Shown here piece after piece: positions 1-64,000 of a stretch of DNA of 64,000 bases. The notes beneath the pieces were generated by a model that was not told the origin of the DNA, did not search any database, and was given only the letters and a program-made list of their open reading frames with translations. Source of the DNA: Dehalococcoidia bacterium (GTDB lineage Bacteria; Chloroflexota; Dehalococcoidia; Bin125). The DNA is taken from the NCBI GenBank assembly GCA_022825855.1, contig JAJDWB010000002.1, forward strand, positions 124,001 to 188,000. The letters run 5' to 3'. A program made the position numbers and the translations under genes. The stretch's first letter is position 1. Each line of letters starts with the position of its first letter.

Positions 1-79
1 ATGCACGCGGCATGACGCGCGTGATTTCTTATCTTGAGATTCAACCACGATGTCGGGCAGACGGCTCAGGGGGCTTGAG

Positions 80-832
80 ATGGAAGAGATTGGCTATTCG
101 GTTGAGGGACACACGGCGTCGATCCGGCTGCTGCGTCCGGAAAAGCTGAACGCAATGACGGATGAGATGTACCAGGCGATCGGCGAGCACCTGCGCGAAG
201 CGGACGCCGACCCGCAGGTGCGCTGCGTCGTGATCAGCGGTTCGGGCCGGGCGTTCACGTCGGGCCACGATCTGCTCGAGTTCGGCGAACGGCAGGCCTG
301 GAAGCCGTGGGCCGGGGAGCGCTTCGACAACGGTCTGGAGACGGCCAAGCCGACTATTGCGGCGATCACCGGCTATTGCCTGGCCGGCGGACTCGAGCTG
401 GCGCTGTTCTGCGACATCCGCATCTGCGACACCACGGCGCAGTTCGGCTGTCCCGAGCCGCGCTGGGGCATCCTGCACGGCTACGGGGCCTTGCGCACGC
501 CGGGGCTGGTCGGTTCGTCCGACGCAATGCGTCTGCTGTTGACCGGGGAGTTCATCGACGCGGCGGAGGCGCTGCGGATCGGTCTGGTCAGCCAGGTGGT
601 GGAGCCGGCGGCGCTGATCTCGAGAGCGAACGAGATGGCCGAGCAAATTGCGGTCAACAGTCCGCTGGCGATCCGGCTGACCAAGGAGTTGGCGCGCCGC
701 GGCCGGGACATGTCGCTGGCCGACGGGCTGCGGCTTTACCAGGAGTACTCACGCCTCGCCTTCAGCTCGGACGACGCGCGCGAGGGCACCCGCGCCTTCG
801 CCGAGCGCCGCGACCCGCAGTACGAGGGCTGA
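80..832 (+). CDS. Enoyl-CoA hydratase/isomerase (crotonase) family protein
   Basis: A 250-residue protein of usual crotonase length, expected to hydrate or isomerise an acyl-CoA in fatty-acid or aromatic catabolism in the cytoplasm. The oxyanion-hole motif SGHD lies at residues 61-64 and GGLE at 103-106. Both acidic residues of the hydratase active site are present (Glu106 and Glu126, the latter in CPEPRWG). An upstream in-frame ATG at 50 exists, but the ATG at 80 has a G-rich ribosome-binding stretch just ahead and begins at the expected first strand. It is convergent with the SDR gene 20 bp downstream. The exact substrate cannot be read from sequence. Confidence 0.85.
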   Translation: MEEIGYSVEGHTASIRLLRPEKLNAMTDEMYQAIGEHLREADADPQVRCVVISGSGRAFTSGHDLLEFGERQAWKPWAGERFDNGLETAKPTIAAITGYCLAGGLELALFCDIRICDTTAQFGCPEPRWGILHGYGALRTPGLVGSSDAMRLLLTGEFIDAAEALRIGLVSQVVEPAALISRANEMAEQIAVNSPLAIRLTKELARRGRDMSLADGLRLYQEYSRLAFSSDDAREGTRAFAERRDPQYEG

Positions 833-853
833 TCGCAGTCGTCCCGGGGCGGC

Positions 854-1654
854 CTAGATCTTGGCCGCGACGCCGCCGTCGATGTTGATGATCTCGCCGG
901 TGATGAAACGCGAGTCGTCGCAGGACAGGAAGAGGACCAGGTTGGCGACGTCGATCGAGTAGCCGGGACCTTGCACGATCTGGGCGAAGTCGAACATCTT
1001 CTCGAAGACGTGGTGACCGCCGTCGGGGTCGTTGTAGGTGCCTCGAGTGGCGCCAGGAGTGATGATCTGGCCGGGGCGGACGCAGTTGACGCGGATGTTG
1101 TCGCGGCCTCCAGCGCCGGCCATATAGCGGGTCAGCGCGTCGACGCCGGCCTTGGCCGCGTAGTAGGAGGCGGAGGCAGTGCCGAACTCGTCCTGCATGC
1201 GCGAGGAGAAACCGCGCTGCGCGGCGAGTGAGGACATGTTCACGATGGCCCCGCCGCCCTGCGCCTTGATGTGCGGCCAGACCGCCTGGCTGACGTAGAA
1301 CGTGCCGGTGAGGTTGACGTTGACGACTCTGAGCCAGTCCTCGTTGGGCTCGTTTGGGAACGTGCCGGGCGCTCCACCTCCGGCGTTGTTGAAGAGCAGG
1401 TCGATCTGGCCGTAGGCATCGGCCGCCTGCTTGACGGCGGCGACAACGGAGTCGTTGTCGCCCACGTCGCATGCGATGAAGGTCGCTTCCCCGCCGGAGT
1501 CGTTGATCTCGGCGACGATCGCCTCGCCCTCCGGGACGCGACGGGCCATGAGGATGACCTTCGCGCCCTCGGACGCGAAGAGCCGGCCGGTTTCGGCCCC
1601 GATTCCGCTGTTACCCCCGGTGATGACTGCGACCTTGCCGTCCAGCTTGCCCAC
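854..1654 (-). CDS. SDR family oxidoreductase
   Basis: A classical short-chain dehydrogenase/reductase of 266 residues with an N-terminal Rossmann fold: TGGNSGIG at about residues 12-19, NNAGG at 89-93 and a Tyr-x3-Lys pair at 164-168 with a Ser near 141. The start is taken as GTG at 1654 because GGAGG lies 5 nt upstream; the longer frame begins with a TTG that overlaps that site. It follows the VOC gene on the same strand after about 75 bp and may share its transcript. The alcohol or ketone substrate is unknown. Confidence 0.85.
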   Translation of the reverse strand: MGKLDGKVAVITGGNSGIGAETGRLFASEGAKVILMARRVPEGEAIVAEINDSGGEATFIACDVGDNDSVVAAVKQAADAYGQIDLLFNNAGGGAPGTFPNEPNEDWLRVVNVNLTGTFYVSQAVWPHIKAQGGGAIVNMSSLAAQRGFSSRMQDEFGTASASYYAAKAGVDALTRYMAGAGGRDNIRVNCVRPGQIITPGATRGTYNDPDGGHHVFEKMFDFAQIVQGPGYSIDVANLVLFLSCDDSRFITGEIINIDGGVAAKI

Positions 1655-1729
1655 GCGATCCTCCAACTGCTCGACGCGCCCGACGCTGCGGATGTCGGGG
1701 CGTTGAGACGATCCTAACGACGACCCGCT

Positions 1730-2152
1730 TCAGTCATCCTGTGGGGGTTGCCAAAGAATCTGCCAGGCGATGCCGAAGCGGTCGGTGCAGGAGCCGAAGT
1801 AGTCGCCCCAGAACATGTCGGCCATGGGCATGTCGACCTGGCCGCCCGCTGCGAGTCCGGCGAACTTCTCGTCGGCGTCGGCCCGGCTGGCGGCGCTGAA
1901 GCTGATGGAGAAGTTGGTGCCGACGATCGGACCCGACCCGGCGGGATTGGCATCGCTGCCCATGAGCACGCTCTCGCCGATGGGCAGGGAGACGTGCATG
2001 ATCAGGTCCTTCGCGGCGTCGGGTATGCCCATATCGGGAGGTCCGTCGCCGAAGGTCTGCAACTCGGAAAACTCGCCGCCGAAGACCGAGCGGTAGAACT
2101 CGAAGGCCTCGCGGCAGGTGTTCCCGAAGGTGAGGTAGGTGTTGAGAGTCAT
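1730..2152 (-). CDS. VOC/PhnB-like glyoxalase-fold protein
   Basis: A 140-residue protein with the PhnB-like vicinal-oxygen-chelate pattern: an N-terminal TYLTFGNTCREAFEFYR segment, then FGGEFSELQTFGD, and a C-terminal GDYFGSCTDRFGIAWQI segment typical of the family. The start at 2152 is supported by GGAG upstream; earlier in-frame Met codons are less likely. Members of this family are often annotated as 3-demethylubiquinone methyltransferase-like, but the true activity is usually unknown. It is divergent from the LLM monooxygenase gene, with about 110 bp between them, and leads towards the SDR gene. Confidence 0.75.
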   Translation of the reverse strand: MTLNTYLTFGNTCREAFEFYRSVFGGEFSELQTFGDGPPDMGIPDAAKDLIMHVSLPIGESVLMGSDANPAGSGPIVGTNFSISFSAASRADADEKFAGLAAGGQVDMPMADMFWGDYFGSCTDRFGIAWQILWQPPQDD

Positions 2153-2266
2153 GCGGAGCTCCATCTCCTGCGGCATGTTCTGGCGACACTGTATCGGCGG
2201 GATCGGGCCTGCGGAGCTGAGCGAAGGCGGCTACCGTAGAATTCGCTGACGTGAACCGACTTGGAC

Positions 2267-3409
2267 ATGCTGATGACCGACTCCCAAGACTCTCCTGATT
2301 CTCCGATCCGCTTCGGCTGGTACATCCCCACGCACGGCGACCTGACGAACTTTGCCGATCCGGAGCAGTTCATCCCGGCATCGATGGAAATGTTCGACCG
2401 GGTCGCGCTGGCGGCGGAGGCGGCGGGATTCGAGTACGCGCTGGTGCCGGTCACGCCGACCTGCTGGGAGGCCTGGATATCGACGGCGATGATGTCGGCG
2501 CGGACGACGAAACTGAAGATGCTGGTCGCGGCGCGTCCCGGCTACATTCTGCCGACGCAGATGGCGCGGATGATCGCCGCGTTCGACCGGCTCTCAGAGG
2601 GTCGCGTCTACGTCAACCTGATCGCGGGCGGCAACGCCCGGGACCTGGCCTCGGACGGGATCACCTACAGCCACGACGAGCGCTATGAGGTGATGGACGA
2701 AGCGGTGCAGATCATGAAGGCGCTGTGGACCGCGGAGGAGCGGATCGACTGGCGCGGCAAGCACTATCAGCTCGAAGGCGCGTACGCCAATCCGAAGCCG
2801 TACCAGGATCCGTATCCGCGCTTCTACATTGGCGGCGAGTCGGATGCGGCCCGCGATGTTGGGGCGAAGCACGCAGACTGTTACCTGTTCTGGGGCGACA
2901 CTCCGGAGCGGACCGCGCTCAAGGTCGCCGATGTGCGAGGCCGGGCGGAAGGCTTCGGCAAGCCGGAGATCTCGTTCGGGATGCGGCTGCAAGTCTGCGT
3001 GCGGGAGACCGAGGCCGAGGCGTGGGATGCGGCCCACAGCCTGATCGAGGGCACGACGGATCGGCAGCGCGAGGTACGCAAGACCTGGCGGGGCGACTCG
3101 CAGGCGGACAGCCGGATGTGGGAATTGACGCAGGAGTCGCGCGACAACGACTACCGGATCGCGCCGCACCTGTGGAGCGGTCTGAGCACGGTGCGCGGCG
3201 GCGCGGGACTGTCTGTCGTGGGTAATCCCGAGCAGGTTGCGGGCACGCTGCAACAGTTCATCGACATCGGCTGCACCGAGTTCTGCCTCTCGGGTTATCC
3301 GCACGACGAGGAAGCGACCCGCTTTGGCGAGTGGGTGATGCCGCTGATTCACGCACGCAATCCGAGCCCAGCAGAGACCGGCGAACCCGCGCTGGCGGTC
3401 GCCGATTGA
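2267..3409 (+). CDS. LLM-class flavin-dependent monooxygenase, SsuD-like
   Basis: A 380-residue TIM-barrel flavin monooxygenase of the luciferase-like family, closest in pattern to FMNH2-dependent alkanesulfonate monooxygenases. Recognisable segments are the N-terminal RFGWYIPTHGD, GRVYVNLIAGGN in the middle, the HYQLEGAY stretch and the C-terminal EFCLSGYPHDEEATRFGE. It needs reduced flavin from a partner reductase, and none is adjacent. The start is uncertain among TTG 2261, ATG 2267 and ATG 2273. It is followed after 12 bp by the ArsI/CadI-like gene, so the two probably form one operon. Such enzymes are abundant in SAR202 Chloroflexota, but the substrate (a sulfonate or other C-S or C-C bond compound) is inferred only. 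Confidence 0.82.
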   Translation: MLMTDSQDSPDSPIRFGWYIPTHGDLTNFADPEQFIPASMEMFDRVALAAEAAGFEYALVPVTPTCWEAWISTAMMSARTTKLKMLVAARPGYILPTQMARMIAAFDRLSEGRVYVNLIAGGNARDLASDGITYSHDERYEVMDEAVQIMKALWTAEERIDWRGKHYQLEGAYANPKPYQDPYPRFYIGGESDAARDVGAKHADCYLFWGDTPERTALKVADVRGRAEGFGKPEISFGMRLQVCVRETEAEAWDAAHSLIEGTTDRQREVRKTWRGDSQADSRMWELTQESRDNDYRIAPHLWSGLSTVRGGAGLSVVGNPEQVAGTLQQFIDIGCTEFCLSGYPHDEEATRFGEWVMPLIHARNPSPAETGEPALAVAD

Positions 3410-3421
3410 GGAGTTGAGAGC

Positions 3422-3910
3422 ATGTCGAGAGTGCAACTGGCGTTGAACGTGGCCGAGCTCGACTCGGCGATCGAGTTCTACACGCAGATGTTCCGCACAG
3501 AGCCGCACAAGGTGCGTGCCGGCTACGCCAGCTTCGAAGTGGCAGATCCGCCGCTGAAGCTGGTGCTGATCGAGAACTCGAACGCGGCCGCACCACTCAA
3601 CCACCTGGGCGTCGAAGTTGAGACGACGGGCGAGGTGGTCTCGGAGACCCAGCGCTTCGGTCAGCTGGGCCTCGACCTAGAGGTCGAGGACGGCGTGGTC
3701 TGCTGCCACGCGGAGCAGGACAAGGTCTGGGTCTCGGATCCGTCGGGCACGCGCTGGGAGGTCTACACGATCACGGACGATCTGCCGGAAGCGACGTACG
3801 CGTCGCGGGCAGCCAATCTGATTCCGCTGACCGAGGTCGCTTCGGGGGTCGGCGCGGATGCATCGTCGGTAGAAGACTGCTGCGCGGACGGCGGGCTTTG
3901 CGTGGGTTAG
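3422..3910 (+). CDS. ArsI/CadI-family VOC metalloenzyme (C-As lyase-like)
   Basis: A 162-residue glyoxalase-fold protein carrying the ArsI/CadI signature CCHAEQDKVWVSDPSG with the vicinal Cys94-Cys95 pair. Candidate metal ligands in the family positions are Gln5, His61 and Glu113. ArsI enzymes cleave the carbon-arsenic bond of trivalent organoarsenicals; CadI proteins are cadmium-induced relatives. The C-terminus ends with a further Cys-rich tail (CCADGGLC). No other ars gene is nearby; the neighbour is an SsuD-like monooxygenase 12 bp upstream. The 3' end overlaps the convergent uracil-DNA glycosylase gene by 4 nt. Family membership is strong; the physiological substrate is not established. 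Confidence 0.8.
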   Translation: MSRVQLALNVAELDSAIEFYTQMFRTEPHKVRAGYASFEVADPPLKLVLIENSNAAAPLNHLGVEVETTGEVVSETQRFGQLGLDLEVEDGVVCCHAEQDKVWVSDPSGTRWEVYTITDDLPEATYASRAANLIPLTEVASGVGADASSVEDCCADGGLCVG

Positions 3911-4668
3911 GCGGGTTTTGTCGCCAGTTCGGCGGCGCGGCGGAAGATGGCGGCGAGCATGTCCTCGGTGAGGAGTCCGGTAAAGGTGTTGCGCTGGCTG
4001 GGGTGGTAGGAACAAAGCAGGGTCAAAGGTCCTGCTTGGTGTTCGAGTCCGTGAGCGAACCTGGGTCGTGGGCGTATGCCGAGTTCCCGTGCGGTGTTTT
4101 CCCAGGCGTAGGAGCCGAGGCAGACGATCACGCGCGCTTCCTTGAGCATTGTGAGTTCTCGCCTGAAGTAGTCGAGGCAGCGGTCGCGTTCATCGGTCGT
4201 GGGCTTGTTGTCGGGTGGAGCACAACGGACGACTGAGGTGATGCGCGTGGCGAGCAGGTCCAGACCGTCGTCAATGGAGGTCGACTCGGGCTGATTGGCC
4301 AGGCCGGCCAACCAGAGCGCGCGGTAGAGCCAGTCGCCCGAACGGTCGCCGGTGAACATGCGTCCGGTGCGGTTTGCGCCGTGGGCCGCGGGGGCGAGTC
4401 CGACGACCAGGATGCGGGCGTTGGCGGGTCCGAACGAGGGAACGGCGCGGCCCCAGTACTCCTGGTCGCGGAAGGCGGCGCGCTTCTCGGTTGCCGCCTG
4501 TTCGCGCCAGTGCACGAGGCGAGGGCAGCGCCGGCAGTCGGCGACGTCGCGATCGAGTTCGGCGATGTCCGCGCGGATGGGGTTGGAGTTCACGTTGCGG
4601 ATTTCAAGTTTACGAACCTGCGGTGTGGCGAACCCGTGTGCCGTTACATATTGAGGGTACGAGTCCAT
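3907..4668 (-). CDS. udgB: Family 5 uracil-DNA glycosylase (UdgB-type)
   Basis: A Fe-S uracil-DNA glycosylase that removes uracil and related deaminated bases from DNA as the first step of base-excision repair. From the chosen start, motif A is GLAPAAHGANRTGR (residues 90-103) and motif B is HPSQRNTFTG (222-231), both diagnostic for family 5. The Ala-Ala in motif A, where other families have a catalytic acid, is typical of this family. Four cysteines suited to a [4Fe-4S] cluster are Cys45, Cys48, Cys149 and Cys164. The frame stays open much further upstream, but that part overlaps the divergent membrane-protein gene. ATG 4668 is used; ATG 4689 and GTG 4593 are alternatives. Confidence 0.85.
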   Translation of the reverse strand: MDSYPQYVTAHGFATPQVRKLEIRNVNSNPIRADIAELDRDVADCRRCPRLVHWREQAATEKRAAFRDQEYWGRAVPSFGPANARILVVGLAPAAHGANRTGRMFTGDRSGDWLYRALWLAGLANQPESTSIDDGLDLLATRITSVVRCAPPDNKPTTDERDRCLDYFRRELTMLKEARVIVCLGSYAWENTARELGIRPRPRFAHGLEHQAGPLTLLCSYHPSQRNTFTGLLTEDMLAAIFRRAAELATKPA

Positions 4669-4687
4669 CCACAGCAGGCGAGAGGCC

Positions 4688-5371
4688 ATGACCGAGATTA
4701 GATCAACTCCTCCTGGCGCCCTGGCAAGAACTCTGCATCGCGGGACCCGCGCGCCCAGAAACAGATACTTCGAGCGGCTCGAGTCGCCGGTCGACTGGCG
4801 GCGGGCGCTGAGTCTGTACCGTCGGCTGCTGGCCGGCGATCTGAGCGTGTTGCGGGATGCGGCGCGGACCGAGTCGGACACGGGCCCGGCGGCGCTGGTG
4901 CTGGTCCTGGGCGTCCTGACGGCCAGCCTGGGCTCCTGGTTGTGGATGGTGATCGAGACGCACGGCACGCTCGTCGGGGATCCGGCGCTGCGCGTGCTGC
5001 TGTTGGGTACGCTGGCCACGATCGGCGGTTGGGGGCTGTGGACGGGACTGACCTGGCACGCGCTGCGATCGATTTTCCAGGTCGAGGTCGAGTTCTTGGC
5101 GCTGGCGCGCGCGCAGGCGGTGGCCGGGGGGTTCGCGATCTGGCAGTTCTTCATGATCGCCGGACCGGCGAGTTTCGCCGTCGGGCTGGTGACGACGCTG
5201 GCCGGGTTCCTGCTGGCGATCCTGGCGGTGCGTGCGTCCGCGCCCGATGCGGACGACCGAGCGGCGGTGATCAGCGTGGGGATCGGCTTCGCGGTCTACG
5301 CGCTGGCGCTCTCGCTGCTGGGCGATCTGGCCCGCGTCGGTTCGGGCATCTTCGTCCACGCCCTGGGCTAA
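4688..5371 (+). CDS. Multi-pass membrane protein, YIP1-like
   Basis: A 227-residue protein with a soluble N-terminal part of about 65 residues followed by about five hydrophobic segments (around residues 68-88, 100-125, 145-160, 163-185 and 195-217). The layout resembles bacterial Yip1-domain proteins, but no catalytic motif is visible. It starts head to head with the glycosylase gene, so the two probably share a compact divergent promoter region. Its stop overlaps the stop of convergent pyrE by 3 bp. Function unknown. Confidence 0.6.
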   Translation: MTEIRSTPPGALARTLHRGTRAPRNRYFERLESPVDWRRALSLYRRLLAGDLSVLRDAARTESDTGPAALVLVLGVLTASLGSWLWMVIETHGTLVGDPALRVLLLGTLATIGGWGLWTGLTWHALRSIFQVEVEFLALARAQAVAGGFAIWQFFMIAGPASFAVGLVTTLAGFLLAILAVRASAPDADDRAAVISVGIGFAVYALALSLLGDLARVGSGIFVHALG

Positions 5372-5955
5372 GTGATCGTCAGTTCGACGCCGGCGTCGCA
5401 GAGGGGGCAGTCGGCGGGGTCGTAGCTGGCGACGTTGATGGCGAGGCAGGCGAAGAGGTCGAGATTGCCGAAGCTGGTGGCGCCGTTGGTCCGGTCGACC
5501 ACGAGTCCGACGCCGACGGGCTGTCCTCCGGCGGCGGTGACCGCGTCGAGCGTGTCCTGGACGGATCCGCCAGTGGTGAGCACGTCGTCGACGACGAGGA
5601 TGCGCTGGCCGGGCTCGACGGCGAAGCCGCGGCCGATGTAGCGGCCGCCGGTGTCGGCCCGCTCGGCGAAGTAGGCGTTGATTCCGTCGCCCAGGTGCTT
5701 GGCCGTTTCGTGCGCGAGCAGGATGCCGCCGGTGGTCGGTCCGACCACGATCTCCGGCTCCACGGGTCGGAAGTGCTCGGCGATCCGGCCGCAGAGGGCC
5801 TCGGTGACACGCGGTTTCTCGAGCAGGCGGAACTTCTCGATGTAGGTGTCGCCGTGGCGTCCCGAGGCGTACTGGAAATGACCCGTGAGAACCGCGCCGG
5901 CATCTTCGAGCATGCGCATCGCGTCGGCCTGTCCGCCGGGTGCGTCGTCGCTCAT
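5368..5955 (-). CDS. pyrE: Orotate phosphoribosyltransferase
   Basis: Transfers the phosphoribosyl group of PRPP to orotate to give OMP in de novo pyrimidine synthesis. The 195-residue length is normal. The PRPP-binding loop VVDDVLTTGGS is at residues 121-131, preceded by the GPTTGGILLA segment near 72-81. The C-terminal segment has a CPLCDAG pair typical of the thermophile-type PyrE group. The gene lies directly after lepB with an ATGA overlap (lepB stop inside the pyrE start), so the two are co-transcribed. No other pyr gene is present in the window. Confidence 0.93.
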   Translation of the reverse strand: MSDDAPGGQADAMRMLEDAGAVLTGHFQYASGRHGDTYIEKFRLLEKPRVTEALCGRIAEHFRPVEPEIVVGPTTGGILLAHETAKHLGDGINAYFAERADTGGRYIGRGFAVEPGQRILVVDDVLTTGGSVQDTLDAVTAAGGQPVGVGLVVDRTNGATSFGNLDLFACLAINVASYDPADCPLCDAGVELTIT

Positions 5956-6566
5956 GGCACGATGTTCCCCTCGTAATCGACAGTCTGCCGGGAGATATCG
6001 CTGCTGATCCGGTCGAACGGGAACCAGCGGAACATGACTTCGCCGACGATCTGGTCCTCGTGGATGGGACCGAATGCGTGCGAGTCCTGGCTGCTGTTGC
6101 GATTGTCACCGAGCACGAAGTAATGCTCGGGCGGGATCACGGCGGGTCCCCACTGGTAGCCGGGCGGCTCGATGATGTAGTCGTGCTCGTTCAGTTCGAC
6201 GCCGTTGACGAAGACGCGACCGGCGGAGACCTCGACGGTGTCGCCGGGCAGGCCGATCACGCGCTTCACGAAGTCGTGCGCGCTCTGGTAAGGCGGGCGG
6301 AAGATGATCACGGAGCCTCGATGGGGGCCGGAGAGGAGGAAGTCGCCATTGCTGCGTCCGGGCAGCAGGGCGTCGAAGGGGCCGAGGTCGACCTCCCAGT
6401 AGCCGATCTTGTTGACGAGGACGAGTTCGGAGCTGGCTAGGGTGGGCTGCATCGAGCGGCCCTCGACCTGGAAGTTCTGGACAGCTTCGCGGGCGAGGAG
6501 AAAGACGATCAGACCGAGAATCGCGGTCTCGATGATCTCCCGCAGGGCACCGTGTTGCAGGCTCAT
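5952..6566 (-). CDS. lepB: Signal peptidase I
   Basis: A 204-residue type I signal peptidase that removes N-terminal signal peptides at the outer face of the cytoplasmic membrane. One membrane anchor spans residues 11-30. The catalytic Ser38 is in EGRSMQPTL and the general-base Lys101 in VKRVIGLPGD. The C-terminal box is FVLGDNRNSSQDSHAFG. The chosen ATG at 6566 gives normal length; the frame stays open far upstream but would run through the divergent gene. It is the first gene of a two-gene unit with pyrE. Confidence 0.93.
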   Translation of the reverse strand: MSLQHGALREIIETAILGLIVFLLAREAVQNFQVEGRSMQPTLASSELVLVNKIGYWEVDLGPFDALLPGRSNGDFLLSGPHRGSVIIFRPPYQSAHDFVKRVIGLPGDTVEVSAGRVFVNGVELNEHDYIIEPPGYQWGPAVIPPEHYFVLGDNRNSSQDSHAFGPIHEDQIVGEVMFRWFPFDRISSDISRQTVDYEGNIVP

Positions 6567-6647
6567 ACGGTCGAGCTTATCCCGCCTTACCATGGTCGAG
6601 AGGACGCAGATTCGCGGTGTCAAGCGAGCGTTAACGGAGTCTCGGCC

Positions 6648-7583
6648 ATGCGAGCGATTCGGCTCTCGACGGACGGTCCGATCATCCGGCCCGACATGGA
6701 TGCGAGGATGGGCGCCAACATCAACGGTCCATCGCTGATCCGCGCGCCCGAGTGGCTGCCCGAACGGCTGGGCGAGTTCTATCTCTACTTCGCCGATCAC
6801 AAGGGTTCGTACATCCGCCTGGCCTACGCCGATCATCTGCTCGGTCCCTGGCGGACTTACGAGCCGGGGGCGCTGCGATTGGATCAGACGCCGTTTCCCA
6901 AATCCGTCGAGGAGTTCGATCCGAAGCTGGAGCAGGCCATGCAGCAGGGCTGGGTCTATCCGCATGTGGCCTCGCCCGAGGCGGTGGTGGATCACGAGGC
7001 GAGGCAGATCCGGCTGTACTTTCACGGGCAGTTGCGCGAGGGCCCTCAAGTGTCTCGTGCGGCCACATCGAGCGACGGTATCGACTTCCGGGCGCGCGAC
7101 GAGGTGCTGTCGACGAGTTACCTGCGGGTGGTCCGTCTCGATGACGTTGACGAGCCGGGCTGGTACGGGATGTCGATGCCCGGCATCCTCTACCGCTCCG
7201 ACGACGGCCTGTGCGGGTTCGAGCGCGGTGCGCAATTGTTCCCGGACACGATGCGCCACTGCGCGCTGCTGCGCCGCGGCGAGACGCTGTACGTATTCTG
7301 GACGGTTGCCGGAGACGCTCCGGAGCGGATCTATGTCTCGCCGATTACGCTGGACGGCGACTGGCGCTCGTGGACGGCGGGCGAGCGGCGTGAGTTGCTG
7401 CGTCCCGTCTACGAGTGGGAGGGCGCGCAGCTGCCTATCGCGCCCAGCGTGCGCGGCTTCGCTCCCCAGCCCGTGCACGAACTGCGCGATCCGGCCGTGT
7501 TCGAGGACCGCGGCGAGACCTATCTGCTGTACACGGTGCAGGGCGAACGCGGGATCGCGATCGCCCGGCTGGATGAGTTCTGA
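6648..7583 (+). CDS. Glycosyl hydrolase 43/68-like five-bladed beta-propeller protein
   Basis: A 311-residue protein with the repeated blade pattern of the GH43/62/68/117 clan: GEFYLYFADHKG early, YPHVASPEAVVDHEARQIRLYFHG in the middle, MPGILYRSDDG, and a C-terminal HELRDPAVFEDRGETYLLYT segment. The usual clan acids are plausibly represented by Asp in HELRDPAV, but I cannot assign all three catalytic residues. It has no signal peptide, so it would act in the cytoplasm. ATG 6648 has CGGAG upstream. It stands at the head of the tetrapyrrole genes with a 41 bp gap. Whether it hydrolyses a glycoside is unproven. Confidence 0.7.
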   Translation: MRAIRLSTDGPIIRPDMDARMGANINGPSLIRAPEWLPERLGEFYLYFADHKGSYIRLAYADHLLGPWRTYEPGALRLDQTPFPKSVEEFDPKLEQAMQQGWVYPHVASPEAVVDHEARQIRLYFHGQLREGPQVSRAATSSDGIDFRARDEVLSTSYLRVVRLDDVDEPGWYGMSMPGILYRSDDGLCGFERGAQLFPDTMRHCALLRRGETLYVFWTVAGDAPERIYVSPITLDGDWRSWTAGERRELLRPVYEWEGAQLPIAPSVRGFAPQPVHELRDPAVFEDRGETYLLYTVQGERGIAIARLDEF

Positions 7584-7624
7584 GCACGTTCCGAGCAATC
7601 TCTGGGCAAGGCCGCGGCGACGAC

Positions 7625-8287
7625 GTGACCCGACCGTACTATCCCGTCTTCTTCGACCTGCGCGGGCGTCCGGCGCTGGTGATCGGCGGCGGACGGCTGG
7701 CGCTGGAGAAAGTCGAGGGTCTGCTGGTGGCGGAGGCCTGCGTCAGCGTGGTAGCGCCAGAATTGAACGACGGCTTGCGCTCGCTTGTGGACGACGGTCG
7801 GATTACGCACATTGCACGTGAGTATGAGCGCGGCGACATGCGCGGGATGACGGTCGTGATGGCGGCGCGCGACGAGGCTGCGGGCAACGCGCTGCTGCTT
7901 GCAGATGCGCGGGCGCTCGGCGTGCCCTTGAACGCCGCGGACGATCCCGAGCACTGCGATTTCATCCTGCCGGCGGTGGTGCGCCAGCCGCCATTGACGC
8001 TGGCGATCTCGACCGGCGGCGGCAGCCCGGCGGTGGCTCGGCGGGTGCGGGAGGAGCTGAGCGAGTATCTGGACGCGGAGACGTCGACGATGGCCGACCT
8101 GGCGGCCGAGTTGCGCGGCGAGTTGCGCCGGCTGCATGCGTTCCGGTCGATCGGGGCGGAGGACTGGCAGTCGGCCATGGACGGTCAAGTTCGGATCCTG
8201 CTTGCCCAGCGGCGAAGGGGGCAGGCGAAGGCGCGGCTGCTCGATCGCTTGGGCGCGCCGATTCGCGGGGCGGACCCGGTCTCGTGA
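7625..8287 (+). CDS. sirC: Precorrin-2 dehydrogenase / siroheme synthase N-terminal-type protein
   Basis: A 220-residue NAD-dependent dehydrogenase that oxidises precorrin-2 to sirohydrochlorin, corresponding to the N-terminal module of CysG. The dinucleotide-binding motif GGGRLA lies at residues 21-26, followed by VSVVAPE. The AISTGGGSPAVARRVREEL segment is typical of the family. Translation starts at GTG 7625. Its stop overlaps the hemC GTG start (GTGA), which indicates translational coupling. With the adjacent CobA-HemD protein it would supply siroheme; a separate ferrochelatase (SirB) is not seen here, so it may also insert iron. Confidence 0.88.
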   Translation: MTRPYYPVFFDLRGRPALVIGGGRLALEKVEGLLVAEACVSVVAPELNDGLRSLVDDGRITHIAREYERGDMRGMTVVMAARDEAAGNALLLADARALGVPLNAADDPEHCDFILPAVVRQPPLTLAISTGGGSPAVARRVREELSEYLDAETSTMADLAAELRGELRRLHAFRSIGAEDWQSAMDGQVRILLAQRRRGQAKARLLDRLGAPIRGADPVS

Positions 8288-9180
8288 GCGGGAGGATGCG
8301 GCTGGGCGGTCGAAGCAGCGCGCTCTCGATGGTCCAGGCGGCGCTGGCGACCGAAGCGCTGGCGGCGCTGGAAATCGAGGTCGAGTTCGTGCCGATCCGC
8401 ACCGAAGGCGACCGGGACCGAACATCGAGTCTGCGCGTGATCGGCGGTCAGGGCGTATTCGTGCGGGCGGTCGAGGAGGCGCTGATCGACAGGGAGATCG
8501 ATGTAGCGGTACATTCGGCCAAGGACGTGCCGCCAGTGATCGCAGTGGAGACGTCATTGGCGGCGTACCTGCCCCGAGGCGACGTGAGGGATGCGCTCGT
8601 CAGCCGCGACGGTGCGGGTCTGGGGGAGCTGCCGGCCGGCGCGCGGGTGGGTACCGGATCGCGGCGTCGGGCGGCGCAGGCGCAGTATCTGAATCCGGAG
8701 CTGGATATTGCCGATATCCGCGGGAACGTCGATACGCGGATCGAGAAGATGCTGCAGGGCGAATACGACGCGATCATCGTCGCTGCGGCCGGCTTGGAGC
8801 GGCTGGGACGGGCGGCGTCGGAGTTGCTGCCGATCGATCTGGTCATGCCCTCGCCCGGACAGGGGGCGCTGGTCCTGCAGTGCCGGGTCGAGGATGCGGC
8901 CATGATCGGCGAGATTGATCACCGTCCGACTTCGCTGTCGGTGACCGCGGAGCGGGCCATGCTTCGCGGACTGGGGGCGGGCTGCTCGCTGCCTTTGGCA
9001 GCATTGGGCGGAGTGCGCGGCGGGGAGGTTGTGCTGGCCGGCCGGTTGCTCAGCGGAGATGGGTCGCGGCGAATCGAACTGCAACGTTCGGGCGACGATC
9101 CGGAGGCGGTCGGCGCGGAGGTCGCGGAGACGCTGATGGAACGGGGCGGGGGCGAGTTGCTTGAGCGTGAGAGCGAGTGA
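8284..9180 (+). CDS. hemC: Hydroxymethylbilane synthase (porphobilinogen deaminase)
   Basis: Polymerises four porphobilinogen molecules into hydroxymethylbilane. The 298-residue protein has the HSAKDVP motif with catalytic Asp81, the GTGSRRRAAQ substrate-binding stretch near residues 123-132, and Cys234 in GAGCSLPLAALGG, the attachment site of the dipyrromethane cofactor. It starts at GTG 8284 inside the sirC stop and is followed after 1 nt by the fused CobA-HemD gene, giving a tightly packed operon. Confidence 0.93.
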   Translation: MSGRMRLGGRSSALSMVQAALATEALAALEIEVEFVPIRTEGDRDRTSSLRVIGGQGVFVRAVEEALIDREIDVAVHSAKDVPPVIAVETSLAAYLPRGDVRDALVSRDGAGLGELPAGARVGTGSRRRAAQAQYLNPELDIADIRGNVDTRIEKMLQGEYDAIIVAAAGLERLGRAASELLPIDLVMPSPGQGALVLQCRVEDAAMIGEIDHRPTSLSVTAERAMLRGLGAGCSLPLAALGGVRGGEVVLAGRLLSGDGSRRIELQRSGDDPEAVGAEVAETLMERGGGELLERESE

Positions 9181-9181
9181 C

Positions 9182-10714
9182 ATGGCGGCGGGCGATGTGC
9201 GCACTGTGTTCATTGTTGGAGCGGGCCCCGGGGACCCTCGACTGGTCACGATGGCGGGCGCGGAGGCGCTGCAGAGCGCCGATGTGGTGCTGCACGACCG
9301 GCTGGTCTCGCCGGTGCTGTTGCGGCTGGCCACGGATGCGGATTTGATCGATGTGGGCAAGTCGCCGGGCGGCGAGTCGACGACGCAGGAGGAGATCATC
9401 GAGATGATGATCGACCACTCGCGCCGAGGCCGACGAGTGGTGCGGCTCAAGGGCGGCGATCCGTTCGTCTTCGGACGCGGAGGAGAGGAAGCCTCGGCGC
9501 TGGCCGCGGCGGGGATCCCGATGCAGATCGTGCCGGGTGTGTCCAGTGCGTCGGCCGCGGCATCAGCGGTCGGGATTGCGGTCACCGATCGACGGGCGGC
9601 CTCGGCAGTCACAGTCGTGACCGGTTCGGAGGGCGACGGCGGGGCGCCGCCGATCGACTGGGACGCAGTCGCCTCGGTCGGCGGGACAATCGTGGTGATG
9701 ATGGGCTGGCGCAACTTCGGCGAGATCGTGGAGCGTCTGACGGACGCCGGACTCTCACCCGCGACGCCGGCCGCGGCGATCGAACAAGGCTGGACCGGGT
9801 CGCAACGGGCGGTCTTCGCGCCGCTGCAGGAGTTGCAGGAGCAGGCCGCCGGGATGCAGCCGCCGGTGACGGTCGTGATCGGGGAGACCGTGAAGCTGGC
9901 GATTCCCGAGCTGTCCTGGACGATCATGGGTCGCCGCATCCTGGTCACCCGAGCGCGGGCGCAACTGGCACCGCTGGTCGAGCGGCTGCGAGCATTCAAC
10001 GCCGAGCTGATCGCATTGCCGACGATTGAGATCCTTCCGGCCGACCAGGTGCCGATCGACGAGGCTGTGGACCGTCTGGCCGAGGGCGCGTATGAGATCG
10101 TCTGCCTGACCAGCGTCAACGGGGTGCAGCAGCTCTGGCGGGCACTACGACGACACTCGCTGGACGCGCGCGTGTTTTCCGATACCCAGATTGCGGCGAT
10201 CGGGTCGGAGACGGCGCGATCGCTGGACGAGCACGGGATCAGGCCCGACCTGGTTCCCGATTCGTTTACGACGGCCGCGCTGGCGGATGTGCTGACTCGG
10301 GAGGACTTGCGGGGCCAGCGGATCCTGCTGGCGCGGGCCGCGCGGGGCAATCCGCTGCTGGGCGAACGGTTGCGAGAGGCAGGGGCGGAGGTTGACGATC
10401 TGCCGCTGTACGACGTGGTGACGCCGCCTGCCGACCCCGAGGCGCTGCGCGAGCTGGAGCAGGGCGTGGATGTAGTTACCCTGACATCGCCGTCGACAGC
10501 CGAGGGGCTGGCCGAGCTGGTGAACGGGCGGATCGATTTAGACTCGCTGCAGGCGGTCTGTATCGGTCCCGTGACCGCAGAGGCGGCCGGCAAGCTGGGA
10601 TTGCGGGTTGCCGGCGTTGCGGAGCGGCATACGATCGAAGGACTCGCCCAGGCGGTCGGCCGTTACCTGTCCAGTCTGCCGCCGCTCAAAGCAACACGCA
10701 CGGAGGTGCCGTGA
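9182..10714 (+). CDS. cobA-hemD: Fused uroporphyrinogen-III C-methyltransferase / uroporphyrinogen-III synthase
   Basis: A 510-residue two-domain enzyme. Residues 1-about 240 are the SAM-dependent methyltransferase, with GAGPGDPRL at 13-21, [16 protein letters not shown] and a VPGVSSA segment; this half makes precorrin-2 from uroporphyrinogen III. Residues from about 248 are the HemD synthase ([12 protein letters not shown] onward), which closes hydroxymethylbilane to uroporphyrinogen III. An upstream TTG at 9161 is possible, but ATG 9182, one base after the hemC stop, is preferred. The fusion order CobA-HemD is common in Gram-positive-type lineages and channels the pathway branch point. Confidence 0.92.
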
Positions 10715-11742
10715 GCCGGTTTCCTGAACAAACCAGTTTGACCGCCGCGGGCGAACAGATTGCCAGCGCGCACCGCATGCGTCGGCTGCGGCGGACCGAG
10801 GGTCTGCGCCGCATGGTCCGCGAAACGCGGCTGTCGCCGACCGACTTCATTTGTCCCGTCTTCGTGACCGGCGGCCGCGACGTGCGCCAGCCGATACCGT
10901 CGATGCCCGGTCAAGCGCGCCTGTCTGTCGACCAACTCCCGCAAGAGGCGGCCGAGCTGCGTTCGCTCGACATCCCGGCGATCCTGCTCTTCGGACTGCC
11001 GCAGTCCAAGGACGCGGTGGGATCGGGCGCGTGGGACGCTGACGGGATCGTGCAGCGAGCGGTACGGGAACTCAAGGAGGCTCAGCCCGACCTGGTCGTG
11101 GTGACGGATGTCTGTCTGTGCGAATACACCGATCACGGGCATTGCGGGCTGCTTGACGACGACGGGTCGGTGCTCAACGACGAGTCGGTCGAGTTGCTGG
11201 CAGAGACAGCGGTGTCCCAGGCAGCGGCCGGAGCGGACATTATCGCGCCCTCGGACATGATGGACGGGCGAGTCGGCGTGATCCGCCGAGCGCTGGACCA
11301 CGCCGGTTTCGAGGACCGGACGCTGCTGGCCTACTCGGCCAAGTTCGCTTCCGGCTTCTACGGTCCGTTCCGCGACGCGGCCGACTCGGCTCCGCAATTC
11401 GGCGACCGGCGCGGCTACCAGATGGACCCGGGCAACGGACGCGAAGCGATGCGGGCGATTGAGCGCGACCTGGCGGAAGGCGCGGACATGGTCATGGTCA
11501 AGCCGGCGCTGGCCTATCTCGACCTGGTCCGCGCGGCCCGGGAACGCTTCGACGTGCCGCTGGCGGCCTACAACGTGAGCGGCGAGTACGCGATGCTCAA
11601 AGCGGCGGTCGCGAACGGTTGGATCGACGAAGAGCGTGTCGTGCTGGAGACGCTGGCAGGCATCCGTCGCGCGGGCGCGGATCTGATCTTGACCTACCAC
11701 GCCAAGGAAGCGGCGCGCTGGCTCGCGCGGCGCACCGGCTGA
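10711..11742 (+). CDS. hemB: Delta-aminolevulinic acid dehydratase (porphobilinogen synthase)
   Basis: Condenses two 5-aminolevulinate molecules to porphobilinogen. The 343-residue protein has the zinc-type metal site in [14 protein letters not shown] (three cysteines), and the two active-site lysines in [17 protein letters not shown] and [12 protein letters not shown]. It starts at GTG 10711, overlapping the cobA-hemD stop by 4 nt, with GGAGG 4 nt upstream. It closes the sirC-hemC-cobA/hemD-hemB operon; hemA/hemL and later haem genes are not in the window. Confidence 0.94.
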
Positions 11743-11795
11743 CTCCGGTTCCGTCTGCAGATTCGACTATTCACACACAGCGCAGAGGATCGGGC

Positions 11796-12608
11796 ATGAG
11801 CGATAGCACGAGCGAGACGCCCAGCAAGCCGACTCCCGCGACGGTGGGCGCGGAGGAGGCGGTCGGCAGCGTCCGCGCCGTCGCCTTCGATTGTTACGGC
11901 ACGCTGCTTAAGCTGGAGGAGCGGGAGTTTGCCTCGCTGATTCAGCAAATGTTGCACGACCACGGCGTTGAGCACGCGAGCGGGGAAGACGTCTGGGAAG
12001 CCTGGCTGGAAGCGTCACGCGAGATGTCGCGGCGCGAGGGGCGCAATCCCGAGCGTCCGCTGGATGGTCCCGAGCCGACGTTCCGGCCCTTTTCAGAGAC
12101 TTGGCCGATCTTCTTCGGCGAGGCGTTCAAGCACCACTCGGTCGAGACGATTCCTCCGGCGACGGCGTTTCAGCATCTCTGGGACGTGCTCTCGGTCGCG
12201 CCGCCGTATCCGGAGGTTGCCTCGGTGTTCGGCGAGCTGCAGGCGCGCGGCTACCGGGTCGCGATCGGCAGTAACGCCGACGACGACCATCTGGAGCACG
12301 CGCTGGAGCTGGCAGGCATCGAGGTTGAACTGGTGCTCTCCTCGGAGGAGGCGCAGTCGTACAAACCGCGTAAACCGTTCTTCGATCAGCTCTGCGCGCG
12401 GCTCGAGCTCGAGCCTTGCGAAGTGCTCTACGTCGGCGACAGCCCCTGGGCGGACGTAACCGGTGCGAACCACGCCGGGCTGCCGGTCTATTGGGTCTCG
12501 CGCTACCCCGATCCGGAGCGCGAGCAGATGATGCGAGCGACGCCCACCTGGAGCGGTCGCGACCTGACGGGCATCCTCGATGCGTTGCCGGAACAGGCTC
12601 CGGTCTGA
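11796..12608 (+). CDS. HAD-superfamily hydrolase, haloacid-dehalogenase-like
   Basis: A 270-residue HAD phosphatase-type protein. The nucleophile loop is FDCYGTLLKL with Asp32; the Tyr two residues later is typical of dehalogenase/REG-2-like members rather than the DxD of classical phosphatases. Motif II is IGSNADDD, the motif III Lys lies in SYKPRKPFF, and the motif IV acid is in VLYVGDSPWADVTGA. A disordered Ser/Pro/Thr-rich leader of about 22 residues precedes the core. AGAGGA lies upstream of ATG 11796. The gap to hemB is 53 bp and to dnaN 175 bp. The substrate is unknown. Confidence 0.8.
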   Translation: MSDSTSETPSKPTPATVGAEEAVGSVRAVAFDCYGTLLKLEEREFASLIQQMLHDHGVEHASGEDVWEAWLEASREMSRREGRNPERPLDGPEPTFRPFSETWPIFFGEAFKHHSVETIPPATAFQHLWDVLSVAPPYPEVASVFGELQARGYRVAIGSNADDDHLEHALELAGIEVELVLSSEEAQSYKPRKPFFDQLCARLELEPCEVLYVGDSPWADVTGANHAGLPVYWVSRYPDPEREQMMRATPTWSGRDLTGILDALPEQAPV

Positions 12609-12707
12609 CCTGTCTCCCCGGGCCGGAATCTGCTCGGCGCCGGCATCCGTTTTCCACACGTCATCCACCGACTGTCAAGAAGTAGCGGTGAGCGACGCGC
12701 TATCAGA

Positions 12708-12713
12708 TACAAT
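12708..12713 (+). promoter_or_regulatory. Possible -10 element upstream of dnaN
   Basis: TACAAT lies 70 nt upstream of the dnaN start within a locally AT-rich patch. No good -35 hexamer is visible at 16-18 bp, so this is only a weak promoter suggestion. Confidence 0.25.
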
Positions 12714-12729
12714 GGCATATATCGATAAG

Positions 12730-12748
12730 CCAAGTGATCAATACTTGG
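12730..12748. repeat. Inverted repeat in the dnaN leader
   Basis: A perfect 6-bp inverted repeat, CCAAGT and ACTTGG, separated by GATCAAT, lies 35 nt upstream of the dnaN start and downstream of the TACAAT element. It could be an operator or an mRNA hairpin; there is no direct evidence for either. Confidence 0.3.
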
Positions 12749-12783
12749 GGAGCGACACCGGACCTCCGATCGGGAGCGGCGCC

Positions 12784-13932
12784 ATGCGAATTCAGACATC
12801 TCAGGCAGCGTTGCAGCATGGGCTCAGCGTGGTCTCGCGGGCCGTGGCCGCGAGGCACTCGCTGGACCAGTTGCGGCATGTCCACGTGGAGGCGGACGAC
12901 GACGGCGTGCGGCTGACCGCAACCGACACCGAGATCGCGATGATCTGCACGATCGACGCGGTCGTCTCCGAGCCGGGCGCGATTACGATCCCGCACCGTT
13001 TCATCAACGACCTCGTCTCGGCGCTCTCATCGTCCGAGATCACGATTGATGTCGCCGACAACTCGCTCGTTGCCCAGATTCGCGCGTCCGACGCGAACGA
13101 GTCGTCGATCAACGGGATGTCGCCGACGACGTACCCGAACATTCCCGGGATTGGCGAGGGCGACTGGATCAAGATCGTGGCGCGCGATCTGCGCGACGCG
13201 CTGCGGCACGTGGTGTTTGCGGCGGCGACCGACGACGGCCGGCCGGTATTGACCGGCGTCCACTTCCGCTTCGAGGGCGACAAGATGACCCTGGCGGCGG
13301 CGGACGGATTCCGCCTGGCGGTCTATGACATGAACGTCGCCTCGGAGTTGAGCGAGCGGCTGGAGATCACGGTGCCGGCGCGGGCGCTGATCGAACTCGA
13401 GCGGCTGCTGACCGACGACGACTCGGCGGTCGAGATGTACATCCACGCGGACCGCACCTACGTGCGCTTCCACGTCCGCGCTGTGCAGATGACCGCGCAG
13501 TTGATCCAGGGCAACTACCCGAGCTACGACCAGCTCATTCCCTCGGAGTATCAGACGCGGGCGATCCTGCCCGGCGCGGTCTTGCAGGGCGGCGTGCGAT
13601 CGGCGGCGGTCTTCGCTCGTGAGTCGAGCGGGATCATCCGGTTGATTTTCAACGGCGACGCTTCGGATCAGAACATCACACTGACCGCGCGGGCGGAGGA
13701 GCTGGGCAACCACCGCGGGCGCGTCGACGCGGCGATCGAGGGCGAGAACTCGCGCATTGCCTACAACGTCCGCTATCTGCAGGACGTGCTGCAGATCGCG
13801 AGCGGGCCCTCCGCCAGCGAGATTGCGATGGAGACCAGCGGTCCCAGCAATCCGGGCGTCTTCCGTGTGGTCGGGCGCGACAACTACGTGCACGTGCTGA
13901 TGCCGATGTTCGTGCAGTGGGAGGACGCCTGA
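12784..13932 (+). CDS. dnaN: DNA polymerase III beta subunit (sliding clamp)
   Basis: The 382-residue protein forms the ring that tethers DNA polymerase III to DNA. The three-domain clamp pattern is clear: an N-terminal domain (MRIQTSQAALQHGLSVVSRAV), a middle domain with RPVLTGVHFRFEGDKMTLAAADGFRLA, and a C-terminal domain ending in YVHVLMPMFVQW. The open frame extends upstream, but ATG 12784 with GGGAGCGG ahead fits the family N-terminus. dnaA is not beside it; the upstream gene is a HAD hydrolase. Downstream genes encode recombination nuclease subunits and HolA, so it sits in a replication and repair block. Confidence 0.93.
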   Translation: MRIQTSQAALQHGLSVVSRAVAARHSLDQLRHVHVEADDDGVRLTATDTEIAMICTIDAVVSEPGAITIPHRFINDLVSALSSSEITIDVADNSLVAQIRASDANESSINGMSPTTYPNIPGIGEGDWIKIVARDLRDALRHVVFAAATDDGRPVLTGVHFRFEGDKMTLAAADGFRLAVYDMNVASELSERLEITVPARALIELERLLTDDDSAVEMYIHADRTYVRFHVRAVQMTAQLIQGNYPSYDQLIPSEYQTRAILPGAVLQGGVRSAAVFARESSGIIRLIFNGDASDQNITLTARAEELGNHRGRVDAAIEGENSRIAYNVRYLQDVLQIASGPSASEIAMETSGPSNPGVFRVVGRDNYVHVLMPMFVQWEDA

Positions 13933-13961
13933 GGCTGGCGGCTTCGGGTCTGGCTTGCGCC

Positions 13962-14222
13962 ATGGCCGAATGGGAGATCCGAGCCGTCTCGCGGGATGCG
14001 GCCGGCAACATCCTCGCCTATTGCGGCGATTCGCCGTTTCGCTGGACGGTCTGGGTGCACGATCTGGTCGACGACATCGAGGGCAGCAGGCACGCCTACT
14101 ACGTGACCGGTCCCCGCGGCGCGCGGGTGGAGGTCGTGGTCGAGGTGACTCGCGAGGGCAAAATCGTGCGCTCCGATCCAAAGGCGGGCGAGGATCTGGT
14201 CGTGGGGTTGCCGCGCTGCTGA
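13962..14222 (+). CDS. Small conserved-looking protein, DUF3892-like
   Basis: An 86-residue protein, mostly beta-strand in character (EWEIRAVSRDAAGNILAYCGD, then HAYYVTGPRGARVEVVVEVT). The pattern of a short sequence about I-x-x-V, G-x-I, a Trp, then a YYV strand resembles DUF3892 proteins, whose role is unknown. It is squeezed between dnaN (29 bp) and addB (14 bp), so it is probably co-transcribed with them. Identification is tentative. Confidence 0.55.
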   Translation: MAEWEIRAVSRDAAGNILAYCGDSPFRWTVWVHDLVDDIEGSRHAYYVTGPRGARVEVVVEVTREGKIVRSDPKAGEDLVVGLPRC

Positions 14223-14236
14223 GAGAGGCCTGAGGG

Positions 14237-17200
14237 ATGACGCTCGAGGTCTCCGCTCACCGCTACGGCGCCGAAGCGGAGCGCGCGCTGGAGGCGGCGG
14301 TCGCGCAGGCCAAGGGCGCGGACGCCGGCAGCGATCCACTTGCTCCGGTGACGATCGTGGCACCGTCGTTCCAGGCCGGATTGCACATCCGGCACATGCT
14401 CGGCCGCCGCGGCCGGGGCATCGTCAACGTGCAGGTCAAGCCGCTGCCGGCGCTGCTGGAACTGATCGGCACAGGGAGGCTGGCCGACGAGGGTCGGCGG
14501 CCATTGCCCGAGGCCTATCGCAGCGAGCTGATCCGCACCGTCGCCGAGGCTGGACCGGCGCGTTTCGGCGATCTGCCGATTGAGGGGTCGGTGCTGCGCA
14601 CACTGGAGCAGGCGTTTCGCGAGTTCGATGAGTGCGACGACGGTCAGCTCGACCCGATCGGCGAGGCGGGCGGCATGCCCGGCTACCTGATCGAGCGCTA
14701 CCGAGCCTACCTGGCCAGAACGGAGCGTTTCTACACGACACGGGACCTGGCGCTCGCGGCGACTCAGGCCGTAAGCGATGGGTCTGCCGTGCTGCGGGAC
14801 ATCGGAGCGATCATTGTCTATCTGCCGGGCGACTGGACAGCGGCCCAGATCGCGTTTCTGCGAACCCTGTCCGAGCAGCAGGAAGTACAGGTCATCCTCG
14901 GCCTGACTGGCGATAGCGAGATTGTCGATCGAGACATGCTTGCACGCTGGGGCGTGGACCCCGACGCGGCCACCGCCGTTGAGCTGCCCTTCGCACAGAG
15001 AGTCGTGCAGTCGCCGGACGCTGAAGAAGAAGTGCGCGCGGCGATCCGCGCCATCGCCGAGTCGATGCTGTCCGAGACTCCAATCCCGCTGCACCGTGCG
15101 GCGATCCTGTTTCGCGAGCCTCAGCCGTACGCGAGGATCTGCGCCGAACAGCTTGACGCTGCCGGGATTGCCTGGAACGGTCCCAATGCGCTGACGCTGG
15201 GCCAGAGCATCGCCGGCCGCATTCTGGGCGGCCTGCTCAACCTGTTGGAGTCGCCGTTGCCGGACTGGCAAAGGGACGTCGCGCCGTGGTTGTCGGCCGG
15301 GCCGATCCTGAACGTGAGCGGCGATCCGGCGCCGACATCCCGCTGGAACCAGCTGTCGCGCCACGCGAACCTGCAGCGAGATCCGGCTCGCTGGCTGGAC
15401 CGGCTGGACAAGTACCGAGCGGCGCGACAGGAAGACATTCGGCGGCTGCACGGATCGAGCGATGAGGAACATCCGGGCCGCCGTCCGTGGCTGGAGACGG
15501 AACTGCGGCAAATCGACGCCTTCGCCGAGTTCGTAGGCGAGTTTGTGGTTCTAATCGCTGGGATCCCGGCGCAGGGCGAGTGGTCCGGCTACGCCACCGC
15601 CCTGCGCAGCGCGTTCCTGCGGTTGCTCGGCGACCGCTCGCGTTTCGCCCGCGCGCAGGTCGGTGGAGCGGACGATCTGGAGCTCGCGCGCTGGGACGAT
15701 GTCGTCTCGTTGCTCGACTCGCTTGAGGCGCTGGACGAGCTAGGTCCGACGACGCCGACGCGGACCGCCGCGGTGCTTCGCCGAGGGCTCGAACGGCAGA
15801 GCGGTCATCACGGGCGGATCGGAGAGGGCGTGTACGTCGGCGCGTTGCAGAGCGCCGCAGGAATGAGCTGGGATGTGGTCTACATGGTGGGCGCAGCCGA
15901 GCGTTCGCTGCCCAGGATTCGCGGCGAAGATCCGTTGCTTTCCGACCGGCTGCGCGAACGCGCCGCGCTGCCCATGAGCCGCGATCATCTGCGCCGCGAG
16001 CGGACGAGTTTCCTAGCAGCGATGCACGCGGGCGAGCGACGCCAGATCAGCTATCCGCGCGCCGATGTCCGCGCCCAGCAGGCGCGCCTGCCCAGCCGCT
16101 GGTTGCTGGAGTCGGCGACAAGGCTCAACGGCGATCGGCGCGTTTACGCATCCAAGATCGGCGAGGCGGCTTCCGAGGTTGTTGCTACCACGCCCTCCTT
16201 CGAGCGGGCTGTCGTCGGCGCGGCGATGTCGGCCGATCCGCATGAGTACGACTTGAGCAGCATGCGGGCGACGAATAATCCGCTCGGCCACTTCCTCGCG
16301 AGCGAGTCGCCGGCGCTGGGACGCGGCCTGGCCCAGCAGCGCTCGCGGCGATCGCACCGTCTCAGCCGCTGGGACGGGTTGATCGAGGCCGGAGCGGCCG
16401 AGGCCGCTGCGCGGCCGCACTCGGCCGGCGCGCTGCAGGACTGGGCGACCTGCCCGTACCGCTACTTCCTCGGCCGGGTGCTGCGGCTGGAGGAACGGGC
16501 CGAACTGCGCGAGGACTTGCAGATCAGTCCGGTCGACAAGGGTTCGTACGTCCACCGCATCCTCGATCGCAACTTCCGCGAGTCGGTGTCCCAGCCATCG
16601 CCCGGGGATCCTTGGCCAGAGGCGGAACGGGAACGGCTGCGGAAGATCGCCGAGGAGGAATTGAAGCAGGCCGAGGATCTGGGGTTGACCGGCAGAGACC
16701 TGCTCTGGCAGCGGGAACGGCGGAACTTGCTCGATGATCTTGAGCGGCTGTTGTCGGAGGACGAGGTTCATCGAGCCCGGCTCAAGGTTCGGCAGGAGGC
16801 GAGCGAGCTTGCCTTCGGCATGCCGGGAGACAGCCGCGAGATGCTGGAGCTGCCACTCGAAGACGGCGGTGTGCTCTTGCTACGCGGCATGATCGACCGC
16901 GTCGATCGATCGGCGGACGGACAGTTGTTGCTGGTGATCGACTACAAGACGGGCGGTGCGTACCCGTCGCAGAGGCAACTGGATGACGACCCGGTGGTGC
17001 GCGGCACGGTACTGCAGTTGCCGGTGTACTCTCACGCCCTGCGCCGGATCGATCGAGTTGACGACGCGGTTGCCGTGCGGTCGGCCTACTGGTTCATCAG
17101 CGATCGGGGCGGGTTCCAGTTCAACCAGGTGATCTGGGACGAGGAGAAGGACGAACGCTTTCGCGACACGATCAACCTGATTGCGCGGCACATCCGCCAG

Positions 17201-17377
17201 GGTCTGTTCCCAGCCCGGCCGGGCAGCGACAATCCTCGCTCGCGCGATAACAACTGCACCTATTGCAGCTTCGACGCGATCTGTCCCGCCGACCGGCGCT
17301 CGCGCTGGGAGCGGATGCGGGAGGCGCCCGAGTTGGCCGACTACGTCTCCCTCAGCGAAGTGACGGTGGACGAGTAG
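14237..17377 (+). CDS. addB: AddB-like PD-(D/E)XK nuclease subunit of a RecBCD-type complex
   Basis: A 1046-residue protein with an inactive UvrD-like helicase core followed by a RecB-type nuclease domain. The N-terminal position where a Walker A would be expected reads VAPSFQAGLHIRHM, with no GKT. The C-terminal part has WATCPYRYFLGR, then GSYVHRILDRNF, the nuclease motif LLVIDYKTGG, and a C-x2-C-x5-C set in NNCTYCSFDAIC. Together with the first Cys this builds the Fe-S staple of AddB nucleases. It is followed after 2 nt by the AddA-like subunit. The complex would process double-strand breaks for RecA. Confidence 0.85.
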   Translation: MTLEVSAHRYGAEAERALEAAVAQAKGADAGSDPLAPVTIVAPSFQAGLHIRHMLGRRGRGIVNVQVKPLPALLELIGTGRLADEGRRPLPEAYRSELIRTVAEAGPARFGDLPIEGSVLRTLEQAFREFDECDDGQLDPIGEAGGMPGYLIERYRAYLARTERFYTTRDLALAATQAVSDGSAVLRDIGAIIVYLPGDWTAAQIAFLRTLSEQQEVQVILGLTGDSEIVDRDMLARWGVDPDAATAVELPFAQRVVQSPDAEEEVRAAIRAIAESMLSETPIPLHRAAILFREPQPYARICAEQLDAAGIAWNGPNALTLGQSIAGRILGGLLNLLESPLPDWQRDVAPWLSAGPILNVSGDPAPTSRWNQLSRHANLQRDPARWLDRLDKYRAARQEDIRRLHGSSDEEHPGRRPWLETELRQIDAFAEFVGEFVVLIAGIPAQGEWSGYATALRSAFLRLLGDRSRFARAQVGGADDLELARWDDVVSLLDSLEALDELGPTTPTRTAAVLRRGLERQSGHHGRIGEGVYVGALQSAAGMSWDVVYMVGAAERSLPRIRGEDPLLSDRLRERAALPMSRDHLRRERTSFLAAMHAGERRQISYPRADVRAQQARLPSRWLLESATRLNGDRRVYASKIGEAASEVVATTPSFERAVVGAAMSADPHEYDLSSMRATNNPLGHFLASESPALGRGLAQQRSRRSHRLSRWDGLIEAGAAEAAARPHSAGALQDWATCPYRYFLGRVLRLEERAELREDLQISPVDKGSYVHRILDRNFRESVSQPSPGDPWPEAERERLRKIAEEELKQAEDLGLTGRDLLWQRERRNLLDDLERLLSEDEVHRARLKVRQEASELAFGMPGDSREMLELPLEDGGVLLLRGMIDRVDRSADGQLLLVIDYKTGGAYPSQRQLDDDPVVRGTVLQLPVYSHALRRIDRVDDAVAVRSAYWFISDRGGFQFNQVIWDEEKDERFRDTINLIARHIRQGLFPARPGSDNPRSRDNNCTYCSFDAICPADRRSRWERMREAPELADYVSLSEVTVDE

Positions 17378-17379
17378 CG

Positions 17380-20300
17380 ATGGCGACGATCATTGACCAG
17401 GGCGAACGGGATCGAATCAGCGGGCGGCTCGACGAGACGCTGTTCGTCGAGGCCGGCGCGGGCACGGGCAAGACCGAAGCGTTGGTCGGCCGGATCGTGA
17501 ACCTGATTGCCTCGGGCGAGGTCGGAGCGGACCAGATCGCGGCGATCACGTTTACCGAGAAAGCAGCGGCGGAACTCAACGACCGGGTGCTGGAACGGCT
17601 CGACGAGCGGCGCGAGTCGGAGACCGATCCCGTGCTACGCGAACGCTTCGCCCGGGCCGCCGAGGACCTTGATGCGGCCGCGATCGAAACGCTGCACGCC
17701 TTCGCCGGGCGGATCCTGCGGATGCATCCGATTGAGGCCGGCTTGCCGCCCGGATACGCCGTGATCGACGAGAGCGAGGCTTCGCTCAGGTTGAGCGACC
17801 GCTGGTCGCAGTTTCTGGATGAGTTGCTCGAGGACGAGCAACTCGGCAAACACCTGCTCAGCGCGTTCGACGCCGGGATCGAACTGCGGGACCTGAAGTC
17901 AGTGGCGGAGGCGTTGCATGAGGACTGGGACCGGGCGGAGTCCGAGCGAGCCGTGCTCGACAGCGAGCCGGCCGATCCGCGGAACTTCATCGCCGAGTTC
18001 GCATCCGTAATCGAGCTACGGCATCGCTGCCTCGACCTCGAGGACAAGCTGTACCTGCGCCTCACGGACCTGATCCCGTTCTCGCAGCAGCTTCGCAAGT
18101 ACCAGGACGAACCTGGCCGGCTGGTACGGCTGCTGCAGAACCCGAGGCCGTCGCTCAGGGTCCGCAACACCGGCCGAGCCGCCAACTGGCCCGGTGGCGC
18201 GCTCGCCGAGGCGCGCGGGCGCATGACGGCGCTGGAGGAACGGCGCGCACCGTTGCGGATCCAACTTGCCGCGTCCTTCCTCGCGCCGATCTACAACCGG
18301 CTGCGACAGTTCGTGATCGACTACGCCGACGAACGACGCCGGCGCGGCGAGCTGGAGTTCCAGGACCTGCTCGTACGCGCCAGCAGATTGCTGGAATCCG
18401 ATCCTTCCGTCGCGGCGTCGGTTCGGCGCCGGTTCCGGCGTCTGCTGATCGACGAGTTTCAGGACAACGATCCGCTGCAGACGCGGATTGCGGACGCGAT
18501 CGCCGGCGGCGAATCGGGACGGCTGTTCTTCGTCGGCGATCCGAAGCAGTCGATCTACCGTTTCCGCCGCGCCGACATCCGCCAGTTCAATGCGGTTAAG
18601 CAACGGCGTGAGGCAGGTCTGGTCCGCCTGTCGCAGAACTTCCGCTCGGCGCCGGGCGTGACCGAGTTCGTCAACGCAGTGTTCCAGCCGCTGATGCAGG
18701 AGGGCGGCAGCGAGCAGGCCGAATGGGACGACCTGCGCGCGTTCCGTCCAGCGATCGACGACGCTGAGCATCCGGTCACGGTGGTCGGCGGCGTGTACGA
18801 CCTGGCGGCCAGCCGGGTGCGCAGGATCGAAGGTGAGGCGCTGGCCCGGCTGATCGCCGACATCACCGACTCGCGCTGGCCGGTCTACGACAAGAGAGTC
18901 GGAGAGACGCGGGACGCGCGCTTCGCCGACACCGCCGTGCTCGTTCCCACACGCACGGGTCTCACGCATCTGTTGCCCGCACTCGATCAGCGCGGGATTC
19001 CCTACCGGCTCGAGAGCCGCTCGCTGGTCTACCACTCGCGCGAGGTCCGCGAACTGCTGAATCTGCTGCGGGCGGTTGAGGACCCCACCGACCAGATCGC
19101 GCTGGTCGCGGCGCTCAAGTCGCCCGGCTTTGCCTGCGCCGACGACGAGCTGTATCGCTGGAAGCAGGCCGGCGGTGCATGGGACTATCGACTACCGCGT
19201 CCAGCGGCAATGCCCGCCGACAATCCGGTCGCCGAGTCGATGCGCTGGCTGAGGGAAACGGGCGAGCGCCGGTGGACGATGTCGGTCAGCGAGCTGGTGG
19301 GCCGCGTGATCCGCGAGCGGCGATTGCTTGAGCTGTCCGTGATCGAGCGTCAGCCGCGCGAGCACTGGCAGCGCTACCGATTCATGGTCGACCAGGCGCG
19401 CGCGTTCAACGATCGCGGCGGCGCCACGCTGAGCGAATTCCTGCAGTGGGCCGGACACCAGGCCGAGCAGGACGCCCGCGTGATCGAGTCGGTGGTGCCG
19501 GAGGAGGATCACGACGCCGTGCGGATCATGACGATCCACGCGGCCAAGGGGCTGGAGTTTCCGATCGTCGTCTTCGCCGGGTTCAACGTCGGCCGGCGGG
19601 CGGAAACGCCGGCGTTGCTGTGGCAGGACGACGGTCGCCCAGAGGTGCGCTTTCGCTCGGGGCTGGAGACTCCCGGTTACGGCGCGCTCCGGGAGCTGGA
19701 GACGCTGTTGGGTCAGCACGAGGATGTGCGGCGCAACTATGTCGGCGCGACCCGCGCCCGCGATCACCTGGTGGTCAGCCTGTACCGCCGTGAATCGGGC
19801 CACAGCGACGCGCACCAGATTGCCGAGGTGCTTGAATCCGGCACAGCGCGATACCGATTCCTCTCGCACGGCGAGCTTCCCGACCCTCCGATGCAGGAAC
19901 TGTCTGTCGCCGAGCCGGCCCGCCCCGAGTCCCGAGAGGAACGCGCGCGCTGGATCGAGCGTCGCGAGCAGGCGGCGCAGAGACTGGCTTCGCTGCCCAG
20001 GGAGTCGGCGACCGGCGTCGCCCAGCGCGTCGGCGCCGACAGCGGCGCGCCGCGGACCAATCCCAACGAGGAACCGGACGACGACCTGCCGCCCTGGCGT
20101 CGAGGCCGGGCCGGTACCGCGATCGGACGCGCCACGCACGGCGTGCTGCAGGTGATCGATCTCGCCGGCTGGACCGAGGAGTTGGTCGACGCCGCCTGCG
20201 CCGCGCAAACGGCCGCCGAGTCGCTCAACCGGCAACAGGGCGGCGAAGTCCGCCGGCTGGTCCGCGCCGCCCTGCGCAGCGCGACGGTGCACGAGGCGAT

Positions 20301-20670
20301 CTCGGGCAATCGCTACTGGCGCGAACTCTACGCCGCGGTCGAGATCGACGGCGTGCTGCTGGACGGGTTTGTCGACCTGCTCTACGAGACCGCCGAAGGG
20401 GAACTGGTCGTCGTCGACTACAAGACCGACGCGCTGCGCGAGGGCGAAGCGGTCGACGCCGCCGTGGCGCGCTATCGGCTGCAGACGGCGAGCTATGCGC
20501 TGATGCTGGAGCAGACACTGGGCCGCCCGGTCTCGCGCTGCGTCCTGCTCTTCCTCCATCCTGATGAGAAGCGGGAGGTGCCGAATCTGGCCGGGGCGAT
20601 CGCAGAAGTGCGGGAAGCATTAGTGGAGCGAGTGTTGACAACCAAAGCGGCGCCGGCGCCGCCACGGTGA
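17380..20670 (+). CDS. addA: AddA-like UvrD helicase-nuclease subunit
   Basis: A 1096-residue ATP-dependent helicase with a C-terminal nuclease. Walker A is GAGTGKT at residues 26-32; helicase motifs include AAITFTEKAA, LLIDEFQDNDPLQ, FVGDPKQSIYRFRRAD, LSQNFRSAPGV and MTIHAAKGLEFPIV. The C-terminal RecB-nuclease domain has GTAIGRATHG, DGFVDLLYE and VVVDYKTD. It pairs with the AddB-like protein encoded immediately upstream to degrade or resect DNA ends. The ATG at 17380 follows the addB stop by 2 nt; the same frame is open further upstream within addB but that part is not family-like. Confidence 0.88.
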   Translation: MATIIDQGERDRISGRLDETLFVEAGAGTGKTEALVGRIVNLIASGEVGADQIAAITFTEKAAAELNDRVLERLDERRESETDPVLRERFARAAEDLDAAAIETLHAFAGRILRMHPIEAGLPPGYAVIDESEASLRLSDRWSQFLDELLEDEQLGKHLLSAFDAGIELRDLKSVAEALHEDWDRAESERAVLDSEPADPRNFIAEFASVIELRHRCLDLEDKLYLRLTDLIPFSQQLRKYQDEPGRLVRLLQNPRPSLRVRNTGRAANWPGGALAEARGRMTALEERRAPLRIQLAASFLAPIYNRLRQFVIDYADERRRRGELEFQDLLVRASRLLESDPSVAASVRRRFRRLLIDEFQDNDPLQTRIADAIAGGESGRLFFVGDPKQSIYRFRRADIRQFNAVKQRREAGLVRLSQNFRSAPGVTEFVNAVFQPLMQEGGSEQAEWDDLRAFRPAIDDAEHPVTVVGGVYDLAASRVRRIEGEALARLIADITDSRWPVYDKRVGETRDARFADTAVLVPTRTGLTHLLPALDQRGIPYRLESRSLVYHSREVRELLNLLRAVEDPTDQIALVAALKSPGFACADDELYRWKQAGGAWDYRLPRPAAMPADNPVAESMRWLRETGERRWTMSVSELVGRVIRERRLLELSVIERQPREHWQRYRFMVDQARAFNDRGGATLSEFLQWAGHQAEQDARVIESVVPEEDHDAVRIMTIHAAKGLEFPIVVFAGFNVGRRAETPALLWQDDGRPEVRFRSGLETPGYGALRELETLLGQHEDVRRNYVGATRARDHLVVSLYRRESGHSDAHQIAEVLESGTARYRFLSHGELPDPPMQELSVAEPARPESREERARWIERREQAAQRLASLPRESATGVAQRVGADSGAPRTNPNEEPDDDLPPWRRGRAGTAIGRATHGVLQVIDLAGWTEELVDAACAAQTAAESLNRQQGGEVRRLVRAALRSATVHEAISGNRYWRELYAAVEIDGVLLDGFVDLLYETAEGELVVVDYKTDALREGEAVDAAVARYRLQTASYALMLEQTLGRPVSRCVLLFLHPDEKREVPNLAGAIAEVREALVERVLTTKAAPAPPR

Positions 20671-20700
20671 GTCCGCTCAACGGCTCGCTAGGCTCAGGCC

Positions 20701-21702
20701 ATGGCGGCGTATCTGTTTCATGGCGAGGACCGGTTTGCGCGGCTGGAGGCGGTTGCGGCGCTGCGGCGCGAGCACGACGCCGACGGGGCGCTGGCCAACA
20801 ACTCGACCGGGTTCGACGGCGCGCGGGTCTCGCTGGGCGAGCTCGGCGCGGCGACCTCGGCCGCGCCGTTCCTGGGCGGCGTGCGCTGGGTGCGCGTGGA
20901 CGGGCTCTGCGCCAGGTTCGAGGGCGGACAGACGGGCCGCCGGCGTCAGCTCGGCGAGTGGGAAGACTTGCCCGACCTGCTTGAGCAGATTCCGGACTCG
21001 ACGGTGCTGGTCTTCGTCGAGGATGAGTTGCGGCGCAACAGTCCGCTGCTGGAGTTGATCCGGCCGCATGCCGACGTGCGCGAGTTCGGCCGTCTGAAGC
21101 AGGACGAAGCGCTGGCCTGGTTGCGCGGCGAGGTGCGCCGCCGCGACCTGCACATGACCCGCAACGCGGCGCTGGCCCTGGTCGAGCGGGCGGGCGGCGA
21201 CCGCGGCGTCCTGACCCAGGCCGTGGACAAGCTCTCGCTGTACGCCGGCGCGACCAACGTCGACGAGACGATCGTGGAGGCGATGGTGCCGGCGTCGCGC
21301 TCGTTCACGATCTTCAATCTTGTCGACGCCGTCGCTGAGCGCCGCCTGGCGGACGCCATGCAGGCGCTCGACGGGGTGCGCGCCGACGGCACCGAGGATC
21401 AACAGATCCTGAGGATGCTGGCCCGCACCTACCGCCAGGTGATCGTCGTCCGCGAGGTCATCGATCGGGGCGGATCGGACGCGGACATCCAGTCGGCGGC
21501 CGGCGTGCGGTTCGACTGGCTGGCCCGGCGCCTGCGCCGCCAGGCGCAGCGCTACACACAGCAGACGGCCGACGCCGCCCTCGCCCGCATCCTCGAAGCG
21601 GAAGTCTCGATCATCGAGTACCGGCGCGACGACGGAGGACTGCCCGAGGAGACGGCGGTCGAGCTGTTGGTCGCCGAGTTGGCCGGCGCCGGGCGCCGCT
21701 GA
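20701..21702 (+). CDS. holA: DNA polymerase III delta subunit
   Basis: A 333-residue clamp-loader subunit that opens the beta ring. It starts with the family pattern AAYLFHGEDRFARLEAVAAL, has DSTVLVFVEDEL in the AAA+-like region, a middle stretch GRLKQDEALAWLRGEVRRR, and the typical FTIFNLVDAVAERRLADAM and QILRMLARTYRQVIVVRE segments of domain III. It lies 30 bp after addA on the same strand, in the dnaN-to-holA replication and repair block. Confidence 0.88.
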   Translation: MAAYLFHGEDRFARLEAVAALRREHDADGALANNSTGFDGARVSLGELGAATSAAPFLGGVRWVRVDGLCARFEGGQTGRRRQLGEWEDLPDLLEQIPDSTVLVFVEDELRRNSPLLELIRPHADVREFGRLKQDEALAWLRGEVRRRDLHMTRNAALALVERAGGDRGVLTQAVDKLSLYAGATNVDETIVEAMVPASRSFTIFNLVDAVAERRLADAMQALDGVRADGTEDQQILRMLARTYRQVIVVREVIDRGGSDADIQSAAGVRFDWLARRLRRQAQRYTQQTADAALARILEAEVSIIEYRRDDGGLPEETAVELLVAELAGAGRR

Positions 21703-21764
21703 GTCACGGAGAGCGGGCCGCTGAACCAGCCAGGGGCCGGTCCGGCGGCGGCGCGGGTGGGATG

Positions 21765-22754
21765 TCAGAGCGACTCGACCGGGTTGTAGCACGCGACCCG
21801 CTGGCCGATGCGGCCGCCGACGACTTCGATCAAGTCCGGTTCCGGGTCGGTGCGGCAGACGGTCAGGGCCTTGGGACAGCGCGACATGTACGCGCAGTGC
21901 TCGCCCAGGTCCTCGTCCGTGAGATCAGGCAAGCTGCCGGGAATCTGTCGCAGCCTGGCGCGACGCCGGTCGAGGCGCGGCAAGGTGTCGAGCAAGGCCC
22001 AGGTGTAGGGATGTCTGGGCTGTCGGTAGAGCGGGATGATGTCGTCGACTTCCATCATCTTGCCCGCGTAGATGATCGCGACACGCTCGGCGATTTGGGC
22101 GACCACGCCCATGTCGTGGGTGATCAGCAGGATCGCCGTGCCCCGCTCCTCTCGCAAACGCTGCAGTTCGTAGAGGATCTGTGCCTGCACGGTGACGTCG
22201 AGCGAGGCGGTCGGTTCGTCCGCGATCAGCACTTTGGGATCGAGTGCGGTGGCGATGGCGATCATGATCCGCTGGCACATGCCGCCGGAGAGCTCGCCGG
22301 GGAAGGACTTGGAGATACGAATCGGGTCGGCCAGTTGCATCGCGTTGAGCGCTTCCAGCGCCCGTTCCCGCGCCTCCTGCTTGGTCACCTCGCGGTGCGA
22401 CGTGATCACTTCCTCGACCTGCCGGCCGACCGGAAGGATGGGATTGAGGCCGGCGATCGGATCCTGGAAGATCATCGAGATCTGGTCGCCGCGGATGCGC
22501 TGCAGCTCGGCCCGGTCCATTTCGCCAATGTCTCGCCGCTCGTAGCGGATGGCGCCCGAGGTCTGCGAGGCGTTGCGCGGCAGGATGCGGAGGATGGCCA
22601 AACCCAGCGTCGTCTTGCCCGAGCCGCTCTCGCCGACCAGGGCGACGATCTCGCCGCGCTCGAGGCTGAGCGAGGCGCCGCGCACAGCGCGCACCGGCGC
22701 CTCGCGGGTGCGGTACTCGATGCTGACGTCGTCGAGGGTCAGGACTGGCGGCAC
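21765..22754 (-). CDS. Oligopeptide/dipeptide ABC transporter ATP-binding protein (OppD/DppD type)
   Basis: A 329-residue peptide-transporter ATPase. Walker A is GESGSGKT at residues 41-48, then IFQDPIAGLNP (Q-loop), the signature LSGGMCQR, Walker B VLIADEPTASLD and the switch His in LLITHDMG. The C-terminal oligopeptide-specific extension carries a Cys cluster, HCAYMSRCPKALTVC, with a further Cys near the end. No permease, OppF or binding-protein gene is adjacent, so it is an orphan here; its membrane partner must be encoded elsewhere. It lies downstream of lexA on the same strand. Confidence 0.85.
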   Translation of the reverse strand: MPPVLTLDDVSIEYRTREAPVRAVRGASLSLERGEIVALVGESGSGKTTLGLAILRILPRNASQTSGAIRYERRDIGEMDRAELQRIRGDQISMIFQDPIAGLNPILPVGRQVEEVITSHREVTKQEARERALEALNAMQLADPIRISKSFPGELSGGMCQRIMIAIATALDPKVLIADEPTASLDVTVQAQILYELQRLREERGTAILLITHDMGVVAQIAERVAIIYAGKMMEVDDIIPLYRQPRHPYTWALLDTLPRLDRRRARLRQIPGSLPDLTDEDLGEHCAYMSRCPKALTVCRTDPEPDLIEVVGGRIGQRVACYNPVESL

Positions 22755-22812
22755 GAGTTCAGTGTAGGCATGACTCGAACCCCTTCAGGGCTGCACCTGA
22801 CCGGAACCCGAA

Positions 22813-22839
22813 CAGGTCCCGGGACGAGCCCGGGACCTG
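22813..22839. repeat. 11-bp-stem hairpin downstream of lexA
   Basis: CAGGTCCCGGG and CCCGGGACCTG form a perfect 11-bp stem around the 5-nt loop ACGAG, 19 nt beyond the lexA stop on the minus strand and upstream of the OppD gene. There is no T-run, so it is a weak candidate for an intrinsic terminator and may instead be an intergenic repeat. Confidence 0.6.
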
Positions 22840-22857
22840 GGTCTGAGGCCGGCTCGA

Positions 22858-23583
22858 TCAGCGCGGATGCCGGATCACAGAGACGACGCGGCCCTGGATC
22901 TGCATGTTGGATTCGTTGGTGAAGATCGGCGCCATGGTCGGATTCTCGGGCTGCAGGCGCACCTGGCCCTGTTCGTAGTAGAGCCGCTTGAGCGTGCAGA
23001 TGTTCTCGTCGCGCAGCCAGACGGCGGCCATCTGCCCGTTGGCGATGTTGGTCGCCTCTTCCAGGATCACGGTGTCGTTGTCGGCGATCAGGGCGTCGAT
23101 CATCGAGTCGCCGCGAACGGTGAGAGCGAAGACCTGTTCCGGATCGCGGCCGGCCAGCATGTCCGAGGTGACGCTGATCCGGCTTTCGGCGTGGGCGACA
23201 TCGACGCCCTCGGGCACGAGCGAGCGGGTGCCGGCCGCAATAGAGCCGAGCAACGGAACTCCGATGGAGGAGCGGCTGGACTCGATCCGGGCGGGCTCGG
23301 TCGGCTCGACGGGCTCGGTCAGCGAGATCGTCCGGGCGCGTTCGCGGTCGCGGTGGATGTGCCCTTCGCGCTCGAGAATCTTCAGGTTGTAGTCGGCGAC
23401 CGAAGTGGACGAGAGATTGCAGCCCTCGACGATGTCGCGCACCGAGGGCGGGTAGCGGTGCTCGGCGAAGTACTGGCGCAGGTAGGCGAGGATGCGCTCG
23501 GGCTTGTCGGACCGAGGTCCTCGCTTGCCGCGGCGAGGCGGCTGCCCGTCCGTCTCTGCCTTGGTCTTGGTTGCTTCTGACAT
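22858..23583 (-). CDS. lexA: LexA SOS repressor
   Basis: A 241-residue repressor of the SOS regulon. A basic leader of about 27 residues precedes the winged-helix DNA-binding domain (YPPSVRDIVEGCNLSSTSVADYNLKIL, about residues 44-70). The self-cleavage domain has the scissile Ala117-Gly118 in GSIAAG, catalytic Ser160 in GDSMIDA and Lys199 in CTLKRLYY. The protein is longer than the about 200 residues usual for LexA because of the leader and an acidic Pro/Glu linker (residues 88-103). It is divergent from the LmbE-like gene across about 260 bp. Confidence 0.92.
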   Translation of the reverse strand: MSEATKTKAETDGQPPRRGKRGPRSDKPERILAYLRQYFAEHRYPPSVRDIVEGCNLSSTSVADYNLKILEREGHIHRDRERARTISLTEPVEPTEPARIESSRSSIGVPLLGSIAAGTRSLVPEGVDVAHAESRISVTSDMLAGRDPEQVFALTVRGDSMIDALIADNDTVILEEATNIANGQMAAVWLRDENICTLKRLYYEQGQVRLQPENPTMAPIFTNESNMQIQGRVVSVIRHPR

Positions 23584-23810
23584 GGTGGGTCTCCCGTTCT
23601 GTCGGTGGCGTCACGTCTGACTGCTAGGCGCAACTGGCCACGTGTTGGATGCTCCTTCTACGTGACATAAGTAGACCATAGCATAGCCACAGAGCACGTG
23701 TGCGGAACATCAGTACTGTCTCCTGTGTAGCCAGTGTGGACCGGTACGCTGCTCCTGTCAAGTCGCCTGCGCGCCGCAGTGTTGCCTGCAACATGTGACC
23801 TGCGTGACAA

Positions 23811-23826
23811 TTCGTAGATGTACGAA
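23811..23826. promoter_or_regulatory. Palindromic operator candidate between lexA and the LmbE-like gene
   Basis: TTCGTA-GATG-TACGAA is a perfect inverted repeat with 6-bp arms and a 4-bp centre, ending 17 bp before the LmbE-like start. The arrangement (two arms, 4-bp centre) matches LexA-type boxes in geometry, but the arms differ from the Gram-positive GAAC/GTTC box. It could be bound by LexA or by another regulator. Confidence 0.4.
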
Positions 23827-23843
23827 CTGAACTGGACTCGCCC

Positions 23844-24596
23844 ATGACAACGCCTCCTGAGACCGACAACAAAGTGGGCCTGGTCATCGCCGCTCATCCC
23901 GACGACGCGGACTTCGGCGCCGGCGGCACGTCGGCGCTGTGGACGACGCTCGGCTGGGAGATGCACTACCTGATGGTGACCAACGGCGCCAAGGGCTCGG
24001 CCGACCCGGAGATGACCTCCGAGCGCCTGGTGCCGATGCGAGAGGTCGAACAGCGCAACGCGGCCGAGGAGCTCGGCGTCCTGACCTGCACGTTCCTCGG
24101 CGCGGAGGACGGCGAGTTGGAGTACACACGGGAGTATCTGGGCGGGATCGTCAAGGCGATTCGCAGGCTCAAGCCGCACGCCGTCTTTACCCATTCGACC
24201 GACTACATCCACCGCCGCGCGCTGGAGGCCGACCCGTCCGATCCGCTCTCCGAGTGGCGCGGGTTCATCAACCACCGCGACCACCGCTGCACCGGCGAGA
24301 TGACGCTCGACGCTGTCTATCCGACGGCCCGCGATCGGCTCAACTTCCCCGAGCATCTCGAAGAGGGCCTGGAGTGCCACAAGGTGGCCGAGCTGTTCAT
24401 CTGGGGCAGCCAGCAGGCCAACTTCGACGTCGACATCACGGATGTTGTTCAGACCAAGATCCGGGCCCTGACCCGGCACGTATCGCAGTTCGGCGACCGC
24501 GGCGAGGACTTTATCGCCAACGTGGAGAAGCGCTGGAGCTCGGCTGACGGCCGCTTCTACGAGCACTTCGAGCGTGTCTCCCTGCCGGTGTTCTAG
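23844..24596 (+). CDS. PIG-L/LmbE-family deacetylase
   Basis: A 250-residue zinc-dependent N-deacetylase-like protein. The N-terminal zinc motif AHPDDADFG is at residues 17-25, and the second metal region is FINHRDHRCTGEMTLDAVYP. Family members deacetylate N-acetylglucosamine conjugates such as GlcNAc-inositol or bacillithiol and mycothiol precursors, or other amides. No thiol-biosynthesis partner is nearby, so the substrate is open. It is divergently transcribed from lexA and followed after 32 bp by a Nudix gene on the same strand. Confidence 0.82.
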   Translation: MTTPPETDNKVGLVIAAHPDDADFGAGGTSALWTTLGWEMHYLMVTNGAKGSADPEMTSERLVPMREVEQRNAAEELGVLTCTFLGAEDGELEYTREYLGGIVKAIRRLKPHAVFTHSTDYIHRRALEADPSDPLSEWRGFINHRDHRCTGEMTLDAVYPTARDRLNFPEHLEEGLECHKVAELFIWGSQQANFDVDITDVVQTKIRALTRHVSQFGDRGEDFIANVEKRWSSADGRFYEHFERVSLPVF

Positions 24597-24628
24597 CTCC
24601 CCGGCGAGCTGCGAAGGCAGCCGTACCG

Positions 24629-25111
24629 ATGCCGCCTGAGCCGAGATTCTGCCCCCAGTGCGCCGAGCCGCTTGCGGCGCCCACGGGCTGCGAGCGCTGC
24701 GACTGGATCAACCACGTCGATCCCAAGGTCGCGGTCGTCGTGCTGGCGACCGATGCACACGGCCGGCTGCTGTATGTGCGCAGAAACCATGAGCCAGCCA
24801 TGTTCGAGTGGGCCTGGCCGTCGGGCTTCGTTGACGCCGGCGAACGGGTCGAGGACGCCGCCGTCCGCGAGGTGTGGGAAGAGACCGGGGTTGAGGTCAA
24901 GGTCGGCGGTCTGCTGGGCGTCTGGTCGGCGACCGGGGAGCAGGTCGTAGTGATCGGCTATCGCGCTCGCGCCGTCGGCGGCGGGCTCAGGCCGGGCAGC
25001 GAGGCACTGGCGGCGGCCTGGATTCCTCTGCAACCGGCTTCACGCAGACCGGCGCCGGTCTTCCCTCACGACGTCGAGATTCTGCGTTCATTCCTCGTTC
25101 CAGAGCGGTAG
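24629..25111 (+). CDS. Nudix hydrolase with N-terminal zinc ribbon
   Basis: A 160-residue nucleotide pyrophosphohydrolase-type protein. Cys8, Cys11, Cys21 and Cys24 form a zinc ribbon as in NudC-type and related Nudix proteins. The Nudix box G-x5-E-x7-REVWEETGV starts at Gly66 and is complete, with the catalytic Glu84-Glu85 pair. The usual NudC SQPWPFPxS specificity motif is not present, so I would not call it NADH pyrophosphatase. The 3' end overlaps the convergent Cys-rich gene by 24 bp. Confidence 0.85.
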   Translation: MPPEPRFCPQCAEPLAAPTGCERCDWINHVDPKVAVVVLATDAHGRLLYVRRNHEPAMFEWAWPSGFVDAGERVEDAAVREVWEETGVEVKVGGLLGVWSATGEQVVVIGYRARAVGGGLRPGSEALAAAWIPLQPASRRPAPVFPHDVEILRSFLVPER

Positions 25112-25513
25112 CCGGGCACGGCAATGGTCGCAGATGGCCGCCGCTTCGCTCTGCATCTCCCCGCCTCGAGTCACGGTCATGATCACCTGACGCAGATGAT
25201 CCTCGCAAAAGCGGCAGTTGCAGCGATCGCAGCGCATGGCGTGTTGCTGCGGACAGGCAGGCTCGCTGCAACGGCCTTCCTCGTTGCGCAGTCGCGCCTC
25301 GGCCTTGAAGACGAGGTGCTCGGCCACGTCCACGCGCAGCCGCTGGCAGCGCTGCTCGACGCAGATCTCCTGGCCGTCGTCAAGGATGCTGCCGTGCTCG
25401 TCGCAGAAGCCGCGCGCGCAGTACTGGCACTGGCCGATCATCGGCCGGCGGCAGCGGCGCAGTCTGCCTCGGTGATCGCACCGGGTCGCTTTGCGATACT
25501 CGCGGATTTCCAC
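25088..25513 (-). CDS. Cys/His-rich protein with two zinc-finger-like modules
   Basis: A protein of about 141 residues containing two similar metal-binding modules: CQYCARGFCDEHG in the N-terminal half and MRCDRCNCRFCEDHLRQ in the C-terminal half, with further pairs (CVEQRC, CSEPAC, CDHC). The C-x2-C-x4-C-x2-H spacing is like AN1 or B-box-type fingers, suggesting two to four zinc sites. It may bind protein or nucleic acid; no enzyme motif is visible. The start is uncertain: GTG 25513 is used, but the frame opens to TTG 25570. It is convergent with the Nudix gene. Confidence 0.55.
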   Translation of the reverse strand: MEIREYRKATRCDHRGRLRRCRRPMIGQCQYCARGFCDEHGSILDDGQEICVEQRCQRLRVDVAEHLVFKAEARLRNEEGRCSEPACPQQHAMRCDRCNCRFCEDHLRQVIMTVTRGGEMQSEAAAICDHCRARLPLWNEE

Positions 25514-25663
25514 GCCGACCGCCCGCCGAATCGATCGTCCGTCGCCACTGACGCCGGCCACTGAGACCAAGCACTGACCTGAATCAGGCTAACGCGGACG
25601 GGTCTGCGCTCGTGGTGAGGAGCGAACGGAGGGCGGCGATCGGTTGGGGTCGGAGTGTTTGGA

Positions 25664-25873
25664 TTACAGGCGGAGCTTGCCGTGCGACGGTTGGCGGCGG
25701 CGCTGTCGGCCTTCCTCGACGGCCTGCTCGCGCTCGAGCTCGAAGACCGAAATGATGTTGTTTTCGTAGACGTATCCGCACGACAGGCAACTGGAATAGA
25801 CGCTGTGCGCGTCCGATTCGACCAGCATCATGCCCGAACAGCGCGGGCATTTCGACGGAGGCGTGACGGGCAT
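25664..25873 (-). CDS. Small zinc-ribbon protein
   Basis: A 69-residue protein with a single zinc ribbon, CPRCSGMM near the N-terminus and CLSCGYVYEN about 20 residues later, then a charged tail (ERE, GRQRRRQ). ATG 25873 gives a compact domain; upstream Met codons would add an unlikely leader. A good minus-strand promoter lies 90-115 bp upstream. The function is unknown; such ribbons often belong to nucleic-acid or ribosome-associated proteins. Confidence 0.6.
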   Translation of the reverse strand: MPVTPPSKCPRCSGMMLVESDAHSVYSSCLSCGYVYENNIISVFELEREQAVEEGRQRRRQPSHGKLRL

Positions 25874-25958
25874 CGGTCCAACTCGCTTTCCTACTCGACC
25901 GGAGTGCGGAGAGAGATTGTGAATATCCGCACGATCGGGAGTTTGTGAAACGATGCAC

Positions 25959-25988
25959 ATTATGGGCTGGTCGTGCGGCGCTTGTCAA
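25959..25988 (-). promoter_or_regulatory. Sigma70-type promoter for the zinc-ribbon gene
   Basis: On the minus strand TTGACA (25988-25983) is followed after 18 bp by CATAAT (25964-25959). This is the best -35/-10 pair seen in the window and lies about 86 bp ahead of the zinc-ribbon start at 25873. Confidence 0.6.
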
Positions 25989-26122
25989 CTTTTTCACGAG
26001 CGGACGCCGAGATTCACCCGGGCGGGCCGGACTCCCCACGACCAATCGACTGCCGCCGCGCTCCGATTGTGAACCATGACACAGAACGGTCGCATGCGCA
26101 CCGGCGGATATGCTCAAGGCCA

Positions 26123-27046
26123 ATGCGACGCACCACCGATCGCCTGTCCGTCTTCGGGCTCGCCCTGGCTATCCAGGCAGCCGCCGACTATCTGCTCGGT
26201 TCGCCGCCGGACGGTCGTCCGACCTGGCTTGCCTGGGCGCTGTCGCACACGAGGCAACTGGCCTCGCTGCCGCCCCGGCTGCGCGTCTTTGCGCCGTTCG
26301 CGGCATCAGCCGCTGCGATTCGGCTGGCGTCGCTGATCGAGCAGACGAAGCCCGGCGGCGTGTCCCGAGCCGTGTCGATCGTGATCCAGGCGCTGCTGCT
26401 GGCGGCCACCTTTGACGCGTTCCGCGGCCTGCGCGCGTCGGCGACGGCGGAGAGTCAGCTCGGCGGCGCGCCGGTGGACGACCAGGGCCGGCCAACGGCC
26501 GCGCTGGACGCCGAGCGGGTCGAGGCTGAGATCGGCCGGCTGGCCAATGCGCCCAGCGAGAGCGTGGTCGGACCGTGGGCGGCGTACGCGGCGTTCGACC
26601 TCTCGGGGGCCGTCGCCTATGCGGCGGTCGAATCGCTGGGCGGGCCGATGGCCGGCCCCGGTTCGGACGGACCGCTGGCGGCGATGCTCGATCCGGCGCG
26701 CCGGCTGGTTTCCGTGCGCCGGGCGCGGGACGCGATCGCGGCGGCGGCGACGCTGGCCGCGCGCGGGCGCTCCGACATCCAGGCGCCCGAGATTGAGGAA
26801 CTGGCGCTCGGTTCGGAGACGCCGATTCCGGTGACGGCGATGTCGGTCGCGCTGGACCGCCGCGCGTCCTGGAACGGTCGCTCGGTCGGCTGGCAGCGGC
26901 CGCCGCCGGAGATCAAGGATCTCGGTCGGGCCCGCCGGCTGCACCTGAAGTCGCTGGGCGTGCTGGCGCTGACGGCGGCGGGCGTGATCGTGATCGGCGA
27001 TCTGTTCCGTCCGCCCGGCGCTCGCAACGGCGACAGCGACGACTGA
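26123..27046 (+). CDS. CbiB/CobD-like membrane protein (divergent)
   Basis: A 307-residue hydrophobic protein. The N-terminus LALAIQAAADYLLGSPPDGRPTW resembles the D-x-L-x-G-P-P motif of adenosylcobinamide-phosphate synthase. The stretch VVGPWAAYAAFDLSGAVAYAAVESLGG resembles the CbiB segment where family members have G-P-L-x-Y, G-x-x-A-Y-R-A-x-x-T-L-D. Several key charged residues of that segment are missing (no R-A-V-N-T-L-D-A), so enzyme activity is doubtful. A C-terminal membrane segment spans about residues 280-298. No cobalamin genes are nearby. ATG 26123 is the likely start; the frame is open upstream. Confidence 0.5.
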   Translation: MRRTTDRLSVFGLALAIQAAADYLLGSPPDGRPTWLAWALSHTRQLASLPPRLRVFAPFAASAAAIRLASLIEQTKPGGVSRAVSIVIQALLLAATFDAFRGLRASATAESQLGGAPVDDQGRPTAALDAERVEAEIGRLANAPSESVVGPWAAYAAFDLSGAVAYAAVESLGGPMAGPGSDGPLAAMLDPARRLVSVRRARDAIAAAATLAARGRSDIQAPEIEELALGSETPIPVTAMSVALDRRASWNGRSVGWQRPPPEIKDLGRARRLHLKSLGVLALTAAGVIVIGDLFRPPGARNGDSDD

Positions 27047-27073
27047 CAGCGGCGGCACCGCTCCCACTCGTGC

Positions 27074-27460
27074 TCAGTCCTCGGTCACCTCGGTGACGGA
27101 GTCGCGGCGGGTGATGGCGAGGTGCGACATGGGCGAGCCGGTGTCGGCGGCGCCGTGGTAATGCTCTTCGCCGGGCGGGATGATGGCGAAGTCGCCGACC
27201 GAGATGGTGTGTTCCTCGTCGGCGGTGCCGACTTTGCCGATGCCGGAGACGACGTAGAGCATCTGCTCGGAGGAGTGCGTGTGCATCTTGGTCCGCGCGC
27301 CGGCGCCGAACTGGACGATCGCGAGATTGAAGTCCGCGTCGTCGGCGGCGTTCTGACCGCCGGTCGAGCCGGCCAGCGCCCGCACCCAGACGTTGCCGCC
27401 CGTGAAGATCGGTGCGTTCGCCTGGTTGGTCTCGCCGTCGGATGATTTGGTTACTCGCAT
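27074..27460 (-). CDS. Cupin-domain protein
   Basis: A 128-residue single-cupin protein. The metal-binding motif 1 is in TKMHTHSSEQMLYVVSGIG (two His and a Glu), and motif 2 in GDFAIIPPGEEHYHGA (His). Single cupins with this arrangement are small dioxygenase, isomerase or sensor-like proteins; the substrate cannot be inferred. AGAAAGG lies upstream of ATG 27460. Upstream on the same strand are a hairpin repeat and the dienelactone hydrolase gene, so the two genes may share a transcript. Confidence 0.8.
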   Translation of the reverse strand: MRVTKSSDGETNQANAPIFTGGNVWVRALAGSTGGQNAADDADFNLAIVQFGAGARTKMHTHSSEQMLYVVSGIGKVGTADEEHTISVGDFAIIPPGEEHYHGAADTGSPMSHLAITRRDSVTEVTED

Positions 27461-27488
27461 GGTGTTGGGCCTTTCTCTGGTCTGGTTG

Positions 27489-27532
27489 CCCCCCTCTGCC
27501 TTCGGCATCTCCCCCCGCTCCGTGGGGGGAGA
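27489..27532 (-). repeat. Two-hairpin intergenic repeat, copy 1
   Basis: Between the cupin and dienelactone hydrolase genes. A run CCCCCCTCTG is followed by a small hairpin GCCTTCGGC and then a perfect 9-bp stem, TCTCCCCCC and GGGGGGAGA, around a 7-nt loop (27508-27532). The same architecture in inverse orientation occurs at 50644-50692. Confidence 0.7.
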
Positions 27533-27540
27533 AAGGAGAC

Positions 27541-28299
27541 TTAGCTGTTGGCGGCGATGAATGCCTGGATTCGTTGCCAGGCGTCGTTGCAGGCGTCCAC
27601 GTGTTCGTCGTAGGAGCGGTCGAAGAAGCTGTGCGGGGCGCCGTCGTAGGTGATGATTTCGCGTTCGACGCCGCCGGCTCCGAGCGCGGCGTCCCACTCG
27701 GCGACGGCGTCGGCGGGGATGCTCTCGTCGGCGCCGCCCATGAGGCCGAGGATGGGGCACTCGATCTCGGAGACGGTGGCCGAGGGCGCGGGTCCGCCGT
27801 TGAGACCTTCGGCGGTGGGGCGGCCGTAGAAGCCGATTGCGCCGGCGAGTCCGTGTCCGGCGGAGGCTTGCAGCCAGCTGTTGCTGCCGCCGAAGCAGAA
27901 GCCGACGGTGAACACGGCGCGGTCGGGATCGTTGGCGCGCAGGACGGCGACGGCGGCCGCGGTGTCGGCGGCGATGCCGTCTGGCGTCGTGCTGCGCACG
28001 TGCGGCCAGAAGTCGAACTCGGCGTCGCGCTTGGAAACGCCGGCGGTGCGGCCGAAGTAGTCGATGGCGACGGCGTCGACGCCGACCTCGGCGAAACGGA
28101 TGGCGAGCTCCTCGTAGAAACGGAAGAGTCCGCGCACGTCGGGGAGGACGACCATGCCGGGGCCGGTGGGCGACTCGGCGCGGGCGTGGAAGGCGGCGAA
28201 CTGGACGCCGTCGGAGGCGGTCAGGGTCAGGTCGTCGACGTCGACGGCCGCGCCGGCGATCGGGGCGATCGCGGGCAGGGCTTCATATCGGTGGCACAT
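27541..28299 (-). CDS. Dienelactone hydrolase family protein
   Basis: A 252-residue alpha/beta hydrolase of the dienelactone hydrolase family. The nucleophile elbow is GFCFGG with Cys135, the acid is Asp191 in GGADESIP and the base His223 in APHSFFDR, so the Cys-His-Asp triad is complete. The family opens lactones of chlorocatechol degradation, but many members act on other esters. AAAGGA lies upstream of ATG 28299. The next gene upstream on the same strand is a CaiB-type CoA transferase, 77 bp away. Confidence 0.85.
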   Translation of the reverse strand: MCHRYEALPAIAPIAGAAVDVDDLTLTASDGVQFAAFHARAESPTGPGMVVLPDVRGLFRFYEELAIRFAEVGVDAVAIDYFGRTAGVSKRDAEFDFWPHVRSTTPDGIAADTAAAVAVLRANDPDRAVFTVGFCFGGSNSWLQASAGHGLAGAIGFYGRPTAEGLNGGPAPSATVSEIECPILGLMGGADESIPADAVAEWDAALGAGGVEREIITYDGAPHSFFDRSYDEHVDACNDAWQRIQAFIAANS

Positions 28300-28376
28300 G
28301 TGTGGTGTCCTTTCGGGCTGAACTGACCAGCGTTGCGAGGATAACCCGCTTACCCGTTGTTCGGTTCGTGAACGGA

Positions 28377-29615
28377 TCAGATGATGCCGGCCTCGCGCAG
28401 TTCGGCGCGGGCGGCCTCGTCGAGGCCGAGCAGTTCGCCGTAGACCTGGGCGTCGTGCTCGCCGCGATTGGGCACGGGACCGGTGACGGCGGCGGGTGTG
28501 CGGGACAGTTTCCAGGGCGCGCCGGTGTAGAGCGCGCCGTCGCGCAGGGGTGCGGCGACTTCCGCGCCGAGGTCGAGGCCTGCGTAGGAGAGCGCAGCGT
28601 AGTCCTCGTCAATCAGCAGCGAGGTCGGGTCCATCAAGGGGAAGGCGGGCACGCCGCGCGCCTGGAGATCGATGCTCAGCTCCATCGCGTCGTGCTGGCG
28701 GGTCCAGCGCGAGAGCGCCTCGTCGAGCGCATCCTGATCGGCGAGCCGTCCGCGCATGGTCCGCCATTCGTCGCGTTCGAGCTGCGGCGCGAGCCGGCAG
28801 AGCGCGGACCACTCGGCGTCGGTGCGGACGACGACGGCGAGCCAGGCGTCGTCGCCGGCGGCGGGATAGACGCCGTGGGGCGCCATCGCCGAGCCGCGGT
28901 TGCCGCGCGGCTTTGAGTCGCGGCCGTTGAGCAGCCAGTCCATCAGAGGGGCGGCGGCACGCTGGAGGGTCGCTTCGCCCTGGGCGAGGTCGATGAACTG
29001 CCCGCGTCCGGTGCGTTCGCGTTGCTCGAGCGCGGCCAGCAGCGCGACGAAGGCGTGGCCGGCAGCGGTCGGGTCGAGGTCGGCCGTGTCCTCGCGGGGC
29101 TGCGGGTCGTCGGGATAGCCGAGCAGCGACTTGAGCCCGTAGAGCGCGGCGAGCGAGGGGCCGTAGGTGACGAGGTTGCGCCAGGGGCCGTCGGTCGCGC
29201 CCGAAGCGGAGAGGGCGACCATGATGATGCGCGGATTGACCTCGGCGAGGACGTCGTAGGACAGGCCCAGCGAGGGCATTACCCGGGGTGAGAAGTTCTC
29301 CAGGACCACGTCCGACTGCTCGACCAGCCTGAGGTAGAGGTCGCGCCCGCGCGGGTCGCCGAGGTGGATCGAGATCGACCGCTTGCCGCGGTCCAGACCG
29401 TGAAACGCGCGAGGGTCGTCCGGCGAGGTCGAGCCGCGGTCGCCGCCAATCGAACCGACGGGGGCTTGCTGGCCGCCGATCGAGACGCCGGATCGGCGGT
29501 GGGGCGCGCCGACCTTGATCACCTCGGCGCCGAGGTCGGCCAGGAACATGCCCAGCAACGGCCCGGCCCAGACATGGCCGTGGTCGAGGACGCGGAGTCC
29601 AGAGAGCGGAGGCAT
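28377..29615 (-). CDS. CaiB/BaiF family III CoA transferase
   Basis: A 412-residue CoA transferase that would move CoA between carboxylic acids. The N-terminal LSGLRVLDHGHVWAGPLLGMFLADLGAEVIKV pattern, FHGLDRGKRSISIHL, VLENFSPRVMPSLGLSYD, and GRGQFIDLAQGEA are all typical. The catalytic Asp is most likely in the ADLDPTAAGHAF stretch. A His replaces the more usual Thr/Ser in the VLDHGHVWAGP segment. It is the first of three minus-strand genes running to the cupin. The upstream side is a non-coding, T-rich stretch that leads to the methyltransferase island. Confidence 0.85.
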   Translation of the reverse strand: MPPLSGLRVLDHGHVWAGPLLGMFLADLGAEVIKVGAPHRRSGVSIGGQQAPVGSIGGDRGSTSPDDPRAFHGLDRGKRSISIHLGDPRGRDLYLRLVEQSDVVLENFSPRVMPSLGLSYDVLAEVNPRIIMVALSASGATDGPWRNLVTYGPSLAALYGLKSLLGYPDDPQPREDTADLDPTAAGHAFVALLAALEQRERTGRGQFIDLAQGEATLQRAAAPLMDWLLNGRDSKPRGNRGSAMAPHGVYPAAGDDAWLAVVVRTDAEWSALCRLAPQLERDEWRTMRGRLADQDALDEALSRWTRQHDAMELSIDLQARGVPAFPLMDPTSLLIDEDYAALSYAGLDLGAEVAAPLRDGALYTGAPWKLSRTPAAVTGPVPNRGEHDAQVYGELLGLDEAARAELREAGII

Positions 29616-30042
29616 GGTTTGGGAGTCTAGGGCGTGTCGCGTCTCCTCAGGGTGGTTCGGGCGTGGCGGCGTGTTTCGCGGTTTCAGGTTTCAGGCGATT
29701 TTTTTTCTGAGAGCCGATTTCACCGGATCTCCAGCAAAACACTGGTGATCATGCGTTTGGGCTTTCAGGTTTTTTCAGGTTTCTTCAGCCTGTTTCAGGT
29801 TCTGCTTGTTCGATTTTGTTCGATTCAGGACGGGTTTCGGTCGGTTCCCGACGAGGACGTGCGGCGTCGAACGGCGTTGTGCGGAGCTGTTTTGGGTGGT
29901 TGGAAGGGTCACGGTCTGCGGCCTCTCATTGGCGGTGGGAGGTCACATTACCAGAACATGGGTGCGTTAGCGGGAAGTGGTGGGTCAACTGGTTGACGGA
30001 GGCCCTGCGAGTTGTCGGATCGCCTCAACCAAACCCGGCCGT
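29616..30042. other. Non-coding T-rich stretch at the left edge of the methyltransferase island
   Basis: No convincing gene lies here; the short open frames have no family-like sequence or ribosome site. Composition is strikingly T-rich on the plus strand compared with the surrounding genes, with T-tracts and repeated TTTCAGG words. A 10-bp tandem array (29763-29832) is annotated separately. The stretch separates the CoA transferase from the restriction-type genes and could be an insertion boundary. Confidence 0.6.
29763..29832. repeat. 10-bp phased TTTCAGG-type tandem array
   Basis: TTTCAGG begins at 29763, 29773 and 29793, and a variant (CTTCAGC) at 29783, so the unit is 10 bp. The array then continues as a perfect 10-bp tandem of TTGTTCGATT (29806-29825). 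Two further TTTCAGG words lie at 29682 and 29689. Confidence 0.75.
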
Positions 30043-30567
30043 TTAGTCGTCGCCGGCCTCGAACGTGACTTCGCCCTTCTCGATTCGCAGAACAAGGTCG
30101 GCATGATCGGCGACCCAGCGGAACGGCACGCTCTTGCGGAATCTTTGCTGGCTCGGCCTCGAGTACGGCCGCTCAGATTCCCACTCGTCAATGAAGGGAG
30201 CCACTTCGGATCCTGTCGCGACTCTCACTTCGACAAAAGCCAAGTCGTCACGATGCGAGATAAAGATGTGGCCGAACTTTCGGTCTGCGGCCATCTTCTC
30301 TCGCCACGATCTTTTGTGGTACTGATACTCGAACGCGTTGCCGTGCACTGCCGATTTCACTTCGTACTCGGCCAGATCCGGTCCACTTTGGCTCGTGCGG
30401 CCCGGATCGCGAAGGAGGATGGCTGCGAACACCTCCCAGTCTTCAGGCATGACGACTCTGGGCTTGAGGCCGCGTCGACGGAACAATCGGGCGCGACTTT
30501 GCAAAGGCCCGTACATGAAGGCATCGAAGTAGACGATCGCGGCCTCGATGTCCAGAGAATGCGACAT
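30043..30567 (-). CDS. Putative PD-(D/E)XK restriction endonuclease
   Basis: A 174-residue protein of no family I recognise by name. GPDLAEYEVKSA contains an Asp64, Glu69-Val-Lys71 arrangement fitting a PD-(D/E)XK nuclease core; EDWEVF near residue 42 supplies another possible acid. The rest is a compact alpha/beta protein rich in Arg and aromatic residues (FEYQYHKRSWREKM). It starts inside the stop of the Vsr-like gene (TGATG) and is the last gene after a cytosine-5 methyltransferase and Vsr, the usual order of M-V-R type II systems. The role as the cognate restriction enzyme is inferred mainly from position. Confidence 0.6.
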   Translation of the reverse strand: MSHSLDIEAAIVYFDAFMYGPLQSRARLFRRRGLKPRVVMPEDWEVFAAILLRDPGRTSQSGPDLAEYEVKSAVHGNAFEYQYHKRSWREKMAADRKFGHIFISHRDDLAFVEVRVATGSEVAPFIDEWESERPYSRPSQQRFRKSVPFRWVADHADLVLRIEKGEVTFEAGDD

Positions 30568-31031
30568 CACGACCCTCTGTGCAGTTCTATGCCTGAGGGC
30601 GGGTACATCGCGAAGCAACCTCGTGTCGCACTCTCGACGAAGTCCGCGACTGCGGAGACATCGCCATTGACCGCGCGATCGGTCACCCGAATCACGGTCC
30701 AACCGAGGTCGCGCAGCTCGCAGTTGACTCGGCGATCTCGGTCCATGTTTCTTGCGATCTTGGTTCGCCAATACTTGGTCATCTCGGCGTAGCGCTCAGC
30801 AGTGTGTTTCTTGCCGTGCCAGAACTCGCCGTCGACGAAGATGGCGAGTTTGCGTCCGACCATGGCGATATCGGGGCGGCCCGGCGCCTTCTCGTAGTCG
30901 ACGCGATAGCGGAAACCGCGTCGGTAGAGTTCCTTGCGCAGCGCCAGTTCGGGCTTAGTGTCCCTGCTCCGAATTCGGCGCATGGTCTCGGAACGAGCTT
31001 CGGGACTCAGAGTGTCGCGCCGGTTCGACAT
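30567..31031 (-). CDS. vsr: Very-short-patch-repair (Vsr)-like endonuclease
   Basis: A 154-residue protein matching Vsr: TMRRIRSRDTKPELALRKEL, GFRYRVDYEKAPGRPDIAMV (with the catalytic-type Asp of GRPD), IFVDGEFWHG and KIARNMDRDRRVNCELRDLGW. Vsr nicks next to T:G mismatches that arise when 5-methylcytosine deaminates. The zinc-binding Cys residues of E. coli Vsr are not conserved: the G-C-F-W-H motif reads GEFWH, and the later W-E-C position has no Cys. GGAGG lies 8 nt upstream of ATG 31031. It follows the methyltransferase by 4 nt. Confidence 0.85.
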   Translation of the reverse strand: MSNRRDTLSPEARSETMRRIRSRDTKPELALRKELYRRGFRYRVDYEKAPGRPDIAMVGRKLAIFVDGEFWHGKKHTAERYAEMTKYWRTKIARNMDRDRRVNCELRDLGWTVIRVTDRAVNGDVSAVADFVESATRGCFAMYPPSGIELHRGS

Positions 31032-31035
31032 ACCA

Positions 31036-32202
31036 TCAGCCTCCGGCGGCGACGGCGTCGAGCGGCTCATTGGCGAAGCGCGTCTGAATCGGTTCGCGCT
31101 GAGAGAATTCACTGAGCAGGAAGCCAAAGGCAGCATCGACCAGCCAACGGACGGCCGGTACGCATACGGCATCTCCGAAGCCGCTCTGGGCCTGTCGGCG
31201 GCCGACCGTGATGGGGAAGTCGCCGGCACCCTGGAGTCGGGCGTACTCGAGTCCGGTGAGGGGGCGAATTCTCGGCTGTCCACTACGACAATCCACGAGG
31301 AACTGGACGCTGCTGCCGCCGTTGGCGGTTCGCAGGCATCCTGCAATGTTGTCGTTTCGGACCTCGCCGACCGTGCGGCCGTGACGCACCCGGCGGTACA
31401 TGGTCGCCACGCCGTCGCGCTTGCCAAGCAGAAGCTCATTGACCCGTAGCGCGTGTCGCTCATGCATCGCACCGCAAAGGGCCTTCACCTGCTCACCTGG
31501 CCACCAAGACTCATCGTCCGGGGGAACGTACTCCAGGACCTGGCTCAGGCGTCGGCTCGCCACTTGTGGTGGTTCCGGCAGGCTGAGCTCGGCAAAAGGA
31601 ACATCCCGGTGCGTGGACTGGAATGAGCGGATGGCTGCGGTTCGCAGTCGGGTCAGGTTGCCAGTCGGCGGGAGCGGGCGCTCGACCAAGTCTTCGCGAA
31701 TCGCCAAGACGAACAAACGTGGCCGACTCTGTGGTGTGAACCACCTCGCATCAACAGCCACCAGATCGAGGAAGTAACCGAGTTCACCGATGCGCGCGCA
31801 GACTTCCGCGAGATCGCGACCCTGGTTCGACGTCACAAAGCCGGTGACGTTTTCCAGCAGCAGCGCCTTTGGCGGGGTTCGTTCGCTCACCAGACCTGCG
31901 GTCAAGTCAAGGAACGGCCAGATCGTTCCCGAATGCTCGCCTGCCAATCCTCGCCTGTTTCCCGCGAGAGACAGGTCGATGCAAGGGAATGACGCCGTTA
32001 GCAAATCGAGGTCGTCGGGAAGGTCTGTCAAGCGCAGGCGGTTGATGTCCTCGACCACGAGGTGATCGTCGCCGAAGCGCGCGCGGTACATCTCCGCCTT
32101 GTCTTCGGCGATGTCGTTGGCGAAGACACAGTCCCAGCCGAGAGGCTCGATTGCCTCTCGAACCAGGCCGATTCCAGAAAAGAACTCTGCGAAACTCGAC
32201 AT
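31036..32202 (-). CDS. DNA (cytosine-5-)-methyltransferase
   Basis: A 388-residue C5 methyltransferase. Motif I is AEFFSGIGLV near the N-terminus, motif IV SFPCIDLSLAG with the catalytic Cys, motif VI LLLENV, motif VIII QSRPRLF and motif X GFGDAVCVPAVRW. The target-recognition region lies at about residues 225-320 and gives no readable specificity. It uses SAM to methylate cytosine in a specific duplex site. The first residues before ATG 32202 are unlikely to be coding. The gene leads a minus-strand unit with the Vsr-like and nuclease genes and is divergent from an MBL-fold gene. Confidence 0.9.
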   Translation of the reverse strand: MSSFAEFFSGIGLVREAIEPLGWDCVFANDIAEDKAEMYRARFGDDHLVVEDINRLRLTDLPDDLDLLTASFPCIDLSLAGNRRGLAGEHSGTIWPFLDLTAGLVSERTPPKALLLENVTGFVTSNQGRDLAEVCARIGELGYFLDLVAVDARWFTPQSRPRLFVLAIREDLVERPLPPTGNLTRLRTAAIRSFQSTHRDVPFAELSLPEPPQVASRRLSQVLEYVPPDDESWWPGEQVKALCGAMHERHALRVNELLLGKRDGVATMYRRVRHGRTVGEVRNDNIAGCLRTANGGSSVQFLVDCRSGQPRIRPLTGLEYARLQGAGDFPITVGRRQAQSGFGDAVCVPAVRWLVDAAFGFLLSEFSQREPIQTRFANEPLDAVAAGG

Positions 32203-32228
32203 CGACCGTCCGATCAGAGCATGACAGC

Positions 32229-32251
32229 ATAATAGCGGTTTGCACATATGT
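32229..32251. promoter_or_regulatory. Methyltransferase promoter and palindrome region
   Basis: On the minus strand TATTAT (32234-32229) lies 27 nt ahead of the methyltransferase start and is a good -10 element. Just upstream is the 8-bp palindrome ACATATGT (32244-32251). The same 90-bp stretch must also promote the divergent MBL-fold gene. No -35 hexamer is convincing. Confidence 0.4.
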
Positions 32252-32295
32252 ACTGTGGGCTATCGCTACGCTGCGTCGGTAGGGAGTCAAGCACT

Positions 32296-33120
32296 ATGCG
32301 GATTACGTTTTGCGGGTCGGGGGCTGGGGGGTCGGTGAATCCTCGGCGGGGGGCTGCTTCGATCCACCTGGCTCATGGGGATGCGCGGATCCTGGTCGAT
32401 ACGGGACCTGGGTTCATGGAGCGGATGGTGGACTCGGGGCTGGATGCGGATGCGGTGTCGGACGTGGTCTTCTCGCACCTGCACTTCGACCACGCGATGG
32501 GCGTGGTGGAGCTGTTCACCCGCCTGATCGTTCGCCGGGGAGCGCCGGTGACGGTGTACGGACCGCGCGACACCGACACGTACATCGAGGCGGCCCTGGG
32601 ATTCGCCCGGGTGAACGCGACCAGCGACTACATCCGCGGCTGGCTGGACGGAGTGAGCGTCGAGCTGACGCGTCCCGGCGACGAGCGAGAACTGCGCGGG
32701 ATGCGCGTGCGCTCGGTCGAGGTGCCGCATGCGCCCTACCTCGAGTGCCTGGCGCGGCGCTTCGAGGCCGGGGGACGCTCGCTGGTCTACAGCGGCGACA
32801 CGACCTACGCGCCCGAGGCGCTGGTCCCGCTGGCCGATGGGGCCGACGTGCTGGTGCACGAGGCGTACACGGAGTCGTGCCTGGCGCGGATGGCGGAGGG
32901 GCTGTCGGAGTCGGCGCGGGCGGGACTGTATCGCGGGGTGGGGGGAACGCACTCGACGGCAGAGTCGGCGGGCCGGATCGCCCGCGACGCCGGCGTGAAG
33001 ACGCTGGTCCTGACCCACATCATGTCGCTGGAGCGCGACTCGGAGCTGGTCGAGGAAGCGCGGCGGGCGTTCGACGGAACGATCGTGCTCGCCGCGGACG
33101 GACTGTCACTGGAAATCTGA
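32296..33120 (+). CDS. MBL-fold metallo-hydrolase (RNase Z/ElaC-like)
   Basis: A 274-residue metallo-beta-lactamase-fold protein. Metal-binding HLHFDH (in VVFSHLHFDHAMGVVEL) and later residues GGTHSTAESAGRIA and LVLTHIMSL supply the expected His and Asp ligands, and YSGDTTYAPE gives the bridging Asp. The HSTAESAGRIARDAGVKTLVLTH pattern is shared with RNase Z and arylsulfatase-type members. It lacks the long exosite of tRNase Z, so a small-molecule ester or phosphodiester substrate is also possible. AGGGAG lies upstream of ATG 32296. A VOC gene follows after 8 bp. Confidence 0.82.
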   Translation: MRITFCGSGAGGSVNPRRGAASIHLAHGDARILVDTGPGFMERMVDSGLDADAVSDVVFSHLHFDHAMGVVELFTRLIVRRGAPVTVYGPRDTDTYIEAALGFARVNATSDYIRGWLDGVSVELTRPGDERELRGMRVRSVEVPHAPYLECLARRFEAGGRSLVYSGDTTYAPEALVPLADGADVLVHEAYTESCLARMAEGLSESARAGLYRGVGGTHSTAESAGRIARDAGVKTLVLTHIMSLERDSELVEEARRAFDGTIVLAADGLSLEI

Positions 33121-33128
33121 GGTCGCTC

Positions 33129-33491
33129 ATGCGAGTGCGCGAGCTGACGCTGATGGTCGGCACGGGCCGGATTGCGGAGATGACCAGCTTCTACGGCACG
33201 GCGCTGGGGCTGGAGCGGGTGGCGAAGTTTCGCGATCCGGTGTTCGAGGCGGCGGGCGGATTCATCCGGTTGCTGGACCACTCGGAGATCTCGGGGCCGA
33301 CGCTGGAACCGGCGCGGATGCAGATCAACCTGTTCGTCGACGACGTGGGCGCGGAGTTCGAGCGGGTGATTGCGGCCGACCCGTCGATCCGGGTGCATCG
33401 TCAACCGGAGCGGGAGTCGTGGGGCGGTCTGGTGGCGACGTTGCTGGATCCGGACGGGAACTTCGTGCAGTTGCTGGAGTTGGTGGAGTAG
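33129..33491 (+). CDS. VOC-family (glyoxalase/bleomycin-resistance-like) protein
   Basis: A 120-residue protein with the beta-alpha-beta-beta-beta VOC pattern: RVRELTLMVGTGRIAEMTSFYGTALGLE at the N-terminus and GGLVATLLDPDGNFVQLLELVE at the C-terminus. The terminal Glu is the usual metal-ligand position, but the N-terminal ligand is not a clear His. It overlaps no gene, follows the MBL-fold gene by 8 bp, and is convergent with thyX (8 bp). Function unknown. Confidence 0.75.
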   Translation: MRVRELTLMVGTGRIAEMTSFYGTALGLERVAKFRDPVFEAAGGFIRLLDHSEISGPTLEPARMQINLFVDDVGAEFERVIAADPSIRVHRQPERESWGGLVATLLDPDGNFVQLLELVE

Positions 33492-33499
33492 GCCGCGGG

Positions 33500-34333
33500 C
33501 TAGCGGATGTGGGCGGGGGCGTCGTCGGTGTCGGCGGCGATGATGGCCATGTCGTCGGCGTCGAGGTCGTCGAGTTCGCCCTGGCGGTAGGCGTCGTAGA
33601 GGTTGAAGAGCTCGGTCTTGTGCGGGCGCTTGCGGCCGATGGGGCAGGCTTCCCAAGCCTCGTAGTCCTCGTCGCAATAGCCGAGACGGCGCTCGCCGCA
33701 CTTGGGCTGGAGCTGGCGGCCCAGCTCGGGCGCGACGCGGACGACCTCGGCCCGCATCAGCGAGACGACCTTGCGGAACTCCCACTGGGCGCGGGTGCAG
33801 AGCCGGAGGTCGGAGATGTGCAGCAGCGAGGCGAAGTTGACGGTGATCTTGAAGTTGGTGTTGGTTGCGTTGGGCAGGAGGAAGCGGGCGTCTTCGGCGG
33901 GGACGCCGGCCTCGACCATTTTCTCGTAGAGCGCGCCGGCCTGTGCGAAGAGGGCGGTCATGTCGTCGCCGAGTCCGGCGCGTTCGACCGTCCTGGGGAT
34001 CGAGTAGGGGAAGGCGCCGCCCTTGTAGGTGACGTAACGCTGGCTCTGCTGCTCGAAGCTGATCCCGATGCGGTGACGCACGAACTGGTGCGAGAAGGCG
34101 CGCGAGACGCCGGAGATGCCGAACTCGAAGTGGACCTGCTCGAGCGGGGACATGTGGCCGGTGAGCAGGCGGGCCTCAACGAATTCGAGCATCTTCTCCT
34201 GGGAGATGCGTTCGTCATCGATCCGGTCGAGGACCTGCTGCGGCGTGAGCGCCGAGTAGCAGACGCGGTAGGCCATGTAGAGGGCGCGAATCGGATCCTT
34301 GGTGTGGTCGATCAGCTTGACGGAGATTGCCAC
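33500..34333 (-). CDS. thyX: Flavin-dependent thymidylate synthase
   Basis: Makes dTMP from dUMP using FAD, NADPH and methylene-tetrahydrofolate. The signature region reads QFVRHRIGISFEQQSQRY, the ThyX motif, and LRLCTRAQWEFRKVV is the second conserved stretch. The C-terminus has a Cys-rich part (CGERRLGYC, EACPIGRK) that is an extension found in some ThyX groups. The first family-like residues are ISVKLIDHTKDPIRALYMAYRVCYS. GTG 34333 is therefore the likely start, giving 277 residues; ATG 34402 is the alternative. Confidence 0.88.
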   Translation of the reverse strand: MAISVKLIDHTKDPIRALYMAYRVCYSALTPQQVLDRIDDERISQEKMLEFVEARLLTGHMSPLEQVHFEFGISGVSRAFSHQFVRHRIGISFEQQSQRYVTYKGGAFPYSIPRTVERAGLGDDMTALFAQAGALYEKMVEAGVPAEDARFLLPNATNTNFKITVNFASLLHISDLRLCTRAQWEFRKVVSLMRAEVVRVAPELGRQLQPKCGERRLGYCDEDYEAWEACPIGRKRPHKTELFNLYDAYRQGELDDLDADDMAIIAADTDDAPAHIR

Positions 34334-34419
34334 GTCGGTGTGCTCGCTTGCTATGTCAACCGAAGATAGCGCAGGGCAACTCGACACTCGCGGTAGCCCC
34401 ATCACGCTTTTCGATTGGG

Positions 34420-34734
34420 TCAGATGTGCCGGGCGGTGCTCCAGGGCTTCCAGCCGCACTTGCGCCAGATGCGCAGGGCGTAGCGGGCGTTGTAGAGCGG
34501 TCGCATCGCCAGAGCGGTGTCGAGATCCTCGCCGATTTCGTCCTCACCGAAGTACTTCCACCAGCCATTGATCTGAAAGAGGCCGTAGCTGCCGCCCGAA
34601 GGATCTTGCTCATTGATTGCGCGAGGATTCCAACGGCTCTCGTGGAACGCGATCGTGACGGCGTTGTCCAGCTCGTCCTGCGGCCAGCCGGCTGCTCGAA
34701 GGACTGCACGGAGACGCGGCTCGGCGAGGACCAT
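34420..34734 (-). CDS. SLT/lysozyme-like transglycosylase-fold protein
   Basis: A 104-residue protein with the lytic-transglycosylase signature: catalytic-type Glu in AFHESRWNPRAI, then SGGSYGLFQINGWWKYFG, and YNARYALRIWRKCGWKPW. The pattern matches the small SLT/lysozyme-like domain that cuts peptidoglycan, but there is no signal peptide or membrane anchor. The reading frame upstream runs back 10 codons to the TAG stop of the SCP2-like gene without another start. It could be secreted otherwise, be a domain remnant, or act in the cytoplasm. A cell wall is not certain for this lineage. Confidence 0.65.
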   Translation of the reverse strand: MVLAEPRLRAVLRAAGWPQDELDNAVTIAFHESRWNPRAINEQDPSGGSYGLFQINGWWKYFGEDEIGEDLDTALAMRPLYNARYALRIWRKCGWKPWSTARHI

Positions 34735-34764
34735 CTTGTCGGCGCGTTGTCGATCGGCTGGTTG

Positions 34765-35190
34765 CTAGGCGAACGTCGTCTCGACCGTTGAGGAGGCGTC
34801 GAAGAAGTCCTGCAGCGTCTGGTTGAAGCGATAGAAGAGGTCGCGGCGGGTGTAGTCCTCGCCCTTGGCCAGTTCTTCCGGGCTCTCGAGGTCGATCGTG
34901 TTGAGGGTGTGATGCAGGTCGGCGTGGCCGTTGCTCTGGATGTTCTCGATCATTTCGCGCCAGCGGTCTTCGGGCATGACCAGGGTGAAGTCGAGGTCTT
35001 CGGCGTCGGCGCTGGTGGAGATGTCGGCGATTTCGGGGATTTCGTAGCCGTCGAAGACCAGCTTGATCGTGGTTTCGCCGACGTTGACGCCCATGGCGCA
35101 ATCCATCATGCCGAAGTCCCGCCAGTGCGGGTCGTCCTGGACCGTGTCGCGGAGCGCCTCAAACCATTCGACGGACGGGAACTGCGGCAT
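34765..35190 (-). CDS. SCP2 sterol-transfer-domain-like protein
   Basis: A 141-residue protein beginning MPQFPSVEWFEALRDTVQDDPHWRDFGMMDCAMGVNVGETTIKLVFDGY, the pattern of stand-alone SCP2-like lipid-binding proteins. The middle LDFTLVMPEDRWREMIENI and the DLHHTLNTIDLESPEELAKGEDY tail complete the fold. A hydrophobic ligand such as a fatty acyl-CoA is likely but not identified. GGAGG lies upstream of ATG 35190. Its TAG stop is in frame with the following transglycosylase-like gene. Confidence 0.65.
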   Translation of the reverse strand: MPQFPSVEWFEALRDTVQDDPHWRDFGMMDCAMGVNVGETTIKLVFDGYEIPEIADISTSADAEDLDFTLVMPEDRWREMIENIQSNGHADLHHTLNTIDLESPEELAKGEDYTRRDLFYRFNQTLQDFFDASSTVETTFA

Positions 35191-35337
35191 TGTCTGCCTC
35201 CGTTTGCTGATGCGTGTGTGAATACGTGGCGAGTTTATCAAGCCATCGGGCTTTGGCCAGTGCCAGCGCCTACAGAGGCGAACGGAGCCGCACTGCGCCG
35301 TTCCAAGACGTGCGCAGGCATACTCGTGCGAGAGCGG

Positions 35338-35811
35338 CTAGTAGCCGCTGCGGCGGCCGAGCGTGCGTACGTCCCAGGCGGCGATCAGGACGCCGAGCGC
35401 GAGGAAGAACGCGATCAGGCCGAGCAGCACGTTGCCGCCGGCGCCGTCGATCTCGGCGAGCTGGCGCAGCGCGATCAGCACGCTGGCGGTGACGACGCAG
35501 AGTCCGATGTAGAGCCAGTTGTGGATCCACTCGGCGGCGAAGTTGACGGCGATGGCGACGCCGACCGCGACGTTGACGACGATCAGCAGGTGGACGTCGG
35601 CGTGGCGGCTCCAGCCGCCCCAGGCGGTGCCGGTGAGTTCGTTCAGTTCGACGGCGGTGCCGCCGCGGATGGCGAGGAAGAGGACGACGATGGCCGCGCC
35701 GACCGCGCCGCCGACCAGCGGGCGCAGCATGCGCGGGCCCATGACGTCCCAGACGCGCGAGGGCAGCGCGCCCAGCGTGGTGCGGCTGTGTTCGTAGCGG
35801 TGTTCGTCCAT
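35338..35811 (-). CDS. Four-helix membrane protein of unknown function
   Basis: A 157-residue protein with four hydrophobic segments at about residues 30-49, 73-93, 98-118 and 124-145. The N-terminal 28 residues are hydrophilic, and the C-terminus ends with a basic RTLGRRSGY. No catalytic or transport motif is visible. GGAGGAC lies upstream of ATG 35811. It lies between the SCP2-like gene and an SDR gene on the same strand, so the unit may be co-transcribed. Confidence 0.55.
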   Translation of the reverse strand: MDEHRYEHSRTTLGALPSRVWDVMGPRMLRPLVGGAVGAAIVVLFLAIRGGTAVELNELTGTAWGGWSRHADVHLLIVVNVAVGVAIAVNFAAEWIHNWLYIGLCVVTASVLIALRQLAEIDGAGGNVLLGLIAFFLALGVLIAAWDVRTLGRRSGY

Positions 35812-35837
35812 TGGGGGTGTCCTCCGCTGGAGCCAGT

Positions 35838-36617
35838 CTAGATGTTGGAGCGGGTCTGTCCGCCGTCGACGTTGAGGCAGGCGCCGGTGACCCAGCTCGC
35901 GCGGGGCGAGGCGAGGAAGGCGACCACGTCGGCGACCTCCTCGGGCCGGCCGAAGCGGTTGAAAGCGATCGTGTCGAGGACGCTGCGCTGAATGCCTTCG
36001 GGATCGTCGTCGTAGCGGGTCTGCCAGCGCGAGTTGGGCCAGGCGATCGAACCGGGCGCGACGGCGTTGGCGCGGATGTTGCTGGGGCCGAGTTCCAGGG
36101 CGAGCGACTTGGCGTGGCTGTGCATGGCGGCCTTCATCGCGTTGTACTGGGCAGAGCCGCCGGCTTCGCGGCCGAAGATCGAGCCGATGTGGATTATGGA
36201 CGAGCTGTCGGCGCCGTCGCCGGCGGCGGCCTTAACGAGGTGCGGCAGCGCGGCGCGGGTGGTGCGCACGGCGGCCATCAGGTTGAGGTCGAACATGTCC
36301 TGCCAGACTTCATCGGCCTCGCCGCGCAGGGAGACGCCCATGTTGTTGATCAGGATGTCGAGGCCACCGAGCGCGTCGACGGCGGCGTCAACGGCGCGGT
36401 CGCCGGCGTCGGCGTCGCCGAGGTCGACGGCGGTCCAGTGGGTGCGTCCGGATCCGGCGGCGTCGATCCGGGCCGCGGCCTGTTCGAGCGCGTCGGGCCG
36501 GCGGGAGCAGATCGAGACATCGGCGCCCTCGGCCGACAGCGAGACGGCGCAGTAGAGACCGATGCCTTCCGACGCGCCGGTGATCAACGCCCGCTTGCCG
36601 CTCAGTGCCAGATCCAT
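35838..36617 (-). CDS. SDR family oxidoreductase
   Basis: A 259-residue short-chain dehydrogenase: ITGASEGIG at the nucleotide-binding turn (about residues 12-20), NNMG in place of the usual NNAG, Ser in IIHIGSIFG and the YxxxK pair in AQYNAMKAAM. The C-terminus WVTGACLNVDGGQTRSNI is typical of FabG-like SDRs. GGAGGGCGG lies upstream of ATG 36617. It is divergent from the penicillin-acylase gene across 53 bp. The substrate is unknown. Confidence 0.85.
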   Translation of the reverse strand: MDLALSGKRALITGASEGIGLYCAVSLSAEGADVSICSRRPDALEQAAARIDAAGSGRTHWTAVDLGDADAGDRAVDAAVDALGGLDILINNMGVSLRGEADEVWQDMFDLNLMAAVRTTRAALPHLVKAAAGDGADSSSIIHIGSIFGREAGGSAQYNAMKAAMHSHAKSLALELGPSNIRANAVAPGSIAWPNSRWQTRYDDDPEGIQRSVLDTIAFNRFGRPEEVADVVAFLASPRASWVTGACLNVDGGQTRSNI

Positions 36618-36670
36618 GGCCGCCCTCCTGGATTTCTCGCGAACAGTCTATGACGGCGTAGGCTCAGATC

Positions 36671-39082
36671 ATGGACGATTCCGGGAACGGCGCCGGGTTG
36701 GGCATTGACTGGCGGGGGCTGGCGCTGTCGTTGCGGCAGGGCGGGAGCCTTCTGCGGGCGCTGGCCGGGACGACGCTGGCCAATGCGCTGCAACTGCCGC
36801 GGGGGCCGAAGCGACGAGGCCGGACGGTGGTGGCCGGGCTGGACGCGCCGGTCGAGATCATCCGCGACCGCTACGACATCCCGCACTGCTTCGCCGAATC
36901 GGCGGGCGACGCGCTCTTTGCGCTGGGCTATGTGCAAGCGCAGGACCGGCTCTGGCAAATGCAGTGGAACCGGCGGGCGGCGCGGGGGCGGGTCTCGGAG
37001 ATTGCGGGTCCGCAGGCACTGGCGGTGGACCGATTCTGCCGCACGCTCGGCTTCGGTCGCGCGTCGGAAGCGGCCTGGGAGGCGACGCCGGCCGATCAGA
37101 AGCAGCAGCTTGCGCCGTACGTGGCCGGGATCAACGCGGCCATCGCGCGAGCGCCGCAGCCGTTCGAGGCGCAGGTGCTGGGCGACCGGATCGGCCCCTG
37201 GCAAGCGTCGGACAGTATCGCCTGGGGCAAGCTACTCTCCTGCCTGCTGGCTCCGGCCTGGGAGCAGCAGTTGATGCGGGCGCGGATCGTCGAGCTGGCA
37301 GGAGTGGACGTCCTGCGCGAACTGGATCCGCCGCTCTCAGAGGACACCTCGGCGGCGGTGCCGCCGGGCGCGCCCTACGGCGAGCTCGCCGCGCCGCTGC
37401 AGGCGGCTGCGCGGCAGGCGTCGGAGCTGCTGGGTTTGCAGCAAGGCGCGTCCAACAACTGGGCGGTGGACGCTCGGCACACCGAGGACGGCGCGCCGCT
37501 GTTCGCCTGCGACCCGCACCTCAATCCGGTGACGCCGCCGCATACGTACTTCGTGCACCTGCACTGTCCAGAGTTCAACGCGGCCGGTGCGAGCGTGCCC
37601 GGATTGCCGGGGATCGTCTGGGGATTCAACGACCAGATCGCTTGGGGGCCGACGGCGGCGCTGATGTCGATGAACGTGGCCGTGGTCGAGCAACTGTCGG
37701 ACGACGGCACGAGGTCGCTGACGCCCGACGGTTGGGTCGATCTGTCGGAGCGCGAGGAGCAGATCGAGGTGCGCGGTTATCCCCCCAGCCGGATCCGGCT
37801 GCGGGAGACGGTCAACGGGCCGGTCGTCGGCGATGTCCTGCCGGATGACGTGCGGGATCGCTGGAGCGGCCGCTGGGCGGTCTCGTTGCACTCGCGCATC
37901 CTCGCGCCGAGGCACGGCGGCGGCGGGATCGCCGACATGCTGGGGGCGCGCAACTGGGATGAGTTCAGCGCGGCCGCGGGCGACATGGCCGACTTCAACC
38001 TCTGCTACGCCTACGCCGATCGCGAGCAGGTTGGGTTACGGGTCAGCGGCGACGTGCCCGGCGGCGACATGGCCGCGCTGCGCTTTCCCGCGGCCGGCTG
38101 GGCGCCGAGCGATCGCGGGGGCGTGCCGACGATGCCGGTCTGCGGCGACGAACTGCCCCACGCCATCGATCCTCCGGGCGGGATTGTGGTCAGCGCCAAT
38201 GCGCCGCTGGCGCCCGTTGAGCAGAGCCGCTTCGGGGCGGAGTATCTCGATCCGGGACGCGCCGCGCGGATCCGCGAGCGGCTCGATGGCGACGCGCCGC
38301 ATTCGTTTGAGTCCTTTGCGCGGATCCAGACCGACCGCGTCTCGCTGCCGCTGCGCGAGTTCGCCGCCCGGCTGGGCGACGATTCGCTGGCCGGATGGGA
38401 CGGGGAGATGTCGGCCGATTCCGTCGACGCGGCGATCGTCGCGGCGACGCTAATCGAGTACCGGCGGGACGCGGTGGCCCGCGTGCTCGGTCCCGAGGGC
38501 GATGAACTGCTGGCGCCGCTGCTGGCGATCCCGACGCTGGACATCTTCTCGGCGCACGCCACATCCTGGGCGCTGAAGCGGATCGACGCCGATCCCGAGG
38601 GAGAGCGCCTGCATCTGGCCGCGGCCCATGAGCGGGCGGTCGAGACGCTGCGCCGTCGGCTCGGTCCCGAGCGCTCGGCCTGGAGTTGGGGACGCTGCCG
38701 GCAGCTTGTGCTCAGCCACGGCCTGGCCGATGCGCCGGTGATCGGTCCGCTGCTCTCGCCGGGGCCGTTCGCCTATGGCGGCGAGGCCGACACGGTCGCG
38801 CAGTCCGGGGTCCTGGGACTGCGCCACTTCCAGTCGGCCAGCGCGATTCCGGCGCTACGACTGATCGTCAAGCTGAGCGATCCGCCGGAGGCGCGCTTCG
38901 CCGTCGCGGGCGAACAGATCCACGATCCGCTGCACGCGAACGGTCCGTTGACCGACGCCTGGCTGAAGGATCGCTACCTGCCCCTGCACCGCGATCGCCG
39001 GGCCGTTGAGGACGCCGCCGCGACCGGTTCGACGCGGCGGGCGCGGCGGCTCAAGCTCATTCCCAGGGCTTCGGTACACTGA
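36671..39082 (+). CDS. Penicillin acylase family (Ntn hydrolase) protein
   Basis: An 803-residue member of the penicillin acylase family, which hydrolyses amides such as beta-lactam side chains or acyl-homoserine lactones. The alpha-chain part has VEIIRDRYDIPHCFAES and FALGYVQAQDRLWQM. The beta-chain would start at the Ser of GASNNWAV, the autocatalytic cleavage and nucleophile site. Then follow FACDPHLNPVTPPHTY, GLPGIVWGFNDQIAWGPTAA and a C-terminal FAVAGEQIHDPLHAN. No signal peptide is visible, unlike most characterised members, so it may act in the cytoplasm or be exported by another route. Confidence 0.87.
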   Translation: MDDSGNGAGLGIDWRGLALSLRQGGSLLRALAGTTLANALQLPRGPKRRGRTVVAGLDAPVEIIRDRYDIPHCFAESAGDALFALGYVQAQDRLWQMQWNRRAARGRVSEIAGPQALAVDRFCRTLGFGRASEAAWEATPADQKQQLAPYVAGINAAIARAPQPFEAQVLGDRIGPWQASDSIAWGKLLSCLLAPAWEQQLMRARIVELAGVDVLRELDPPLSEDTSAAVPPGAPYGELAAPLQAAARQASELLGLQQGASNNWAVDARHTEDGAPLFACDPHLNPVTPPHTYFVHLHCPEFNAAGASVPGLPGIVWGFNDQIAWGPTAALMSMNVAVVEQLSDDGTRSLTPDGWVDLSEREEQIEVRGYPPSRIRLRETVNGPVVGDVLPDDVRDRWSGRWAVSLHSRILAPRHGGGGIADMLGARNWDEFSAAAGDMADFNLCYAYADREQVGLRVSGDVPGGDMAALRFPAAGWAPSDRGGVPTMPVCGDELPHAIDPPGGIVVSANAPLAPVEQSRFGAEYLDPGRAARIRERLDGDAPHSFESFARIQTDRVSLPLREFAARLGDDSLAGWDGEMSADSVDAAIVAATLIEYRRDAVARVLGPEGDELLAPLLAIPTLDIFSAHATSWALKRIDADPEGERLHLAAAHERAVETLRRRLGPERSAWSWGRCRQLVLSHGLADAPVIGPLLSPGPFAYGGEADTVAQSGVLGLRHFQSASAIPALRLIVKLSDPPEARFAVAGEQIHDPLHANGPLTDAWLKDRYLPLHRDRRAVEDAAATGSTRRARRLKLIPRASVH

Positions 39083-39114
39083 ATCACTTAGACGCGACAG
39101 GAACGACCCGCTGC

Positions 39115-39831
39115 ATGACCGGCTCAGTGCCACTCCGCTTCGAGCGCACCGACGAGATCGCCGTAATCGGCGGCGGCGGCGTGCTCGACGGCGAGTTCGT
39201 CAACCAACTCACCCAGCTCTGCGACGCGCTCGACGACGAGGTGCGCGTGCTGGTGCTCAATCCCGATGCGAGCGTCTGGCAGGGCTTCCAGGGCGATGTC
39301 GCCTCATTTGCGCCCGGCGATCCGTTCGCTGCGTTGGCAGAGCTGGCGCAGCCGTCGATTGCTGTGATTCCTGGGTCGATGAGCGGAGGCGGGCTCGAGC
39401 TGGCGATGGCCGCCGACATCCGCGTGGCCGGCTCCGACTCGCGGATCGGTTTCGATCCGCTCGCCGGCGAGTTTCCCCGGGCCGGCGGATTGCAACGCCT
39501 GACCCGCGCGATCGGGCGCTCGAGAGCCACGCAACTGGTAATGCTCGATCGGGAGATCGACTCTGGGACCGCGCTCGACTGGGGTCTGGTCAACGCAGTC
39601 GATGACGATCCGGTCGGTATGGCGATGCAGATCGCGGAATCAATCGCGTCGCGCGGGCCGCTCGCGGCTCGCTACGCCAAAGACGCCATCGGACACGGAC
39701 TCGAAATGCCGCTGGCGCAGGCGCTGCACTACGAGACCGAACTGACCATCCTGCTGCAGGACACCACAGACCGGGCCGAGGGCGTCGGCGCGTTCGTCGA
39801 GAAACGTTCGCCGCAGTTCAGCGGCGCATGA
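39115..39831 (+). CDS. Enoyl-CoA hydratase/isomerase family protein (altered active site)
   Basis: A 238-residue crotonase-fold protein. The oxyanion-hole segment SGGGLELAMAADIRVA (with Glu95) and GLQRLTRAIGR are clear. At the position of the second catalytic Glu of hydratases there is Asp114 (GFDPLAGEFPRAGG), so it may be an isomerase or another crotonase activity rather than a hydratase. AGGA lies ahead of ATG 39115. It follows the penicillin acylase gene after 32 bp and precedes the small tandem paralogues. Confidence 0.72.
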   Translation: MTGSVPLRFERTDEIAVIGGGGVLDGEFVNQLTQLCDALDDEVRVLVLNPDASVWQGFQGDVASFAPGDPFAALAELAQPSIAVIPGSMSGGGLELAMAADIRVAGSDSRIGFDPLAGEFPRAGGLQRLTRAIGRSRATQLVMLDREIDSGTALDWGLVNAVDDDPVGMAMQIAESIASRGPLAARYAKDAIGHGLEMPLAQALHYETELTILLQDTTDRAEGVGAFVEKRSPQFSGA

Positions 39832-39889
39832 ACCAGGAAGCACCCGGCCCACCGGAACGGTGCCGGTCCCGACAGAGGAGAAACGAACG

Positions 39890-40138
39890 ATGCGACTGAT
39901 TCTGGACGAAGAAGAAACCTGGTCGTTGATGACCCTGATCACGGCCCAGGTGCTCGATCAGGTGGAACTCTCGGACGAGGCGATCAAGGCGATCCGCGAC
40001 TGGCGGGCCGGCGTGGTCGAGGGCAACGCGGCCATGGAGGCTGTCGGCGCCGCCGTCAACGAGGCGCTGGGCAACACGATCGACGAGGAACTGACGCGAA
40101 CGATCCGCCGTCGCGACTACTACCGCACCGTTCGCTAG
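39890..40138 (+). CDS. Small alpha-helical protein, tandem paralogue A
   Basis: An 82-residue mostly helical protein, no known family recognised. It starts RLILDEEETWSLMTLITAQVLDQVELS and shares the pattern L-x-x-EE-x-W, V-L/M-x-x-V-E and IR-W with the next gene. GAGGAG lies 9 nt upstream of ATG 39890. It sits between two crotonase genes in an apparent operon, so it may be a small accessory subunit or regulator of acyl-CoA metabolism; this is inference from position only. Confidence 0.6.
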   Translation: MRLILDEEETWSLMTLITAQVLDQVELSDEAIKAIRDWRAGVVEGNAAMEAVGAAVNEALGNTIDEELTRTIRRRDYYRTVR

Positions 40139-40174
40139 ACAGACTCAACGACAGCCGGAAGAGGGAAGACGCAC

Positions 40175-40417
40175 ATGGTCAAGGTCGAACTCGACATCGA
40201 AGAAGCCTGGGCGGTGTTCAGCCAGGTAGTCAATCACATGCTGGAGGAAGTGGAGATGGACAAGTCCGACCGGGCCAAGATCCGCCGCTGGAAGTCCAGC
40301 GAGATGCGTCCCGGCCGCGAGGAGATGGAGGCGCTGCATGAGAAGATGAACGCCGACATCGAACGGCTCTGGGAAGTCCGCCGCAAGAGTGAGATCCGCA
40401 AACCCGACTGGCGTTGA
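40175..40417 (+). CDS. Small alpha-helical protein, tandem paralogue B
   Basis: An 80-residue paralogue of the preceding protein: VKVELDIEEAWAVFSQVVNHMLEEVEMD matches paralogue A in the EE-x-W and V-E positions and in the later IRRW. The C-terminal half is strongly charged (EALHEKMNADIERLWEVRRK), suggesting a helix bundle or coiled coil. Its stop codon overlaps the crotonase ATG (TGATG), which indicates translational coupling. Confidence 0.6.
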   Translation: MVKVELDIEEAWAVFSQVVNHMLEEVEMDKSDRAKIRRWKSSEMRPGREEMEALHEKMNADIERLWEVRRKSEIRKPDWR

Positions 40418-41151
40418 TGTCCGAACCGCTCGTCCTCTATGACAAACCGATTGACGGCGTCGCCTGCGTCACGCTGAATCGTCCCGAGGCGCTGAACGCC
40501 ATCAACCTGGCGATGCGCGACGAGCTCTGGACCTACATCTCGGCCGCAGAGCTGGATCCCGATGTACGGGTGCTGGTGTTTCGCGGCGCGGGTCCGCGCG
40601 CCTTCTCCGCCGGGGCCGACATCTCCGAGTTCGGCACGGCCCCTTCGCTGCACGAGTCGCGCGAGGCGCGGCGGTTGCGGGATCTCTGGGCGCTGCTCGA
40701 GGATCTGCCGCTGCCGACGATTGCCGCGCTGCACGGGTTCTGCTTCGGCGCGGGGATCGAGCTGCCGCTCTACTGCGACCTGCGGATTGCGGCCGAGAAC
40801 ACGCAGATCGGCCTGCCCGAAGTCAGCCTCGGCTACATTCCCTCGGCCGGCGGCACCCAACTGATGCCGCGGATCGCGCCGCCGGGTGTCGCCCGCGGAC
40901 TGATCCTCAGCGGCGATCCGATCGACGCCGACCGGGCGCTGGCCTGGGGCATCGTGCATCGTCTGGTCGCGGCGGACGAGCTGGACGACGCGGTCTTCGC
41001 CGCGGCGCAGCGACTGGCGCAGTCGGAGCCGGCGCTGGTGTCGGCGGTCAAGCGGGGCATACGCCGAGGTCTCGACCTGCCTATGTCCACTGCGATCCGG
41101 CAAGACGCGCTGACCGCACGCCGATTGGCCAATACACTGTCTCATCGTTAA
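40417..41151 (+). CDS. Enoyl-CoA hydratase/isomerase family protein
   Basis: A 244-residue crotonase with a complete hydratase-type active site: SAGADISEFG at residues 64-73, GAGIELPLYCD with Glu115 and GLPEVSLGYIPSAGG with Glu135. It is translationally coupled to the small helical gene upstream and followed after 60 bp by an acyl-CoA synthetase, which suggests a role in activating and oxidising a carboxylic acid. Confidence 0.85.
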   Translation: MSEPLVLYDKPIDGVACVTLNRPEALNAINLAMRDELWTYISAAELDPDVRVLVFRGAGPRAFSAGADISEFGTAPSLHESREARRLRDLWALLEDLPLPTIAALHGFCFGAGIELPLYCDLRIAAENTQIGLPEVSLGYIPSAGGTQLMPRIAPPGVARGLILSGDPIDADRALAWGIVHRLVAADELDDAVFAAAQRLAQSEPALVSAVKRGIRRGLDLPMSTAIRQDALTARRLANTLSHR

Positions 41152-41211
41152 CCGATTCACGCTCGCAAATCGCGAGTTCGCCGCATCAGGCCCGTCCAAG
41201 GAGTCGTCCCC

Positions 41212-42783
41212 GTGAATACCGCCGATTTTCTCGAACTGTCTGCCGCCGTCGTGCCCGATCGGGCCGCGCTGATCTGCGAGGACACGGTCAAGACCTACGC
41301 CGACCTGCAGGCCGAGGTGACGCAACTGGGCAACGCCCTGCAGGGGCTGGGCCTGACCCGCGGCGACCACGTCGGCGTGATGTCGGTCAACTCGGCCGAG
41401 TACGTGGTCATCTACTACGCCTGCGCCAAAATCGGCGTGACCTTCGTGCCGCTCAACTACCGGGCCAAGCGCGAAGAGTTGACCTACATGATCAACACGG
41501 TCGAGGCCAAGACGATCTTCGTCTCCGACCGCTACCAGGACCTCGTACGGGCGATCAAGGACGACTGCCCGACGGTTCAGCACTACATCGCGCTCGAGCA
41601 CGATGTGCCGCTGGGCCAGACGCACTACCGCGACGTGATGGCCTCGGGCTCGGACGACTTCCTCTGGGCCGAGGTTGACGACAAGGACCCGACCGTGATC
41701 ATCTACACGTCGGGCACCACGGCGATGCCCAAGGGCGTGCAGGTCACTTACCAGGACCTGACGGTCTACGTGACGAATACGATGTCGCCCGCCGACCCCG
41801 AGGCTGCGCACGAAAAGACGCTGCTCTCGGTGCCGCTCTTCCACATTGCCGGGGCGACGACGATGGTTTCCTCGGTCTGGGGCGGCCGCACGCTGGTGAT
41901 CCTGCCGCAGTTCTCGCCGGCCGCTTGGATCGACGCGGTCGACGGGCATGGCATCACCCACTCGATGGTTGTGCCGACGATGCTCAAGCGGACGATGGAG
42001 GACGATCACTTCAGCGCCTTCAAGGGCGAGACGCTGCAACTGCTCACCTACGGCGCCGCGCCGATGCCTTACGACGTGATTCGCGCCGCGGTCGATGTCT
42101 TCCCCCAGAACGTCGGATTCATGAACGCCTACGGCCAGACCGAGTCGACCAGTTCGATCTCCTTCCTCGGTCCCGACGACCACCGGCTGGACGGATCGCC
42201 GGACGAGATCGCGGTCAAGGAGCACCGCCTGCGCTCGGTGGGCAAGGTCATGCCCGACATCGAGGTCTTGATCATGGATCCGTCCGACAACACGGTCGGG
42301 ACGGGCGAAGAGGGCGAGATCTGCGTGCGCGGCGACCGAATCATGGCCGGCTACTACAAGCAGGAGGAAGAGACCGCCTCGGCGATTCGCGACGGCATCC
42401 TGCACACCGGCGATGTGGGCTACCTCGACGACGAGGGCTACCTGTTCATCACCGGCCGGACCAAGGACTTGATCATCCGCGGCGGCGAGAACATCGCCCC
42501 GGGCGAGATCGAGCAGGTTCTGGAAGGCCATCCCGCCGTCGCCGAGGCTGCCGTGATCGGCGCGCCCGACCTGGAGTGGGGCGAGGTGGTCAAGGCCGTC
42601 GTGATTCTGCACGAGGGCCAGAGCCTGTCGCTGGAGGAGGCGGTCGACTACACGAAGAGCCAGCTCGCCAGCTACAAGGCTCCCAGCTATCTGGCGGTGG
42701 TCGATTCCCTGCCCCGCAATCACATGGGCAAGGTCCTCAAGAACGACCTGAGGAAGACGCACGGCGAGGCCAAGAACGGCTAG
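41212..42783 (+). CDS. AMP-dependent acyl-CoA synthetase
   Basis: A 523-residue adenylate-forming enzyme that activates a carboxylic acid with ATP and CoA. Characteristic motifs are YTSGTTAMPKGV (P-loop), MNAYGQTESTSSISFLG (A5), the HTGDVGYLDDEGYLFITGR stretch (A7-A8), DLIIRGGENIAPGEIEQVL and the catalytic Lys region PRNHMGKVLKNDL. The length is normal for medium or long-chain members. It starts at GTG 41212 with AAGGAG upstream. Neighbouring crotonases and the downstream Etf genes place it in fatty-acid type beta-oxidation. Confidence 0.88.
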   Translation: MNTADFLELSAAVVPDRAALICEDTVKTYADLQAEVTQLGNALQGLGLTRGDHVGVMSVNSAEYVVIYYACAKIGVTFVPLNYRAKREELTYMINTVEAKTIFVSDRYQDLVRAIKDDCPTVQHYIALEHDVPLGQTHYRDVMASGSDDFLWAEVDDKDPTVIIYTSGTTAMPKGVQVTYQDLTVYVTNTMSPADPEAAHEKTLLSVPLFHIAGATTMVSSVWGGRTLVILPQFSPAAWIDAVDGHGITHSMVVPTMLKRTMEDDHFSAFKGETLQLLTYGAAPMPYDVIRAAVDVFPQNVGFMNAYGQTESTSSISFLGPDDHRLDGSPDEIAVKEHRLRSVGKVMPDIEVLIMDPSDNTVGTGEEGEICVRGDRIMAGYYKQEEETASAIRDGILHTGDVGYLDDEGYLFITGRTKDLIIRGGENIAPGEIEQVLEGHPAVAEAAVIGAPDLEWGEVVKAVVILHEGQSLSLEEAVDYTKSQLASYKAPSYLAVVDSLPRNHMGKVLKNDLRKTHGEAKNG

Positions 42784-42892
42784 GACCGAGCTGCGGTCGC
42801 CGACCCTGCTCACTTCGTGAATTCGGCCGGATCCGCGGCATCGGCCGCTGGACCCTGGGAGTCCCTTGTCCGTCCTCGTTCACTCCACATGC

Positions 42893-42898
42893 GATAAT
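42893..42898 (+). promoter_or_regulatory. Possible -10 element upstream of etfD
   Basis: GATAAT lies 46 nt ahead of the etfD start in a 140-160 bp gap that could hold its promoter. TTGTCC is 21 bp upstream, which is too far for a good -35, so the call is weak. Confidence 0.25.
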
Positions 42899-42943
42899 GC
42901 GCCGACGACGTGTGTCGAATGATTGTCGGTTGGGGGTGCTGCG

Positions 42944-45193
42944 GTGACCAAGTCGGCGGTCAAGTCGGATTCGGACAAGCGGCGAACGGGAGCGACGTCG
43001 ACCGGCAAGCGCGTCTCGGCGCTGGCGATTCCCGCCTGGCTGCCACTGGGCGGCATTTTGCTCGTGTCGGGCGCCGAGACCGTCCGCGTGACCGGCGCGC
43101 ACCGCGAACTGTTCTTCAACATCGATCACTTCTGGGTCCTGTACATGCTGCTGCCGTTCGTGATCGGCATCATCCTCTACGGCCTGGTTCGGCGCTCTCG
43201 CGTCTGGCGGCTGGGGCAGCCGATTGTCAGCGGACAGATCACGCGCGAGTCCCTGCGCAGCGCCTTCGACGATCTGCCCGTCCGCCTGGGACGGCTGGTC
43301 AAGGGCGGCGGCGGCACCGAGCGAGTGCTGCGCGACCCGTACTCGGGCGTGATGCACCTCTGCATCATGTCCTCAATGATCGTCCTGTTCCTGGTCACGG
43401 CGCTGCTGGCGATTGACGACTACATCCCGGTCGAGATCCTCGTCGGCCCGCGCTACCTGGGCTATTCGCTGGTGGCGGACATCTTTGGCCTGGTCGGCAT
43501 CATTGGTGTGGCGATGGCCGTCGCCCACCGCTGGGTCCGGCCGCGCACCGCCTGGCTGCCGACGTGGGAGGACTGGCTGATCCTGGGCGGTCTGGGCATG
43601 CTGCTGATCACCGGCTTCATCGTTGAGGGTCTGCGCATCCACACCTCCGAGATCGACGTCAACCCTGAGTGGTCGTACTGGTCGCCGGTCGGCTATGTCG
43701 TGGCGCTGATGTTCTCGGGGGTCAAGATCTCGGCCGCGCTCGACATCCACACAACGTTCTGGTGGATCCACATGATCGGCGCGCTCTCGTGGATCTCGCT
43801 GCTCGGCTACTCCAAGCTCAACCACCTGGTGCTCGCGCCCGCCAACGCCTTCCTCAAGCGCACCTCTGCGCCGGGCAAGCTCGACATGATCGAGAACATC
43901 GAGCAACAGGAGCACTTCGGCGTCTCGCAGCTCGAGCATTTCTCGATGAAGCAGCTCTTCGAGCTCGACGTCTGCGTGCGCTGCGGTCGCTGCACCGACA
44001 ACTGTCCGGCCGACATCGCCGGTCAGCCGCTGTCGCCGATGCACATCATCCAGGACCTCAAGTCCTACGCCACGGCGGTCGGCGAGCGTAAGGTTGCCAA
44101 CCTCGTCCAGGGCCACGATCTCAACTTCGGCCTCGACGACGAGGCGCCGATGGTCGGCGGCGTGGTCCGTGACGAGTCGCTCTGGGCCTGCCGCACCTGC
44201 GGCGCCTGCGTCGAGGCCTGTCCCGTGTTCATCGAGCACGTACCGACAATCGTCGACATGCGCCGCTCGCTGGTGATGGAAGAAGCGCGCATGCCCGACA
44301 CGGTCCAGGGCACGCTCGAGACCCTGGAACGTCAGGGACACCCGTGGCGCGGCACGCCCTACACCCGCGACTCGTGGATGGAAGGTATCGAGGACCAGGT
44401 GCCCGAGTGGACCGGGGAGCAGGACTACCTGTACTTCGTCGGCTGCACCGGCGCGTTCGTCGACCGGGCGCAGGAAATCACCCGCTCGGTCGTCTCGCTG
44501 CTGCGCGAGGCCGACGTCTCATTCGGCGTAATCAAGGGCATGGAGTCCTGCAACGGCGACCCGGCCCGACGGTTGGGCCATGAGTACCTCTACCAGATTC
44601 TCGCCGAGGGACTGATCGAGCTGTTCAACGAGACTGGGGTCAACGACGAACAGAAGACGGTCATCACCCACTGCCCGCACTGCTTCAACACGTTCCTCAA
44701 CGAGTACCCCGATATGGGCGCGAAGTTCCAGGTGATTCACCACACGCAGCTCCTGGAGCAGTTGGTCGACGCGGGACGACTCGTCCCGCGCGGCGACGGT
44801 CCGGAGCAGACCATCACCTACCACGACAGTTGCTACCTGGGCCGCCACAACGACATTTTCGAGGCGCCGCGGCGAATCCTCGAGCAGGTACCGAACGTCA
44901 CGCTGATCGAAATGCCGCGCAACCGTGAGCAGGGCCTCTGCTGCGGCGCCGGCGGCGGCAACATGTGGATGGAAGAGCAGGGGAAGAGCCGCGTCAACGA
45001 GGTGCGGGTCGAGGAAGCGGTCGCGACCGGCGCCGAGTCGGCCTGCACGGCCTGCCCCTTTTGTGTCCAGATGTTCGATTCCGGGATCGGCACCGTCCAG
45101 CTCGACGTCGAAGACGACGACAAGCTCAAGGTGCTGGACGTGGCGGAGTTACTGCAGGCGGCCGCGGTTTCCGAGGGACAGTCAGATGCCTAG
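42944..45193 (+). CDS. etfD: Membrane Fe-S ETF:quinone oxidoreductase (EtfD/HdrD-like)
   Basis: A 749-residue membrane protein that would pass electrons from reduced EtfBA to menaquinone. The N-terminal half has about six membrane segments (roughly residues 30-50, 65-85, 145-165, 185-205, 225-245 and 260-300) resembling the NarI/haem-b module. Then come two [4Fe-4S] motifs, CVRCGRCTDNCP and CRTCGACVEACP, and two CCG-type domains (VGCTGAF with MESCNGDPARR; HDSCYLGRHND with GLCCGAGGG). The pattern matches the EtfD (EMO) protein of Mycobacterium and syntrophs. GTG 42944 is the likely start; the frame opens to TTG 42923. EtfB and EtfA follow downstream. Confidence 0.85.
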   Translation: MTKSAVKSDSDKRRTGATSTGKRVSALAIPAWLPLGGILLVSGAETVRVTGAHRELFFNIDHFWVLYMLLPFVIGIILYGLVRRSRVWRLGQPIVSGQITRESLRSAFDDLPVRLGRLVKGGGGTERVLRDPYSGVMHLCIMSSMIVLFLVTALLAIDDYIPVEILVGPRYLGYSLVADIFGLVGIIGVAMAVAHRWVRPRTAWLPTWEDWLILGGLGMLLITGFIVEGLRIHTSEIDVNPEWSYWSPVGYVVALMFSGVKISAALDIHTTFWWIHMIGALSWISLLGYSKLNHLVLAPANAFLKRTSAPGKLDMIENIEQQEHFGVSQLEHFSMKQLFELDVCVRCGRCTDNCPADIAGQPLSPMHIIQDLKSYATAVGERKVANLVQGHDLNFGLDDEAPMVGGVVRDESLWACRTCGACVEACPVFIEHVPTIVDMRRSLVMEEARMPDTVQGTLETLERQGHPWRGTPYTRDSWMEGIEDQVPEWTGEQDYLYFVGCTGAFVDRAQEITRSVVSLLREADVSFGVIKGMESCNGDPARRLGHEYLYQILAEGLIELFNETGVNDEQKTVITHCPHCFNTFLNEYPDMGAKFQVIHHTQLLEQLVDAGRLVPRGDGPEQTITYHDSCYLGRHNDIFEAPRRILEQVPNVTLIEMPRNREQGLCCGAGGGNMWMEEQGKSRVNEVRVEEAVATGAESACTACPFCVQMFDSGIGTVQLDVEDDDKLKVLDVAELLQAAAVSEGQSDA

Positions 45194-45213
45194 ACTGGAA
45201 CGCGGGTCTCCGA

Positions 45214-45522
45214 ATGTCATCACCTGAACCCGAACCGACCGCGCGCGAGATTGCGCAACGAACCCGCTCGCGATTGCCCAGTTCGCAGACCGGCAATGAG
45301 CGGCGCATCTCAGATGCGCTCGTTGACGCCCTCGCCCCCGAACTCCACTCCCTCCATCGCCGCATTGGCGGAGTCGAGCAACGCTTAAGTGAACGCATGG
45401 ACGGACTCGATGCGAAGATTGATCGCCTGGGAGAACACGTGATCAATCGGCTCGGCGACATGGACGCCAAGCTTGACCGGCTGTTGAGCAGAACTGACAA
45501 CGGTCAAACCCCGAGCGGCTGA
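45214..45522 (+). CDS. Small coiled-coil protein between etfD and etfB
   Basis: A 102-residue hydrophilic protein. The C-terminal two-thirds (ALAPELHSLHRRIGGVEQRLSERMDGLDAKIDRLGEHVINRLGDMDAKLDRLL) shows heptad-like Leu/Ile spacing, so it is probably an oligomerising coiled coil. The N-terminus is Pro/Glu/Thr-rich. It lies 20 bp after etfD. No family or enzyme motif is recognised; coding status rests on position and composition. Confidence 0.45.
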   Translation: MSSPEPEPTAREIAQRTRSRLPSSQTGNERRISDALVDALAPELHSLHRRIGGVEQRLSERMDGLDAKIDRLGEHVINRLGDMDAKLDRLLSRTDNGQTPSG

Positions 45523-45672
45523 AAGATTGACACGCCAACCCGTGCCATTCTGTATCCCATCTGACTGCCCGACTACCGTCAGCGCGACAGAATAACCAAT
45601 TGGACGCGCGACCAGATTCCCGTCCGACTGAGACCGCTGCGAACACCACATTCCAGTCAGCAAGGAACCCGA

Positions 45673-46476
45673 ATGGATGTCATCGTCTGCGTGAAGCAGA
45701 TTCCCGACCCCGAGACGCCCGCCGCCGCCTTCAAGGTCGACGAGCAGGCCATGCAAGTGCTGCCCGCCCAGGGCATCTCGCCTGTGATCTCCCCCTTCGA
45801 CGCCCAGGCGGTCGAAGCGGCTCTGCGGATCAAGGACGCCTCCGGCGAGGGCAGCGTCAACATCATCTCGCTCGGACCAGACTCGGCCCGCGACGCGATC
45901 AAGCACTCGCTCGCCATGGGCGCCGACGAGGGCTACCACCTCAAGGACGACGCTTTCGACGGTGGCGATGCCTGGACCACCGCGCTGGCGCTGTCCAAGG
46001 CGATCCAGCACCTCGGCGTTCCCGACGTGCTGATCTTCGGCCGCCAGGCCGCCGACTGGGACCAGGGCACCGTGGGCAGCATCGTTGCCGAGCTGCTCGA
46101 CCTGCCCTCGGCCACTGTCTTGCGCGCAGTCGAGTTGAGCGACGGCGGCATCACCGTCTCGCGTGTTGTCGCCGACGGCTTCGAGAACATCGACCTGCCG
46201 ACACCCTGCGTCTTGACCATCTCCAACGAGTTCGGCGACCCGCGCTACCCGCAGCTCCGCCAGATCATGCAGGCGGCGCGCAAGCAGGTCACTGAGCTGA
46301 CTGCAGCAGATCTCGGCCTCGATGCTTCCGAGGTGGGCTCGGCCGGCGCGCGCGTGCAGATGCACTCCCTCTTCCAGCCGACCAGCGACGTCGAAGTCGA
46401 GATCATCGAGGGCGACACGCCCGAGGAAAAGGCCGCCGGCCTGGTCAACGCCCTCCGCGAAGCGAAAATTCTCTAG
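45673..46476 (+). CDS. etfB: Electron transfer flavoprotein beta subunit
   Basis: A 267-residue small subunit of ETF, which accepts electrons from acyl-CoA dehydrogenases. It begins MDVIVCVKQIPDPETPAAAFKVD as usual, and has ISPFDAQAVEAALRIKD, FGRQAADWDQGTVGSIVAELL and the NP-type segment EFGDPRYPQLRQIMQA. AAGGAA lies upstream of ATG 45673. Together with EtfA and EtfD it forms an electron route from beta-oxidation to the quinone pool. Confidence 0.92.
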   Translation: MDVIVCVKQIPDPETPAAAFKVDEQAMQVLPAQGISPVISPFDAQAVEAALRIKDASGEGSVNIISLGPDSARDAIKHSLAMGADEGYHLKDDAFDGGDAWTTALALSKAIQHLGVPDVLIFGRQAADWDQGTVGSIVAELLDLPSATVLRAVELSDGGITVSRVVADGFENIDLPTPCVLTISNEFGDPRYPQLRQIMQAARKQVTELTAADLGLDASEVGSAGARVQMHSLFQPTSDVEVEIIEGDTPEEKAAGLVNALREAKIL

Positions 46477-46488
46477 TCAGCTCGGTTT

Positions 46489-46506
46489 TTCCCGCAGACG
46501 CGGGAA
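46489..46506. repeat. Hairpin between etfB and etfA
   Basis: TTCCCGC and GCGGGAA form a perfect 7-bp stem with the loop AGAC, 13 nt after the etfB stop. It resembles the GTCATTCCCGCG-type hairpins frequent in bacterial spacers and may tune the etfB/etfA mRNA ratio. Confidence 0.5.
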
Positions 46507-46537
46507 TCTCGCGCCCTCACCTGTAAGGAACCTGACC

Positions 46538-47512
46538 ATGGCCTCCATCCTCGTCATTGGCGAAGCCGACGACAGCGGCCTGACCGCTCCCACGCTTGAG
46601 TTGCTTGGCGCGGCCTCGCGCCTGAGCGGCGAACTCGGCGGCGGTGTTGCGCTCGCCCTGATCGGCTCCGGCCTCGCCGACGCCGCAGCGGCCGCCGGAC
46701 CGGCCGGCGCCGACACCGTCTACAGCGCCGACGCCGCGTCGCTTGCCGACTATCAGACCGAGAGCTATCTGCCCGTCGCGCAAGGCATCGTCGAGCAGGA
46801 CTCGCCCGCCGTGGTCCTGATGTCGCAGTCCAGCATCGGCCGCGATCTCGCCCCGCGCCTGGCCACCCGGCTCGGCTCGGCCGCGATCATGGACGCCCTC
46901 GGCCTCGAGGTCGACGCCGGCAGAATCAAGGCCACGCGAAGCTGCTACGGCGGCAACGCCCGACAGGTCGTCACCGTCCAAACCGACCCGCAGGTGATTA
47001 CCGTGCGGCCCAAGTCGCAGGACCCGCTGGAGGCCGATGCCTCCCGTTCCGCCGACGTGGTCTCCGTTGATGTCGCCGAACCGACGCTGCGCGCTCGCAC
47101 GACGGGCAAGGAGCAGGCCGAGTCGGACGGCATCCGCCTGGAAGACGCCGAGATCGTCGTCTCCGGCGGCCGCGGTCTCGGTGGACCCGAAGCCTTCGCC
47201 GACCTCGAGCGCCTGGCCGATGTGCTCACCGCCGCGGTTGGCTCGTCGCGCGCCGCCTGCGACCTCGGTTGGTATCCGCCCTCGCAGCAGGTCGGCCTGA
47301 CCGGCACGGTCGTCTCGCCGACGCTCTACGTCGCGATCGCCATCTCGGGCGCCAGCCAGCACATGGCGGGCTGCGGCGGCTCGAAGAACATCGTCGCGAT
47401 CAACAAGGATCCCGACGCGCCGATCTTCAGCTTCTCCCGATTCGGCATCGTCGACGACTACAAGAAGGTCCTGCCGGCGCTCGAATCTGCCTTCGCGCAG
47501 GCCATGCAGTAG
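46538..47512 (+). CDS. etfA: Electron transfer flavoprotein alpha subunit
   Basis: A 324-residue FAD-carrying subunit of ETF. The C-terminal FAD domain is typical: [82 protein letters not shown]. The N-terminal domain has [28 protein letters not shown] lies upstream of ATG 46538, 61 bp after etfB and beyond the hairpin. Confidence 0.93.
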
Positions 47513-47581
47513 CCGCGCCGCAGATCCGGTAGGGATCGCCGTTCGGCAGTCGGAGGCCTTGGATTCGGGGTCGGATCGCGG

Positions 47582-48061
47582 TTATAGCCCGCGGGTCTTG
47601 CGCCAGCTTCGAATCTGGCCGGCGTGTTCGAGATCGTGCTCGATCAGACCGTCCAGCATCTCGTTGACCGAGATCGCCATCTCGTCGACCCGCAGCGACT
47701 TCTGATCGCGCTCTTCATCGGTCATCTGGCTGACCCGAGCGGCCACGCTCTCGCGAATCGTGCTCAGCATGCTCAGCAGTTCGTCGATCGGCCGCTGGGT
47801 CCAGTCGCCCGGCGCGGCGTCGTTGATCTCGCGCTCCGACGGGAATGGACCCAGGGCCATGCCCGCGGCCGAGCGCTCCAGCGCGTTGGCCACCCAGGCG
47901 TCCCAACCGACGAGATGGGCGAGGCAGTCCCGCACGCTCCAGTCGCCGATCACATTGGGGATGTCGAATGCCTCCGCCGCCAGCCCCTCAACTGCCTCCA
48001 GGAGACAGGTGCGGCCGTCCGTGCAATCGGTCGTGTCGGACTTGGCGTCGGCTACAACCAT
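47582..48061 (-). CDS. DinB/mycothiol-S-transferase-fold protein
   Basis: A 159-residue four-helix-bundle protein of the DinB superfamily. DWSVRDCLAHLVGWDAWV carries the first metal-type His, and LDGLIEHDLEHAGQIRSW the other two, so a three-His metal site is plausible. The family includes thiol-dependent S-transferases and maleylpyruvate isomerase-like enzymes; the substrate is unknown. GAGGAG lies upstream of ATG 48061. It is convergent with etfA. Confidence 0.75.
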   Translation of the reverse strand: MVVADAKSDTTDCTDGRTCLLEAVEGLAAEAFDIPNVIGDWSVRDCLAHLVGWDAWVANALERSAAGMALGPFPSEREINDAAPGDWTQRPIDELLSMLSTIRESVAARVSQMTDEERDQKSLRVDEMAISVNEMLDGLIEHDLEHAGQIRSWRKTRGL

Positions 48062-48469
48062 CAAGGACTCCTCACGGATTCTGAAGAGGCGCAGGCAACG
48101 TCAGGGTTCGCCGTGCGCGGTGGTTGTGCGCGGCGCGGGCTGGGCGCCCCTGCCGCACGGAAGATTCGGTACATCAACGCGGACGCAGCCAGGAAGTCCT
48201 TGCCACGCCCGCCGTACTCGGTGATTCCTCGTTAACCTAGCAATCTGGTCAGCGCCTGCCTGCTGACTGGGATACAGAGGCCGTCCCCGCCGTTCGGTCC
48301 CGTCTCGCGGCACAGGCCGCCTGTTGGTTGACCGGCCTGAGGCACGGGAATAGCCTGTTGACTCAGCGTGCGTTCGTGCGGCCAGTTGCCTCGTCCCTTC
48401 GTTCCGGCAGTTGGTGAGCCGACCCCAGGACGGCGCGACAGCAACAGGATGCGGGGACGCGGGCCCAAT
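48062..48469. other. Intergenic stretch with a coaE promoter candidate
   Basis: No gene is supported here: short open frames lack ribosome sites and are not family-like, and no tRNA cloverleaf elements are seen. The stretch includes the DinB-fold gene's leader on the minus strand and a TTGACC/TAGCCT pair annotated separately. Confidence 0.5.
48328..48356 (+). promoter_or_regulatory. Promoter candidate for coaE
   Basis: TTGACC (48328-48333) and TAGCCT (48351-48356) are separated by 17 bp. The -35 is good, the -10 is weak. Transcription would begin about 100 nt ahead of coaE. Confidence 0.35.
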
Positions 48470-49066
48470 ATGCGCTCTATCGGACTCACCGGCGGGATTG
48501 CCTCGGGCAAGTCGACCGTCGTCAATCAACTGCGCGAACTCGGCGCAGCCACGATCGACGCGGACCTGCTTGGCCATCAGACCTACGAACCGGGCACCGA
48601 GACGTTCAAGCAGGTCGTGGCCGCCTTCGGCGACGACCTCGTGGCCGAGGACGGCACGATCGATCGCTCCAAGCTCGGTCCCAAGGTCTTCGGACATCCC
48701 GACGGAATGAAGCGCCTGACCGACATCGTCTGGCCCGGCATCCGCGCCCTGGCCGAGGCCGAGCTCGCACGACTCGATGCCGCCGGCACGGAGGTCGCCG
48801 TGCTTGAGGCCGCCGTCATGATCGAAGCGGGCTGGCAAGACCTCGTTGACGAGGTCTGGGTCGTCGCCGTCAGCCGCGATACCGCACGCGAGCGGCTGAT
48901 GGCCCGCAACAACTTCTCCGCCGAGGAGGCGGACAAGCGAATCGACTCGCAGATCACCAACGACGAGCGGCTCAAGCACGCTGACGTGGTGATCTCCAAT
49001 GACTGCAGCATGGAGGACGCGTCCGCGCGCGTCGACCGCGCCTGGGCCGGCATGCAGTCCGCCTAG
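48470..49066 (+). CDS. coaE: Dephospho-CoA kinase
   Basis: Phosphorylates dephospho-CoA at the ribose 3'-hydroxyl in the last step of CoA synthesis. The 198-residue protein has the P-loop GGIASGKST at residues 8-16, the DADLLGHQTYEPG substrate segment and the typical RLTDIVWPGI, EAAVMIEAGW and VDEVWVVAVSRDTARERLMARN stretches. ATG 48470 gives the family N-terminus (MRSIGLTGG); the frame is open upstream. Confidence 0.92.
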   Translation: MRSIGLTGGIASGKSTVVNQLRELGAATIDADLLGHQTYEPGTETFKQVVAAFGDDLVAEDGTIDRSKLGPKVFGHPDGMKRLTDIVWPGIRALAEAELARLDAAGTEVAVLEAAVMIEAGWQDLVDEVWVVAVSRDTARERLMARNNFSAEEADKRIDSQITNDERLKHADVVISNDCSMEDASARVDRAWAGMQSA

Positions 49067-49144
49067 CGACCAGAAACCAGGGAACGCCAGCACAGTTCGT
49101 ACACACACTTGTCGCAACTGAGCGACAGAGCGGGAGAGCGTTTG

Positions 49145-50041
49145 ATGACCACTGCCACCGAACCGATTACCGAATACCGGAGTTGGGCCGTCGAGGAGTT
49201 CCGGCTCGAAGAGGAACCCTACTACGTCCCCGTGGCCGACGAAGTCGAAGTCTTCCAGGCCGCCTGGAACAGCAAGATTCCCGTCCTGCTCAAGGGACCG
49301 ACCGGCTGCGGTAAGACCCGGTTCGTCGAGTACATGGCCTATCACCTCAACCGCCCGCTGGCGGTCGTGCGCGACGGCAAGACCGAGATCGAGGACGAGT
49401 CCAATCTGCCGCTCGTCACGGTCGCCTGCCACGAGGACCTGACCGCCTCCGACCTCGTCGGCCGCTATCTGCTCGAGGGCAACGAGACCGTCTGGATTGA
49501 CGGCCCGCTGACCCGGGCGGTCAAGGCCGGCGCGATCTGCTACCTGGACGAGGTGGTCGAGGCGCGCAAGGACACGACCGTCCTGATCCACCCGCTGACC
49601 GACCACCGCCGCATTTTGCCGGTCGAGAAGAAGTCGCAGCTGCTCCAGGCGCGCGACGGCTTCCTGCTCGTGATCTCCTTCAACCCCGGTTACCAGTCGG
49701 CGCTCAAGGACCTCAAGCAGTCGACTCGCCAGCGCTTCGTCGCGGTCGAGTTCGATTATCCGCCGCGGGAGACCGAGGCCGAGATCGTCCAGCACGAGTC
49801 GGGCTGCGACTACGACGTCGCCCTCAACCTGGCCAAGATGGCCGAGAAGATCCGCAACCTGCGGGAGCACGGCCTGGCCGAAGGCGCATCGACCCGACTG
49901 CTGATCTACGCCGGCCGGATGATCGCCGAGGGCGTCTCCCCGCGGCGCGCCTGCCAGGTCTCCATTGTCTGGCCGCTGACCGACGACGGCGAGGTCCAGC
50001 GCTCGATCGAGGAAGTCGTTTCCTCCATCTTCGAGGACTAG
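49145..50041 (+). CDS. MoxR/CbbQ-type AAA+ ATPase
   Basis: A 298-residue AAA+ ATPase of the CbbQ/NorQ/NirQ group. Walker A is GPTGCGKT at residues 51-58, Walker B ICYLDEV at 131-137, and later come [15 protein letters not shown] and [15 protein letters not shown]. Such ATPases work with a VWA-domain partner (CbbO, NorD) to remodel or load metal into client enzymes such as Rubisco or nitric oxide reductase. The VWA partner is encoded about 0.7 kb downstream. GGAGAGCG lies ahead of ATG 49145. No Rubisco or reductase client is in the window. Confidence 0.85.
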
Positions 50042-50059
50042 AACCGGACCCAACTCCCT

Positions 50060-50635
50060 GTGCGGATTGGCATCGTCTCGGACATCCACTGCAACGCGGC
50101 TGCGCTCGATCGCGCCGTGGAGCAGATGGGCGAGATCGACGAGCTGCTCTGCGCCGGCGACGCCTGCTACCAGTACCGCTTCTCGAACGAGGTCGCCGAG
50201 CGGATCAAGCGGTACGGCGGCCGCTACGTGCTGGGCAACCATGAAGAGATCCTGCTCTCCGAGGCCGGCGCGCGGGCCCAGGCATCGCCCAGCGTGGACC
50301 GGTCCTTGCTCGACTGGACCCGCGAGCAGCCGCACCTGATCCGCACCGAGATCGGCGCGAAGAAGCTGCTGATGTTCCATGCGACGCCCTGGGCGCCGTA
50401 CCGCGACTACCTGTTTCCGCACGATCCGCAGCTGCAGCGGGTCGCCGAGGAAGACGCCGACTTCATCATCTACGGCCACACCCACGCGCCGCTGGTCAAG
50501 CGGATCGGCGGCGCGCTGATCGTCAACCCCGGCTCGGCCGGCGAAATGCGCGGGACCGACCAGGTCCTGACCTATGCTGTGCTTGATACGTCCGACGATC
50601 ACGCCGAGATCCACGAGATCCGCTTGACGCAGTGA
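50060..50635 (+). CDS. Metallophosphoesterase, YfcE/MJ0936-like
   Basis: A 191-residue calcineurin-type phosphodiesterase. The metal-binding motifs are all present: SDIHCN (Asp8, His10), CAGDA, GNHEE, an isolated His in MFHATPW and GHTHAP near the end. The compact size suits the YfcE/MJ0936 group, active on phosphodiesters. It starts at GTG 50060, 18 bp after the AAA+ gene, and precedes the VWA gene by about 100 bp that contain a hairpin repeat. Its presence between the two partner genes is unusual. Confidence 0.85.
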   Translation: MRIGIVSDIHCNAAALDRAVEQMGEIDELLCAGDACYQYRFSNEVAERIKRYGGRYVLGNHEEILLSEAGARAQASPSVDRSLLDWTREQPHLIRTEIGAKKLLMFHATPWAPYRDYLFPHDPQLQRVAEEDADFIIYGHTHAPLVKRIGGALIVNPGSAGEMRGTDQVLTYAVLDTSDDHAEIHEIRLTQ

Positions 50636-50643
50636 GAATTGCT

Positions 50644-50692
50644 CTCTCCTCCCGCGCAGCGGAGGGAGATGTCACGGAGTGACAGAGGGGGG
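50644..50692 (+). repeat. Two-hairpin intergenic repeat, copy 2
   Basis: Between the metallophosphoesterase and VWA genes. A stem TCTC(T)CCTCC with GGAGGGAGA (9 pairs, one bulged T) around CGCGCAGC is followed by the hairpin GTCAC-GGA-GTGAC and the run AGAGGGGGG. This is the same order, reversed, as the element at 27489-27532. Confidence 0.7.
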
Positions 50693-50733
50693 CCGCTCCC
50701 CAGCCCGACCCGCCCCCGCGAAACGAGACGCTC

Positions 50734-53700
50734 ATGACCGCACAACCAGTCGAAGAGGCCCGCGAGGGACTGCGCCAGTTCCCGCCCGCGCTTGGCCAGG
50801 AGTTCGAGGGCGCGCTTGAAGCCGTTCAGCCGATCCTTGAGCCGGACGAGCTCGGTCAGTGGTTGAGCGACGGACTCGATATCGCCCGCCACTCGCTGAG
50901 GAGCTGGGAAGCCGCCTCCGAGTACTTCCGCGCCTCGGGCTTGATCCTTGAGCAGATCACCTACGACCGCATGCGCGAGTGGTGCGCGGTCGGCATCGAC
51001 CTGATGGAGACCTCGCCGGCGCTGTCGGGCGCGCTGTTCCGCGCCTCGCCGGCCGTGCTGCCGCACCTCTCGGTGCCCCAGGCCAACGACTGGGCCGCGC
51101 AGGGCAAGTCGCTCTACAAGGGCACGTGGAAGTCCGGTTCGCTTTCGGCCCAGTACTTCGACGTCTCGCCCCAGATCCTGCCCCATCTGCCGCTCTCCCA
51201 GATGCGGCTGCTGGTCGACCTGATCGACTCGCTCGCCTCGCACTCCTACGAGCTCGCTTCGGCCTGCCTGGGCATGGCGCCCGGCGTGCTCTCGCAGCTC
51301 GACCGCTCCGACCGCGCGCCGTTCCTCGAATTCGGCGGCATCGTCGCCCACACCGCCTGGGTCGACGCCCGCGTGTACTTCGAGCGCGGCCCGAGCGCGC
51401 TGCGCCAGGTCTCCGAGGAACAGCGGCCGCGCTATCTCTCGCTGGCCGGACAGGTCGCCATGCAGGTCGGGCGGCTTGGCCACCCGTACTTCATCGAGGC
51501 CGCCCAGGCGCTCTCGGAGGTCGACAAGGACATCCACCAGGGACTGCTCGAACTCTCCGAACAACTCGCTGGGCATTCCGGCGACGCGGCCATGGAGTTT
51601 CTCAAGTCGTCGCCCCGCGTCGCCAACCGGCTGGGCATCGACGACATTGCCCGTTGGCAGGAGTTTGGACTGCAGATCCTGCAGCAGTCGCGCGACGGCG
51701 GGGAGGCCTTCTTCCGGCTCGAGTCGGCCCGCGGCGAAGAGGTCATGGAGGCACTCAGCTCGCGCGTCGACCTGGATCGCGTTTCCGAGCTGATCCGCAT
51801 GTACTGCAAAGCCCTGACCGGCGTGGACGTCGGCGTCAAGGCCTCCGAGGAATTGACCGCCAAGGGCGTCGGCTGGGTCGACGAGAGCAGCCCCACGACC
51901 GAGGGCACCACCATTTATCTGCCCGAGAACGTCGAACGCTATCCGACCAAGGACGAGAACTTCGCCGTCTACAAGGTCTTCGCGACGCACCAGGCGGGAC
52001 GCCTGGAGTTCGGCTCGTTCGAGTACCAGTCCGACCTTGAACCGGTCCACTTCCCCGACGGACAGAATGGCGCCCATACTGCCACGCAGAATGGCCACGG
52101 CAACGGGGTCGCGCCTGCCGTCGTGGACGGCGAAGAGACCGAGATCCACACCGACATGGAGCGCTTCTTCGACCAGTTCGACGATCGCCGCCTCGCCCAC
52201 GACCTGTTCACCATCGTCGAAGACACTCGGATCGACACGATCGTCAAGCGCGAGTACGCCGGCGTCCGTCGCGCCTTCTCGCGACTGCAACAGGCCGCCA
52301 TCGATCGGCGACGGCCGGTCGAGGACATGCCCGCCCGCCAGGCGATGGTCGAGAACCTACTGCGCGCCTCGCTGGACGAGATCGGGCGCATCCGCTGGCC
52401 GAACGAGCTGGCCGAGGAAATGCGCACGCCGCTGCGGATCCTCAACCGGATCCGGCACGAGGGCGCGACCGTGCAGGACAGCGCCGCCGCGACCGCGCTG
52501 CTCTACGAGTGGCTCTCGCAGATTCCCAACGTCGAGCTCGACTCCGAGGACTGGTCCGACTTCGAGCAGGAGATGTCGGGCGAACCGGACAGCGGCGAAG
52601 ACTCGGACATGATGCCCGGCTCCGGATCGTCCGGACTCGAAGAGTCGTTCATGCCCTTCATGCCCGGCTCCGAGGAGCGGCCCTACGACAGCCCCGATCC
52701 GGTCGACTTCCGCGGCGACTTCAAGCCCGAGCTGGTCCAGTTGCTGATGAAGCTCAAGGGCGAGACCGGCTCCGGCGACGCGCCGCCGATCCCGCTGTCC
52801 AAGGAGCAGCTCCAGGAGCTGCTGGAGAAGTCCGTCGAGATTTCGATCAATGAGCTGATGGACATGGACCTGGCCGAATCGTCGGGCATGTTCCTCGACA
52901 ACCTGCTCAAGGAAGTCAACCAGATCCAGGGCGAGCGCCAGGAAGGCCAGCAGGCCATGGGCGACGACTCGACCGGCGCCGAGGACGGCGAGGAGTTGCC
53001 GGTCGAGGCCGCCTCGTTCTACTACGACGAGTGGGACTTCCGCGCCGCCGACTACAAGCCGCGCTGGTGCCGCGTGCAGGAACAGCGGGGCGAGTCGGGC
53101 ACGACCAACTACTACACCGAGACGCTGCACGAGCACACGCAGCTCGTCCAGGAGACGCGCAAGCAGTTCGAGATGCTGCGGCCCGAGCTGTTCCGCAAGA
53201 TGAAGCGGCTGACCGACGGCGAGGACTACGACCTCGACGCCGTGATCGAGTGGTACACGGAGAAGATCGCCGGCGGCGCGTCGGAGACCAAGCTGTTTTA
53301 CCGGCGCAACAAGGTCGAGCGCGACGTCGCGGTCGCCTTCCTGCTCGACGTCTCCGCGTCAACCGACGAGGAGATCCAGAAGCACCACGACCAGCGTCAG
53401 GACGACCAGTTCGACGACGACCCGCGCAAGTACCTGAGCTGGTGGGCTCAGCGCCGGGCCGAAGCCGCCCGGCACCCGGGCAAGCGGATCATCGACCTGG
53501 AGAAGGAAGCGGTGGTGCTGCTGATCGAGGCGCTGGAGACGATCGGCGACAAGTACGGCGTCTACGGCTTCTCGGGCTACGGCCGCGACAACGTCGAGTT
53601 CTTCGTCTACAAGGACATGGACGAGCCGTTCGGCGACCGGATCAAGGAGCGGATCGACAAGATTGCCCCGGTCCGTTCGACCCGCATGGGTCCGGCGATC

Positions 53701-54009
53701 CGGCACTGCATCTGGAAGCTGCAGAACACCGACGCCAAGGTCAAGATCCTGATGCTGCTCTCGGACGGGCGGCCGCAGGACCACGGCTACGGCCGCGACC
53801 GGACCGAGAAGGAATACGCGATCCACGACACGAAGATGGCGCTGACCGAAGCGCGCCGCGAGGGCATGGTCCCGTTCGCGCTGACCGTCGACCGGGCCGG
53901 GCACGACTACCTCAAGCAGATGTGCCAGGACATGGCCTACGAGGTCGTCGCCGACATCGAGTCGCTGCCGCGCCGCCTGCCGGCCCTCTACCGCCGCCTG
54001 ACCGGCTAA
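50734..54009 (+). CDS. Giant CbbO/NorD-type VWA-domain protein
   Basis: A 1091-residue partner of the MoxR/CbbQ ATPase. Residues 1-about 370 are helical repeats with recurring SP-x-x-L-x-x-L and W-x-x-x-G patterns (for example FRASPAVLPHLSVPQANDWAAQG, FDVSPQILPHLPLSQM). The middle has FAVYKVFATHQAGRLEFGSFEY and DDRRLAHDLFTIVEDTRIDTIVKREY, then a low-complexity acidic linker (about 610-660 and 740-760). The C-terminal VWA domain has the MIDAS DVSAS at residues 872-876 and LLSDGRPQDHGYG later. The size exceeds classical CbbO or NorD. It likely recruits a client protein to the ATPase. Confidence 0.82.
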   Translation: MTAQPVEEAREGLRQFPPALGQEFEGALEAVQPILEPDELGQWLSDGLDIARHSLRSWEAASEYFRASGLILEQITYDRMREWCAVGIDLMETSPALSGALFRASPAVLPHLSVPQANDWAAQGKSLYKGTWKSGSLSAQYFDVSPQILPHLPLSQMRLLVDLIDSLASHSYELASACLGMAPGVLSQLDRSDRAPFLEFGGIVAHTAWVDARVYFERGPSALRQVSEEQRPRYLSLAGQVAMQVGRLGHPYFIEAAQALSEVDKDIHQGLLELSEQLAGHSGDAAMEFLKSSPRVANRLGIDDIARWQEFGLQILQQSRDGGEAFFRLESARGEEVMEALSSRVDLDRVSELIRMYCKALTGVDVGVKASEELTAKGVGWVDESSPTTEGTTIYLPENVERYPTKDENFAVYKVFATHQAGRLEFGSFEYQSDLEPVHFPDGQNGAHTATQNGHGNGVAPAVVDGEETEIHTDMERFFDQFDDRRLAHDLFTIVEDTRIDTIVKREYAGVRRAFSRLQQAAIDRRRPVEDMPARQAMVENLLRASLDEIGRIRWPNELAEEMRTPLRILNRIRHEGATVQDSAAATALLYEWLSQIPNVELDSEDWSDFEQEMSGEPDSGEDSDMMPGSGSSGLEESFMPFMPGSEERPYDSPDPVDFRGDFKPELVQLLMKLKGETGSGDAPPIPLSKEQLQELLEKSVEISINELMDMDLAESSGMFLDNLLKEVNQIQGERQEGQQAMGDDSTGAEDGEELPVEAASFYYDEWDFRAADYKPRWCRVQEQRGESGTTNYYTETLHEHTQLVQETRKQFEMLRPELFRKMKRLTDGEDYDLDAVIEWYTEKIAGGASETKLFYRRNKVERDVAVAFLLDVSASTDEEIQKHHDQRQDDQFDDDPRKYLSWWAQRRAEAARHPGKRIIDLEKEAVVLLIEALETIGDKYGVYGFSGYGRDNVEFFVYKDMDEPFGDRIKERIDKIAPVRSTRMGPAIRHCIWKLQNTDAKVKILMLLSDGRPQDHGYGRDRTEKEYAIHDTKMALTEARREGMVPFALTVDRAGHDYLKQMCQDMAYEVVADIESLPRRLPALYRRLTG

Positions 54010-54039
54010 GCAGGCCCTCCCCACCCGCCCTCACCCTAA

Positions 54040-54060
54040 CCCTCTCCCTCGGGGAGAGGG
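54040..54060. repeat. Hairpin of the CCCTCACCCTAACCC type
   Basis: CCCTCTCCC and GGGAGAGGG form a perfect 9-bp stem with a 3-nt loop TCG, 31 nt after the VWA stop. It is preceded by CCCTCACCCTAA. This wording belongs to a repeat type seen in the spacers of many bacteria. It may also end transcription, although no T-run follows. Confidence 0.65.
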
Positions 54061-54138
54061 GATCCGGGCCAATTTTCGGCCGGTTCTGGCGCGTTGCGCG
54101 GATGTGGCGGTGTGGGTTGATGATTCACGGTTGGGGAT

Positions 54139-54168
54139 GTCAGATTTGGTCAGATTTGGTCAGATGTT
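54139..54168. repeat. 10-bp tandem array of GTCAGATTTG
   Basis: GTCAGATTTG occurs at 54139, again at 54149, and imperfectly at 54159 (GTCAGATGTT). The unit length and the TCAG(A/G)TTT core match the array at 29763-29832. Confidence 0.75.
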
Positions 54169-54378
54169 GTCGGGATATGGGTGGAAACGGGTGAGTCTGG
54201 TCGGCGCCATGCTGAGCCATGTCGGCTGAGGTCGGGTCGTTGGCTGGAGGTCATGGGTGTCTCCCGGGTTGCGGTCCGAAGCTGTGAGACCGGCGATTGT
54301 ATCAGGACATACGAGCGAACGGCGTGGTCGTGATGTGTCGGAGACGACCGTGGCAAGGCGGCGGGATACCATAGGTGC

Positions 54379-54726
54379 ATGTCACTTCTTGCAGGCACCC
54401 TGACCGGCGCAGGTATTGCTGCCGCGTTTGTCGCCACGCTGATCAACCAGGACTCGGTCGGCCTGTACATCGTCTGCGCCGTTGTTGCGGCGGCGGGCCT
54501 GCTGCTGATGCTGCTGCACGTCGCCCGGACCCGGCGCAGCCCGGCCGCGCCCTGGTACGCGCTCGCGCCGATGGCGATTGTCGTCGCGCTGCTGGGCATC
54601 GCCGCCTCGGGCGCGACCTGCGGGGTTGCCTGCATCGCCTGGGGAACGCCGGCCGCCGCCGCGACCCTCGCCGCGCCCGACATCCGAGGCTGGCTCGGCA
54701 AGCGACGGCCGCTCAAGCGGGTGTGA
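54379..54726 (+). CDS. Small three-helix membrane protein
   Basis: A 115-residue protein with three hydrophobic segments at about residues 3-21, 27-47 and 61-83, a basic loop (ARTRRS) and a basic C-terminus (GKRRPLKRV). A Cys pair in ATCGVACIAWG follows the third helix. No motif suggests a function. AGGTG lies ahead of ATG 54379. Two hairpins follow its stop. Confidence 0.5.
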   Translation: MSLLAGTLTGAGIAAAFVATLINQDSVGLYIVCAVVAAAGLLLMLLHVARTRRSPAAPWYALAPMAIVVALLGIAASGATCGVACIAWGTPAAAATLAAPDIRGWLGKRRPLKRV

Positions 54727-54739
54727 GCGTCACCACGTC

Positions 54740-54762
54740 ATACCCGCGCTTGCCGCGGGTAT
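54740..54762. repeat. Hairpin 1 in the convergent gap
   Basis: ATACCCGCG and CGCGGGTAT form a perfect 9-bp stem with loop CTTGC, 13 nt after the small membrane gene. It resembles the GTCATACCCGCG-type repeat and may act as a bidirectional terminator between the converging genes. Confidence 0.6.
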
Positions 54763-54804
54763 CTCGTCGATACCAGCAACACCGTCAGTGCCCAATACGG
54801 AGAG

Positions 54805-54828
54805 ATTGCCGCGACGGAGCGCGGCAAT
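54805..54828. repeat. Hairpin 2 in the convergent gap
   Basis: ATTGCCGCG and CGCGGCAAT form a perfect 9-bp stem with loop ACGGAG, followed by GACG. It is next to hairpin 1 and shares its size, loop length and position type. Confidence 0.6.
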
Positions 54829-54862
54829 GACGAGTTCATCCGCAGCGCCGCGAGGCTGTAGG

Positions 54863-54882
54863 AATGCGCAACAATGCGCAAC
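54863..54882. repeat. Tandem duplication AATGCGCAAC x2
   Basis: A perfect 10-bp unit occurs twice in a row, 4 nt before the end of the convergent permease gene. Confidence 0.7.
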
Positions 54883-54885
54883 CCC

Positions 54886-57800
54886 TCAGTTCGTCAGGCG
54901 GAGCTCGCGGTTGAGTTCGAGCTTGAGGAACCAGCGCCAGGTGGCCATGACGCCGATCACGAGGACGCCGATCAGTACGGCGAAGGCGATCCCGAGAATC
55001 TGCCAGTCGGTTTCGACCTGGAAGGGCGGCAGGACCGTGCGGCCCGATTCGTCAATCTCGAGGTAGGCGAGCAAGAGCAGCGAAATGCGGTTGCCCAGCA
55101 GCACGCCCAGGACGAGGCCGGTGCCGACGATGATCGCGTACTCGAGGAAGAGCTGGATGAGGATGCTGGCGTTGCCGACGCCGACCGTGCGGAGCAAGGC
55201 CATCTCCAGCCGGCGTTGACGGGCCGAGACCGCCATCGAGACGAGGAAGGCCAGGGCCAGCAGCAGCGAGATCGCGATGAAGGCGACCAGCAGGATGCCC
55301 GAGCCGCCCGCCGTGGTCAGCGGATCGCGGCCGCTCTCGTCCAACCGCTCGTCGCGGTCGATGAAGCCGCCCAGCGAGTAGCGCGGCAGGTTGAGTTCCT
55401 CCAGCGTGGCGGCGCGCAGCTCAGGGTCGTCGGACAGATCGAGCCAGGCCTCGGTCGGCGTGATCGAGGGCCGCAGGCCGGTCACGGTTCCGATGTGGAA
55501 CAGGGCGTCGTAGTCGACGACGATGAAGGACTGTTCGTCGGGCCGCAGGGTGGGGAAGAGCTCGACGATGCTGGCCACGCGGGCGCCCACGATGAACGAG
55601 TCGGTGCGCAGGGTGAAGCGATCGCCCTCTTCCAGCCGCTGCCGTTCGGCGAAGTCCTGGCTGACGATCGCGGGAATTGTGCAGCGGACGTTGCTGCAGA
55701 AGGCGGGATCGGCGACGTGCGCCGCGCGTCGGCCGGGGGACTGACCGACGCCGGGATAGAAGGCCATCACGTGCTCGCCCGAGATCGGGTCGGGGTCTTC
55801 CTCGAACTCGATGTCGTCGCCCGCGCCGCGCCGCTGGTCGTAAGTCAACCAGCCGCGATTCTCGAAGTCCTCGATCACCAGTTCCTGCCCGTCTGGCAGG
55901 ACGGCGGTGACGGCGTCGAAGTAGACGGTGGCCGGCTCGGAGGCGAACAGCCCCTGCGGTTCGCTCATCACGAGCGAGTGCAGCGTGAACGGTCCCGACG
56001 CGCCGAAGCTGACGATCTCGGACTGGAAGTCGATCTCCATCGCGGTCCAGGGCGTGCCGTCGGCGGGCATCTCAAGGCCGCCGCCGGTGAAGTAGCGCCC
56101 GTCGCCGTCGCGCACGCGGAACCACAGCGACTGATCGGTTTCGCCCTCGCCCACACGCACCCAGACGCGCAGGGTCTCGGTCTCGTTGGGGATGCCGACG
56201 CCGCGGCCGACCGGCGGCACGTCGATCGTGCCGATCAATTCTTCCAGGCTGAGCAGCGAGAGGTCCTCGCGGAACCACATCATCTCCACCGCCGCCCGCG
56301 GCTCCAGGGCCAGCACGGTCACGCTTGAGGTCGTGCCGACGCTGCGTCCGGCCGACACCTTGCCGCGGTGCACCGCCGCGATCTCCTCGACGCCCTCGAT
56401 CGGACCCAGCCGGCGCCGCACGCCGTTGGCGGTCGTATAGCCGCTCTCGCCCAGTCCGACCCGAAACTCGACCCCGTTGTCGTACTCGATCCGCTCCTCC
56501 AGCGAGCGTTCGACCGTGTCCGCATATGAGGCGGCGAAGGTGCCCAGCGCCGCGCCCAGCATCAGCAGGATCGTGAGCCGCGCCGCCGGGCCGACCGTGC
56601 GGCTCACGTAGCGCAGGGTCGAGGCCACCGAGAGCGGGAAGCGGTCGTAGGTCAGCCAGGCGAAGAATCGGTAGAAGTAGGGCAGGAAGCGCAGGATGAC
56701 CAGGGTCGCCGCCAGCGCGAACAGGATCGGCGTGCTCAGGAGCAGCGGATCGGCCGACAGCCCGCCGACGCTGTCGCGCTCGAACACGGTGCCCCTGAGG
56801 TCGGCCTCGAAGATCAGGCCGACCGCGACCAGCACCAGCGCGACATCGAGGAAGTAGCGCTGCAGCGCGTTCGGTCCAGCCGGCCGCGAGACGCCGCGCA
56901 GCCGCTCGGAGAGCACGCGGGTGCGACTGGCGATCACCAGCGGCGCGAGCGTGAACAGCACCGCCACGATCGCTCCGGCCGCGGAGAGCAGGAAGGCCAT
57001 GTCGGTCAGCGTCGTGGGGATCGTCTCGCCGCCGGTGAGCGGATCGAACACCGGCGTGTAGCCGAGCAGACCGATCACGCCGATCGCGATGAACGGCGCG
57101 ACTCCGGCGGCGATGATCGCGAGCAGAATGCCCTCGATCGCCGTGTGCGAGATCACCTGCCAGATCGAGGCGCCGCGCGAGCGCATCGAGAACAGCTCCT
57201 CGCGGCGCTCGGCGACCTGCACGCCGGAGACGATGACGACGTAGAACAGGGCGATGCCGACCACCTGGGCCAGCAGCATCAGGATCGGGACCTGGGTGAA
57301 GTTGAGGTCCTTGACGAAGGTTTCCAGCCGGGGCTCGATCGGCGAACGAACCGCGCCGCCGATCGAGCGCAGGTCCTCGCGCAGCAGGTCGAACGAGGCG
57401 CGCGTCTCGTCCAGCACGGCCACGTTGAGCTGGTCGGTGTCGATCTCCGAGATCCAGGTCGTGTTGACCAGGTAGCCGCTCATCACGGTCGGGATCGCGT
57501 CGACCAGCGTCTCGGGCGGCACGATCAGCGAGACGATCTGCGGGCGCGGAGTGCTGGTGTAAACGCCGGACTTGATCTCGCGCGGCACGCGCGACCAGAA
57601 GGCGCTCTCGGCATCGACAGGTTCGATCAGGCCGGTGATCACGATCGGGATCAGCCGCTGGACCAGCATCGTCGGTTCGCACGGCGGCCGCGGCGGAGGC
57701 GGCGGGCCGCCCGGCGGCGGATCGGGTTCGCGGTCGCATTCGTCCCAGCCGTCGACGATGTGCAGCTCGGCGCCCACGCCCACGCCGTAGGCGTGCGCCG

Positions 57801-58305
57801 CAGCGACCGGCATGGCCACTTCGATCCGATCGGAGAGCGCCTGCTCCGTGGTCAGCGCGGGCGGCTCGGGGAAGCGGCCCTCGCTCAACGTGACGTGCGC
57901 CTCCGCGCCCTCCAGCGAGGCGAAGTAGGCCGTCGGCGGGATGATCTGACCCTGCCGCGGGGGCAGGTCGATCCCGGTGGGCACGGTCGATTGGTAGCGC
58001 AGGCGTTGCGACTCGAGATCGCCGAAGCGCTCCGTGATCGAGTCCTGCGCGTAGGCGCGGGCCGAGTCGTTGGGCCCGCCGGCGACCGGCAGACCCCAGA
58101 GGTTGGTGAACATCTGCCGGCGCTCGGTCAGGTCCTCGCGCAGGCTGACGGTGAGCGAGAGATCGGACACGGCGCGGGTGTAGATCGTGGTCGAGGACAT
58201 CAACACGGCGGCCACGAGAATGCCGGCCGCAATCACGAGTTGCAGCCGCCAGCTATCTCGCATCCGCCGCAGGACAAAGCCGAACACGGCCCCGAACGAC
58301 TCCAC
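54886..58305 (-). CDS. Large FtsX-type ABC permease (MacB/LolE-like fold)
   Basis: A 1139-residue membrane protein with an N-terminal helix (about residues 20-40), an outer domain of about 300 residues, and helices near 350-370, 395-425, 435-465, then a second unit near 485-505, 525-545 and 570-600, another outer domain and three C-terminal helices (about 1005-1030, 1055-1085, 1105-1125). RREELFSMRSRGASIWQVISHT and ARQRRLEMALLRTVGVGNASIL are FtsX-type coupling segments. It starts at GTG 58305 with GAGGGG upstream. No ATPase gene is adjacent. A paralogue is divergent across 214 bp. Confidence 0.82.
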   Translation of the reverse strand: MESFGAVFGFVLRRMRDSWRLQLVIAAGILVAAVLMSSTTIYTRAVSDLSLTVSLREDLTERRQMFTNLWGLPVAGGPNDSARAYAQDSITERFGDLESQRLRYQSTVPTGIDLPPRQGQIIPPTAYFASLEGAEAHVTLSEGRFPEPPALTTEQALSDRIEVAMPVAAAHAYGVGVGAELHIVDGWDECDREPDPPPGGPPPPPRPPCEPTMLVQRLIPIVITGLIEPVDAESAFWSRVPREIKSGVYTSTPRPQIVSLIVPPETLVDAIPTVMSGYLVNTTWISEIDTDQLNVAVLDETRASFDLLREDLRSIGGAVRSPIEPRLETFVKDLNFTQVPILMLLAQVVGIALFYVVIVSGVQVAERREELFSMRSRGASIWQVISHTAIEGILLAIIAAGVAPFIAIGVIGLLGYTPVFDPLTGGETIPTTLTDMAFLLSAAGAIVAVLFTLAPLVIASRTRVLSERLRGVSRPAGPNALQRYFLDVALVLVAVGLIFEADLRGTVFERDSVGGLSADPLLLSTPILFALAATLVILRFLPYFYRFFAWLTYDRFPLSVASTLRYVSRTVGPAARLTILLMLGAALGTFAASYADTVERSLEERIEYDNGVEFRVGLGESGYTTANGVRRRLGPIEGVEEIAAVHRGKVSAGRSVGTTSSVTVLALEPRAAVEMMWFREDLSLLSLEELIGTIDVPPVGRGVGIPNETETLRVWVRVGEGETDQSLWFRVRDGDGRYFTGGGLEMPADGTPWTAMEIDFQSEIVSFGASGPFTLHSLVMSEPQGLFASEPATVYFDAVTAVLPDGQELVIEDFENRGWLTYDQRRGAGDDIEFEEDPDPISGEHVMAFYPGVGQSPGRRAAHVADPAFCSNVRCTIPAIVSQDFAERQRLEEGDRFTLRTDSFIVGARVASIVELFPTLRPDEQSFIVVDYDALFHIGTVTGLRPSITPTEAWLDLSDDPELRAATLEELNLPRYSLGGFIDRDERLDESGRDPLTTAGGSGILLVAFIAISLLLALAFLVSMAVSARQRRLEMALLRTVGVGNASILIQLFLEYAIIVGTGLVLGVLLGNRISLLLLAYLEIDESGRTVLPPFQVETDWQILGIAFAVLIGVLVIGVMATWRWFLKLELNRELRLTN

Positions 58306-58387
58306 CCAGACCCCTCACCGTTCTCGTGCTGACTGCCCACTGCGATTTCGCCGGGCAGGGTTGCAGGTGCGACTGAAGTGCCGACTG

Positions 58388-58412
58388 AGGCACTGAGCCG
58401 TCGGCAGTGCCT
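58388..58412. promoter_or_regulatory. Inverted repeat between the divergent permease genes
   Basis: AGGCACTG and CAGTGCCT form a perfect 8-bp inverted repeat around a 9-nt centre, midway in the 214-bp divergent gap. It is an operator candidate for joint control, or a hairpin in one leader. Confidence 0.4.
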
Positions 58413-58519
58413 AGTAGTCTACGTATGCAACGCGGTCGAACATACCCCTCGCGCGGCGGCGATGCTGAACTCGCTGCCGTCGGGCAGGAACCGAGCAGGA
58501 CGAGGCGGCAGCAGGCAGC

Positions 58520-61500
58520 ATGGGCGGTATCTTCAGCTCTCTTCCGACGGCATTGCGGATCGCCGTGCGGCGGCTCAACGGCAACCGGCGGCTGATGGCG
58601 GCCGTCTCCGTCGGTGTGATCCTCGCCGTCGCGTTGATGGCCTCGACCTCGATCTACCGCAACGCGCTGCAGGATCTCGGCCTGCAGACCGATCTGCGCC
58701 GCGTCTCCGACGCGGAACTCGACGTGCGCGTGCTCAACGCCGCGCACGGACTCTCGGGCGGGCTTGCCGAGCAGTCCTTCAACGTGATCGACCGGCGCCT
58801 GCGGATCCCGCAGGAGTACATCGCCAGCACCGAGAAGTCGCTGACCTCGGCCACGTTCTTCATGACCGAGGTCGGCGGTATCCCGCCCGACGAGGATCCG
58901 CGCGACCGGGCACGGGTGCTGTGGTTCGAGAGCGTGCGCGAGCACATCGAACTGGTCGAAGGTGCGTGGCCGGATCCGGCGGCCCCGGCCACGCCGGACG
59001 AACCGCCGACGATCGACGTGGCGATCGGCGAGGAGGCCGCCGCGGCCGGCGGGTTCACTCTGGGCGAGACGCGCGATGTTCACGCCTCCTGGCGCGACGA
59101 CGCCCTGCCGATGACGATCCGCGTCGTGGGCATCGTGCGTCCGATCGATTACACCGAGCGCTACTGGGGCGTGCGCCGCGATCACTTCCAGGTGCCGGTC
59201 GAGAAGACCGACGCGTTTGCCTTCTTCGCTCCGGAGGAGACCCTGATCGGCGCGATGGCCGGTTACATGCCCGAGCTGCGGGCGCGGCTCGAAGTCCAGG
59301 CCCAGGTCGATCGCGCCGCGTTCGACTCAGACGAAGCGGGTCTCGCCGCCGTCCGCTTTCGCGCCGCGTTCGAGGCGATTGCCAAGGAGATCGATCGATC
59401 GCGGGTCGAGACCGAAGTCGTCAACGTGCTCAACGATTACGAGACCAAGGAGTTCTTCTCCTCGATCCCGCTGCTCGTGCTGACGCTGCAGATCGTGGGC
59501 ATCGTGCTGTTCTACCTGGTGCTCGTTTCGACCATGGTCGTCGAACGCCAATCGGCCGAGGTTGCGTTGCTCAAGTCGCGCGGCGCGGGTCTGGGCCACA
59601 TCATGTCGATCTCGACCCTGGAGGGCATCCTGCTGGTTGCGCTGGCGCTGGGCCTGGGGCCATTGGTTGCGCGTGAAGCGATTGCCCTGCTCGGCTTCAC
59701 GCCGGCATTCGAGGGGCTGACCGGCGGCGCGCGGCTGAGCGTCGAGCTCAACGGCGAGGTCTACATCTGGGCCGCGATCGGCGCGGTGCTGAGTTTCGTC
59801 GCGCTGATCTGGCCGGCCTGGCGGTCGAACCGCGCCACGGTCGTGCATTACGCCCGCTCGACCTCGCGGCCGCAGGACAAGCCGATCTTCCAGCGTTACT
59901 ACCTCGACCTGGTCGTGGTCGGCGTGGGCGCGCTGCTGTTTTTCCAGCTCCAGGAATCGGGTTCGCTGGTCACCGAGGACCTGTTCGGCGGGCTGCAGCA
60001 GGATCCCTTGCTGTTGATCGCGCCGGCCGTCTTCGTCGTTACCGTGGCGGTGCTGTTCCTGCGTCTCTTCCCGCTCCTGCTCAGCGCCTTCGGCGGCATC
60101 GCCCGGGTCCTGGGCGGCGCGTCGATGCAGATGGTGCTCTGGCACCTGACCCGCGCGCCGGTCCAGCCGGGACGCCTCGCCCTGCTGCTGATCATGGCGA
60201 CCTCGCTGGGCATGTTCGGGGGCACCTTCGGCGCGACGCTGGACAAGTCGTTCGACGATCGCGCCTCCTATCAGTCGGGGGCGCAACTGCGCCTGGCCGA
60301 CATCCGCAGCGCCGGCGCGTCGGTGCAGATGCTCGAGGAGGACCTGGCCGACGCGCCGGGGATCGCCAACTCCTCCTTCGTCGTGCGCACCAACGCCTCG
60401 TTCTCGCGGGGCGCGCTCGACGTCACCGACGCGACCGTGCTCGGCGTCGATCCCGAGTCCTTCTCCGATGTGCTCTGGTACCGCGAAGACTTCGCGCTCG
60501 ACGACATCAGCTCGCTCGTCGACCGGGCCAGCGGGCCCGAGTTCGAAGTGGAAGAGATCACGATCCCGGCCGAGGCGACCTATGTCGGTATGTGGTTCTG
60601 GCTGCCCGAGACCAGCGGCGTGATCATTCCCAGCCTGCGCATGGTCGACGCGCAGGGGCGCTACCGCGACGTGCAGCTCGTCGGACTGCCGCGCGGCCGC
60701 GGCTTCGGCATCGGCGCGCAACAGGAGGAGGGCTGGCGTTTCCTCTACGCGGACCTCAGCCAGGGCTCCGGCGCGCCGCACATCGGTCCCTGGTTGCTGC
60801 AGGGCATCTCGATCCGCACCGCCGGCCGGACCAACTTCTCCGGCACCGTCGGCTACGACGCGGTCCAGTACAGCACCCAGACGCGGATTCCCGAAGACAT
60901 CATCGAGATCGGCTTCGACAACGGCGTGATCGTCGAGAGCTTCGAGCAGCAGGGACGCTGGACCGTGCTGACCGACACCTCGCGCAGCGGTCCCCTGCCC
61001 GACGACGCGCGGTTGACCCCGGATCAGGCCTACGAGGGCGAGTTCGGGATGCGCTACGTCTGGAACCGCGACGTGCGTACGGGCCTGCCGCGCGGCGTGC
61101 GGCTGGCCGGTCCCGACGCGCCGGTGCCGGTCGTCGTCAGCCGCAACTTCCTCAATGAGGCTTCGCTCGACGTTGGCTCCGTGATCCGGCTCAACATGTC
61201 GAGCGTTTATGTGCCGGTCGAGATCGTCGGCAGTTTCGACCTCTTCCCGACCTGGGATCCCGAGGACGCGCGCTCGCTGATCATCGCCAACCGCGACTAC
61301 CTCTTCTACCGCGTCAACCGCAATCCGGCCACGATCGGCGCGCTGTCGCCCAACGAGGTCTGGATTGAGCCGACCGGCGACGACGGCCTGCGCCAGCTTC
61401 GCACCTGGCTCGAGGTCACGCCGCCCTGGCGGCACGACGCCTTCGACGTCGACGCGATCCGCAACCTGCAGGACGAGGACCCGCTCGTCGCCGCCGGTTG

Positions 61501-61921
61501 GGAGGGTCTGCTCTTCCTCACCTTTATCGCGATCGTGCTGCTCGCCGCGCTGGGCTTCCTCGTCGCCTCGGTGCTCGTCGCCCAGCAGCAGCAGGGCGAG
61601 TTCGCCGTGCTGCGCACGATGGGCTTCTCCTTACCTCAAGTGCTGCTGGTCGTGGGGATCGAGAAGATCCTGATCATCGCCGTCTCGATGGCGTTGGGGA
61701 CGGCCGTCGGACTGCAACTCGGCACGATGATGCTGGAGTTCGTGGGATTCGTCGAAACCGGCGAGACCGTCCTGCCACCCTTTGTCACCGTCACCGACTG
61801 GGCCACCATCGGCGGCGCCTACAGTGTGCTCGGTCTCGTCTTCCTCGGCGCGATCGGGATCATCGTCGCGCTCTACATGCGCATGACGATCGGCCAGATC
61901 CTCCGCATCGGCGCGGACTAG
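58520..61921 (+). CDS. Large FtsX-type ABC permease, paralogue
   Basis: A 1133-residue membrane protein with the same plan as the divergent gene: an N-terminal helix at about residues 29-47, an outer domain, helices near 325-345, 370-400, 415-440, 480-495 and 510-530, then 545-575, an outer domain with LDVTDATVLGVDPESF, and C-terminal helices near 1000-1020, 1040-1070 and 1090-1115. The coupling segments ERQSAEVALLKSRGAGLGHIM and QQQGEFAVLRTMGFSLPQVLL are FtsX-type. The pair could form a heterodimeric lipoprotein, lipid or peptide exporter with an ATPase encoded elsewhere. Confidence 0.82.
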   Translation: MGGIFSSLPTALRIAVRRLNGNRRLMAAVSVGVILAVALMASTSIYRNALQDLGLQTDLRRVSDAELDVRVLNAAHGLSGGLAEQSFNVIDRRLRIPQEYIASTEKSLTSATFFMTEVGGIPPDEDPRDRARVLWFESVREHIELVEGAWPDPAAPATPDEPPTIDVAIGEEAAAAGGFTLGETRDVHASWRDDALPMTIRVVGIVRPIDYTERYWGVRRDHFQVPVEKTDAFAFFAPEETLIGAMAGYMPELRARLEVQAQVDRAAFDSDEAGLAAVRFRAAFEAIAKEIDRSRVETEVVNVLNDYETKEFFSSIPLLVLTLQIVGIVLFYLVLVSTMVVERQSAEVALLKSRGAGLGHIMSISTLEGILLVALALGLGPLVAREAIALLGFTPAFEGLTGGARLSVELNGEVYIWAAIGAVLSFVALIWPAWRSNRATVVHYARSTSRPQDKPIFQRYYLDLVVVGVGALLFFQLQESGSLVTEDLFGGLQQDPLLLIAPAVFVVTVAVLFLRLFPLLLSAFGGIARVLGGASMQMVLWHLTRAPVQPGRLALLLIMATSLGMFGGTFGATLDKSFDDRASYQSGAQLRLADIRSAGASVQMLEEDLADAPGIANSSFVVRTNASFSRGALDVTDATVLGVDPESFSDVLWYREDFALDDISSLVDRASGPEFEVEEITIPAEATYVGMWFWLPETSGVIIPSLRMVDAQGRYRDVQLVGLPRGRGFGIGAQQEEGWRFLYADLSQGSGAPHIGPWLLQGISIRTAGRTNFSGTVGYDAVQYSTQTRIPEDIIEIGFDNGVIVESFEQQGRWTVLTDTSRSGPLPDDARLTPDQAYEGEFGMRYVWNRDVRTGLPRGVRLAGPDAPVPVVVSRNFLNEASLDVGSVIRLNMSSVYVPVEIVGSFDLFPTWDPEDARSLIIANRDYLFYRVNRNPATIGALSPNEVWIEPTGDDGLRQLRTWLEVTPPWRHDAFDVDAIRNLQDEDPLVAAGWEGLLFLTFIAIVLLAALGFLVASVLVAQQQQGEFAVLRTMGFSLPQVLLVVGIEKILIIAVSMALGTAVGLQLGTMMLEFVGFVETGETVLPPFVTVTDWATIGGAYSVLGLVFLGAIGIIVALYMRMTIGQILRIGAD

Positions 61922-61930
61922 GATCTGCGG

Positions 61931-63382
61931 TTAACCGCCGCCGCCGCCTCCGCCGCCGGCCCCACCGCCGCCGCCCGCGCCCAACCGCTCCTCGGCGACG
62001 CTGTGCTGCGGCGCCGGACGCGTCGCCAGATCGATCGGCCGGATCGCCGCCGCTACCGACGCCGCCGTCTGCCGTACCGCCTCCTGCGCCATCCGCCGGC
62101 CCTCTTCGACGATCCCGCCGTGGTGAATCACCGAGCGGATGCGCGGCAGCACGAGTACCGCGATCATGATCAGGGCAAAGATGATCCCGGGGCCGATCAA
62201 GAGCAGACGGATGCTGATGTAGTCGGCCGCCAGCCCGTTGACCAGGATCATCACCGCCATGATCCCGCCGGCGAACATCATGTAGAGGCTCATCACCCGT
62301 CCCCGCACCGCGTCGGGCAGGACCGCCTGGATCATCGCCGAGGTCAGCGCCATGAACATCGCCTGGCTCGCCCCGGCAATCACCCCGCCGATCAGCGCGA
62401 GCAGCATCGTATCCGCGAACCCGACCCAGACCAGCGACAGTCCGGAGAACACGCCGACCACGAGGAACACGCGGCCGCGCACTCGTCCCGCCGGCATCAT
62501 CGAGAGCACAATCGTCGACGTGAACGCCCCGCCTCCGATCGCCATCAGCATGTAGCCGTACTCCGCCTGTCCGCCGCCCAGGATCAGGTCGGCGTAGGCG
62601 GGCAGCAGCGAGAAGTCGAACGCCATCGTGAACATGCAGTGCAGCGAGACCATGATGATCATCAGCCGCACCGACGGCGCCTGGCCGAGATAGCGCAGAC
62701 CGACTCGCACGTTCTGCGCCGTATCGCGCAGGATCCCGTGCGTGCTGCCCGCGATCCCGCCGGTCGAGCGCGTCGTCATCCGCGTCATCTGCAGGATCGA
62801 CAGCCCCAACAGGAGCGCCGTTGCGATGAACACCCACTCGGCGCCGTAGTCCTTGATGATCGGGCCCGCCACCGGACCGATCACTTTGGAGCCGAACTGC
62901 ATCATCGAGGCCATCGTCACGGCGCTGAGCAGCGCGTGCATCTTGATCGTGTTTGGCAGCAGCGCCTGCTGGGCCGGCATCTCTGCCGAGCGGATGATCC
63001 CAGAGAACAGCGTGACCAGGACCAGGTTCCACATCGCCAGTTCGCCCGAGAAGGCGAGATAGGCCAGCACCAGCGCGCAAAGCGCCGCGCCCACGCGCGA
63101 GATGATCACGATCCGCGCGCGATCAAACCGATCAGCCAGCGCGCCGCCGATCGGCGCCAGCACCCAGGGACCGATCGCCGCGAACGTCACGATCCCGGTG
63201 CCCGAGGGATTGCCGGTCAGGTCGTAGGCCAGCCAGCCCCGAGCCGTGATCATCGCCCACAGCGAGATCGCCGACAGCCCCGCCGCATAGAACATGCGCC
63301 GGTACTCGAGGTACGCCATCGCCGGGAAGACGCGAAGCAGCACTCCCGGCTGCCCAGCCCCTGCCTCGACCTGTTGACTCAT
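61931..63382 (-). CDS. MFS transporter, EntS-like, with poly-Gly tail
   Basis: A 483-residue 12-helix major-facilitator transporter of the MFS_3 (enterobactin-exporter-like) type. It has AAGLSAISLWAMITARGWL in helix 1, the GGALADRFDRARIVI loop 2-3 motif, and IRSAEMPAQQALLPN after helix 4. Later come VLPDAVRGRVMSLYMMFAGG and ADYISIRLLL. The last 16 residues are almost all Gly with one Ala, after an Ala/Arg-rich tail, which is unusual. It is convergent with the permease paralogue. The exported substrate is not known. Confidence 0.85.
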   Translation of the reverse strand: MSQQVEAGAGQPGVLLRVFPAMAYLEYRRMFYAAGLSAISLWAMITARGWLAYDLTGNPSGTGIVTFAAIGPWVLAPIGGALADRFDRARIVIISRVGAALCALVLAYLAFSGELAMWNLVLVTLFSGIIRSAEMPAQQALLPNTIKMHALLSAVTMASMMQFGSKVIGPVAGPIIKDYGAEWVFIATALLLGLSILQMTRMTTRSTGGIAGSTHGILRDTAQNVRVGLRYLGQAPSVRLMIIMVSLHCMFTMAFDFSLLPAYADLILGGGQAEYGYMLMAIGGGAFTSTIVLSMMPAGRVRGRVFLVVGVFSGLSLVWVGFADTMLLALIGGVIAGASQAMFMALTSAMIQAVLPDAVRGRVMSLYMMFAGGIMAVMILVNGLAADYISIRLLLIGPGIIFALIMIAVLVLPRIRSVIHHGGIVEEGRRMAQEAVRQTAASVAAAIRPIDLATRPAPQHSVAEERLGAGGGGGAGGGGGGGG

Positions 63383-63502
63383 CAGCTACCGCCTGAATCG
63401 CGCAATCCACCGCATGTTACGGCTTCTCGAACGTTCGTGAACTGACCTGAGGGTACGCTATCCGCGAACGATCTCACGCCCCACTCCAGAGCAGGCACGC
63501 CC

Positions 63503-64000
63503 ATGACCTCCCAGGACCACCTCCGCGAACGATCCAGCGTCCTCGTCGACGGACCCAACCGCGCCGCCGCGCGCTCCCAGCTCTACTCCGTCGGCTACGA
63601 CGACGAGGCGCTCTCCAAGCCGCTGGTCATGGTCGCCCACAACTGGATCGGGACCATGCCCTGCAACTTCTCCCACCGCGAGCTGGCCCAGGACGTGATG
63701 CGAGGCATCCGCGAGGCCGGCGGCACGCCGATGGAAGTCAACACTGTCTCGATCTCCGACGGCATCACGATGGGCACCGAGGGAATGAAAGCCTCGCTCA
63801 TCTCGCGCGAGATCATCACCGACTCGATCGAGCTCTGCGCCGTCGGCTACGCCTTCGACGCCGCCGTCGTGATCTGCGGCTGCGACAAGACGATCCCGGC
63901 CGCCGCCATGGCCATGGCCCGGATCAACATCCCCGCGGTAGCCCTCTACTCCGGCTCGATCGCGCCCGGACGCCACCACGACGGCCGCGACCTGACCATC
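63503..64000 (+). CDS. ilvD: Dihydroxy-acid dehydratase, N-terminal part (runs off the window)
   Basis: The first 166 residues of a dihydroxy-acid dehydratase, which makes 2-oxo acids in valine, isoleucine and leucine synthesis with a Fe-S cluster. MVAHNWIGTMPCNFSHRELA and AAVVICGCDKTIPAAAMAM contain the cluster Cys residues, and the ISDGITMGTEGMKASLISREIITDSIEL stretch is typical. ATG 63503 gives the family N-terminus. The gene is incomplete because the window ends. Confidence 0.93.
   Translation, partial: MTSQDHLRERSSVLVDGPNRAAARSQLYSVGYDDEALSKPLVMVAHNWIGTMPCNFSHRELAQDVMRGIREAGGTPMEVNTVSISDGITMGTEGMKASLISREIITDSIELCAVGYAFDAAVVICGCDKTIPAAAMAMARINIPAVALYSGSIAPGRHHDGRDLTI

Follow-up and report, generated by a model that had tools for sequence, protein, structure and literature searches.

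Three closely packed minus-strand genes between unrelated metabolic genes raise the question of what the third of them, a 174-residue protein, does beside a DNA methyltransferase and a repair nuclease, and how stable this combination is. They lie in the window, the whole stretch of 64,000 nucleotides from a Dehalococcoidia bacterium that was analyzed here. The preliminary description had proposed a type II restriction-modification (R-M) cassette in the order M-V-R; our data support such a cassette, with a predicted PD-(D/E)XK restriction enzyme as R. The locus is made up as follows.

28377–29615, minus strand: CoA-transferase family III gene (PF02515, E 3e-81), left flank, a conserved neighbour outside the cassette
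29616–29880, no strand: T-rich non-coding dispersed repeat beside the cassette (own-genome matches; seven-species alignment)
30043–30567, minus strand: R, predicted PvuII-fold PD-(D/E)XK restriction endonuclease, 174 aa (AlphaFold2, Foldseek, VIA, alignments)
30567–31031, minus strand: V, Vsr-type (very short patch repair) mismatch endonuclease, 154 aa (TIGR00632, PF03852)
31036–32202, minus strand: M, C5 cytosine DNA methyltransferase, 388 aa (PF00145, E 1.3e-40; TIGR00675 over cut-off)
32203–32295, no strand: divergent intergenic region of 93 bp between M and the metallo-hydrolase gene (sequence)
32296–33120, plus strand: metallo-beta-lactamase-fold hydrolase gene (PF12706, E 1.1e-23), right flank, a conserved neighbour outside the cassette

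The identities given earlier to M and V were both confirmed by curated profiles. M matched PF00145 and TIGR00675 and retains the PC (IV), ENV (VI) and QSRPR (VIII) motifs as well as an intact TRD signature, ExRxDxxAGCLRTxxGGSS; an alternative start is possible at 32247, with the alignment favouring 32202. V scored 123.9 bits against TIGR00632 (cut-off 97.85) and matched PF03852 at E 2.3e-27, and it appears to lack the zinc ligands of E. coli-type Vsr. All three frames are open and intact and are arranged exactly as first described, with a gap of 4 nt between M and V and a one-base overlap (TGATG) between V and R. The methyltransferase and endonuclease genes are thus linked in an operon-like trio, a linkage kept at independent loci, and the M-V-R promoter presumably lies within 32203–32295. 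The cassette is also less GC-rich than its neighbours, as had been claimed: GC is 0.585 in R, 0.613 in V and 0.629 in M compared to 0.722 and 0.697 in the flanking genes and 0.672 in the window, and GC3 is 0.71–0.74 compared to 0.86–0.90 in the flanking genes. No tRNA was found within the window.

R matched no family at E < 1 in Pfam, NCBIfam or PADLOC and none in PHROGs, and single-sequence and profile searches against the PDB returned only noise. To that extent R could indeed not be placed, as the preliminary description held, but its fold places it as a divergent PvuII-like protein. An AlphaFold2 model built from seven sequences, the plasmid and phage relatives of R being left out (pLDDT 87.3, pTM 0.85), has an overall fold closest to PvuII. 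The first 12 Foldseek matches in the PDB were all PvuII (E 1.3e-5 to 2.2e-4), followed by DpnI as the next family (E 1.4e-2), and VIA-align gave Z scores of 10.7 for PvuII and 7.7 for NhoI. At about 16% identity to PvuII, a Z score of 10.7 indicates a shared fold in the model, the function being predicted. Sequence support from hhalign of the R profile with the PvuII sequence was weak (P 7.9e-5), the alignment covering the E-x-K-S core, the strand that carries the His and the recognition segment at the C terminus. One relative of R weakly matched Pfam Endonuc-PvuII (E 0.09); the cut-off of this profile, PF09225, was reached neither by that relative nor by R.

The Asp-x4-Glu-x-Lys core suspected from the letters alone is real, consisting of D64, E69 and K71, which, like S72, are invariant in all aligned relatives. 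Conservation extends to the Y81-Q-Y-H84 strand and to W44-E45 and W129, all of them invariant apart from the most distant phage member, in which E45 and W129 are retained. In the predicted structure R has the PD-(D/E)XK core fold with D...E-x-K, and the possibility of a non-nuclease fold, checked by structure prediction, was excluded. On the strength of the Foldseek, VIA and profile alignments with PvuII, R is, as modelled, a sequence-divergent PvuII-fold endonuclease family outside any named family, and it would be expected to cut DNA.

Relatives of R were found in four phylum genomes, G317 (57% identity), G451, G470 and G486, on Brasilonema and Photobacterium plasmids, in one Rhizonema genome (L002) and on two phage contigs; the viral-contig scans yielded one relative. 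The cellular members mostly adjoin C5 methyltransferases. Specifically, five independent cellular loci outside the window genus place R next to a related methyltransferase in three gene orders: M-V-R as in the window (G317), HTH-R-M (Photobacterium plasmid) and convergent R and M (Brasilonema, G451, G470). G486 carries degenerate R copies (stop, truncation), one of them beside M fragments. This conserved association already largely refutes the idea that R is a chance neighbour unrelated to M and V; neither of the two phage relatives (L011 3968–4501; L007 3989–4555) lies beside an M gene, as that idea would have it, yet we leave it hardly any probability. Beside the R relative in L007, a 595-kb phage genome, lies a 1297-aa ORF (4552–8445) that by eye resembles a ribonucleotide reductase with intein-like insertions.

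Another rival reading is decay: the trio could be a remnant with an inactive R, in which M and V work by themselves. Elsewhere the family does degenerate, as in the G486 copies and in the Rhizonema relative, which seems to be frameshifted and lacks a neighbouring M, and six phylum genomes (L104, L105, L108, L109, L110, L111) carry fusions of an N-terminal Vsr to a C5 methyltransferase belonging to the M subfamily, about 540–600 aa long, beside which no R gene was found. The window cassette, however, has three open frames and all catalytic residues of R. Moreover, R has diverged from its G317 counterpart (57% identity) about as far as M (61%) and V (62%), as expected for a gene under similar constraint. 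We consider a decayed cassette improbable.

We compared the site between the flanking genes in 13 congeneric species, all genomes of the genus being drafts. The CoA-transferase gene was matched in all 15 congeners and the metallo-hydrolase gene in 14 of 15, and the two are neighbours throughout the genus. What lies between them varies: M and V with a GIY-YIG nuclease in four species, a GmrSD-type gene in three, non-coding sequence only in five, and nothing in one (G011, with 80 bp between the flanking genes). The five non-coding sites (G001, G002, G005, G010, G012) span roughly 460–500 bp or more, that of G010 being ended by a contig end, and four of them have BLAST-detectable homology to the T-rich flank of the window. 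The GmrSD-type genes of G004, G008 and G013 matched PF03235 at E 1e-26 to 9e-28.

L061 447–2114, L070 566–2239 and L068 1450–3135: GmrSD-type (PF03235) genes at the orthologous site

Because GmrSD-type genes occupy the orthologous position in three congeners, the locus is a variable defence site, or hotspot. The window R was not found in any of the 13 congeners compared, and a check for the trio being syntenic core sequence showed it to be absent from the orthologous site in close relatives. The T-richness noted on the left of the cassette is genuine, but it belongs to a dispersed genome repeat outside the cassette, with 26 partial matches in the genome. This repeat (29616–29880) contains TTTCAGGTT and TTGTTCGGA repeats together with a GATCTCC...GGAGATC hairpin; in the seven-species alignment it is matched at the corresponding site of six congeners, and the cassette is missing from five of these. 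A structured RNA was considered for this stretch and rejected in favour of the dispersed repeat, the covariation term being unfavourable (+1.14); an Rfam scan gave no match near the gathering score.

The four species with a GIY-YIG nuclease show what the earlier reading of the trio overlooked, although the M-V-R cassette itself was borne out: the nuclease gene has been swapped in sister species. In G003, G006, G009 and G014, homologs of the window M (79, 76, 76 and 80% identity, respectively) and V (63–83%) are followed by a GIY-YIG nuclease, which in G009 matched PF01541 over the cut-off. Inside V, nucleotide identity between the window and G006, G009 and G014 is about 0.8, and it drops to about 0.4–0.5 near 30550–30575, the V/R boundary; in G003 homology already decays inside V. 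Judged from where DNA homology ends, R and the GIY-YIG gene have replaced one another in place, with M and V retained. Between the window and G317, R has diverged to about the same degree as M and V. The GIY-YIG gene may therefore have replaced an older partner, the PvuII-fold R, or R may have been regained by the window species; the M tree fits either order. The GIY-YIG cassettes are themselves mosaic, G014 and G009 sharing 89% in the nuclease gene and 77% in M. No direct precedent for replacement of an endonuclease beside a retained methyltransferase was found in the literature covered, subscription papers and REBASE being outside its scope.

Our preferred reading, to which we assign a probability of about 0.82, is that M-V-R is a type II R-M system with Vsr repair, located in a variable defence site, whose R is exchanged as a module. 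By analogy with their families, M would methylate a short sequence at cytosine C5 and so protect the host, and V would nick at T:G mismatches arising from deamination of the 5-methylcytosine made by M. R, presumably a PvuII-fold homodimer, would cut the same sequence when unmethylated in incoming phage or plasmid DNA. With a PvuII-fold gene in the window species and a GIY-YIG gene behind the same M and V in four sisters, both nucleases would be expected to cut the sequence marked by M, since the host depends on M for protection against whichever nuclease is present.

Exchange of partners appears to extend through the M subfamily. In phylum genomes and on plasmids its members are accompanied, often together with V, by GIY-YIG proteins, DUF4928 (PF16280) proteins, the PvuII-fold R or one further unassigned protein.

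L100 4489–5445, L107 2180–3139, L118 1891–2805 and L101 4718–5581: DUF4928 (PF16280) proteins in the place of R beside the M subfamily

The DUF4928 proteins share a conserved QHLVGAKL...GDF...HVT core, with the restriction enzyme EcoT38I as the best, weak match in a fold search (E 5e-3), and they are likely restriction-enzyme partners. When partner labels are mapped onto a maximum-likelihood tree of 37 M sequences, they require 16 changes compared to a minimum of 5; the PvuII-fold label alone requires 6, at least 4 of them forced by strongly supported branches. The signature ExRxDxxAGCLRTxxGGSSxQ of the target-recognition region is kept across partner types, which suggests, short of proof, one recognition sequence common to the subfamily. 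Whether M is a platform of fixed specificity, on which unrelated folds (PvuII-fold, GIY-YIG, DUF4928 and at least one unassigned) have repeatedly been exchanged, converging on one recognition sequence and replacing each other within one operon at one site, we would put at even odds.

Two candidates can be named for this sequence, and the specificity may also be new, as the preliminary description proposed. One is that R is an isoschizomer of PvuII and that the system marks and cuts CAGCTG, with which its PvuII fold is consistent. In sampled contigs, CAGCTG showed the strongest differential depletion of all testable six-base palindromes when congeners that have M were compared to those that lack it (z −4.9; next −2.8). 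Its observed/expected ratio was 0.10 in the window genome, and pooled 0.26 with M versus 0.53 without; with 241 sites versus 2659 for the reversed control, the window genome ranks lowest among 15 species. This signal seemed decisive in the contig samples, but these were uneven (G011 looks richer there than over its whole genome), and counts from whole genomes and across genera weakened it; CAGCTG is for that reason a candidate only. Within the genus the whole-genome ratios gave p 0.01, but related species are non-independent; outside it depletion does not track M, since G317, which carries the same M-V-R, shows no depletion compared with its own genus and genera without M show CAGCTG equally low. 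Each genome also has 2–14 matches to the N4/N6 methyltransferase family, so that another system could cause the depletion. Furthermore, PvuII Asn140/Asn141, DNA-contact positions that include an adenine-reading Asn, correspond in hhalign to F143/R144 of R. We regard CAGCTG as possible, though doubtful. Depletion of CAGCTG was seen in many phylum genomes with or without M (G000–G014, G318, G209, G245, G171), with 35 sites in G318 versus 584 control sites.

The other candidate is CCGCGG, identical to CAGCTG except at positions 2 and 5. An arginine, R144, takes the place of PvuII's adenine-reading Asn in the window protein and in every relative covering this position, which would fit a change from A to G. 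The characterized GIY-YIG type II enzymes Eco29kI, Cfr42I and DraR1 cut CCGCGG (PMC4081073, PMC10855626), and some predicted m5C systems for this sequence include a V gene (PMC10855626). Against it, CCGCGG is only weakly depleted in genomes with M (z −1.9), and sequence searches detected no similarity between the sister GIY-YIG proteins and Eco29kI in the PDB; we think this target unlikely.

The locus offers a natural in-place swap between unrelated nuclease folds in which the methyltransferase and repair gene are retained, and it makes testable how new restriction genes establish without killing the host: a new gene would be tolerable where a methyltransferase is resident and the site is already protected. 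A PvuII-like endonuclease family without a name is defined as well, and the paired PvuII-fold and GIY-YIG enzymes, with the same predicted site, would allow a comparison of how unrelated proteins read one sequence.

R.PvuII (type IIP, PF09225) is the closest known enzyme. R resembles it in fold, in size (174 versus 157 aa), in the D...E-x-K-S core common to both and in a His-containing recognition strand aligned with PvuII His83–85. It differs in its low identity, which single-sequence search misses, in the substitutions at Asn140/Asn141 and in its partner, a C5 methyltransferase with a Vsr gene, whereas the PvuII system has an N4-cytosine methyltransferase and a C protein. Like Eco29kI, Cfr42I and DraR1, the sister-species cassettes pair a GIY-YIG nuclease with a C5 methyltransferase, while the window cassette has a PvuII-fold R. 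Type II m5C R-M systems with a V gene share the operon-like group of C5 methyltransferase, Vsr and endonuclease, but in the window R belongs to an unnamed family and is swapped with GIY-YIG at the orthologous site. ScmA/VsrA of Caulobacter (PMC12907096) likewise link a C5 methyltransferase functionally with a Vsr-like nuclease, although those genes are unlinked and come without a restriction enzyme. What is new here is the R family, and what is notable is that nucleases are exchanged while the methyltransferase stays.
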